DNA from: Vulcanimicrobiota bacterium
GTDB taxonomy: Bacteria; Pseudomonadota; Gammaproteobacteria; Xanthomonadales; Rhodanobacteraceae
Direction: 5' to 3'
DNA length: 37,246 nucleotides
Assembly (NCBI GenBank): GCA_903970555.1
Contig: CAJCJD010000196.1
Coordinates: forward strand, 1-37,246
A program made the translations under genes and the position numbers. This document shows positions 1-37,246 of this stretch, piece by piece. The stretch's first letter is position 1. The number at the start of each line of letters is the position of its first letter. The notes beneath the pieces were generated by a model, which saw nothing but the letters and a program-made list of their open reading frames with translations, was not told the DNA's origin and made no database searches.

Positions 1-527
1 AGTCACTTTTCTTTGCGTGCCCAAAGAAAAGTAACCCAAAGAAAGGGCACCCCGAGGGCGCGCTTTGCGGGCGTCGTGCCCGCAAAGTGCGCGGAGGGAT
101 TACGGGGTTTTTCGACAGGGCATCCTGCCCTGACGAAAAACTGGCCGGCGTCCTGCCGGCCACTCTTCGAGCTTTCCTTCATCCCTCCGCCGCGCCCTAG
201 GGGCCCCAAGTAGAGCGGCGCGCATCCGTGCGCGCACTCGATGCCGGCGCTGTGCGCCGGTAAGACGTGCAGCGCTCGGCGCTTTTGATCTTTTTCTTTG
301 CTCTTAAGCCCTTCGAAGAGTGCGCGCTCTGCGCGCATGGGTCCCCTGTGCGGCGGTGAGGACTGGACGATCAGGCCCCGCAGGGGGCATTGGCACGGAT
401 GCCAATGCCTTTTCGCCTGGGCAGGAACCCCCGTCGAAAACCCCGGCCTGTGCTCACGAACCCGAAGGGGCCGAAAGCCCGCCGAAGGCGAGCAACCTCG
501 CGCGATCAAACAGAAGAAAAGAACGCG
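1..527. repeat. Palindrome-rich intergenic repeat block
   Basis: No convincing gene lies here. The block holds a series of strong inverted repeats: 5-15 with 22-32 (11 bp, 6-nt loop), 58-72 with 78-92 (15 bp including one G-T pair, 5-nt loop), 108-122 with 126-140 (two 7-bp arms around an A-A mismatch, 3-nt loop), 142-149 with 155-162 (8 bp), 243-250 with 254-261 (8 bp including one G-T pair), and 386-395 with 400-409 (10 bp). The minus-strand reading of the left end gives VPFLWVTFLWARKEK, a peptide I remember from many spurious hypothetical proteins in xanthomonads and related bacteria, so this is probably a dispersed intergenic repeat. The 168-residue open frame at 3-509 (minus) is most likely not a gene. 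The block lies just downstream of the EAL/HDOD gene. Confidence 0.6.
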
Positions 528-1814
528 TCAGTGCGTCCGCTGCTCAGCAAACGAATAAACCTGATCCGCCCACTGCGTAGCCGCAAAATACGCCCCCGCC
601 ATCTTCCGAATATTCTGCGGCTGCATCTGATTAGCATGCAGATCCCCCGCCTCCCAGGCATAAATCTGCCCAAGCAACGGCGCAAATGGACCGCGATCTT
701 CCACCAGCGCCTCGCGAATCTCCGGCGCCAACGGCAAATGGCTCAGCACAAATTCCATCGGTGCGCATAGCAGCGTATCGAGCAACGACAGCAAGCCCGC
801 CATGAACGCCATGTCCTGCTGCTCCGTGGGCATGCCGTGCGCAAGCTTCTCGCACATGTGTGCGCGGATCAGCGCGGCACGCAGCAGCTCGGGCGGACGA
901 TCGTCCATGCTGCTCAGCGCCATGGTGTTGATCCAGTTGCGCATACGCGCGAGGCCGAAAAAGATCGCGGCTTGCTGGATGGATTTCAGCTGGCGCGGCA
1001 GTGCGAAGTAAGCGGAGTTGACGCAGCCGAGCAGCTTGTAGCTGAGCACGGCGTCGTCGCGGATGATCTCGCCCAGTTCCACCGGGCCTGCACTGCTCTC
1101 CTGCAGTGCGCCCATCAGACGCAGCAAGCTCAGGCGATTGGGCGTGAGTACCGGCACTTCGATCTGTTGCGGTACCAGCAGGTAGCGGCCCTGAATCGCC
1201 TGGAACGGCAGGTCCTTGCAACGGCCATAGGTGAGGTGGTCGTCGACATTGCCGGCGATCACGCCAATGCCGCGCTCGTAAAGTTGTTTGCAGCGCGCCG
1301 CCAGCGTATCGGCATCCAATGCCTTGGCGTCGATGCGCACGTAGCTTGCCAGTCGCAGCAACGGTTCGAGTGCGCCGTGCGGTTCGCACGCGCCGGGATC
1401 GAGTTCGCCCAGGTCGAGCATCAGCGGACAGTTGCGCAGGGCGAGTTGTTGCAGGCGCTGCACCAGCGCGACATCGCGTACCTGGAAGGGATCCATGATC
1501 ACGCCAAGACGCGGTGTGTGCGCGAGGATGTCGGTCTGTTCCAGCAGCAGCGCGCGCGATAAGCGCATGAAAGCGCGGTTGCCGCGGACCAGGCGGGTGA
1601 TCGCGCCATCGGTGATGCCCGAGACGATGCCACCCAACAAAGTGGTGTCGGCATCGGTGCCGGCGCCTTGGCGATAGAACACGAGTTCGTAGGCGAACAG
1701 TTCTTCGTCACGATCCAACATGGGGCTGCGCACCACCGGCAGCAGCATGTCGCTCAGCGTACTGGGAGCATCGTTGCCTTGCGGGAGAGGGGCGGGCGCT
1801 GTACTCGTCGTCAT
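528..1814 (-). CDS. EAL/HDOD domain regulatory protein (YuxH/CdgJ type)
   Basis: A 428-residue cytosolic protein. The N-terminal half (about residues 25-200) resembles a degenerate EAL domain: YELVFYR stands where an active phosphodiesterase has its EAL signature, and the usual acidic metal ligands are not recognisable. The C-terminal half (about 205-410) is HDOD-like, with stretches such as VLSYKLLGCVNSAYF and the MAGLLSLLDTLL helix. Proteins of this family, such as CdgJ of Vibrio cholerae, affect motility without c-di-GMP hydrolysis. The start at 1814 (MTTSTAP) was preferred over an upstream in-frame ATG at 1961, because the longer form would add an arginine-rich tail overlapping flgN. The gene follows flgN by 70 bases on the same strand and is probably co-transcribed. 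Its ligand and partner cannot be told from the sequence. Confidence 0.85.
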   Translation of the reverse strand: MTTSTAPAPLPQGNDAPSTLSDMLLPVVRSPMLDRDEELFAYELVFYRQGAGTDADTTLLGGIVSGITDGAITRLVRGNRAFMRLSRALLLEQTDILAHTPRLGVIMDPFQVRDVALVQRLQQLALRNCPLMLDLGELDPGACEPHGALEPLLRLASYVRIDAKALDADTLAARCKQLYERGIGVIAGNVDDHLTYGRCKDLPFQAIQGRYLLVPQQIEVPVLTPNRLSLLRLMGALQESSAGPVELGEIIRDDAVLSYKLLGCVNSAYFALPRQLKSIQQAAIFFGLARMRNWINTMALSSMDDRPPELLRAALIRAHMCEKLAHGMPTEQQDMAFMAGLLSLLDTLLCAPMEFVLSHLPLAPEIREALVEDRGPFAPLLGQIYAWEAGDLHANQMQPQNIRKMAGAYFAATQWADQVYSFAEQRTH

Positions 1815-1884
1815 GGATCGATACCGGGCGATGGTGGAGCAACTGCCGTGACGCGGGCGCGTTGCCCGGCACGAGGGATTCGTA

Positions 1885-2331
1885 TCAAGCCTGGGCGAGT
1901 GGTACCGAGCGATGCGTGCCTTGGACGGCGCCGTTCTGGCTGTACGTAGTGGTTTGCGCATCGGTGCCGGTAAGCACGGACAGGGCGCGCCGTACTTGCG
2001 TCAATCGCTGGCCGACGAGCGCGCCGTTGCGCTGGTTCTTGTCGCGGCAGGTGGCTAGCGATTTCAGCAGTTCGCGCCAGGTGGGTTCCATTTGCTGCGC
2101 CGCTTCGGCGGACGTGCTGCTTAGGTGCAGGCGTTCGACATCGAGTTGTTCGAGTCTGCGCATCAACATCTGCTTGGCCTCGCCGGAGCGGTTTAGCGCT
2201 TTGGCGTCGGCACTGTTGAGCGCTTCGCGCTCTTCGTCCAGAACGGTGATCAGTTGCGCGGTGGTCGCGCTCATCTCGTCCAGGACGGTGCGCAACGCGG
2301 CACCGAGTTCGGCCTGCAGGTTCGGGCTCAT
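1885..2331 (-). CDS. flgN: FlgN, export chaperone for FlgK/FlgL
   Basis: A 148-residue, largely helical protein of FlgN length. It has long heptad-like stretches such as LRTVLDEMSATTAQLITVLD and a flexible, polar tail. FlgN keeps the hook-filament junction proteins FlgK and FlgL soluble and delivers them to the export gate. I chose the ATG at 2331 because the longer in-frame start at 2394 would overlap most of the conserved flgM C-terminus. The gene begins one base past the flgM stop, so translation is probably coupled, and no strong Shine-Dalgarno is visible. Identification rests on position directly after flgM plus length and helical character, since FlgN sequences are poorly conserved. Confidence 0.88.
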   Translation of the reverse strand: MSPNLQAELGAALRTVLDEMSATTAQLITVLDEEREALNSADAKALNRSGEAKQMLMRRLEQLDVERLHLSSTSAEAAQQMEPTWRELLKSLATCRDKNQRNGALVGQRLTQVRRALSVLTGTDAQTTTYSQNGAVQGTHRSVPLAQA

Positions 2332-2332
2332 G

Positions 2333-2644
2333 TCATGACTTGCCGTTGATCTGGCTTTCCAGCGAAGTAAGGTTATTGGCGATGGCGTTCGCATCGACCT
2401 TGTAGGTACCGGCGGCGAGCGACTGCTTGATCTGTTCGACCTTGGCGGTATCGACCGGGCTGTTCGTGCTGCTGGCCTGCTGCAAAGCGCGCGCAGAATC
2501 GGTCAGCTTCACGCTGTCGTTAGGCGCCGGGGCGGCCGATGTGTTGCTGGAGGCGCTCGATGCGGCCTGGTTGGCGCTGTTGTCCGTGCTGGTGTTGGCC
2601 AGCGGCAGCTGCGGCAATCCATTGGATGAAATAGTTGTATTCAT
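2333..2644 (-). CDS. flgM: FlgM, anti-sigma28 factor
   Basis: A 103-residue protein with a low-complexity Asn/Ser/Ala N-terminus, expected to be disordered and exported. The conserved C-terminal sigma28-binding part includes VDTAKVEQIKQSLAAGTYKV followed by IANNLTSLE. FlgM holds FliA inactive until the hook is complete and is then exported through the hook-basal body. A sigma28 promoter lies directly upstream, giving the usual negative feedback. Two starts are possible: ATG at 2644, chosen here because AAGGA lies close upstream, and ATG at 2656, which adds four residues and has GAGA in front. Neither spacing is ideal. flgN follows immediately. Confidence 0.93.
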   Translation of the reverse strand: MNTTISSNGLPQLPLANTSTDNSANQAASSASSNTSAAPAPNDSVKLTDSARALQQASSTNSPVDTAKVEQIKQSLAAGTYKVDANAIANNLTSLESQINGKS

Positions 2645-2684
2645 GATCCTTGGCATTCTCGTGTGAGGATGGACCCTGTAAGGG

Positions 2685-2711
2685 GTATCGGCGTCCCTTG
2701 GGAAAACTTTA
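2685..2711 (-). promoter_or_regulatory. sigma28 (FliA) promoter of flgM
   Basis: Read on the minus strand, the site is TAAAGTTT, exactly 11 bases, then GCCGATAC. This matches the FliA consensus TAAAGTTT-N11-GCCGATAA at 15 of 16 positions. The expected start of transcription leaves a short leader of roughly 20-35 bases before flgM. It would allow flgM-flgN to be transcribed apart from the upstream sigma54-driven chemoreceptor-flgA unit. Confidence 0.9.
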
Positions 2712-2749
2712 AGGCCGCCGATGGAGCCAGTATCCCTGGTCGGAATTCG

Positions 2750-3442
2750 TTAAGGGAGTGCCTGCACCTCGCCGGCCCCCAGCACTACGCCATCGATGAT
2801 CCGGCCCGAATTGCCGTTGCGCACCCGAAGATGCGCGCCGGTATCGCCGCCATCCAGGGCCATGCCGGCGGTGCGAACCTGGATCCCGTCGATCTGGGCG
2901 ATCAGGGCCACCTCTTCGCCGGCGCGCACAGTCTCGCGCCCGTTGAGGTCGCCCGGTGCCAGCACGATGCCGGCGATCAGCGGCCGGGAGAGGGAGTGGC
3001 CGGTGATCTGGTCAAGGCTTTCCACATAGCCATAGCCCATGCGGGCGACGTCGCGTTCTTCGGTATGCACGTCGGCGGAGCCGACGATGTCCCCGCGCGC
3101 CAGCGGACGACTGGTCACCAAGACCTGGCGAAACACCTGCATTTGCACGGGAACCTGGATGGTCCAGCCGGGACTGCCGGTGCAGCTCACCGCCACGGCC
3201 ACGCGCGATGGCGTTCCCTGGCGTGCGGGAAGATGCGTCTGCAGCGCATGCGGGCACGCGGCCAGGCGCAGGCGTGGGTTGAGCGTGGTTGGCGCAATCA
3301 CCACCCGGCTGCCCGCGTCGCCGTATTGCGCACGCACGGCCTGTTCGGCGGCGGCGCGCAATGCGGCGGGCGTCGTGTCGGCCAGCGCGGTTTGTGCGCA
3401 GGCGACGACGGTGAGCAGCAGGGCGGTGGTGAGCGCTTTCAT
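2750..3442 (-). CDS. flgA: FlgA, P-ring assembly chaperone
   Basis: A 230-residue periplasmic protein with a clear Sec signal peptide: [19 protein letters not shown], with cleavage likely after ALA at residue 21. The C-terminal SAF-type region carries the typical [15 protein letters not shown] segment near the middle and [14 protein letters not shown] near the end, as in FlgA. FlgA assists polymerisation of FlgI into the P ring around the rod. The start overlaps the chemoreceptor stop by four bases (ATGA), so translation is coupled. Transcription probably comes from the sigma54 promoter at 4811-4826. Between its stop and flgM lies the flgM sigma28 promoter. Confidence 0.95.
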
Positions 3443-4749
3443 GAAAGATCGTCGGCGAGCATCGTGGCCAATTGGCTGTTGATGATTTCGCGCTCACTCT
3501 CGAATTTGCCGGACATTTGCGCGGCCTGATCGAATTGACCGTTGTTCAGCAGTTCCAGGAACGCGTAACCGTGTTCCTGCAGACGAGCCGCCGATTCGCG
3601 CAACGTCTCGTTGGAGGGGTGATGACTGTGGCGGGCGGTGAGTCGGTCAAGGCTGCGTTGCAGCACATCGGTGTCGAACCAGCGACGGTCCAGTGACGTG
3701 GGTTCCTGCAGCGCAAGTTCGATGCTTTGACGCAGGCCGAGCACGGATTCGCGCACGGTCAGGCTGAGGCTGGCGATGTCGTTGCCGCTTTCGCCTTCCA
3801 GCCAGCTCAAGCACAACCGATGTGCCAAGGCCGCCGCGCGTGTCAGCGATTCGCCATGACGACGAGCCTCGTAAGCGCGGCGCTGCAGTGCGCCCAGGGT
3901 CGCCTTCATGGTGGTAGCGCGTACATGTGCTGCATCCTGCGCTTCGCGCAACGAACGCAGCCGCTCGTTACTGCTTTGCAGGGCATCGCCGCTTTGCTGC
4001 AGCGAACGCTCGGTCTCGCCGATGCCGGCTTGCGCGCGTTCCAGCCTTTGCAGGCCAAGTTGCACATTGCCGTTCATCTGCAGCGAGAACTCGCCGATAG
4101 AGCCGGTCACGGTTTCAATTTCCGCTGTGGCCTGCGTGGTTTTTTCGGCCAGCTGTTTCACTTCATCGGCGACCACGGCAAAGCCGCGTCCGGCATCGCC
4201 GGCGCGCGCTGCTTCGATCGCGGCATTCAGCGCGACCAGATTGGTCTGGTGCGCGATGTCTTGCACGTTGGTGGTCAACGCGCGGATCTGCGCCACTTGT
4301 TCGGTGAGCAGGCTCTGGTTCTGGTGCATCGCCGACAGCGCGCTGCGCAGCAGGCGCAGCTGGCCGTTCAGTTCGCCGACGCTCGCGCTGCCTTGGCCGC
4401 CCGCTTTGACAGCCTGTTCGATCCCGCTGAGGGCCTGTTGCAGCATCGTCGACATCCCGGCGCTGTAATCCGTCAACTGACCGACGCTGTCGCGGCTCTC
4501 GCCCACCGACTTCTCCAGCGCGGATTGCTCGCGATGCAGTGTCTGCGCATGGGTCAGCACCAGGCTTTGTTGTTCCAGCGACTGCAGGGCTACGGCCGCG
4601 GGCGCGCGGGGTGCCAGCCGCGCGAACAACGGCGCCAGCAAGCCGGCGGCCGTGGGATGTTTGCGACTCAGCCGCGCCAGTTCGGCGTCATTCCCGGCGA
4701 GGGCGGCTTGTGTCAGGGCGGCCAGGTGCTGGCTGCGGATCAGACTCAT
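3439..4749 (-). CDS. Soluble methyl-accepting chemotaxis protein
   Basis: A 436-residue protein with no signal peptide or membrane segment. The highly conserved receptor hairpin tip is present around residues 160-205, including [20 protein letters not shown] and [12 protein letters not shown], which binds CheA and CheW. The helical region before it lacks any recognised sensory domain, and the C-terminal 170 residues are helical with no domain I recognise. The start at 4749 (MSLIRSQ) was chosen because upstream in-frame starts at 4827 and 4914 lie in or beyond the sigma54 promoter at 4811-4826. Its stop overlaps the flgA start, so a cytosolic receptor is translationally linked to a P-ring chaperone. 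The ligand is unknown. A receptor sensing an internal state or flagellar assembly is one possibility. Confidence 0.88.
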
Positions 4750-4810
4750 AAGCGAAGCAATTCCATTCGGGTGTTCCCTGAAATCGTCGGGAAACGTCAG
4801 AACTTGAGGA

Positions 4811-4826
4811 AGCAAAGCGTGTGCCA
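4811..4826 (-). promoter_or_regulatory. sigma54 promoter of the chemoreceptor-flgA operon
   Basis: On the minus strand the sequence TGGCACACGCTTTGCT matches the -24/-12 consensus TGGCAC-N5-TTGCW at every defined base, with GG and GC separated by ten bases. Transcription should start near 4800, about 50 bases before the chemoreceptor start at 4749. This fixes that start and rules out the longer in-frame versions. Confidence 0.9.
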
Positions 4827-4849
4827 TGGCAAGAAAGGCAAATGGCAAC

Positions 4850-4876
4850 TCAAGTCCGGGCCGACAGAGCCGATAA
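4850..4876 (+). promoter_or_regulatory. sigma28 promoter of cheV
   Basis: TCAAGTCC, 11 bases, then a perfect GCCGATAA. The -10 element matches the FliA consensus completely and the -35 at five of eight positions. The cheV start lies 50 bases downstream. The site is divergent from the sigma54 promoter at 4811-4826, with only 23 bases between the two elements. Confidence 0.8.
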
Positions 4877-4925
4877 GCGGGAACAGATCGCCTTCCGCGC
4901 GATCCATGGCGCAAAGAGGAACATC

Positions 4926-5852
4926 ATGACGGGCGTGGCACTCCTGGACAGCGTGGAAAGTCATACCCGGCTGGCTGGTCACAACCGTGTCGCCATGCTC
5001 TTGTTCCGACTGGGCGACAAGCAGCTGTTCGGCATCAATGTCTTCAAGGTGCGCGAAGTGCTGCGCAAGCCGCCGATGGAGCGTCTGCCTGGCATGCATG
5101 CCTTGCTGGCGGGCAGTTTCGATTACCGCGGCAAGACCATCCCGGTGATCGACCTGGCCGCGGCGCTGGGCTATCCGCCGCTGGTCGATGACGACTCGGC
5201 GCACCTGGTGGTGACCGAGTTCAGCCGCACCGTACAAGGTTTCCTGGTCACCGATTTCCAGCGCATCGTGCATTGCACCGGCGAGTCGCTCGAGGCGCCG
5301 TCCAGCACGCTCGGGTTCGGTGGACGCGTCAGTGCGGTCAGCCGCATCGACGGGCATTTGATGGCGGTGGTCGATGTGGAGCATGTGCTGGCCAGCATCG
5401 ATGGCGCACCCGCGGAGATATCCCATCGCATCCAGGAAGAGGCCGAGCAGCGGCACCTGTCTCCCCGCCGCATCATGGTGGTGGACGATTCGACCGTTGC
5501 GCGCCTGCGTCTGGTGAATCTGTTCAAGCAGATGAACATCGATTGCGTGGTGGCGCAGGACGGCCGCGAAGCGCTGGAGCTATTGGGCGACATGGTCGAA
5601 AGCGACGATGAAAAGATCACGCTGGTGATCTCCGATATCGAGATGCCGCGCCTGGATGGCTACGCCCTGACCCGCGCCATTCGTGAAACGCCCGCGCTGC
5701 GTGGCTTGAAGGTGGTGCTGCATAGTTCGTTGAGCGGTGTATTCAATGAAGCGCTCGTACGCGATGTGGGCGCCGACCGTTTCATTGCGAAATTTCAGCC
5801 GGATCTCTTGGCGAAGACGGTGTTGGAGCTGATGACGCCGTCAACAAATTGA
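4926..5852 (+). CDS. cheV: CheV, CheW-receiver coupling protein
   Basis: A 308-residue chemotaxis protein. A CheW-like coupling domain (about residues 20-165) carries FGINVFKVREVLRKPPMERL and the DYRGKTIPVIDL segment. A CheY-like receiver (about 180-305) keeps the acidic pair D187/D188, the phospho-acceptor D237 in SDIEMPRLDGY, the serine pair at 267-268 and K289. CheV couples receptors to CheA, and phosphorylation of its receiver is thought to tune adaptation. The start at 4926 is set by AGAGGA about six bases upstream, and the longer open frame from 4821 runs through the promoter region. It is divergent from the chemoreceptor operon and probably read from the sigma28 promoter at 4850-4876. 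Confidence 0.95.
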   Translation: MTGVALLDSVESHTRLAGHNRVAMLLFRLGDKQLFGINVFKVREVLRKPPMERLPGMHALLAGSFDYRGKTIPVIDLAAALGYPPLVDDDSAHLVVTEFSRTVQGFLVTDFQRIVHCTGESLEAPSSTLGFGGRVSAVSRIDGHLMAVVDVEHVLASIDGAPAEISHRIQEEAEQRHLSPRRIMVVDDSTVARLRLVNLFKQMNIDCVVAQDGREALELLGDMVESDDEKITLVISDIEMPRLDGYALTRAIRETPALRGLKVVLHSSLSGVFNEALVRDVGADRFIAKFQPDLLAKTVLELMTPSTN

Positions 5853-5987
5853 CGTTCATCGCACCGGCGGGGTGATGTCGGGAATCCGTCCCGTAGCGCC
5901 GGTATAACGTCGCGAGCCATCGCGCGGTGATCGCGTGTTGAGCTGCAAATGGCCGTGCAAAGCGGTTTGTGCGGTGCTCTCTATGCG

Positions 5988-6003
5988 TGGCATACAACTT
6001 GCT
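5988..6003 (+). promoter_or_regulatory. sigma54 promoter of the flgB operon
   Basis: TGGCATACAACTTGCT matches the -24/-12 consensus at all but one position, with exactly ten bases between GG and GC. The flgB start lies 40 bases downstream. The 190-base gap between cheV and flgB holds this promoter and otherwise nothing I can name. Confidence 0.9.
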
Positions 6004-6042
6004 CATGACCCTGCAAGCAGTGATTGCTGTGGGGAATCGAGC

Positions 6043-6456
6043 ATGAGCACCAGTAACACCCTCGACAACGTCTTCGGTTTGAACAGCCAGGCTTTGGAGC
6101 TATGGCAGCGCCGTTCCGAAGTGATCGCATCCAACATCGCCAATGCCGACACGCCGAACTATCAGGCGCGTGATCTGGATTTTCGCCAGGTGTTGCAACA
6201 AGCCAGCGGCCAGTCGTCGAACTTGGCATTGAGCACGCCGACGCCAGGGCAGATCGATCCTGTCAGCACCGCATCCACCGATCAATTGAAGTATCGCGTG
6301 CCCTTGCAACCAAGCATGGACGGCAACACCGTCGACACGCAGGTTGAGCAGTCGTCGTTCGCCAGCAACATGGTGCATTACCAGGCCAGCCTCAGCTTTA
6401 TCAATGGCGCGATCCAGACGCTGCGCCTGGCCATCAATGGAGGAGGCCAAAGCTGA
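6043..6456 (+). CDS. flgB: FlgB, proximal rod protein
   Basis: A 137-residue rod subunit. It carries the N-terminal rod motif IASNIANADTPNYQARD and the C-terminal helix region MVHYQASLSFINGAIQTLRL that packs in the axial core. FlgB sits just above the MS ring and FliE. The start at 6043 is preceded by GGGGAA, and the longer open frame from 5935 crosses the sigma54 promoter. It is the first gene of a tightly packed operon, and its stop overlaps the flgC start by one base. Confidence 0.96.
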   Translation: MSTSNTLDNVFGLNSQALELWQRRSEVIASNIANADTPNYQARDLDFRQVLQQASGQSSNLALSTPTPGQIDPVSTASTDQLKYRVPLQPSMDGNTVDTQVEQSSFASNMVHYQASLSFINGAIQTLRLAINGGGQS

Positions 6457-6887
6457 TGTCCTTGATGAAGATCTTCGATACTGCCGGTTCCGGCATGGCC
6501 GCCGAATCGCTGCGCCTGAACACTGTGGCCAGCAACCTCGCCAACGCCGACAGCGTCAGCAGCAGCGCTGATTCCGCCTATCGCGCGAAGGAGTTGTTGT
6601 TTGCGCCGACCCAGGAGGCCGAATCGGGCTTCGGTGCGCAGAACACCAGCGAAGGTAATGCCGGCGTGCACATGGTCGGTGTTACCGAAAGCCAGCAACC
6701 GGTGGAAACGCATTACGAGCCGGGCAATCCGATGGCCGACGAAAACGGCTACGTCTACGGCAGCAACGTCAATCCGATCGATGAGCTGGTGAACATGATC
6801 TCTGCATCGCGTTCGTACCAGAACAACGTCGAAGTCATGAACACCACCAAACAGCTGATGATCAAGACCATCGATCTGGGCAGTTAA
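6456..6887 (+). CDS. flgC: FlgC, proximal rod protein
   Basis: A 143-residue rod protein with the N-terminal axial motif NTVASNLANADSVSSSAD, the internal MADENGYVYGSNVNPIDEL segment diagnostic of FlgC, and a C-terminal helix ending in NTTKQLMIKTIDLG. Its start codon shares a base with the flgB stop (TGATG), and GGAGGAGG lies upstream inside flgB. Length and motifs are normal for the family. Confidence 0.97.
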   Translation: MSLMKIFDTAGSGMAAESLRLNTVASNLANADSVSSSADSAYRAKELLFAPTQEAESGFGAQNTSEGNAGVHMVGVTESQQPVETHYEPGNPMADENGYVYGSNVNPIDELVNMISASRSYQNNVEVMNTTKQLMIKTIDLGS

Positions 6888-6902
6888 TTCCGGGAGCTTT
6901 CC

Positions 6903-7592
6903 GTGTCCGCCATCAACGGCAATTCAACATCCAATTATTCGGTGTCCGGCCTGAGTCTCACGGGCAGCACGGTCACGAGCACGCCTACCGGCTCGACCAT
7001 GACGCAGTCCGATTTCCTGCAATTGCTCACTACGCAGCTACAGGATCAGGATCCGACGCAGCCGATGGACAACTCGCAAATGGCCGCCGAACTGGCGCAG
7101 TTCGCGACGTTGTCCACCACTCAGGACATCGACACCAATTTGCAAACCTTGAGCAGCAACGTCAGCAGCGGCATGCAGTCGTCGCAGGTGCTCGGCGCGG
7201 CCAACCTGGTCGGCAAGCAGGTGCTGGTGCCATCCACGACGCTCGATTACAGCGGCAGCGCCGCGACCGGTGGCGTGAACGTCACGACTGCCGGCGATGT
7301 CGTGCTCACGATCAAGGATAGCAACGGCAACACCGTCAACTCCATCGATCTGGGTAGCCAGCAGGTGGGATTGACGCCCTTCAGTTGGAACGGTACGGAC
7401 AGCAGCGGCAATACCGTTGCCAACGGCACCTACACCATTTCCGCCAACAGCGGTGGCAGCAGCACCGCCTTGACGACATATGCCTCCGGCTCGGTGACGG
7501 GTGTTGGCTACGGCGGCAGCAGTACCGGTACGTATTTGCAAGTGGCAGGCGTCGGCGGTGTGCCGCTGAGCCAGGTTGCACAGATCAACTGA
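6903..7592 (+). CDS. flgD: FlgD, hook cap / hook assembly scaffold
   Basis: A 229-residue hook-capping protein starting at GTG with GGGAG upstream. The conserved N-terminal part contains SDFLQLLTTQLQDQDPTQPM and DNSQMAAELAQFATL. After that comes the FlgD immunoglobulin-like region with PFSWNGTDSSGNTVANGTY, a classic FlgD stretch. FlgD caps the growing hook and is discarded when FlgK arrives. It is the third gene of the flgB operon. Confidence 0.96.
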   Translation: MSAINGNSTSNYSVSGLSLTGSTVTSTPTGSTMTQSDFLQLLTTQLQDQDPTQPMDNSQMAAELAQFATLSTTQDIDTNLQTLSSNVSSGMQSSQVLGAANLVGKQVLVPSTTLDYSGSAATGGVNVTTAGDVVLTIKDSNGNTVNSIDLGSQQVGLTPFSWNGTDSSGNTVANGTYTISANSGGSSTALTTYASGSVTGVGYGGSSTGTYLQVAGVGGVPLSQVAQIN

Positions 7593-7639
7593 CGTCGGCC
7601 CGCAATCGCTCGCCGTCATTACATCCAGAGGAATACAGC

Positions 7640-8866
7640 ATGGCTCTCAATCAGGCGCTCAGCGGCATTAATGCAGCCGAATCACAACTCAATGTCATCT
7701 CCAACAACATCGCCAATGCGGGCACCGTGGGTTTCAAGGGCTCGACGGCGCAGTTCGCCGAGGTCTACGCGGTGACCGGCCTCAACCTCAGCTCTACCGC
7801 TGTGGGCAGCGGTGCCGAACTGACCGGTGTCGAGCAGCAGTTCGGGCAGGGCAACCTGGAAACCACCGACGGCAGCCTGGACATGGCGATCAGCGGCAAC
7901 GGTTTCTTCGTCGTCAATAGTGGCAGCGGCAATCAGTACACCCGCGATGGCGCGTTCACGGAAAACGCCGATAACTATGTGGTCGATTCGAGCGGCGGCT
8001 ATCTCCAGGTGTACCCGCCTAACGGCAACGGCGGTTTCAACACCAGCACCCTGAGCAACCTGCAGCTGAACGCCGCGCAGAGCGCAGCGACGCCCACAAG
8101 CGCCATCACCATCACCTCGAATCTGCCATCGGGTGCAGCGCTGCCTACCGACACGCCGTTCAGCCCGACGGATGCGAACAGCTACACCAATTCGTCGGGC
8201 TTCAATGTCTATGACTCGCAGGGTGGCACGCACGACGCGACGATTTATTACGTCAAGACCGGCAACAACACCTGGAACGCGAACCTCTACATCGATGGCA
8301 ACAGCGCGGGCACCGCGGCGATGACGTTCAACAGCGCCGGTCAGCTGCAGACGCCTGCCGATGGCAATCTCACGTTCACGCCTACGCAGCCGACCAATGG
8401 CGCCACGTTCCCGGCCACCATGACGGTGAACATGGCCAACACCACGCAGTTCGGCACCGCCTATGCGCCGGGTACGGCGAATGCGAACGGCAACGCTGCA
8501 GGTGTGCTGCAAAACGTGGAGATCGGCACTGACGGTATCGTCACAGCGATCTACTCCAACAACCAGACCACGCAGCTCGGTCAGATTGCCGTTGCCAACT
8601 TTTCCAACCTGCAGGGTTTGCAGCAGGTCGGCAACAACAACTGGGTGGCCACGCAGTCGTCGGGAATCGCCGTGATGGGCTCCGCCGGCGCGGGCCAGTA
8701 CGGCAATATCGAGCAAGGCCAGCTGGAAACGTCCAACACCTCCGACACCACGGCGCAGTTGGTCGACATGATCCAGGCACAGCAGAACTACGAAGCCAAT
8801 TCGCAGATGCTGGGCACGGTCAGCTCGCTCGACCAGTCGCTGTTCCAGGCTGTGGATCGCGGGTAA
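7640..8866 (+). CDS. flgE: FlgE, hook protein
   Basis: A 408-residue hook subunit. The N-terminal axial motif ISNNIANAGTVGFKGS and the C-terminal MIQAQQNYEANSQMLGTVSS form the helical core. The middle is a Ser/Thr/Gly/Asn-rich surface region including FSPTDANSYTNSSGFNVYDS, typical of FlgE. The start at 7640 has AGAGGA at good spacing. The longer open frame from 7385 is out-of-frame read-through of flgD. The length is normal for a polar hook protein. Confidence 0.97.
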   Translation: MALNQALSGINAAESQLNVISNNIANAGTVGFKGSTAQFAEVYAVTGLNLSSTAVGSGAELTGVEQQFGQGNLETTDGSLDMAISGNGFFVVNSGSGNQYTRDGAFTENADNYVVDSSGGYLQVYPPNGNGGFNTSTLSNLQLNAAQSAATPTSAITITSNLPSGAALPTDTPFSPTDANSYTNSSGFNVYDSQGGTHDATIYYVKTGNNTWNANLYIDGNSAGTAAMTFNSAGQLQTPADGNLTFTPTQPTNGATFPATMTVNMANTTQFGTAYAPGTANANGNAAGVLQNVEIGTDGIVTAIYSNNQTTQLGQIAVANFSNLQGLQQVGNNNWVATQSSGIAVMGSAGAGQYGNIEQGQLETSNTSDTTAQLVDMIQAQQNYEANSQMLGTVSSLDQSLFQAVDRG

Positions 8867-8872
8867 TAGCGC

Positions 8873-9613
8873 ATGGATCGTTCCGTCTACATTGCAATGA
8901 CCGGCGCTACGCAGACCATGCGTGCGCAGGATGCCGTGAGCCACAACCTGGCCAACGCATCCACTGTCGGTTTCAAAAGCGAGCTCAGCGCGTTTCAAAG
9001 CGTGCCGGTGCTTGGCCCTGGTGCGAATACGCGCATCAATGCCGTGGCACAGGGCGTTGGGCAAGACGGAACGCAGGGTACCGTCCAGCACACCGGTCGT
9101 TCATTGGATGTCGCCGTGAACGGTCCGGGCTGGATCGCGGTGCAGGCACCAGACGGCAGCGAGGCTTATACGCGCGCCGGCAATTTGCAAATGGATGCCG
9201 ACGGCAATCTCACCGATAGCCGCGGCAATCCGGTGATGGGCTCCGGCGGTCCGGTCACCATCCCCGATAGCTCGCAGATCAGCGTGGGCAGTGACGGCAC
9301 CATTTCAACGGTGCCGATGGGTCAGGGACCCAACACCATCGCCGCGGTAGGGCAGCTCAAATTGGTCAATCCCGATCGGACGCAAATGTCGGAAGGTTCC
9401 GATGGCCTGATGCACATGAACGACGGCAGCACCGCCGATGTCGACCCCACCGTTACGGTGACAGCGGGCGCGTTGGAAGCCAGCAACGTCAATCCATCGT
9501 CGGAGCTGGTGAAGATGATCTCGCTGTCGCGCCAATACGAAATGCAAGTGCGTTCGATCAAGACGTCTGAAGACGACGCGGACGACAGCAGCAAACTTCT
9601 GCAGACCAGCTAA
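8873..9613 (+). CDS. flgF: FlgF, proximal rod protein
   Basis: A 246-residue rod protein beginning MDRSVYIAMTGA, the usual FlgF start. SHNLANASTVGFKSELSAFQ is the axial motif, and a C-terminal MISLSRQYEMQVRSIKT helix is present. It lies six bases after flgE and is probably translated in series with it. FlgF and FlgG are paralogues; the start sequence and position before flgG identify this copy as FlgF. Confidence 0.96.
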   Translation: MDRSVYIAMTGATQTMRAQDAVSHNLANASTVGFKSELSAFQSVPVLGPGANTRINAVAQGVGQDGTQGTVQHTGRSLDVAVNGPGWIAVQAPDGSEAYTRAGNLQMDADGNLTDSRGNPVMGSGGPVTIPDSSQISVGSDGTISTVPMGQGPNTIAAVGQLKLVNPDRTQMSEGSDGLMHMNDGSTADVDPTVTVTAGALEASNVNPSSELVKMISLSRQYEMQVRSIKTSEDDADDSSKLLQTS

Positions 9614-9636
9614 CGCACGACACACGGAGCCAAGCC

Positions 9637-10422
9637 ATGTTTTCTTCTCTCTGGATTGCCAAGACCGGCCTCGATGCGCAGCAGACGCAGATGGACGTGA
9701 TCTCCAACAACCTGGCCAACGCCAACACCACCGGATTCAAATCCTCGCGCGCCTCGTTCCAGGACTTGATGTACCAGAACGAAGGCCAGCCCGGCAGCCA
9801 GACGACCCAGCAGACGGAATCGCCGTCGGGTCTTTTGCTAGGTACCGGCGTGAAAGTGGTAGGCAGCGAAAAACTGTTTACCCAGGGCGCCGTCACGCAG
9901 ACAGGCAATTCGCTCGACGTGGCGATTCAAGGCAACGGCTTTTTGCAAGTCAGCTTGCCTGACGGCACCGTCGCGTACACGCGTGATGGTTCGCTGCATG
10001 AAGATTCCACCGGACAGCTGGTGACGGCCGACGGTTATCCCACCGTTCCGGCGATCACGCTGCCGGCCAACGTCAACAACGTCACCATCGGCACGGATGG
10101 CACGGTCAGTGCCACCAGCAACGGCTCCACCACGCCCGCGCAGATCGGCGTGATCCAGCTCGCCAACTTCATCAATCCGGCGGGTCTGGAGGCGATGGGG
10201 CAAAACCTTTACCTGGAAACCGAATCCAGCGGCACGGCACAAACCGGGCAGCCCGGCGTCAACGGCATGGGCACGCTCGCGCAAGGCTCGCTGGAATCGT
10301 CCAACACGAACGTCGTTGCCGAGATGGTCAACATGATCGAGGCCCAACGCACCTACGAGATGAACTCCAAGTCGATCAGCGCCGTGGACGACATGCTGCA
10401 GTTCGTCATCAACAAAACCTGA
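9637..10422 (+). CDS. flgG: FlgG, distal rod protein
   Basis: A 261-residue distal rod subunit of standard length. It starts MFSSLWIAKTGLDAQQTQMD, followed by ISNNLANANTTGFKSSR and ends with a NMIEAQRTYEMNSKSI core helix. The ASFQDLMYQN segment after the axial motif is typical of FlgG and separates it from FlgE. FlgG forms the distal rod that passes through the P and L rings encoded just downstream. Confidence 0.97.
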   Translation: MFSSLWIAKTGLDAQQTQMDVISNNLANANTTGFKSSRASFQDLMYQNEGQPGSQTTQQTESPSGLLLGTGVKVVGSEKLFTQGAVTQTGNSLDVAIQGNGFLQVSLPDGTVAYTRDGSLHEDSTGQLVTADGYPTVPAITLPANVNNVTIGTDGTVSATSNGSTTPAQIGVIQLANFINPAGLEAMGQNLYLETESSGTAQTGQPGVNGMGTLAQGSLESSNTNVVAEMVNMIEAQRTYEMNSKSISAVDDMLQFVINKT

Positions 10423-10433
10423 GTCGTACTGCC

Positions 10434-11132
10434 ATGTCTTATTCCTCTGTGTACATTCGTGTCACTGCCGTCTTGCTGGTGCTCGCGCTGCTGTCCGGCT
10501 GCGCGCAGATTCAGCAGCGGCAAAAACAGGAAGACGCCGAGTGGGCCGCCACCGCGCCGATCGAGCAGCCCGCGCCGCCACAGGCGAACGGTTCGATCTA
10601 TCAAGACATGCAGAACATGGAGCTGTTCAACGATGCACGCGCGCATCGCATCGGCGACATTCTCACCATCAACCTCGTTGAGGCGATGCAGGCCAGCAAG
10701 AAGTCCGAAACCACGACCAGCAAGACCGACAAAGTCAACGTCGGGGCACCAGAAATCCTGGGGCATTCGCTGAGCGTGGGCGGCGGTGCTGCGGCGAACT
10801 CCGCACTCAACACCGCCAACAGTTTCGATGGCGCAGGCAGCAGCACCCAGAGCAATCAGCTGACGGGCCAGCTCACCGTGACGGTGGCGCAGCGCCTTTC
10901 CAATGGCAACTTGCTGGTGCGCGGCGAGAAGTGGCTGACCATCAACCAAGGGCAGGAGCTAATCCGTATTTCCGGCATCGTGCGCGCGCAGGATATCGAA
11001 CAGGACAACTCCGTCGATTCCACCCGCGTCGCGGATGCGCGCATCACTTACACCGGTCGCGGAACGCTCGATAGCGCCAATACACAAGGCTGGCTGGCGA
11101 AGTTCTTCAACTCGAAGTGGATGCCCTTCTGA
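10434..11132 (+). CDS. flgH: FlgH, L-ring lipoprotein
   Basis: A 232-residue outer-membrane lipoprotein. The signal peptide ends in the lipobox LSGC with the acylated cysteine at residue 23. The body carries the FlgH hallmarks [16 protein letters not shown] near residue 70 and [17 protein letters not shown] with [12 protein letters not shown] near the C-terminus. FlgH forms the bushing of the outer membrane around the rod. Its stop overlaps the flgI start by one base. Confidence 0.97.
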
Positions 11133-12265
11133 TGAATGCATCGTGGCGTAAACGAATTTCGATCGGCGGCATCGTCGCACTTATCGTGTCATCGCTGGCT
11201 TTCACGCCCACTGCGCACGCGGACAAGATTCGCGATCTGGTGCAAGTGGCAGGCGTTCGTAGCAACCAGCTTGTCGGCTATGGCCTTGTCGTTGGTCTCG
11301 ACGGTACCGGTGACCAGACCACGCAGGCACCGTTCACTACTCAAAGCCTGGAGAACATGCTCAAGCAGTTCGGCGTGTCGATTCCCGCAACGGGTATCCA
11401 GCCGCAGTTGAAAGACGTCGCGGCAGTGACCATCACTGCGGAGCTGCCGCCTTTTGCCAAGCCGGGTCAAACCATCGATGTGACGGTGTCGTCGATCGGC
11501 AACGCCAAGAGCATTCGCGGTGGCGAGTTGTTGATGACACCTCTGCGCGGCGCGGACAGCAATGTCTATGCGGTGGCGCAGGGCAGTGTGGTAGTCGGCG
11601 GTATCAGCGCGTCGGGCAAAAGCGGCTCCAGCGTGCAGATCAACATTTCCGCCAGCGGACGTATTCCCAACGGTGCATCGGTCGAACGCTCGGTGCCTTC
11701 GTCGTTCAATAGTGCTGGCGATCTGGTGCTGAATCTCAATAGCGCCGACTATGTGACGGTCAATCGTATCGTCGAGGCGATCAATCATCTTTACGGTGCT
11801 GGCACGGCGCGTGCGGTGGATGGCGGTTCGGTCTCCGTGCGCGGCCCGGTCGATCCCGGCGAAAAGGTGGCATGGCTGGGCGCGATCGAGTCGCTCGATG
11901 TGCAGCCGGGTGATGCGCCTGCACGCGTAATCGTCAATTCGCGCACCGGCACCGTGGTGATCGGTTCGGATGTGCGCGTGAGTGCCGCGGCAGTGGCGCA
12001 TGGTTCGATCCAGGTGACCATCAGCGAGCAGCCGCAAGTCAGTCAGCCTGCGCCTTTCAGCAATGGCCAGACGACCGTGGTACCCAACAGCGCCGTGTCG
12101 ATCAGCCAACAGGGTGGGCATATGTTCAAGTTCGGTCCTGGCGTCAGTCTGGATTCGATCGTGCGTGCGGTGAATCAAGTTGGCGCGACACCCACCGACC
12201 TGATCTCGATTCTCGAAGCACTCAAACAAGCCGGCGCGTTGCACGCCGATTTGGTGGTCATCTGA
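11132..12265 (+). CDS. flgI: FlgI, P-ring protein
   Basis: A 377-residue periplasmic ring protein. The signal peptide probably ends at AHA, residue 30. The mature protein starts [20 protein letters not shown] with [13 protein letters not shown], a strongly conserved FlgI opening, and ends with the [20 protein letters not shown] segment typical of the family. The ATG at 11132 overlaps the flgH stop (TGATG). An in-frame GTG at 11117 is less likely, as it adds an unconserved pentapeptide before the signal sequence. It assembles with the help of FlgA, encoded at 2750-3442. Confidence 0.97.
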
Positions 12266-12266
12266 T

Positions 12267-13220
12267 ATGGCCGATCTCGGCAACGCCGCAGCGCAAAGCT
12301 TAAGCACCTGGACGGATTTGTCCGGATTCAGCGCGCTGCGTCATCAAGCCGAGACAGATAGCAACAGCGCACTGCCGGCGGTTGCCAAGCAATTCGAATC
12401 GATGTTCACCGAGATGCTGTTGAAGTCGATGCGCGAAGCCAACTTTGGCGATCCGTTGTTCGAAAGCCAAGCCGGTGACGAATGGCAGGATATGTACGAC
12501 CAGCAGCTTTCGCTCAATCTCTCGCACGGCAAGGGCTTGGGTATTGCCGACATGTTGGTGCGCCAGTTGGGCGGCCATAACGGACAAGGCGGGGAAAACA
12601 AAACGAGTGCCGTCGATCCAGGCGCAGCCGGACTCGTCGATGGCTGGCGGCAACGTTTGTACCAAGTGGCCGATGCCACGCGTTCCGCCGGCCGCGCCGC
12701 GATGGCGTGGCTGCCGGCGGATGCGCAAGCCTTCGTGCGCGAACTCGCGCCGCAGGCCAGTGTCGTTGCCAAGGAACTGGGTTTGTCCTTGCGCACCGTG
12801 CTGGCTCAGGCCGCATTGGAAACGCAATGGGGCAAGCACATGCCGGCGCATTCCGATGGCAGCAGCAGCTTCAATCTTTTCGGCATCAAAGCTGGTAACA
12901 GTTGGGGCGGCTCGCGCGTCAATGTGCCGACGGTGGAATACGAAGGTGGGATCGCTGTGCGCAAGCAGGCGCAGTTCCGCTCCTATAAATCCACCACCGA
13001 TTCGCTGGCCGACTACGCCGATCTGATCGGCAAGGACCCCCGTTACGCCCAGGCCCGTGGCCGCGGCGACGACGTCATGGGTTATGCGAAAGCTTTGATC
13101 GAAGGCGGTTACGCGACCGATCCCGATTACGCGGGCAAGGTTGCGGCGATCGCCAACAGTTCCATGATGCGTGATGCGCTGGATGCGCTCAAGAAAACGA
13201 CTTCCCTGCCGACACCGTGA
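12267..13220 (+). CDS. flgJ: FlgJ, rod cap and peptidoglycan hydrolase
   Basis: A 317-residue two-domain protein. The N-terminal rod-binding part (about residues 25-100) includes KQFESMFTEMLLKSMREANF. The C-terminal glucosaminidase domain (about 155-310) holds the probable catalytic E185 in LAQAALETQWGKH and the family's FNLFGIKAGNSWGG and FRSYKSTTDSLADYADLI segments. FlgJ caps the growing rod and opens the peptidoglycan layer for it. The full two-domain form is typical of gammaproteobacteria. It starts one base after the flgI stop. Confidence 0.96.
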   Translation: MADLGNAAAQSLSTWTDLSGFSALRHQAETDSNSALPAVAKQFESMFTEMLLKSMREANFGDPLFESQAGDEWQDMYDQQLSLNLSHGKGLGIADMLVRQLGGHNGQGGENKTSAVDPGAAGLVDGWRQRLYQVADATRSAGRAAMAWLPADAQAFVRELAPQASVVAKELGLSLRTVLAQAALETQWGKHMPAHSDGSSSFNLFGIKAGNSWGGSRVNVPTVEYEGGIAVRKQAQFRSYKSTTDSLADYADLIGKDPRYAQARGRGDDVMGYAKALIEGGYATDPDYAGKVAAIANSSMMRDALDALKKTTSLPTP

Positions 13221-13272
13221 GCGTGGCTTATGACGTTTGCGCGCCTCGGGCTCATTTCTTAAGGATTGTTTC

Positions 13273-15171
13273 ATGTCCAGCAGCATGCTCAACATCGGCA
13301 TATCTGGGTTAAATGCCGCCCAGGTCGCGCTGAGCACCGTCAGCAACAACATCGCCAATGCCAGCACCAGCGGCTACAGCGAAGAAAGCGTGCTGCAAGC
13401 CGAAAGCGTCACGCAGAGCAACGGGCGCTACACGATAGGCGGCGGCGTCGATGTCGTGTCTGTGCAGCGCGCATACAGCCAATACCTGACCACCGCGCTG
13501 TGGAGCAGCAACAGCAACCTTCAAAGCGCGACCACGGCCAGCGACCTCACCGGCAACCTCAATAGTTTGCTGAGCGGCAGCGGCAATCTGCAAACCGCGC
13601 TGGATAATTTCTATAGCAGCTTCAGCAGTGTGGCGAGTTCGACCAATTCGTCATCGGTGCGAGAGGCCGCGCTGGGCGACGCGTCATCCTTGACCAGCGT
13701 TTTCAACACGCTAGGCCAGCAGCTGACCCAGCAATCGACCGAAGTCAATCAACAGGTCAGCGATACCGTCACCAGCATCAATAGCTTGAGTTCGCAGATC
13801 GCGACGCTCAATGGCCAGATTGCACAGGCCGGCACCAATGGCAATCCGAACGCGTTGCTCGATCAGCGCGACAACCTGGTGCAGCAGTTGGCGGGACTGA
13901 CCGGCGTCACGGCGACGACCAACAGCAATGGCGCGCTCAGTGTGTATACCTCGGCCGGACAAACACTGGTCAGCGGCACGCAATCCTATGCGCTGTCCGC
14001 AGGCGGCAATCAGTACGATCCCACCAGCACGGATGTCTTCGATAGTGCTGGCGACGACATCACCTCCCAAGTGACCGGCGGTACGCTGGGTGCGCTGCTC
14101 AGCTACCGCTCCACGGTGCTGGAGCCTGCGCAGAATGCGCTGGGGCAGTCGGCGATTGCGTTGGCGTCCAGCGTCAATGGACAGCAGGCGCAGGGTTTGA
14201 ATTTAAACGGCCAGCAAGGCCAGGCGATTTTCAGCGTGGGCTCGCCCACTGTGTTGCCGTCAAGCAAGAACTCGACCGGTGGCGCCACGGTGGGTGCAAC
14301 GGTTAGCGATGTGTCGCAGCTGACCAGTTCCGACTACATCCTCAGCTATACCGGCGCAGGCACCGGCACCAACGGTTGGAGCCTGGCGACCACCACCGGG
14401 CAGAGCGTGGCGCTGACGGCGAATTCCGATGGCACGCTTTCCGCCGACGGTCTCACCTTCAGCGTGTCGGGTACCGCGCAGACCGGCGACAGCTACGAGA
14501 TCGAACCCACACGCAACGCCGCCAGTTCTTTGTCGGTGAGCATGACCGATCCCAGCGGCATCGCTGCCGCCGCCGCATTGACGGGCACCGCTACCAAAAC
14601 CAACACCGGCACCGGCACGGTCGGCACGGTCAGCGTGACCAACGCGAGCAACACCAATCTGCTTTCCGGTGCGACGGTGACGTTCGGTGCCGGCGGCACA
14701 TACAGCATCACCGATGGTGCCGGTAACACTACGACCGGTACCTATACCGCCGGTCAGCCGATCACTGCCGATGGTTGGAGCATGAGTCTCAGCGGCACAC
14801 CGGCGAGCGGCGACACCTTTACCGTCGCGGCCAATACCAACGGGCTCAATGACGGCAGCAACGCGACAGCTTTGGCGTCGCTGGCCGATGCGGGCGTGCT
14901 CAATGGCGGCAAGACTTCCATTGTGTCGAGCTACGCCAACCTCACCGCGCAAATCGGCTCGGCCGGTAGCCAGGCCAGTTCGGAACTGACCACGCAAACG
15001 AATTTGTACAACCAGGCGGAAAGCAACCAGCAAAGCGTCGCTGGCGTGAACTTGAATCAGGAAGCCGCCAACCTGGTGCAGTACCAACAGGCTTACCAGG
15101 CGTCGGCGCAGGTGATCTCTACCGCCCAGCAATTGTTCACCAGCCTGATCACCGCGATACAGGACGGCTAA
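13273..15171 (+). CDS. flgK: FlgK, hook-filament junction protein 1
   Basis: A 632-residue junction protein. The N-terminal core has VSNNIANASTSGYSEES and the C-terminal core has GVNLNQEAANLVQYQQAYQA with VISTAQQLFTSLI. It is longer than enterobacterial FlgK because of Gly/Ser/Thr-rich beta modules in the middle (about residues 345-540) that end in GDSYEI and GDTFTV signatures. The start at 13273 has TTAAGGA upstream, and the longer frame from 13237 adds an unconserved leader. The 52-base gap after flgJ holds no consensus sigma54 or sigma28 site. FlgK joins hook to filament and is chaperoned by FlgN. Confidence 0.96.
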   Translation: MSSSMLNIGISGLNAAQVALSTVSNNIANASTSGYSEESVLQAESVTQSNGRYTIGGGVDVVSVQRAYSQYLTTALWSSNSNLQSATTASDLTGNLNSLLSGSGNLQTALDNFYSSFSSVASSTNSSSVREAALGDASSLTSVFNTLGQQLTQQSTEVNQQVSDTVTSINSLSSQIATLNGQIAQAGTNGNPNALLDQRDNLVQQLAGLTGVTATTNSNGALSVYTSAGQTLVSGTQSYALSAGGNQYDPTSTDVFDSAGDDITSQVTGGTLGALLSYRSTVLEPAQNALGQSAIALASSVNGQQAQGLNLNGQQGQAIFSVGSPTVLPSSKNSTGGATVGATVSDVSQLTSSDYILSYTGAGTGTNGWSLATTTGQSVALTANSDGTLSADGLTFSVSGTAQTGDSYEIEPTRNAASSLSVSMTDPSGIAAAAALTGTATKTNTGTGTVGTVSVTNASNTNLLSGATVTFGAGGTYSITDGAGNTTTGTYTAGQPITADGWSMSLSGTPASGDTFTVAANTNGLNDGSNATALASLADAGVLNGGKTSIVSSYANLTAQIGSAGSQASSELTTQTNLYNQAESNQQSVAGVNLNQEAANLVQYQQAYQASAQVISTAQQLFTSLITAIQDG

Positions 15172-15173
15172 TC

Positions 15174-16418
15174 ATGATGCGCATTTCCACGAGCTGGATG
15201 TACCAGCAATCGCTCAGCACCATGCTCAATCAGCAGGCCGAGCTGTCGCAGACGCAAAACGAGATCAGTACCGGCAACGCCATCAACGTGGCGTCGGACA
15301 ATCCCGTGGGCGCGGCACAAATCGTCGGACTGAATCACATCCTGGCCGAGAACACCGAGTACACCAGCAACATCAGCAGCGCGAATACGCGGTTGTCCAC
15401 GGAGACGAGCACGCTGAACTCCGTCAGCAACCTGCTCGATAGCGTGAACGATTTGGCACTTGGCTCCATCAACAGCTCGATGTCATCCAGCGACCTCAGC
15501 AATATGGCGACCGAGTTGACGCAGTATCGCGATCAACTGGTGCAGATGGCCAATACCACCGATGCCAACGGGCAGGCATTATTCGCCGGAACCAGCACAA
15601 CGACCACCCCGTTTGTGACGGACAGCAGCACGGGCGCGGTGACCTACGCAGGCAACGATCAACAATCCTTCACGTCGATCGGTACGGGCTTGCAGGTGGC
15701 CAGCAGCGATCCTGGCAGTTCGGTCTTCATGAATCTTCCGGTCGGCAACGGCTCGTTCGTGGCCAGTGCCGGCGCCAGCAACACCGGTACGCTGGTGGTG
15801 GGCGCCAACAGCGTGACCGACACCAATGCTTTTGAGGCGGCCACCGCATCCGGCCCGATCAACGACACCATTACCTTCGGCGCGAACGGCACGTACAGCG
15901 TTACCGACGCCTCGGGCAATCCGGTGACCGATAGCAGCGGCAACCCGATCACTGGCACCTATACGGATGGCGGCAGCATCAGCTTCGATGGAATGTCCGT
16001 CACTATGAGCGGCACGCCAGCCGCAGGTGACACGGTGAACGTGCAATCGGATACGGCATCGAACACGCAAGACGTATTCACCACGCTAAACAACATGATC
16101 GCCACCCTGCAAAGCGGCGGCAGCACGGCGGCCATCAGCAACACCATGAACCGCCAGCTGGAGTCGCTGAACGCCGCGATGAATAGCGTGTCTACCACGC
16201 AGGTCGCGGTGGGCAGCCGCCTGGATACGTTGCAACAGCAGAGCAGCAGTTATTCCGATCTCGGCGTGACGTATCAGAGTGCTTTGACGGATGTCCAAAA
16301 CGTGGATATGGCGACGGCGATCAGCAATCTTTCGCTGCAGTCGACGGCGTTGCAAGCCTCACAGCAGGTTTTCGCAAAGGTACAGGGCACAAGCCTGTTC
16401 GATTACCTGCAGGGGTAA
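15174..16418 (+). CDS. flgL: FlgL, hook-filament junction protein 3
   Basis: A 414-residue flagellin-like junction protein. The N-terminal core includes MRISTSWMYQQSLSTML and NVASDNPVGAAQIVGL, and the C-terminal core ends in ALQASQQVFAKVQGTSLFDYL. A central insertion (about residues 200-290) has the same style of beta module as FlgK, ending GTPAAGDTVNVQSD before FTTLNNMIATLQ. Two adjacent ATGs (15174 and 15177) are both possible starts. It is the last gene of the rod-hook run and is followed by a hairpin. Confidence 0.95.
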   Translation: MMRISTSWMYQQSLSTMLNQQAELSQTQNEISTGNAINVASDNPVGAAQIVGLNHILAENTEYTSNISSANTRLSTETSTLNSVSNLLDSVNDLALGSINSSMSSSDLSNMATELTQYRDQLVQMANTTDANGQALFAGTSTTTTPFVTDSSTGAVTYAGNDQQSFTSIGTGLQVASSDPGSSVFMNLPVGNGSFVASAGASNTGTLVVGANSVTDTNAFEAATASGPINDTITFGANGTYSVTDASGNPVTDSSGNPITGTYTDGGSISFDGMSVTMSGTPAAGDTVNVQSDTASNTQDVFTTLNNMIATLQSGGSTAAISNTMNRQLESLNAAMNSVSTTQVAVGSRLDTLQQQSSSYSDLGVTYQSALTDVQNVDMATAISNLSLQSTALQASQQVFAKVQGTSLFDYLQG

Positions 16419-16426
16419 TCCTGATT

Positions 16427-16448
16427 CCCCTTGCCCTTGAGCAAGGGG
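16427..16448 (+). terminator. Hairpin downstream of flgL
   Basis: CCCCTTGC and GCAAGGGG form a perfect 8-bp stem around the 6-base loop CCTTGA, starting nine bases after the flgL stop. No T-run follows directly, so it may be a weak terminator or an RNA-stabilising 3' end for the flg operon. Confidence 0.5.
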
Positions 16449-16470
16449 AGTGCATAGCGCTGACTGTTGC

Positions 16471-16504
16471 AAAAAAGTTGGGGCGAGCATAAGCAAACCC
16501 CAAC
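16471..16504 (-). terminator. Intrinsic terminator of the glycosyltransferase gene
   Basis: On the minus strand GTTGGGG, a 14-base loop and CCCCAAC are followed directly by TTTTTT, a classical rho-independent layout. It lies about 20 bases after the stop of the 1666-residue glycosyltransferase gene and faces the flgL hairpin in a convergent arrangement. Confidence 0.75.
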
Positions 16505-16522
16505 CCCCGATTGACTAGATTG

Positions 16523-19500
16523 TCAGTTCGGCAGCCACGCGTCACGCCATGCGACCAACTTGTCGTCCGTCAGCATCCAGTCGCGCTGTACCGCTTCGCG
16601 CAAGGTGTCGCCCATCTTCGCGTTCGCATCCATATCGCCAAGGTGCATGCGGATCGCGCCGGTCCATTCCTTGTAGCGGTTCTTGACCCGCGTCACCGGC
16701 AAGTCACCCTGGTAGCACACCATATCCGTGCAGATCACCGGGAAGCCGCATGCGCCGTATTCGAGTAGACGCAGGTTGCTCTTGCACTCGTTGAACGCAT
16801 TTTCTTCCAACGGTGCCAGTGCCAAATCCAGGTTGAGCGAGGCCAGCTTGCGTGGATATTCCTCGATCGGCACGCCGCTGTGGAATTCGTGTACGTAAGG
16901 ACGCAGCTTGTCCGGGCACATGCCGAAGAACACCCATTCCACCTCGTCGGCGAGATCGCGCACCACGTCGGCAATCAACTCCAGGTCACCGCGATGGCTG
17001 GAACCGCCGCCCCAGCCCACACGTGGTTTGCGGCCGACGCGACGCTGGTTGCTGAGATCGCCCCACCAGTCCACCGGCAGACGATTGAGCACGACACGGA
17101 TGTCGGAATGAAAACCTCTGAACTGATCGGCTAATTCGTCGGTCGATACGACAAAGCGATCCACCGTGGCGAGCGCCCGGCGCAGGGACTTCACAATGTC
17201 TTTGGGCATGATGCCGTGGAACATGCTTTTCACGGGGATCTGCTGGATAAGGTCGTCGAGCTCGAACACCTTGAAGGCGCGCGAGAAGTCGCGATAGCTT
17301 TCCAAAAGTTTGATCTGCGTGTCGGTCACCTGACGCTGAAGTACCAACGAAGTGGGCTGGAAACGTTCCATCGCCACCGGCGAAAGATGCACGCCGGCGA
17401 TCATGCCTTCGACCATGCCGTTGCGTTGCATCGAGGCGAACGGTTGCCTGATGCGATAGTGGCCACAGCCGTGCGAGTCGGCGGCGACGCAGAACAGGCG
17501 CGGCAGCAAAGGATTTGCAAACGGCTGCCATGCCTTGCTACGTAACGAATCCAGTTCGAAGCCGGTGCCATCGATACTGAGGTTGACGCTGTAAGCCGGA
17601 TCGCGAGCGAGCTGACGCAACCACTTGCGGTACATCGCGTTTTGTTCGCCCTGAAAGCGTTTCTGCTTGGCCTCCTGGGCTGTCTTGTCGACTTTGGTCT
17701 GACTGACGCTGCCCACGTGCATAAGGCGCGCATACGGTGTCCACACAGTGAGATAGCCGGCCTGTTGCACCTTAAGGCACAGGTCAACGTCGTTGTAGGA
17801 AACCTTGAAATCTTGCTCGTCGAAGCCACCGACTTCCGCGAAGACAGATTTGCGAATCATCAGGCAAGCCGCAGTCACCGCCGTGTAGTTCTGGTCGACG
17901 CGCAAACGATGCATGTAGCCGTCAGCATCCATCGGCTGGCCGATGAAAGGATGATCTGCCGGTCCGCGCAGGCCCAATACCACGCCACCGTGCTGAATGC
18001 GACCGTCGGGATAGTGCAGCTTGGCGCCGACGATGCCAACTTCCGGACGTTGCGCATGATTGAGCAGCGCCTCGATCCAGTTCTCATGCAGGACCGCGGT
18101 GTCGTTATTGAGCAGGATCAGGTATTCGCCGCGCGCTTGTTCCGCGGCGAAATTATTGATCGCCGAGTAATTGAACGGGTGCGGATAGCGCAAGACACGC
18201 AACTGCGCGCTGTTCAAACGTTCGATGCCGTCGAGGTAGGCACAGGCGGCAGGTTCCGCACTGTTGTTGTCGACGATCAGCAGTTCATAGTTGATGTAGC
18301 TGGTTTTTGACAGCAGGCTGTCGATCAGGCCGTTCAGCAATGGCAGCTGATCGCGCGTGGGGATGATGATCGATACCAGCGGCTGCTTGGTGTGTTGATA
18401 CACGACACGATTGAAGCCTGGCAGAGCACCGGGCTCCATCGTATGAACAACGCCAATGCGCTTCAGGTGGCTCGAAACAATCGCTGCGCTATGCGACTTC
18501 ACCGTGTCGGAGGCGAGCCAATGGGTGTAGGGCAGCGCGGCACGATGCATCACTTCGCCGATATGGCCGATGGTATGCAGGCCGTCGGCCTCCAGCAGGC
18601 GGAACAGCAAGTCGTGGGCGGCCATGTCGCCATAACGTTCGTCCAGGCCGCCCAGCTCCACGCTACGCTGGCGCGTGAAGGCGATAGCGCGTCCTGTGTA
18701 CGGATAGCTGCGCAGCATGTCGAGATTGAAGTCAGGCTTGAAGATCGGACTCTCGAATGCGCCGTTGGCGTGGGTATCCTCATCGAAGTAGACAGCACGA
18801 AGGTAAGAGTGCGATGCCACGCGCTCGGCTAGTAATAAGAGTGCGGCGGGATGCAGCAAGTCGCCGGCATAAACAAGCTGTACCCAATCAGCCTCGCTGG
18901 CGGCGATGTCGTTGTTGACGCGCTTGATCAGGTCGTCGTCGCCGGCGATGACGCTGAGTTGGTGATGTGGATAGTGCTGGGCGTCCAGGCTGGCCTGGGT
19001 GCGTTGCACGGCATCCAAATCGTTTGCGTTATCGAGCAGCAGTATCTGGATGCGTGGGGGCGCGCCCAGCTGCTCGATGCGACGAATGGCCTGGGCAATC
19101 GCTATCTCGCTCAGTTGATGCTGCGCCTGCCACTGTTTGTAGAGATCCGATGGAGGCGGCGGAATCAACCATTCTGGAATGATCTTCAGATGCCTGTCGG
19201 TGCGGTTCCAGCAGTCGCCTTCGTGAATCTCGCGCGCGAACGACTCGTTGATGTTGCGCCCATGCCCGATCCATTCCGCCGAAGCGTCGATCAACAGGCG
19301 CTTGCATAGCCAAGTAACGCGATCCACGGGCGAAGCAATCCCGAGCAAGGCTTCCAAGCCGCTCTCATAGGCGATCTGCCACAAGCCGACATAGACCGGA
19401 ATCTGCTTCTCGATAGCTTGCCGCGCATGCCATTCGCCGCCGCGATAGGCCAGGCCGCCGTCCGCATTCAGATAGACGTGCGAGGGCAGCGCGTCGAGCC

Positions 19501-21523
19501 ACTCGCCCGGGATTTTGTCTTCGTCATCGGCCTGTGCGTAGATCAATGCACCCCACTGGCGTAGCAGCGCAATCATCTTGTCGGTGCGCTGTTCGTGGAT
19601 GGCCTTGCGCACCTGCACCAGCAGCGAACGGCCACGCACATGCGTATACGGCGTGAGCACTTGCTCGAATGCCGACGTGTTCCAGTGCTGATCGGGCAGC
19701 ATCGCGCGTGGCGCGACTCGAATCGTGTCGCCCTCCAGGATGTAGTCCGTCACGGTGTTGAGTGCGGGGACACGATTGTCCGCGAAGCTCTGTGCCAGCA
19801 CGCCGCTGCGCAGCGGTGACGGGGTGCCTTCGCGACGCGCGATCAGCAGCAAGCCTGGTGCGTAAGACGACAGCGTGCCGGCATCGACATGCATTTCCCA
19901 TTGCGATGCCTCTTTGCCCGCTTCGCGCAGCAAGGGACGTTGCGCAATCAGGTCGTCGATGCGCCAATCTGTTGAGACGTTGAGTGCCTGCTCGGAAACG
20001 AGCACCTCCGGAAGCAGGGCGTCCGGAAAAGCCAGTTGCGTATCGATATGGATGAGCCCTGCCGCGCGCAGGGCTATTTCAAGCTGAGGGCGTGTGAGCA
20101 GCGTGCTATTGGCGGGAGTCGCTTGACGGTTGGCGACGCTCAGCAACAGGATGCCGTCGGGCTTCAGTGCCGCGACTGCGGCATCGATCGCCTCGCGCAG
20201 CGATTCGCCGCGTGGCCACGCTTCGGCATAGTCGTCAGCGAACGTCAGCGACACGATGTCGTAATCGGGATGCAGCTCCAGCTCGCGCAAACTGGCCTGG
20301 AACACGCGTACTTGTGGTTGCTCACGCATACGGGCTGCTGCAACGCGGGCCCAGTGCGGTGCAAATTCGACGGCGTCGACCACGCAGCCGCGTTCGACCC
20401 ATGCCTGGGTCAGCACGCCGCCACCACAGCCGATTTCCAGCACGCGGCTGCCTTCGATCGCGTTGTCGAAAGCGTGCAACACGTTGGCGCGCCTGGATGA
20501 GAGGTGCAGTGCGCTGGTGCGGCTGTGAATCTCTTTCGCCAGGGTGGCGCTATACAGGCCAGTGTCGGTGGCTTCCTGCACCACGTCGAACAGGCGCGTG
20601 GCAGTGGTGTGGATGGCTTTGTGCGGAGGACGATCACGCAGTGGCGAGTGCCACACGCCTTCCTCATTCCGTACGAAGGTTTCCAGCGGCCATTTGGGCG
20701 GCAGCACGCCGAGCTGTGCGATGACGCGCAGCACGGTGTCATCATGAACGTCGTTCAGTACCTTTTCGTGCTCTAGAAATTCGTTCCAGTCGCGCGAGCC
20801 CTGGCCATCGGCAAAGCCTTTGCCGAATTTGTACTGGCATTCCTCTTCCGATTTGCTCCAGTAATGGTTGATACGCAGTTGTTCAACCGAGACTTTGGCG
20901 CTGAATGGGCCGTCGATAGGCTGGCCGTTTTCGTCGACTGCGCGTGCATCGTTGGCGTAATGCATGAAGTGCGCGTTCGGGCAGCCGACCACTTTGGATG
21001 GCTGTACGATGCTTTTGATGTGCGAGTTTTCCGAGCGGTAGTTGCCATTGGGCAAACGCAAATGCGCATACGGCACCCCACCATCCAGTTGCCCACGGCG
21101 AAGATAGTTCTCCAGCACACCACCTGCAGGTTTCTGCTTGTGTCCGGCCGAACCGAACATCACCCAGTTGACGCCCACGGCCGGATGATCAGCGTAGTCG
21201 GCCAACACGTCGGGAAGTAACTTGGCTTTGGGGGAGAACAGGAATTCGTCGATATCGATGAAGGCTAGCCAATCGGTCTCGCTGCCGTGCGTTTTCAGGC
21301 AGTGTTCGTAAGCGCGCAGTTGGGCCGGATGCTGCGGCCATTCGTGCACCACCACCGCACCGGACTCGATATGCGTCTGCAGTGCGTCCAGATAACGATC
21401 CGAGCTGTTGTTGTTGTAGAGATAGAACCGCTCCACACCCATCAGCTGGTGGAATTCGACCCATTCGCGCAAATAGGCGGCCTCGTCCTTGAACACCGCG
21501 CAAATCGCCAGCACACAACGCAT
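16523..21523 (-). CDS. Multi-domain glycosyltransferase-methyltransferase, probable flagellin glycosylation
   Basis: A 1666-residue cytosolic protein with several catalytic modules. Residues about 1-280 form a GT92/DUF616-like glycosyltransferase with a DxD motif in FIDIDEF near residue 87. Residues about 335-520 are a class I SAM methyltransferase with VLEIGCGGG near 360. Residues about 820-1000 look like a GT2-type fold with VYFDED. Residues about 1045-1300 are an intact GT2 domain with VSIIIPTRDQ near 1049 and LLNNDT near 1137. From about 1340 to the end is a GT4-like domain with GWGGGSSHRGD near 1500. AGGA seven bases before the ATG at 21523 fixes the start; a TTG six codons upstream is less likely. 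The position between flgL and fliC, its own sigma54 promoter and comparable xanthomonad genes suggest that it glycosylates flagellin. The sugar and the role of the methyltransferase are inferred. A role in another surface glycan is possible. Confidence 0.88.
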   Translation of the reverse strand: MRCVLAICAVFKDEAAYLREWVEFHQLMGVERFYLYNNNSSDRYLDALQTHIESGAVVVHEWPQHPAQLRAYEHCLKTHGSETDWLAFIDIDEFLFSPKAKLLPDVLADYADHPAVGVNWVMFGSAGHKQKPAGGVLENYLRRGQLDGGVPYAHLRLPNGNYRSENSHIKSIVQPSKVVGCPNAHFMHYANDARAVDENGQPIDGPFSAKVSVEQLRINHYWSKSEEECQYKFGKGFADGQGSRDWNEFLEHEKVLNDVHDDTVLRVIAQLGVLPPKWPLETFVRNEEGVWHSPLRDRPPHKAIHTTATRLFDVVQEATDTGLYSATLAKEIHSRTSALHLSSRRANVLHAFDNAIEGSRVLEIGCGGGVLTQAWVERGCVVDAVEFAPHWARVAAARMREQPQVRVFQASLRELELHPDYDIVSLTFADDYAEAWPRGESLREAIDAAVAALKPDGILLLSVANRQATPANSTLLTRPQLEIALRAAGLIHIDTQLAFPDALLPEVLVSEQALNVSTDWRIDDLIAQRPLLREAGKEASQWEMHVDAGTLSSYAPGLLLIARREGTPSPLRSGVLAQSFADNRVPALNTVTDYILEGDTIRVAPRAMLPDQHWNTSAFEQVLTPYTHVRGRSLLVQVRKAIHEQRTDKMIALLRQWGALIYAQADDEDKIPGEWLDALPSHVYLNADGGLAYRGGEWHARQAIEKQIPVYVGLWQIAYESGLEALLGIASPVDRVTWLCKRLLIDASAEWIGHGRNINESFAREIHEGDCWNRTDRHLKIIPEWLIPPPPSDLYKQWQAQHQLSEIAIAQAIRRIEQLGAPPRIQILLLDNANDLDAVQRTQASLDAQHYPHHQLSVIAGDDDLIKRVNNDIAASEADWVQLVYAGDLLHPAALLLLAERVASHSYLRAVYFDEDTHANGAFESPIFKPDFNLDMLRSYPYTGRAIAFTRQRSVELGGLDERYGDMAAHDLLFRLLEADGLHTIGHIGEVMHRAALPYTHWLASDTVKSHSAAIVSSHLKRIGVVHTMEPGALPGFNRVVYQHTKQPLVSIIIPTRDQLPLLNGLIDSLLSKTSYINYELLIVDNNSAEPAACAYLDGIERLNSAQLRVLRYPHPFNYSAINNFAAEQARGEYLILLNNDTAVLHENWIEALLNHAQRPEVGIVGAKLHYPDGRIQHGGVVLGLRGPADHPFIGQPMDADGYMHRLRVDQNYTAVTAACLMIRKSVFAEVGGFDEQDFKVSYNDVDLCLKVQQAGYLTVWTPYARLMHVGSVSQTKVDKTAQEAKQKRFQGEQNAMYRKWLRQLARDPAYSVNLSIDGTGFELDSLRSKAWQPFANPLLPRLFCVAADSHGCGHYRIRQPFASMQRNGMVEGMIAGVHLSPVAMERFQPTSLVLQRQVTDTQIKLLESYRDFSRAFKVFELDDLIQQIPVKSMFHGIMPKDIVKSLRRALATVDRFVVSTDELADQFRGFHSDIRVVLNRLPVDWWGDLSNQRRVGRKPRVGWGGGSSHRGDLELIADVVRDLADEVEWVFFGMCPDKLRPYVHEFHSGVPIEEYPRKLASLNLDLALAPLEENAFNECKSNLRLLEYGACGFPVICTDMVCYQGDLPVTRVKNRYKEWTGAIRMHLGDMDANAKMGDTLREAVQRDWMLTDDKLVAWRDAWLPN

Positions 21524-21613
21524 TTGTATTCCTCGCCACAACTAGGGAACGTCAGGCGCGCGCGTCAGAATTCCGACACTTCGGCGCGCCCGCGCCGGAT
21601 ATGGGAGTGAGAG

Positions 21614-21629
21614 AGCAAGCTTGGTGCCA
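21614..21629 (-). promoter_or_regulatory. sigma54 promoter of the glycosyltransferase gene
   Basis: On the minus strand TGGCACCAAGCTTGCT is a full match to TGGCAC-N5-TTGCW with ten bases between GG and GC. It lies about 90 bases upstream of the glycosyltransferase start and places this enzyme in the FleQ/sigma54 flagellar class. Confidence 0.88.
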
Positions 21630-21745
21630 ATGCAGATCACAGCGCGTGCGCATCTCGGCAGTGCACGCCAAAGCTTTAGCTGCGTAACGCGCTAATTTTT
21701 TCGCCCATCCCCTTGGCGACGCAGCAAAAAAATGGTCTCGGACGC

Positions 21746-21772
21746 TTAAGTATTCACGGCGCGCGCCGAAAA
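21746..21772 (+). promoter_or_regulatory. sigma28 promoter of fliC
   Basis: TTAAGTAT, 11 bases, then GCCGAAAA: six of eight and seven of eight matches to the FliA consensus, with exact spacing. The fliC start lies 77 bases downstream. Together with the sigma54 site at 21614-21629 it makes the 326-base gap a divergent two-sigma-factor promoter region. Confidence 0.85.
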
Positions 21773-21849
21773 AGTTTCCGAGGCGGTCGGCACAGCAGTT
21801 ACTGGACCCCGCCGGATTGAGCACAACTTACCGGTTCCAGGAGACTTCC

Positions 21850-23085
21850 ATGTCACTCGTCCTCAATACCAATATTTCTTCGTTGCAAGCCCAGAACAAC
21901 CTGACCAAGTCGTCGAGCGAGTTGAGCACGGCCACTGAAGACCTTTCGTCGGGTCTGAAGGTCAACAGCGCTGCGGATAACGCCGCAGGCTATGCCATTG
22001 CTACACGCTTCCAGACGCAGATCGGCGGCCTGAACCAGGCCAGCGAAAACGCCAGCGACGCCATCAACCTGGCGCAGACGGCAGGCTCGGGTCTGAGCCA
22101 GATCACCTCCAACCTGCAGTCCATCCGCGATCTGGCCGTGCAGGCGGCCAACGGTACGTACCAGGCTTCGGACCGCGCTGCGATCAACACATCGGTGCAG
22201 CAATACCTGTCGGAAATCACGCGTATCGCCAACCAGACCACCTTCAACGGCACCAACGTGTTGAACGGTTCGACCAGCAGCTTGTCGTTCCAGATCGGCG
22301 CCAACGTCGGTCAGGCCATCAACGTGCAGCTGGGCCAGGGTGTCACCACCGGCCAGGTGGGTCAGATCTCCGAAGTCTCCACCGGCAATATCAGCGGTGC
22401 GTTCGTCAATGCCAGCGGCGTTTCGGGCCAGTCTGTCAGCCTGAGCGGTTTGTCGATCGAAGGTGCCGACGGCACGACCTACACCTTCAGCGGCAACACC
22501 ACTGCCAGCAGCGCGCAGGACTTGGCCGATGACATCAATGCGGCGGGTATCAACGGTGTCAGTGCAGCCGTGAACGCCAGCGGCGGTATCAACATCTACT
22601 CGACCGGCGACCTGGCTGTCACCGGTGCGGCCCTTACGGGTGCGGCGGGCACGGTGTTCAACCTCACCAGCGGTGCGGTTGCCTACGGCGCCAGCGGCGT
22701 GGGTTCGGCGGCTACGGGTCTGGCGGCCACCGGTGCGGCGTATACCGACGGCGCGGTGCTGAGTGCGTCCGGTTCGTTGACGGGCGGCGATGTTTTGACG
22801 GTGGACGATGCCAACCAGCTGATCGCACGTGTGGACGCGGCGCTGACTTCGGTCAGCAACTTCTCGAGCACCCTGGGTGCCGTGCAGAACCGCTTCCAGT
22901 CGACGATCTCCACGTTGAGTGCACAGCAAACCAACCTGACGTCCTCGCAAAGCTCCATTCAGGACACCGACTTCGCGGCCACTACCGCGCAGTTGAGCCA
23001 GGCGCAGGTGTTGCAGCAGGCGGGTATCTCGGTGCTGGCGACCGCCAACTCCGAACCGCAGAACATCCTCAAGCTGTTGCAGTAA
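21850..23085 (+). CDS. fliC: FliC, flagellin
   Basis: A 411-residue flagellin. The N-terminal D0/D1 core (about residues 1-170) has LNTNISSLQAQNNLTKSS, SGLKVNSAADNAAGYAIATR and INLAQTAGSGLSQI. The C-terminal core (about 325-411) has TLGAVQNRFQSTIS and ends NSEPQNILKLLQ. The surface region between is short and rich in Gly, Ser, Thr and Ala, so it offers many possible O-glycosylation sites. The start at 21850 has CAGGAG at good spacing; the longer frame from 21817 is not conserved. It is transcribed from the sigma28 promoter at 21746-21772 and followed by a strong hairpin. Only one flagellin gene is present here. Confidence 0.97.
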   Translation: MSLVLNTNISSLQAQNNLTKSSSELSTATEDLSSGLKVNSAADNAAGYAIATRFQTQIGGLNQASENASDAINLAQTAGSGLSQITSNLQSIRDLAVQAANGTYQASDRAAINTSVQQYLSEITRIANQTTFNGTNVLNGSTSSLSFQIGANVGQAINVQLGQGVTTGQVGQISEVSTGNISGAFVNASGVSGQSVSLSGLSIEGADGTTYTFSGNTTASSAQDLADDINAAGINGVSAAVNASGGINIYSTGDLAVTGAALTGAAGTVFNLTSGAVAYGASGVGSAATGLAATGAAYTDGAVLSASGSLTGGDVLTVDDANQLIARVDAALTSVSNFSSTLGAVQNRFQSTISTLSAQQTNLTSSQSSIQDTDFAATTAQLSQAQVLQQAGISVLATANSEPQNILKLLQ

Positions 23086-23094
23086 CAGGTACCA

Positions 23095-23128
23095 CCGGCC
23101 ATGACGATATCGCCATGGCCGGGATTTT
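23095..23128 (+). terminator. fliC terminator
   Basis: CCGGCCATG and CATGGCCGG make a perfect 9-bp stem (23095-23103 and 23114-23122) around a 10-base loop, followed by GATTTT. It begins ten bases after the fliC stop and probably ends the abundant flagellin transcript. Confidence 0.75.
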
Positions 23129-23135
23129 GCTTAAT

Positions 23136-23170
23136 GGGTTCTGGCGGCGTGGTTTGCCGCCAGAAAACCC
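23136..23170. repeat. Second inverted repeat between fliC and fliD
   Basis: TTCTGGCGGC (23139-23148) and GCCGCCAGAA (23156-23165) form a perfect 10-bp stem around a 7-base loop, extended by GGG/CCC at 23136-23138 and 23168-23170 with a two-base bulge. No T-run follows on the plus strand. It may stabilise the fliC 3' end or back up the first terminator. Confidence 0.6.
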
Positions 23171-23199
23171 ACGCGAGCAGCGGGTAAAGCTTTCACTTC

Positions 23200-23215
23200 A
23201 GGTGTGAGTTTTGCC
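23200..23215 (+). promoter_or_regulatory. Weak sigma54-like site before fliD
   Basis: AGGTGTGAGTTTTGCC has GG and GC ten bases apart and TTGC at -12, but its -24 element matches only at GG. It lies about 60 bases before fliD. Since two hairpins separate fliC from fliD, fliD needs a promoter and this is the best candidate I see. Confidence 0.3.
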
Positions 23216-23275
23216 GGCAGCTTGGTGGATCGCGGCGCAACCGCGATGTCCCAAAACCTTTTTGCGAGGCCGCTC

Positions 23276-24730
23276 ATGAGCAGCATTTCCAGCTTGGGAA
23301 CCACGTCAACGACGTTTACGGGTACCAGCTCCAGCAGTACCACGGGCGCATCCAGCACCGGCGCTTCCAGCATTAGCGGCACCGGCTTGCTCAGTTCGCT
23401 GGGCCTGGGTTCGGGCCTGGATGTCAATTCGATCATCAACGCTTTGGTCAATGCGCAGGAAGCCGGTCCGCAAGCGCAGATCACCAATCAGACCAACGAA
23501 GACAACAACCAGATCGCTGGCCTGACAGCCTTGCAAACCGCCTTGAGCGGGCTGCAATCGGCGTTGTCGGAACTGACGTCCAGCACGACGTACTCCACTT
23601 ATACAGGCACGCTTTCCAACACGTCGCTGGGTACGGCTTCTACGCTGCCCGACGCAACGGGCGGCTCCTACAACATCGACGTGACTCAGCTGGCGACAGC
23701 GCAAAAGCGCATCAGCGCGGCGCAGTCCAGCACAGCGGCGGTCGGCAGCGGCACGCTGACCATCGGCGTGGGCAGCAACAGTGTCAACGTATCGGTGTCA
23801 TCCACCGATACGCTGGCCGACATCGCCAGCAGCATCAATAACGCCAGCAATAATCCGGGTGTATCGGCGACCGTGGTGTCGGGCGTGAATGGTGATCAGC
23901 TGGTGCTGACTTCCGCCAGCACGGGTACCGCCAACGGCTTCACCGTCAGTGCGAGCAGCGACAGCAGCAGCGGTTTGAGCACGCTGGCAACCGCACTCAA
24001 TACACCAGGCAGCAACGAGGCGACCAATGCCGAACTGACTGTCGACGGCATCTCCGTTACCAGCGCCTCCAATAACGTTACCGGCGCCCTGACGGGTGTG
24101 AGCCTGGACCTGACCTCGACGGGTACCTCGACGTTGACGGTGGCGCAGAGCACCACTCCCATCACCACGGCGGTCAACGATTTCGTCACGGCATACAACC
24201 AATACGCCTCGACCGTCAGTGAGCTTGATAGTTACAACTCCACCACCGGCGAGGCCGGTGTGTTGCTGGGGGACGCCACTCTTTCCAGCATCCAGACCCA
24301 GCTTTCCAACGTGCTGGGCAGCTCGGTGACTGGCAACAGCATCGGCAACCTGGCCAGTCTGGGCATTACGCGCAACTCTGACGGCTCGATGTCGCTCAAT
24401 TCGACCACTTTGGCGAGCGCATTGAGCAACAACCCGCAGACGGTGCAGAACCTGTTCACGGGCACCAACGGCATCGCCACGCAGCTCAGCACCGTGGTCA
24501 ATAACTTCAATAGCAGCACCGGCGTGCTGCAGACCCGTATCACCAGCCTCAACACCGACGTGACCAACCTAGGCACCCAGCAGACGGCGCTGAATGCGCG
24601 CATGTCGGTGTATCAGCAACAGCTGGTGGCGCAGTACACCAATCTGGATACGTTGATGACCTCGCTCAATAACACCAGCACCTATCTCACCGATTCGCTG
24701 AATGCCAACAACAAGAGCAGCAGCAGCTAA
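23276..24730 (+). CDS. fliD: FliD, filament cap protein
   Basis: A 484-residue capping protein. The Ser/Thr-rich start leads to GLGSGLDVNSIINALVNAQE, the classic FliD N-terminal motif. The middle has YNIDVTQLATAQKRIS and VNGDQLVLTSASTG, and the C-terminal coiled region includes MSVYQQQLVAQYTNLDTLM. FliD caps the filament tip and folds incoming flagellin. I chose ATG 23276 because GCGAGG precedes it; a GTG at 23204 and an ATG at 23246 open longer frames lacking a visible ribosome site. The next gene is its family's usual neighbour, fliS. Confidence 0.95.
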   Translation: MSSISSLGTTSTTFTGTSSSSTTGASSTGASSISGTGLLSSLGLGSGLDVNSIINALVNAQEAGPQAQITNQTNEDNNQIAGLTALQTALSGLQSALSELTSSTTYSTYTGTLSNTSLGTASTLPDATGGSYNIDVTQLATAQKRISAAQSSTAAVGSGTLTIGVGSNSVNVSVSSTDTLADIASSINNASNNPGVSATVVSGVNGDQLVLTSASTGTANGFTVSASSDSSSGLSTLATALNTPGSNEATNAELTVDGISVTSASNNVTGALTGVSLDLTSTGTSTLTVAQSTTPITTAVNDFVTAYNQYASTVSELDSYNSTTGEAGVLLGDATLSSIQTQLSNVLGSSVTGNSIGNLASLGITRNSDGSMSLNSTTLASALSNNPQTVQNLFTGTNGIATQLSTVVNNFNSSTGVLQTRITSLNTDVTNLGTQQTALNARMSVYQQQLVAQYTNLDTLMTSLNNTSTYLTDSLNANNKSSSS

Positions 24731-24744
24731 GCCGGGGCGACACG

Positions 24745-25179
24745 ATGAGTTACATGATGCGAAATGGAAGCTCTCTCTACGCCCAGACCCGCGCCCAGGG
24801 CAGCATCGAAGGGGCGGATCGCCATCAACTGCTCGCCATGTTGCTGGACGGTCTGGTCGACCGCATCAACCAGGCGCGTGGTCACATCCTGCATAAGGAC
24901 TTGCCCGCCAAGGGGCATGCCTTCGCCAAAGCCATCGGCATTCTCGGCGAGCTGCGGCAAAGCCTCGATCACAGCGTCGAACCGACGTTGACCGGTCGCC
25001 TCGATGCGCTTTACGACTACATCACCCGCCGTTTGCTGCATGCGCAGCTCAATGACGATCTGCGGGCGTTGGATGAATGCGAGCGCCTGATCGCGCCCAT
25101 CCGCCAGGCCTGGCACGCCATTCGCGAACCCTATCTGGCCGAGCAGGCACAAGCGAAGGCGAAGGCGGCGGCGCAATGA
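24745..25179 (+). CDS. fliS: FliS, flagellin export chaperone
   Basis: A 144-residue helical protein. It has the FliS features Y-A-Q-T-R near residue 14, ADRHQLLAMLLDGLVDRINQ and GELRQSLDH, and ends in an Ala/Lys-rich tail. FliS binds the flagellin C-terminal core and prevents premature polymerisation. It lies 14 bases after fliD, with which it is probably co-transcribed, and its stop overlaps the next start by four bases. Confidence 0.95.
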   Translation: MSYMMRNGSSLYAQTRAQGSIEGADRHQLLAMLLDGLVDRINQARGHILHKDLPAKGHAFAKAIGILGELRQSLDHSVEPTLTGRLDALYDYITRRLLHAQLNDDLRALDECERLIAPIRQAWHAIREPYLAEQAQAKAKAAAQ

Positions 25180-25487
25180 ACGATCTGGTCGACGCTAGCC
25201 TGCAACGTGCACTTGAAATCACCATCGAGATGATCGACGCGGCGACCAGTGACAACTGGGCGCATGTGGTGCAACTCGATGCGCAGCGCCAGGTTTATCT
25301 AGACCAAGTGTCGGCCGGCACCACCGGCCCACAACACCGTGAGGCGCTGCTTGCCTTGCAAGCGCACAATCAAGCCGTATTGGAGCGCGCCAATCTTGCT
25401 CACCAGCGAGTTGAGCAACAACTTGGCCAGCATCAGTACAACCATCGCGCCCTGCGGACCTACATCACTTCGTCGTCATCGCGCTGA
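25176..25487 (+). CDS. FliT-like flagellar chaperone
   Basis: A 103-residue helical protein whose start overlaps the fliS stop (ATGA), so it is translated together with fliS. Size, position and the LQRALEITIEMIDAATSDNW helix followed by LDAQRQVYLDQV fit the FliT family, which chaperones the cap protein FliD and in some species also acts on the master regulator. FliT sequences are poorly conserved, so the assignment rests mainly on context. The longer open frame from 25077 lies inside fliS and is not used. Confidence 0.72.
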   Translation: MNDLVDASLQRALEITIEMIDAATSDNWAHVVQLDAQRQVYLDQVSAGTTGPQHREALLALQAHNQAVLERANLAHQRVEQQLGQHQYNHRALRTYITSSSSR

Positions 25488-25592
25488 GCGCGACTCGGTC
25501 TATGGGACGCATTCCACCGTACGGCACACGCTATAAATGGCGATGGGTGCCGCTTTCGGTATCGGCCCAGGGGCGGGGTGAGGAGTAGATAA

Positions 25593-26177
25593 ATGCAAGC
25601 TGACGAAAGATTGCAAGAATTCACCCAGCGGATGGCCTATGAAGGGACGCCGCATATGGGTGTGGATGCGTTCGACGCGGTGCCGGAGTCCCTGGCGCGT
25701 CATAACGAACGCAACATCCACGTATTGAGAGCGCTGGCCTCGCTGGACGACCGGCGCGTGGAAGGCAACGACGACGACAGCCCGCTGATCCAGGAGCTGC
25801 AGCGCATGGACAGCAAAATCAATGTCTTGCTGGACATCGTCGACCGTCTTCTGGTGCCGGTGAGCATGCTGCCGCCGCGCCATTCGGTTCGCTTCAACGC
25901 GGTCGGGATACGACTTCCGGCAAGTCTGCTGCCCGATGCAGATAGCTTGTTAGTGCGCCTGCACTTCGACGCCTGCCGTGCCTTGCCGCTGGAATTGCCG
26001 GCCCGAAAGGGCTGCGCACTAAACGATGGCGACGCTTTCGTTTACTTTTGTGAAATGAGCGAGATGGTCGAGGATGGGTTGGAACGTTTCGTTTTTTGTC
26101 ACCATCGTCGAAAAGTGGCAGAAGCCCGTTTGACGGGCGCGACGGAAAATGTGTTGGGCAGCAAGCATAGAGTGTGA
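25593..26177 (+). CDS. Atypical PilZ-type protein with helical N-terminus
   Basis: A 194-residue protein. Residues about 1-90 are helical, with a coiled-coil-like region in SPLIQELQRMDSKINVLLDI. Residues about 95-185 look like a PilZ barrel: PPRHSVRFNAVGIRLPAS contains an RxxxR-like element (RHSVR), but the second motif D/NxSxxG is not recognisable, so c-di-GMP binding is doubtful. It resembles the tetrameric, helix-bearing PilZ proteins found next to fleQ in xanthomonads. GAGGAG lies about eight bases before the start at 25593. No consensus sigma54 or sigma28 site was seen in the 105-base gap upstream. It probably links c-di-GMP status or motor control to motility. This is inference. Confidence 0.75.
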   Translation: MQADERLQEFTQRMAYEGTPHMGVDAFDAVPESLARHNERNIHVLRALASLDDRRVEGNDDDSPLIQELQRMDSKINVLLDIVDRLLVPVSMLPPRHSVRFNAVGIRLPASLLPDADSLLVRLHFDACRALPLELPARKGCALNDGDAFVYFCEMSEMVEDGLERFVFCHHRRKVAEARLTGATENVLGSKHRV

Positions 26178-26188
26178 TGTTGGTCACG
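26173..26188. promoter_or_regulatory. CRP/Clp-type palindrome
   Basis: TGTGATGTTGGTCACG matches TGTGA-N6-TCACA at nine of ten defined positions. It overlaps the stop codon of the PilZ-type gene and lies about 340 bases upstream of fleQ. In Xanthomonas the CRP homologue Clp binds this type of sequence and is inhibited by c-di-GMP. Here the site could act on a fleQ promoter downstream, but the distance is large. Confidence 0.55.
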
Positions 26189-26528
26189 CCACGACACATC
26201 CAAACACGCCTAATCGCCATCATGCCGACGCGTGCCAATCTCTGGATCGTTCCTAAACCGGGCTAAACATGGGGCTATAAGACCGATCTAAGCCCTTGAT
26301 GTAAACGGTTTCTTCCCTGCTTCATTTCTGTGAATTCGTCGATATTGCGAGGGCTAACGCCGTCACGAAATGGGCGAAGTGACGCTGTGCGCCGTAATTT
26401 TTTTGGCGTTCTTCTTGCTGCACTGCTCCACGTGTCTCGACGGATACCTGACACGCAGGGGACAACACGATTTGGGAAGGACTTCGTGATTGTTCGTAGT
26501 CAGCAGTAACGAAGTAGGACTCGTGCTC
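26178..26528 (+). other. fleQ upstream region
   Basis: A 351-base stretch without a credible gene. It holds the right half of the CRP/Clp-type palindrome and several A/T-rich patches (for example around 26396-26405). I found no convincing -35/-10 pair and no sigma54 or sigma28 consensus. The fleQ promoter should nevertheless be here. The length suggests a long leader or several regulator sites. Confidence 0.5.
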
Positions 26529-27983
26529 ATGCCAAACAGCAACGTACTCATCATCGAATCTGACGGAACGCGTGCCGACATCGTTGCGTCGGCCATGCAA
26601 TTCATGGGGTACTTCCCTCAACGATGGGATACATCACTACCGCTCGACTCGATCACGCGCGAATGGCGCGCGGTCTATGTCGGCGGCATCAACGACGAAT
26701 CGGCCTGCGAGCAGCTGATGGCTGCGATCGATGTGCAGGGGAACCAGACGCTGGTGCTGGTCGGTGCCGACTCGCCGCAACTGAGCCTGTTGACCAAGGT
26801 CGATGGCGCCTATGCCGGCCAGGTCGAAGTGCTCGATTTTCCGCTGCGCTACGAGCGCCTGGCCGAAGCCGTGCGTCGTACGCCGCCGCCGCGCATCAAT
26901 ACATCGGTGCTGCGCCTGGTTGGCAACTCGGCGGCGATGGGTCGCGTCAATGCACTCATTCGCCAGGTGTCGCCATTCGATTCCAGCGTGCTGGTGCTGG
27001 GCGAATCGGGCACCGGCAAGGAAATGGTGGCGCGCGCCATCCACGATTGCTCGCCGCGTCGCGATAAGCCGTTCGTGGCCATCAATTGCGGCGCGATCCC
27101 TGCCGAATTGCTGGAAAGCGAATTGTTCGGCCACGAGAAGGGCGCGTTCACAGGCGCCATCAGCACGCGCAAGGGTCGCTTTGAGATGGCCGAGGGTGGC
27201 ACGCTGTTTCTCGACGAAATCGGCGACATGAGTTTGCCGATGCAGGTGAAGCTGTTGCGTGTGCTGCAAGAACGTATGTATGAGCGCGTCGGCAGCAATC
27301 GCACCCAGCGCTGCGACGTGCGCATCATCGCTGCCACCCATCGCAATTTGGAAACGGCCACCGCAGAAGGCCGCTTCCGTGAAGATCTTTACTATCGCCT
27401 GAGCGTGTTCCCGCTGGAAATGCCCGCCTTGCGCGAGCATCTGGAAGACATGCCGGACCTGATCAGCGAGTTCAACCAGCGCCTGCAGCGCCGCGGCCTC
27501 AACAGCGTGCGCTTCAGCGGCAGCGCGATGCAATCCCTGCGCCAGCACACCTGGCCGGGCAATGTGCGCGAGCTGTCCAACCTGGTCGAGCGGTTAGCGA
27601 TCCTCTATCCGAACGGTGAAGTGCGCGCTGCCGATCTGCCGGAAAAATACCGCGGCGTGCAGCCGATCGACGAAGCCAGCGGCAGCATCCTGCGCGCCAT
27701 GCTCGACGGCCAAAGCAAGCCCACGCCCACGCAAAACCGCGTGGGGCTGGATACCGAAGTGCTGTTGCCCGAAGGCGGCGTCGATCTGAAAGATCATCTG
27801 GCTGACATCGAAGTGGGTCTGATCCGTCAAGCGCTCGACATCACCGACGGTGTGGTGGCGCATGCGGCGAAGCTGCTGCATATGCAGCGCACAACCTTGG
27901 TCGAAAAGCTGCGCAAGTACGGTTTGCAATCGTGTGCTCGCGCCAACGAAGCGTCTCCGCAGAGTGGCACGGCTGTTGCTTGA
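26529..27983 (+). CDS. fleQ: FleQ, sigma54-dependent flagellar master activator
   Basis: A 484-residue bacterial enhancer-binding protein. The N-terminal receiver-like domain (about residues 5-115) has AVYVGG where a phospho-acceptor Asp would be expected, as in FleQ. The AAA+ domain has Walker A GESGTGK (158-164), the sigma54-contacting GAFTGA (205-210) and Walker B LFLDEIGD (about 226-233). A Fis-type helix-turn-helix lies near 440-475. It should activate the sigma54 promoters in this window. The start is uncertain: ATG at 26529 is used, while GTG two codons upstream has AGGA closer and a TTG at 26490 is open. Its 3' end contains the fliE promoter. Confidence 0.95.
27965..27980 (+). promoter_or_regulatory. 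sigma54 promoter of the fliE operon, inside fleQ
   Basis: TGGCACGGCTGTTGCT is a complete match to TGGCAC-N5-TTGCW with ten bases between GG and GC. It lies entirely within the last codons of fleQ, ending just before the stop, and 40 bases upstream of fliE. The same bases therefore encode the FleQ C-terminus and serve as a FleQ-dependent promoter. Confidence 0.9.
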
Positions 27984-28019
27984 AGCACTTTATAAACGAT
28001 CACGCGTTGGAAAACCGAC

Positions 28020-28355
28020 ATGAGCCAGATTGACGTCAATAGTGTGCTTTCGCAAATGCGTTCCCTTGGTGCGCAAGCATCGGGAACATCGCCGATGGCT
28101 TTGCTTCCATCAACATCGAGCGCCGCGCCAAGCGTGGATTTCGGCACGCTGTTCAAGCAATCGCTGGGTGCAGTGGCATCGCAGCAGAACGAGGCGCAGA
28201 CGCAAAGCGAAGCTTTCGAACGCGGCGATCCGGGCTCCGACATCGTCAAGACATCGGTTGCGGGACAAAAAGCGGATCTGGCGTTTCGCGGTCTGGTGGA
28301 AGTCCGTAACAAGTTGACCGATGCCTACACCACCATCATGAACATGCCGGTCTAA
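28020..28355 (+). CDS. fliE: FliE, MS-ring/rod junction protein
   Basis: A 111-residue protein with FliE features: a variable N-terminus, then FGTLFKQSLGAV, and the conserved C-terminus VEVRNKLTDAYTTIMNMPV. FliE links the FliF ring to the rod and is the first protein exported. It is the first gene of a unit running to fliJ and driven by the sigma54 site at 27965-27980. It starts 36 bases after fleQ. Confidence 0.97.
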   Translation: MSQIDVNSVLSQMRSLGAQASGTSPMALLPSTSSAAPSVDFGTLFKQSLGAVASQQNEAQTQSEAFERGDPGSDIVKTSVAGQKADLAFRGLVEVRNKLTDAYTTIMNMPV

Positions 28356-28405
28356 ATCGACCGTCGCACCACGCCTCACAGCGCATATAAGGTTGAGCAG
28401 TTTTC

Positions 28406-30112
28406 ATGGCCGAAAACACCATCGCGCCCACCGGCAATCCATCGCGCCAGGATCAGCTCAAGAGCCTCCTTCGCAATCCGACCACGCGCCTGCTGTTTTT
28501 GTTGGTTGGCGTTGCGGGTGCGGTGGCTTTGGGTGTGGCTATCGTGCTGTGGTCGCGCGGCCCCAATTTCGCATTGTTGTATGCAGGCCTCGATCCGAAA
28601 GATGCGGCCGCCGTTACGCAGGCGCTGCAGACCAGCAACACACCTTATCGATTGGGCGCCGATGGCGCCTCCATTTCGGTGCCTGCCGACGTGTTGGCCG
28701 ATACGCGCCTGCGCCTTGCCAGCCAGGGCCTACCGCAAGGCAGCACCGCGGGTGGCACCGTGCCGCAGACCGATTCGCCGTTTGGCATGAGCGACCTGGC
28801 AGAAAGCAAGCACTACCAGGAAATGCTGGAAACCGATCTGGGCAACACCATCGCCGGCCTGCAATTCGTGCGTGCCGCGCGCGTGCATCTGGCGCTGCCC
28901 AAGCCATCGGCTTTCATTCGCGACAATCATCCGGCCAGTGCGTCGGTTTTGTTGACGCTGTATCCCGGTCGACAACTCGATAGCAGCCAGGTTGGTGCAA
29001 TCATGCATCTGGTATCCGCCAGCGTGCCAGATCTCGATCCTGCGCAAGTCTCGGTGGTCGATCAGCAAGGTACGTTGCTGACGGTTTCCGATCCGGACAG
29101 TCCGGGCGCCGTGGGCGACACGCGCATGCGTCTGGCCACGCGCATGGAAAACAGTTACGCGCAGCGCATCGAAGATCTGCTTACACCGATTGTTGGTGCA
29201 GGACGCGTGCGCGCACAGGTGGACGTGGATCTGGATTTCAGCCAGACCGAGAAAGCCAGCGAGAGTTACGACAGCGCCAACCCCGCGCTGCGTAGCGAAC
29301 AGACCAGCAGCGAACAGAAGCACGACGATGCCGGCGCAGAAATCGCGGGTGCGTTGAGCAATCAGCCGCCCAACACCGTGGCGCAACCTACCGCGGCCAA
29401 GCCCAATGCCGGCGCGCCCGCTACGCCAGCCACACCTGCAGCGCCGGGTGCGCGCACGGCGACGGCGCAATCGTCCACGCCTTCGGATACGTCATCGAGC
29501 TCCACCCGCAACTACGAACTGGGCCGCACCGTCAGTCACGTCAGCGATCCCGCAGGGCGTTTGGCCAGGCTTACGGTTGCCGTGGTGGTCGACAACATGC
29601 CCGCGCCGGATGGTAAAGGTAAGAGCGTTCCGATCAGCGCGCAGGAATTGCAGCACCTCACCGATCTCACCAAGAACGTGGTGGGTTTCGATGCGCAGCG
29701 TGGCGACAATGTCAGTGTTGTCAACCAGGCGTTCTCCGATACGCCGGTCGACACGGCACCGGTCGCGGAGCCATTCTGGGAACGCCCAGGCATGCTCGAT
29801 CTGATCAAGCAAGGCGCCGGCATCTTGATTGCGCTGCTGATCGCATTCGGCTTGTTGAAGCCGATGCTCAAGGGCCTGATGCGCGGACCGGAGCCGATGC
29901 CTGCGTTGGCCGGTCCAATTCCGACCGTTTCAGTGCGCATCAATGATGATCCACGCGAGGACGATCGCGAAGATAAGGTCCGTATCAGTTCACCGCAGAT
30001 CCAAAGCATGGCTTACGAACAGAAGATCGGCCTCGCGCGTAAGCTCGTGCAGGAAAATCCCAAGCAAGTCGCACAAGTCGTGATGAACTGGGTGGGCGAC
30101 GATGGCGGCTGA
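28406..30112 (+). CDS. fliF: FliF, MS-ring protein
   Basis: A 568-residue inner-membrane ring protein. Transmembrane segments lie near residues 30-52 (LLFLLVGVAGAVALGVAIVL) and near 470-490 (GAGILIALLIAFGLLKPM). Between them are the periplasmic ring domains with ALLYAGLDPKDAAAV and ARVHLALPKPSAFIRDNHPA, plus a long Ala/Pro/Thr-rich linker around residues 325-365. The cytoplasmic C-terminus binds FliG. The 3' end overlaps fliG by 11 bases. The length is normal for the family. Confidence 0.97.
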   Translation: MAENTIAPTGNPSRQDQLKSLLRNPTTRLLFLLVGVAGAVALGVAIVLWSRGPNFALLYAGLDPKDAAAVTQALQTSNTPYRLGADGASISVPADVLADTRLRLASQGLPQGSTAGGTVPQTDSPFGMSDLAESKHYQEMLETDLGNTIAGLQFVRAARVHLALPKPSAFIRDNHPASASVLLTLYPGRQLDSSQVGAIMHLVSASVPDLDPAQVSVVDQQGTLLTVSDPDSPGAVGDTRMRLATRMENSYAQRIEDLLTPIVGAGRVRAQVDVDLDFSQTEKASESYDSANPALRSEQTSSEQKHDDAGAEIAGALSNQPPNTVAQPTAAKPNAGAPATPATPAAPGARTATAQSSTPSDTSSSSTRNYELGRTVSHVSDPAGRLARLTVAVVVDNMPAPDGKGKSVPISAQELQHLTDLTKNVVGFDAQRGDNVSVVNQAFSDTPVDTAPVAEPFWERPGMLDLIKQGAGILIALLIAFGLLKPMLKGLMRGPEPMPALAGPIPTVSVRINDDPREDDREDKVRISSPQIQSMAYEQKIGLARKLVQENPKQVAQVVMNWVGDDGG

Positions 30113-31112
30113 ACAAATCTCTCTCAGTGGCGCGCAGCGCGCGGCCATTCTGTTGTTGACCCTTGGTGAGCAGGACGCCGCCGAAGTGCTCAAGCACCTC
30201 AGCGCGCGCGATGTGCAAGCTGTCGGCACCGCGATGGCGACGTTGAACAATGTCTCGCGCGATCAGGTCGAGTGGGTGCTCAACTGCCTCAACGACGACA
30301 TCGGTCGGCAGACCGCACTCGGCGTCGGTACCGAGGAATACATCCGCAAGATGCTGGTCAGTGCGCTTGGCGAAACCAAGGCCGGCAGCCTGATCGATCG
30401 CATCCTGCTCGGCCGTTCCACCAAGGGGTTGGAATCGCTGAAATGGATGGAAAGCCGCGCCATTGCCGAGATGATCGGCATGGAACATCCGCAGATCATC
30501 GCGCTGGTACTGGCGCATCTCGAACCGGATCAGGCCGCTGAAGTCATCGGTTATTTGCCGCCGCGCGTGCGCAGCGACGCGGTGATGCGCATCGCCAACC
30601 TCGATGGTGTGCAGCCGCAAGCGCTTAACGAGCTCGATGAAATCATGGAGCGTCAGTTCTCCGGCAGTTCGTCCAAACTGAAGTCGGCGACGGTGGGTGG
30701 TCTCAAGGCTGCCGCCGCCATCCTCAACGCGATGGAGTCCACGCGTGAGGCGGAGCTGATGGGCGCGATCCGCACACAGGACGCAACCCTCGGCGGCAAG
30801 ATCGAAGAATTGATGTTCGTGTTCGAAGACCTGGCCGAATTGGACGACCGCAGCATGCAGACCCTGTTGCGCGAAGTGCCATCGGCCCGCCTGATCGTTG
30901 CGCTCAAGGGTTCCGAACCTGCCGTGCGCGAAAAGATTTTCGCCAACATGTCCAAGCGCGCCGCGGACATGCTGCGCGACGACCTGGAAGTGAAAGGCCC
31001 GGTCAAGCTCAGCGAAGTCGACGCCGCGCAGAAAGAAGTGCTCGGCATTGCACGCAAGCTTGCTGACGCCGGCCAGATCACGCTTACCGCCAGCGGCGAT
31101 GAGTTCGTCTGA
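30102..31112 (+). CDS. fliG: FliG, rotor switch protein
   Basis: A 336-residue switch protein of standard length. Typical segments are SGAQRAAILLLTLGEQDAAE at the FliF-binding N-terminus, ALVLAHLEPDQAAEVIGYLP in the middle domain, and FVFEDLAELDDRSMQTLLRE with NMSKRAADMLRDDLE in the torque-generating C-terminal domain. It couples stator force to the rotor through the C-ring. It overlaps fliF at its start and fliH at its end, so translation is coupled in both directions. Confidence 0.97.
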   Translation: MAAEQISLSGAQRAAILLLTLGEQDAAEVLKHLSARDVQAVGTAMATLNNVSRDQVEWVLNCLNDDIGRQTALGVGTEEYIRKMLVSALGETKAGSLIDRILLGRSTKGLESLKWMESRAIAEMIGMEHPQIIALVLAHLEPDQAAEVIGYLPPRVRSDAVMRIANLDGVQPQALNELDEIMERQFSGSSSKLKSATVGGLKAAAAILNAMESTREAELMGAIRTQDATLGGKIEELMFVFEDLAELDDRSMQTLLREVPSARLIVALKGSEPAVREKIFANMSKRAADMLRDDLEVKGPVKLSEVDAAQKEVLGIARKLADAGQITLTASGDEFV

Positions 31113-31750
31113 TGGCAGGCGTACTCAGCCGCGACAAGATTGCGCTGTTCGATCGGTGGGAACCGCCGTCGGTCGGCGCCAAGCCCGTGGTTGCGCCGGA
31201 GCCCGAACCCGCGCCTGGTCCTACCGTTTACGAGTTGGAAGAAATCCAGCGGCAAGCGCGCGAAGAAGGTTATGCCGCCGGTTTGGCGGAAGGTCGCGCC
31301 GCGGCGAAAAGCCAGTTGGACGAACGACTCGCGCGTTTGGAGTCCGTGTGCACCGCAGCGGCTCGTCCGCTCACCAGTTTCGATGATGAGACCGAGCGCG
31401 AACTTGCTTTGCTGGCCACCATCATTGCGCAGCGCGTCGTGGGGCGCGAACTGCAACTTGATCCATCGCTGATCGAAACGGCAGTGCGCGAAGCCGCTGC
31501 GGCGTTGCCGTCGGCGACGCGCGAATTACGCGTATGGGTGCATCCCAGCGACATGGATCTATTGCGCGAACTGGGCGCCGCCGAGCCGCATTGGCGCTTC
31601 GGCGCCAACCCTGCGCTCAGTCGCGGCGACTGCATACTGGAAAGCGCGCGCTCGCGTCTGGATGCGCGTGTCACTACTCGCCTCGCTGCCGTGGTCGACG
31701 CCGTACTGGGCGATGACCTGGACGACGGCGAATCCGAGGTCGCCGCATGA
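31112..31750 (+). CDS. fliH: FliH, regulator of the export ATPase
   Basis: A 212-residue protein with the FliH layout: a disordered Pro-rich start including [17 protein letters not shown], glycine-spaced helical repeats around [15 protein letters not shown], and a C-terminal FliI-binding domain containing [14 protein letters not shown] and [17 protein letters not shown]. It holds the ATPase FliI and docks it at the export gate. Its start shares a base with the fliG stop and its stop overlaps fliI by four bases. Confidence 0.93.
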
Positions 31751-33114
31751 ACGCCGAAGGCGCCGCGCAGGCACGTCAACAGCGCTGGCGCCAGCAGATG
31801 AATCGTCGTGCGCAGCGCGCGCGTGCTGCGCAATTGCTCAACGCGGAAGGTCGCCTGCGTCGCGTCGTGGGACTGACGTTGGAAGCGGAAGGCTGCGAGG
31901 CGCCCCTGGGCTCGCGTTGCCTGGTCGACGCCGCCGACGGCACCGAACTCGATACCGAAGTCGTGGGCTTTGCCGACGAACGCTTGCTGCTGATGCCCGT
32001 CACCGAAATGCATGGCGTATTGCCCAATGCACGCGTGCGACCCTGTGCGCGCGTGGGCGGTTTGCCTGTAGGCGAGTCTTTGCTTGGCCGTGTCATCGGC
32101 GCCGATGGCGTGCCGCTGGATGGCGAAGGTCCGCTGCGCGCAGAAGGGCATGCCGCACTTAAGCGCGAGCCGATCAACCCGATGGCACGCAAACCCATCG
32201 ATACGCCGCTCGATACCGGTGTCTGTGCGATCAACGCGTTGCTCACCGTCGGCCGCGGCCAGCGTATCGGTTTGTTCGCCGGTTCCGGCGTGGGCAAATC
32301 GACCTTGCTCGGCATGATGACGCGCTACACCGACGCCGACGTGGTGGTGGTGGGGCTGATAGGCGAGCGTGGCCGCGAAGTAAAAGAATTCGTTGAACAA
32401 ACGCTCGGTCATGAAGGCCGCGAACGCGCAGTCATCGTTGCCGCGCCAGCCGATGCGCCGCCGCTTAAACGCTTGCGCGGCGCGCAATATGCCACCGCCA
32501 TCGCCGAATGGTTCCGTGACCGCGGGCAACGCGTGTTGCTGCTGATGGATTCGTTGACCCGCTACGCCCAAGCGCAGCGCGAAATTGCGCTGGCAATCGG
32601 CGAGCCGCCGGCCACCAAAGGCTATCCGCCGTCCGTCTTCGCATTGCTGCCTGCGTTGGTCGAACGCGCCGGCAACGATGCAGATGGACGTGGTTCGATC
32701 ACCGCGTTCTACACCGTGCTGACCGAAGGCGACGACCATCGCCACGATCCCATCGCCGACGCGGCCCGCGCCATCCTGGACGGCCACATCGTGCTATCGC
32801 GCGACCTTGCCGAAGCGGGCCACTACCCGGCGATCGATATCGAAGCCTCGATCAGCCGCGTGATGCCGGCCGTGGTGACGAAGGAACAGATGCGCGCATC
32901 GCAACGCTTCCGCCAGGTCTATTCGGCCTATCGGCAGCGGCAGGATTTGATTGCCGTGGGTGCCTACCAGAAAGGTTCGGATGCGCAGGTCGACCAAGCG
33001 ATTGCCATGTGGCCACGCTTGGTCCGATTCCTGCAGCAGGAAGTCGATGAGCCCGTCGAACTGCGTATGGCGCAGGACCGGTTGGGCTCCCTTGTCGCGG
33101 AGATCATGGCATGA
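31747..33114 (+). CDS. fliI: FliI, flagellar export ATPase
   Basis: A 455-residue F1-beta-like ATPase. Walker A GSGVGKST lies at residues 179-186, preceded by [26 protein letters not shown] and [20 protein letters not shown] (Walker B region) follow, then the ATPase-typical [16 protein letters not shown]. It unfolds and pushes substrates into the flagellar export channel with FliH and FliJ. The Arg-rich N-terminus before residue 35 is somewhat unusual, but an ATGA overlap with fliH supports the start. Confidence 0.97.
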
Positions 33115-33545
33115 CAACGCGTTCAGATCGTTTGCAGCCTGCCGTAGACCAAGCCCAGCGCCGACAGAAAGACGCCTTGCAGCGCCTGGCCGAACATCAA
33201 CAGAAATTGGCGAGCGCCGAGCAGCAATGGGAAGAGCTTCAGCGCTATCGACGCGACTACAGCCTCGGCGACGGTGGCCTGACGGTGAGCGCGTTGCTGA
33301 ACCGTCAACAATTTGTCGAACGCATCGATCAGGCGATCATCCAACAGGGCCGACTGGTCGAGCGTTTGCAGCGCCAAGTCGACACGGCTCGCGAACGCTG
33401 GCTGCACGCGCATGCGCGCGAAAACGCGCTGGATACCGTGGTTGAGCGCTTTCGCACGCAAGAGCGGCAACGTGAAGATCGCCTGGAGCAAGCGGAAGTC
33501 GACGAGCGCATGCAATACCGCCGTCGCCAGGTTGGCCTGCCATGA
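33111..33545 (+). CDS. fliJ: FliJ, export-apparatus stalk protein
   Basis: A 144-residue protein predicted to be one long antiparallel coiled coil, with many Gln, Arg and Glu residues (for example [20 protein letters not shown]). This fits FliJ, which works like the gamma stalk inside the FliI hexamer. It overlaps fliI by four bases. Sequence conservation in the family is low, so position, length and coiled-coil character carry the call. Confidence 0.93.
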
Positions 33546-33561
33546 GCGGCCGTTTCCGCCT

Positions 33562-33577
33562 TGGCTTGGATTTTGCT
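33562..33577 (+). promoter_or_regulatory. Probable sigma54 promoter of fliK
   Basis: TGGCTTGGATTTTGCT has GG and GC ten bases apart, TGGC at -24 and TTGCT at -12, and deviates only at the last two bases of the -24 element. It lies in the 70-base gap after fliJ, 38 bases before fliK. Confidence 0.65.
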
Positions 33578-33615
33578 GCGGACAGGGATATTTCCATCTG
33601 CACGAGTGGTGAGGC

Positions 33616-34950
33616 ATGAGCGCCAGTCCGTTACCCGCTGTCCAAGCAGCCAGCCCATCTGCGGCAACCAACAATGGTGCGCCGGCGCGGCGCAGTGGCC
33701 AGCACGACAGCGACTCGTCCTTCGACGCGCATTTGCAGAACGCACAGAACCAACAATCAGGCGGAACGCAACAAGACAGCAGCGGCAACAGCGATGACGC
33801 GCAAACCAGTGGCAGCCAGGTTGCCGCCACTCAGGCGACTGGCACTACGAAGCCAGGCGTGGATGCGCAAACGCCAGGCGCGGATGCGACGAGCGATAGC
33901 GCTGCCGGAAACAGTCTCGCTTCGCTGACGAATACGGTGCTGAACCTTATCGATCAGGCCACGGGCGATGCCGGAAGCGGCAGCGCAACGACCGCATCCG
34001 GAACCAAGTCCTCCCCCGGAAAATCGACGGCAGCGACTGCGCAAACTGCCCCTTCGTCGGCATTGCAAGCGACGGCGGTGATACCAACACCTATTCCACC
34101 CATCGTCGCCAACAACGGTGGCACGGGTGCCAATGCCGGTGCAGGCTCGCAGCAGACGAATGCGATTAGCGCGAGCGGCAGCAATCCCACGTTGGGGCTG
34201 TCCGCGCTGAATCCGCAAAAGTCGTCCAGCGGTACCACGTCCCTCGATGACGCCGATGACGCCGATGGTTCTGATGACGGCGATGCGAGCGTCTCGAACA
34301 TCGCCAGCGACAACAGCGCGTTGCTGCAAAGTCTCGGTGACAGCACGCAAGCGTTGGCCGGAGCATTGCCGGCAGGCGGTCATCTGTCGCAGGCGCTGGC
34401 GGGAGCATCGTCCGCGACGAGCACGCCGACGCAAAGCGCACCCGATCTGGCCGCGTTGCACGGCGTATTCGACGCCACCGGACTCACTGCGTCGTCCGGC
34501 ACCACGACAACATCCGGGCATAGCCTCGCTGTCGACACACCGGTGGGCGCATCCGGTTTCGCCAAAGAGCTTGGCCAACAAGTGACATGGTTGAGTGGCC
34601 AGGAAGTGAAGCAGGCGCAGATTCGCCTCAATCCGCAGGACCTTGGTCCGCTCGACGTGAAAGTCAGCGTGGAGCACGGTCGTGTCGACGTTGCGTTCAT
34701 GACGCAACACCCGGCGGCCACCGCCGCTGTGCAGCAGGGGCTGGGTCAGCTCAACCAGATGCTAAGCGGGCAAGGCCTGTCGCTCGGCCATACGTCAGTG
34801 GGCCAACACGGCGCGCAGCAACAGTTCGCCGATTCGCAGGGCCAGTCGTCCCAAGCACAGACGTCGGGCGATAGCGAAGACAAAACCGACCCATCCTCCG
34901 TATCGACATTGCAGCGAGTTGCCGTCGGCCTCGTCGACGCCTTCGCCTGA
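33616..34950 (+). CDS. fliK: FliK, hook-length control protein
   Basis: A 444-residue exported ruler protein. The long N-terminal part is low-complexity, rich in Ser, Thr, Ala, Gln, Gly and Asp, including an acidic DDADDADGSDDGD stretch. The C-terminal switch domain (about residues 315-400) holds QIRLNPQDLGPLDVKVSVEH and GRVDVAFMTQHPAATAAVQQ, the family signature. FliK measures the hook and switches export to filament substrates. GTGAGG lies a little close to the start at 33616. A gap and a sigma54-like site separate it from fliJ. Confidence 0.93.
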   Translation: MSASPLPAVQAASPSAATNNGAPARRSGQHDSDSSFDAHLQNAQNQQSGGTQQDSSGNSDDAQTSGSQVAATQATGTTKPGVDAQTPGADATSDSAAGNSLASLTNTVLNLIDQATGDAGSGSATTASGTKSSPGKSTAATAQTAPSSALQATAVIPTPIPPIVANNGGTGANAGAGSQQTNAISASGSNPTLGLSALNPQKSSSGTTSLDDADDADGSDDGDASVSNIASDNSALLQSLGDSTQALAGALPAGGHLSQALAGASSATSTPTQSAPDLAALHGVFDATGLTASSGTTTTSGHSLAVDTPVGASGFAKELGQQVTWLSGQEVKQAQIRLNPQDLGPLDVKVSVEHGRVDVAFMTQHPAATAAVQQGLGQLNQMLSGQGLSLGHTSVGQHGAQQQFADSQGQSSQAQTSGDSEDKTDPSSVSTLQRVAVGLVDAFA

Positions 34951-34977
34951 TAACGCATTTTCGCGGTATGGAATTCG

Positions 34978-35001
34978 CCATCTCGGCTTGCGCCGGGATG
35001 G
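34978..35001 (+). terminator. Hairpin downstream of fliK
   Basis: CCATCTCGGC and GCCGGGATGG form a 10-bp stem with one G-T pair around the loop TTGC, 27 bases after the fliK stop. Only two T residues follow, so termination would be inefficient. The rest of the 282-base fliK-fliL gap shows nothing else until the sigma54 site at 35147. Confidence 0.45.
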
Positions 35002-35146
35002 TTACGTGCGCCTCGTGTATTCACTTCTGCATTGCACGACGGAATCACCACGCCGATCTCGTGCCTGCATCCCGTCGCGCGTCAATAAAACGCCATCGCC
35101 AACGCGCAATGCTTTGAAAAGCGCGCTACGACGCGATCCGTTGCGA

Positions 35147-35162
35147 TGGCACGGCGCTTGCT
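35147..35162 (+). promoter_or_regulatory. sigma54 promoter of the fliL operon
   Basis: TGGCACGGCGCTTGCT is a full match to TGGCAC-N5-TTGCW, with ten bases between GG and GC. It lies 70 bases before fliL and should drive fliLMNO and the genes beyond the right edge. Confidence 0.9.
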
Positions 35163-35232
35163 AAAACCCCTTTAGATCAAGCCCGCTCTGTTCGAGCAAG
35201 GGCATTCGCATTCACAGGAATTGAGGTCGTTC

Positions 35233-35727
35233 ATGGCTAACGCCGAAAGTGTTCAGGAAGGAATGCCTGGGGCCGCCAAGAAAGGTGGCAATGGCAAGTT
35301 GATGGCGGTGGGCGTTGCAGTGCTGATCTTGCTGGGCGGCGGCGGTTACATGCTGACCCGCTCGCAAGGAGCGAAAGCGGCGACGGACGCTGCCGCGGCA
35401 CCCAAGGCACCGGAACTTTTCTTGCCGCTGGATCCGGCCTTCGTCGTCAACTTCGAAGATCAGGACTCCACACGCTATCTGCAGATCGGCGTGACGGTGA
35501 TGACGCACGACCCGGCCGCGGTGCAGGCGATGAAGGACAGCGATCCGGTCATTCGCAATGCCCTGGTGATGTTATTCAGCAGCCAGAGCTACGCCGGGCT
35601 GAGCGACACCGCCGGCAAGGTGAAGCTGCAGGCACAGGCGCTGGACGCCGTGCGCAAGATCGTGGCCGACAAGACCGGCAAGCCGGATGTCGATGCCCTG
35701 TACTTCACCAGCTTCGTAATGCAGTAA
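35233..35727 (+). CDS. fliL: FliL, basal-body-associated stator regulator
   Basis: A 164-residue single-pass inner-membrane protein. The transmembrane segment lies near residues 23-41 (LMAVGVAVLILLGGGGYML). The periplasmic FliL domain follows, with FLPLDPAFVVNFEDQDSTRY and the C-terminal VDALYFTSFVMQ that matches the family's end. FliL rings surround stator units and support torque. GAGG seven bases before ATG 35233 fixes the start; a TTG four codons earlier is less likely. Confidence 0.95.
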   Translation: MANAESVQEGMPGAAKKGGNGKLMAVGVAVLILLGGGGYMLTRSQGAKAATDAAAAPKAPELFLPLDPAFVVNFEDQDSTRYLQIGVTVMTHDPAAVQAMKDSDPVIRNALVMLFSSQSYAGLSDTAGKVKLQAQALDAVRKIVADKTGKPDVDALYFTSFVMQ

Positions 35728-35739
35728 CGAGGGAGCACG

Positions 35740-36756
35740 ATGAGCGACCTGCTTTCACAGGAAGAAATCGACGCCCTGCTCAACGGCGTGGACGACGGCA
35801 AGATCGAAACCGAAAGCGACGTGCCGCCACCGCCGGGCACGGTGCTCGATTTCGACTTCACCCAGCAGGACCGCATCGTGCGCGGCCGTTTGCCGACGCT
35901 GGAGATGATCAACGATCGTTTCGCGCGCTTCTTTCGTACAGCCTTGTTCGGCGTGTTGCGCAAGACCTGCGAAGTGTCCGTGCTCGGCGTGAAGATGTTG
36001 AAGTTCAGTGAGTACGTACACGGCCTTGCTGTGCCGAGCAACCTCAACCTGATTCGCGTCAAACCGTTGCGCGGCACGGCGCTTACGGTGATGGAGCCAC
36101 GCCTCGTTTTTACCGTAATCGACAACTTCTTCGGCGGCGACGGGCGCTATCACGCGCGCATCGAAGGGCGCGATTTCACACTCACCGAAAACCGCGTGAT
36201 CCAGATCCTGCTCAACGAAGTATTCGCCTCGATGACGGAAGCGTGGGCACCCGTTATGCCCGTGCAATTCGAGTTTTTGAATTCCGAGATCAATCCGCAG
36301 TTCGCCAACATCGTCAGCCCCACCGAAACCGTGGTGGTGTCGCGCTTCCATGTCGAACTCGATGGCGGTGGTGGCGAAGTGCATTTGACGTTGCCGTATT
36401 CGATGGTCGAGCCGATCCGCACCATGCTCGATGCGGGCGTGCAAAGTGACCGCATGGGCGAGCGCGACGAACGCTGGATTCACTGCCTGCACGACGAGGT
36501 GATGGATGCGGAAGTCGAACTCAGCTCCTTGCTGCTGGAAACGCAGATCAACATCGGTGAATTCCTCGGGCTGCGCATCGGCGATGTGATCCCGATCAAT
36601 CTGCCCGAAGCCACCACCGTGTTCGCCGAAGACGTGCCGATATTCCGCGGTCACTACGGCCAGACCAACGGCCGCTACGCCGTGCGCTACAAGGTGGCCG
36701 CCGGCCGCCGCGCACCGCTTCCCTCTCTCGACTTCAATCAAGAAAAAGTCCTATGA
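35740..36756 (+). CDS. fliM: FliM, C-ring switch protein
   Basis: A 338-residue switch protein. The N-terminal CheY-P-binding peptide is present (DLLSQEEIDALLNGVDDG, residues 3-20). The middle domain has DRIVRGRLPTLEMINDRFAR and VIDNFFGGDGRYHARIEGRD. The C-terminal SpoA-like domain has LRIGDVIPINLPE and FRGHYGQTNGRYAVRY. It binds phosphorylated CheY and reverses or stops rotation. It lies 12 bases after fliL and its stop overlaps fliN by four bases. Confidence 0.98.
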   Translation: MSDLLSQEEIDALLNGVDDGKIETESDVPPPPGTVLDFDFTQQDRIVRGRLPTLEMINDRFARFFRTALFGVLRKTCEVSVLGVKMLKFSEYVHGLAVPSNLNLIRVKPLRGTALTVMEPRLVFTVIDNFFGGDGRYHARIEGRDFTLTENRVIQILLNEVFASMTEAWAPVMPVQFEFLNSEINPQFANIVSPTETVVVSRFHVELDGGGGEVHLTLPYSMVEPIRTMLDAGVQSDRMGERDERWIHCLHDEVMDAEVELSSLLLETQINIGEFLGLRIGDVIPINLPEATTVFAEDVPIFRGHYGQTNGRYAVRYKVAAGRRAPLPSLDFNQEKVL

Positions 36757-37118
36757 ACCAGAGCACCGATAGCTTGACGGGCACGAATGGCATTGCGAAG
36801 AAAGACGAGCAGCGCCTCGAGTTCGACACCTTGAACGAAGGCACGGGCGAACCGGCCGACGTCAGTCTCGAGATGATTCTCGATGTGCCGGTGACGCTGG
36901 CGATGGAAGTCGGCCGCACCCGCATCAGCATCCGCAACCTGCTGCAGCTTAATCAGGGTTCGGTAGTGGAGCTGGATCGCGCCGCGGGCGAACCGCTGGA
37001 TGTGTTCGTCAACGGCACGCTGGTGGCCCATGGCGAAGTGGTCGTGATCAACGAAAAGTTCGGCATCCGTCTGACCGACGTGATCAGTCCGGCAGAACGG
37101 GTGCGGAAGCTGAGATGA
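36753..37118 (+). CDS. fliN: FliN, C-ring switch protein
   Basis: A 121-residue SpoA-domain protein with VTLAMEVGRTRISIRNLLQL, QGSVVELDRAAGEPLDVFVN and GEVVVINEKFGIRLTDVIS, all typical of FliN. With FliM it forms the lower C-ring and a docking site for FliH/FliI. It overlaps fliM at its start and fliO at its end by four bases each. Confidence 0.98.
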   Translation: MNQSTDSLTGTNGIAKKDEQRLEFDTLNEGTGEPADVSLEMILDVPVTLAMEVGRTRISIRNLLQLNQGSVVELDRAAGEPLDVFVNGTLVAHGEVVVINEKFGIRLTDVISPAERVRKLR

Positions 37119-37246
37119 GCATTGCTCTTTCCATGCTGGCGCGCGCGCCGTTGGCGAGCGTGCCCGATATCAACGTGACCGGCGAACTGATTCGCGTGGT
37201 GCTGAGTCTCGCTGGTATCGTCGCGCTGATCTTCGCGGCGGGTTGG
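37115..37246 (+). CDS. fliO: FliO, export-gate assembly protein (partial)
   Basis: The first 44 codons of a gene cut by the right edge. The start overlaps the fliN stop (ATGA). A hydrophobic segment VVLSLAGIVALIFAAGW at about residues 28-44 fits the single transmembrane helix of FliO, which helps assemble the FliP-FliQ-FliR gate. Identity rests on position after fliN and the membrane segment. fliP, fliQ and fliR are expected to follow. Confidence 0.85.
   Translation, partial: MSIALSMLARAPLASVPDINVTGELIRVVLSLAGIVALIFAAGW

Follow-up and report, generated by a model that had tools for sequence, protein, structure and literature searches.

A probable flagellin glycosyltransferase of 1666 residues with an unusual front half, encoded between flgL and fliC

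Introduction

Flagellin glycans help shape recognition by hosts, phages and immune receptors, and the differences between strains are poorly explained. In the stretch of DNA analyzed here (37,246 nucleotides, hereafter the window), a single gene encoding a 1666-residue protein lies between flgL and fliC, opposite in direction to both. The question that this locus raises is on which substrate such a protein acts and what it builds there. A first-pass annotation, made from the sequence alone, had proposed that several glycosyltransferase modules and a methyltransferase build and cap a short methylated glycan on flagellin.

Flagellin glycosyltransferases of the PA1091/FgtA type are already known. 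According to the accessible part of a study of Pseudomonas aeruginosa PAO1 (PMC11833859), the flagellin glycan consists of one deoxyhexose, a phosphate and N,N-dimethylthreonine. The pa1091 mutant was the main source of nonglycosylated flagellin peptide, and flagellin of the pa1088-pa1090 mutants bore the deoxyhexoses only; the same text describes the PA1091 activities as hard to dissect. Fgt1 of Pseudomonas syringae is said, in the accessible part of another paper (PMC3927599), to transfer rhamnose to flagellin Ser. ORF6 of Klebsiella pneumoniae O7 comprises, in the accessible part of its description (PMC11231755), a methyltransferase, a kinase of 223 residues that had no annotation and in which D441 is essential, a coiled coil and two GT2 modules, both dTDP-rhamnose-dependent, and its product is a methyl-phosphate cap. 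We found no paper naming both flagellin and GT92 in a literature search outside which most subscription papers fall. The matches listed for Dyella and flagellin included no study of flagellin glycosylation, and those listed for flagellin glycosyltransferases included the PA1091 and Fgt1 papers and, judging from titles and the start of abstracts, none on exchange of front modules.

Results

The gene occupies positions 16523-21523 (stop codon included) of the minus strand, and its reading frame runs uninterrupted from an ATG at 21523 to the stop at 16523. An in-frame TTG at 21541, upstream of that ATG, is an alternative start that would give 1672 residues. The neighbors flgL (15174-16418) and fliC (21850-23085), the latter divergent and the proposed acceptor gene, are both on the plus strand, a difference in direction that the first-pass annotation had left unmentioned. 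The nearest named copy, among the best 80 of 557 core matches, is that of Dyella lipolytica (89% identity), and the source genome would belong to the genus Dyella. The full-length protein is present in 13 of the 15 other genomes of the genus at 79-89% identity. Median dN/dS values, which are rough because dS is about 1, were obtained from 14 sequences (13 of the genus including the window, plus L141; L010 was left out). They were 0.06 for GT2b, 0.09 for the GT4-like domain, 0.11 for GT92, 0.15 for the kinase-like core, 0.18 for the linker, 0.21 each for GT2a and the methyltransferase, and 0.24 for the stretch 501-610. As all eight segments stay below 0.25 and 13 of the 15 other genomes of the genus encode the protein at full length, the open reading frame is not a chance reading. 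A frameshift or fusion artefact was also considered and ruled out, since 14 of the 16 genomes in the genus, the source genome included, have the full front half in one open frame; the full-length protein in 14 genomes of the genus, again including its own, likewise argues against a fusion.

From the N-terminus, the domain order is GT92, methyltransferase, kinase-like, GT2a, GT2b and GT4-like. The proposal of a single multidomain enzyme is thus borne out by the open frame and by three domains above the Pfam cut-off (GT92, methyltransferase and GT2b). The five domains originally listed were all recovered, the GT4-like one below the cut-off, but the kinase-like domain at about residues 501-790 had been missed.

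The GT92 domain (residues 7-226; 20846-21505, minus strand) matches Glyco_transf_92 (PF01697) with an E-value of 2e-25 and 90.2 bits against a cut-off of 23. Its DxD motif (residues 90-92) is retained in all 14 sequences compared, and its match to the solved galactan synthase 8d3t is weak (E 0.013). By the PF01697 score and the DxD motif, we assign the region to the GT92 family and predict glycosyltransferase activity for it. Known members of this family are mainly eukaryotic stand-alone enzymes, mostly galactosyltransferases. In the AlphaFold model of the front half (mean pLDDT 59.2), residues 61-274 fall below 50, and this low confidence over GT92 counts against the explanation that we favor. 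Between residues 281 and 760, 35 of 48 ten-residue blocks average at least 70. The first 50 Foldseek matches listed for the front half comprise methyltransferase-fold proteins and no kinase, which also counts against the favored explanation.

The SAM methyltransferase domain covers residues 331-500 (20024-20533, minus strand), and Pfam methyltransferase families match at about residues 347-468 above the cut-off (E 5e-9 to 1e-7). The SAM loop (residues 363-369) is intact in 13 of 14 sequences, L012 having a one-residue deletion, and E386 and Y432 are retained in all 14. For comparison with the O7 enzyme we used its relative L153, which has Y28, Y66, G91, G93, E112 and Y158 at ORF6 numbering and the kinase motif Asp at position 443; from this correspondence, L153 would be an ORF6 orthologue and D441 the motif Asp. 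In an alignment of the SAM pocket that covered 7 of the 15 GT92-type sequences, Y28 is replaced by His and Y66 by Leu in all seven, while E112 and Y158 are retained. All four residues are present in L062, L081, L153 and L154.

The kinase-like domain (residues 501-790; 19154-20023, minus strand) is of the Klebsiella O7 terminator type. The methyltransferase-kinase pair of the window protein aligns with that of L153 over 444 residues (24% identity, E 1.5e-20), and the presumed catalytic Asp (D677 here, D443 in L153, D441 in O7) is retained in 14 of 14 sequences. These two points would fit a kinase that is active despite its changed residues and that forms a methyl-phosphate cap as in the Klebsiella O7 antigen. 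We hold this to be improbable, as all 14 sequences have lost the metal-site Asp of the (I/F)D.EW motif and 11 have the Asn replaced, three retaining it, whereas L062, L081 and L153 keep both. Because of these losses, the domain in GT92-type proteins is read as a probable pseudokinase. Neither Foldseek (first 50 matches) nor a PDB profile search with the domain listed a kinase, so that the kinase fold itself stays putative; ubiquitin matches of the profile were discarded as single weak stretches repeated along polyubiquitin.

The same losses invite the reading that the protein is a flagellin glycosyltransferase in which both domains are vestigial spacers, so that the glycan would end, methyl-free, at the sugar added by GT92. 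The methyltransferase evolves faster (dN/dS 0.21) than GT2b, the GT4-like domain and GT92 (0.06-0.11), and the SAM-loop deletion of L012 and the replaced tyrosines point the same way; all three observations count against a methyl-capping step. On the other hand, the nearly invariant loop and the invariant E386 and Y432, dN/dS far below 1 in both domains, and the presence of both in every one of the 14 genomes of the genus with the GT92 form speak for retained function. We therefore regard the loss of both functions as unlikely, and the balance is rather clearly in favor of a working methyltransferase, though its target group may have changed. The methylated glycan of the first-pass annotation accordingly keeps its conserved catalytic features but has lost some ground with the fast evolution, the L012 deletion and the altered pocket.

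The rear half begins with GT2a (residues 830-1040; 18404-19036, minus strand), a GT-A-like stretch whose sole Pfam match is to an unrelated family (E 0.1). It aligns with the first GT2 module of the O7-type enzyme (24% over 174 residues, E 8e-8). Core sequences were collected from 92 entries, reduced to 86 after removal of six duplicates, and none of the 86 has both acids of the DxD in GT2a. This agrees with the earlier suspicion that one GT2 region might be inactive, and GT2a is probably non-catalytic. GT2b (residues 1045-1290; 17654-18391, minus strand), the segment of lowest median dN/dS, has its DNNS, NND and YNDVD motifs intact and matches Glycos_transf_2 at residues 1051-1228 (E 1.1e-19). 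The NND is present in 54 of the 86 cores; the P. aeruginosa protein has GAG in its place. GT2b shares 46% identity with its counterpart, the second GT2 module, in L153, and the GT2 pairs of the two proteins align over 521 residues (36% identity, E 8e-80).

The C-terminal GT4-like domain (residues 1331-1666; 16526-17533, minus strand), our candidate for the initiating transferase, matches Glyco_trans_1_2 below the cut-off (E 0.0048), and a PDB profile search with it found no relative below E 0.4. Because of these Pfam scores, its label rests on weak similarity, on a fold pattern (two Rossmann-like halves by secondary structure in the model) and on a conserved motif, KSNLRLLE, which stands in place of EX7E; Glu1588 is retained in 86 and Lys1581 in 85 of the 86 cores. 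The Pfam score and the PDB result both count against the favored explanation. The model of the core (residues 781-1666) has a mean pLDDT of 92.8, with the GT2a stretch inside the confident part, so that the structure prediction recommended by the first-pass annotation served the core well and the front half poorly. The best Foldseek matches of the core are tandem GT-A synthases (among them K4CP and heparosan synthase), followed by a mannosyltransferase and polypeptide GalNAc transferases; for the GT-A synthases, the matches that bear on GT2a, the TM-score over the whole query is only about 0.2. No GT-B entry appears among the first 50 matches listed.

Residues 824-1666 are 48.7% identical to a glycosyltransferase encoded beside a b-type fliC in a P. 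aeruginosa record (L033), which is the best match in the plasmid collection and has the gene order described for PA1088-PA1091. The fused N-terminal phosphotransferase of that protein is absent from the window protein, where GT92, methyltransferase and kinase-like domains form the front, and the relationship to FgtA is therefore one of core and not of front. More generally, a core from about residue 790 to 1666 is common to many front types. On a quick tree of 69 of the 86 cores (17 similar Pseudomonas rows were left out), we count at least 28 changes of front label, a figure that is approximate because the labels are coarse: they come from phmmer, those of L062, L081, L041, L108, L124 and L097 were set by hand, and the type GT4n was named by eye and lacks a Pfam match in L064. 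Pfam resolved the 28 fronts besides that of the window into methyltransferase, one or two GT2, RgpF-like, GT61 plus GT2, FkbM methyltransferase plus RgpF, GT4-type plus RgpF, and CDP-glycerol-type phosphotransferase with or without methyltransferase; the fronts of L041, L064 and L108 gave no Pfam match. The rear half thus looks like a shared core that recognizes flagellin and initiates the glycan, and the front half like a lineage-specific, exchangeable finishing module. The domain order, suspected at first to be unusual as a whole, is unusual in its front half, while its rear half corresponds to a core that is common among flagellin glycosyltransferases. Among individual loci, L098 has two copies of the core and L106 lacks a front. 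In L062 (Dyella sp. RRB7) and L081 (Pseudomonas sp. TTU2014-080ASC), a methyltransferase is followed by a domain with D-x-x-P-x-N ... D-x-E-W, and the kinase and SAM-pocket motifs are intact.

A search for the same architecture across genomes, another check proposed at the outset, recovered the GT92-form front half from 14 of the 16 genomes placed in the genus (own included) and from one of another genus. The two exceptions in the genus are G011, with a GT2 module fronting its flagellar glycosyltransferase, and G003, without a match. Samples of the order, class and family were even draws from larger groups. Among 398 genomes of the order, 56 gave matches at E 1e-150 or below, 13 of them full-length (12 in the genus, plus G383, from another genus of the same family). 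Among 369 genomes of the class there were 34 matches at E 1e-100, and among the matches listed the front half was covered only in the window's own genome. Relatives, G383 included, have the gene in the same place as the window, flanked by flgL and fliC.

Linkage to flagella extends to the core as a whole. A homologue of flgK, flgL, fliC, fliD or fliS occurs in the fetched flank of 72 of 80 named core loci, within 1500 bp in 69; these loci were taken as the best 80 among 557 matches to two core peptide patterns and are thus biased toward the core. The eight others are L067, L071, L073, L074, L075, L085, L086 and L090, the L086 flank amounting to just 371 bases on one side. In the family, a Flagellin_C domain was detected in 67 of 117 genomes, 66 of them above the cut-off; the profile also matches FlgL, and the best match in every core-bearing genome is at 1e-20 or below. 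The GT4-like domain occurs in 18 of the 117 genomes, and all 18 have flagellin (hypergeometric 1.4e-5, which is not a true probability because the genomes are related). As about 49 of the 67 flagellin-positive genomes, G003 among them, have no GT4-like match at the cut-off, the enzyme is not general and is at most one of several solutions. Ser and Thr are not raised in the central region of FliC (0.24, against 0.24 and 0.28), which counts against the favored explanation. A complete rmlBACD/rfbBACD set (dTDP-L-rhamnose) stands together on one contig of the genome (C180).

PF01973 (Pfam name MptE-like), which we take to be the domain of Maf-type flagellin glycosyltransferases, had no match in the genome, with four archaea as controls that did give matches, nor among the Pfam matches of the protein, and a Maf enzyme was rejected on this ground.

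The promoter region was then compared among 15 sequences (14 of the genus including the window, and one outside). A sigma54 (-24/-12) promoter (TTGGCACCAAGCTTGCT; 21614-21630, minus strand) precedes the gene; the near-perfect site, TTGGCACCAA..TTGCT, begins 106 bases ahead of the ATG in the window. A site at -103 to -109 is found in all 15 sequences, the surrounding DNA being otherwise diverged in the alignment, so that the sigma54 promoter named in the first-pass annotation is upheld. The window has four sites scoring at least 20.5, counting both strands. A 14-bp FleQ-box-like palindrome (21564-21577, minus strand), GTCGGAATTCCGAC, stands downstream of the sigma54 site and ahead of the start codon, and 12 to 14 of its 14 bases are matched in 15 of 15 sequences. 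At up to three mismatches, the window has only two other matches, one upstream of flgB, at 5877, and one immediately ahead of fliE, at 28006, with three mismatches each. Their number is ordinary (three against 1.76 expected; 28 of 100 shuffles reach three), and therefore only the locations are telling. The length of the palindrome and its GTC...GAC ends agree with a FleQ consensus that has been put forward for P. aeruginosa, GTCaNTAAAtTGAC, as given in the accessible parts of two papers (PMC6120874, PMC10723142), the first of which judges this consensus unreliable.

Upstream of fliC, a sigma28-like site (21746-21772, plus strand) agrees with 13 of 16 bases of the consensus. Given sigma54 and FleQ-box-like sites at one gene and a sigma28-like site at the other, the enzyme would be produced before its substrate FliC, with the sigma54/FleQ class of flagellar genes. 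Predicted co-expression with sigma54-class genes, together with the adjoining flgL, would also suit FlgK, FlgL or FliD as the target instead of FliC; we consider this most improbable, because the characterized relative modifies FliC and nothing separate points to FlgK, FlgL or FliD.

Discussion

We favor, with somewhat better than even confidence, the view that the protein is a flagellin O-glycosyltransferase in which the GT4-like domain starts the glycan, GT2b and GT92 extend it, the methyltransferase caps it and the kinase-like domain is decayed. The C-terminal GT4-like domain would first place one deoxyhexose, probably L-rhamnose from dTDP-rhamnose, on Ser or Thr of FliC. GT2b would then add a second sugar, probably again rhamnose, with GT2a serving as a non-catalytic GT-A domain, and the N-terminal GT92 domain would add a further sugar. 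The methyltransferase would close the chain by O-methylation, and the kinase-like domain attached to it would be decayed; this cap would be the least certain step, two tyrosines of the SAM pocket being replaced. By analogy with the P. aeruginosa protein, we put the GT4-like domain first among the candidates for initiation: in that protein both GT2 regions have lost their motifs and the GT4-like domain is intact, while its PAO1 counterpart PA1091 is required for any glycosylation and the glycan has a single deoxyhexose. This argument presumes that loss of motifs means inactivity, and that the PAO1 gene is the one present in the P. aeruginosa record.

The rival to be weighed with regard to substrate is lipopolysaccharide O-antigen or another surface glycan, with an incidental position in the flagellar cluster. 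O7 ORF6 has the order methyltransferase, kinase-like, GT2, GT2 in common with the window protein, and the existence of a related enzyme acting on O-antigen counts against the favored explanation. The methyltransferase-kinase pairs of the plasmid relatives L153 (with two GT2 modules) and L154 are encoded immediately downstream of ABC transporter genes, as in O-antigen clusters, a setting from which their role would follow, and an Enterobacter polysaccharide cluster has GT92, a double GT2 and a group 1 glycosyltransferase as separate genes. ORF6 differs, however, in its coiled coil and Ig-like domain, its ABC transporter cluster and its O-antigen substrate. In the window protein the kinase looks decayed, GT2a lacks the DxD, GT92 and GT4-like domains are added, and a short linker replaces the coiled coil (GT2a follows the kinase-like domain after about 40 residues, compared with roughly 360 in L153), with flgL and fliC as neighbors. 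The short linker, the sigma54 and FleQ-like features in common with flgB and fliE, the synteny, the co-occurrence with flagellin and the homology between the core and a flagellin glycosyltransferase that has been tested genetically make an O-antigen or other surface-glycan substrate very improbable. The first-pass annotation had named flagellin as the target on the strength of location and promoter, and that proposal has gained from the palindrome, the co-occurrence and the PA1091 homology.

PA1091/FgtA is also encoded between flgL and fliC, and it has a homologous core of GT2a, GT2b and GT4-like domains with a finishing module fused in front. By contrast, it has in front a phosphotransferase of the CDP-glycerol type, for which addition of phospho-N,N-dimethylthreonine has been proposed, its GT2b motifs are lost and its gene is on the fliC strand, whereas the Dyella GT2b is intact and the gene opposite. 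Fgt1, likened here by description alone and from the accessible text on it, is encoded upstream of fliC, has rhamnose as the first sugar and belongs to a species with known methylated distal sugars; unlike the single protein considered here, the distal part in P. syringae is made by several separate genes. The front combination, its likely origin from an O-antigen terminator and the pattern of core plus module are, to our knowledge, new.

A broader reading, which we offer tentatively and with less than even confidence, is that the core is a plug-in platform for flagellin glycosylation in many Proteobacteria. Some of its modules would derive from O-antigen terminators, and some flagella, for instance those of the L062 and L081 strains, may bear rhamnose glycans capped with methyl phosphate, while in Dyella the terminator would have become kinase-dead and a GT92 sugar would have been added. 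The comparison also hints at which glycosyltransferase region, of the three in PA1091-like proteins, is the working one. If the core-plus-module reading is true, the core would serve as a general means of placing the first deoxyhexose on flagellin, and the outer glycan would be predictable from the sequence of the front module alone.

Additional copies and relatives of the glycosyltransferase core

Dyella monticola carries a second copy of the core, the C-terminal half made up of GT2a, GT2b and the GT4-like domain (locus L067, 7492-11628; locus L042 is the same gene). Flagellar genes are absent from its flanks, its N-terminal front module is of the unassigned type found at locus L064, and its GT4-like motif, KSNLRLLE in the window's protein, is changed to CKGSTPLLEYGACA. 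The gene adjoining fliC in Castellaniella denitrificans (L098, 7480-14247) encodes a 2255-aa protein in which the GT2a-GT2b-GT4-like core is duplicated in tandem.

The distance from the gene end to flgL is about 0.1 kb in the window and about 3.5 to 8.8 kb at the Dyella loci L055, L057, L059 and L060; in Dyella, this interval is possibly a hot spot for additional genes. Further sigma54 sites with full score are located in the window at 27965, before fliE, and at 35147, before fliL.

An Enterobacter hormaechei mobilizable IncF plasmid (L034, 7995-11990) encodes a GT92, a double GT2 and a group 1 glycosyltransferase as three separate adjacent genes next to rfbBDAC, and several E. coli plasmids also include GT92 and GT2 genes resembling these. 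The Pseudomonas aeruginosa record p2014S05-249-1 (L033), labelled as an 847-kb conjugative plasmid, contains a flagellar cluster from flgK to fleR.

In two flagellar core proteins (L062, 8710-13284; L081, 8974-13365) the front module combines a methyltransferase with a kinase motif that is intact; these are candidates for flagellin capped with methyl-phosphate.
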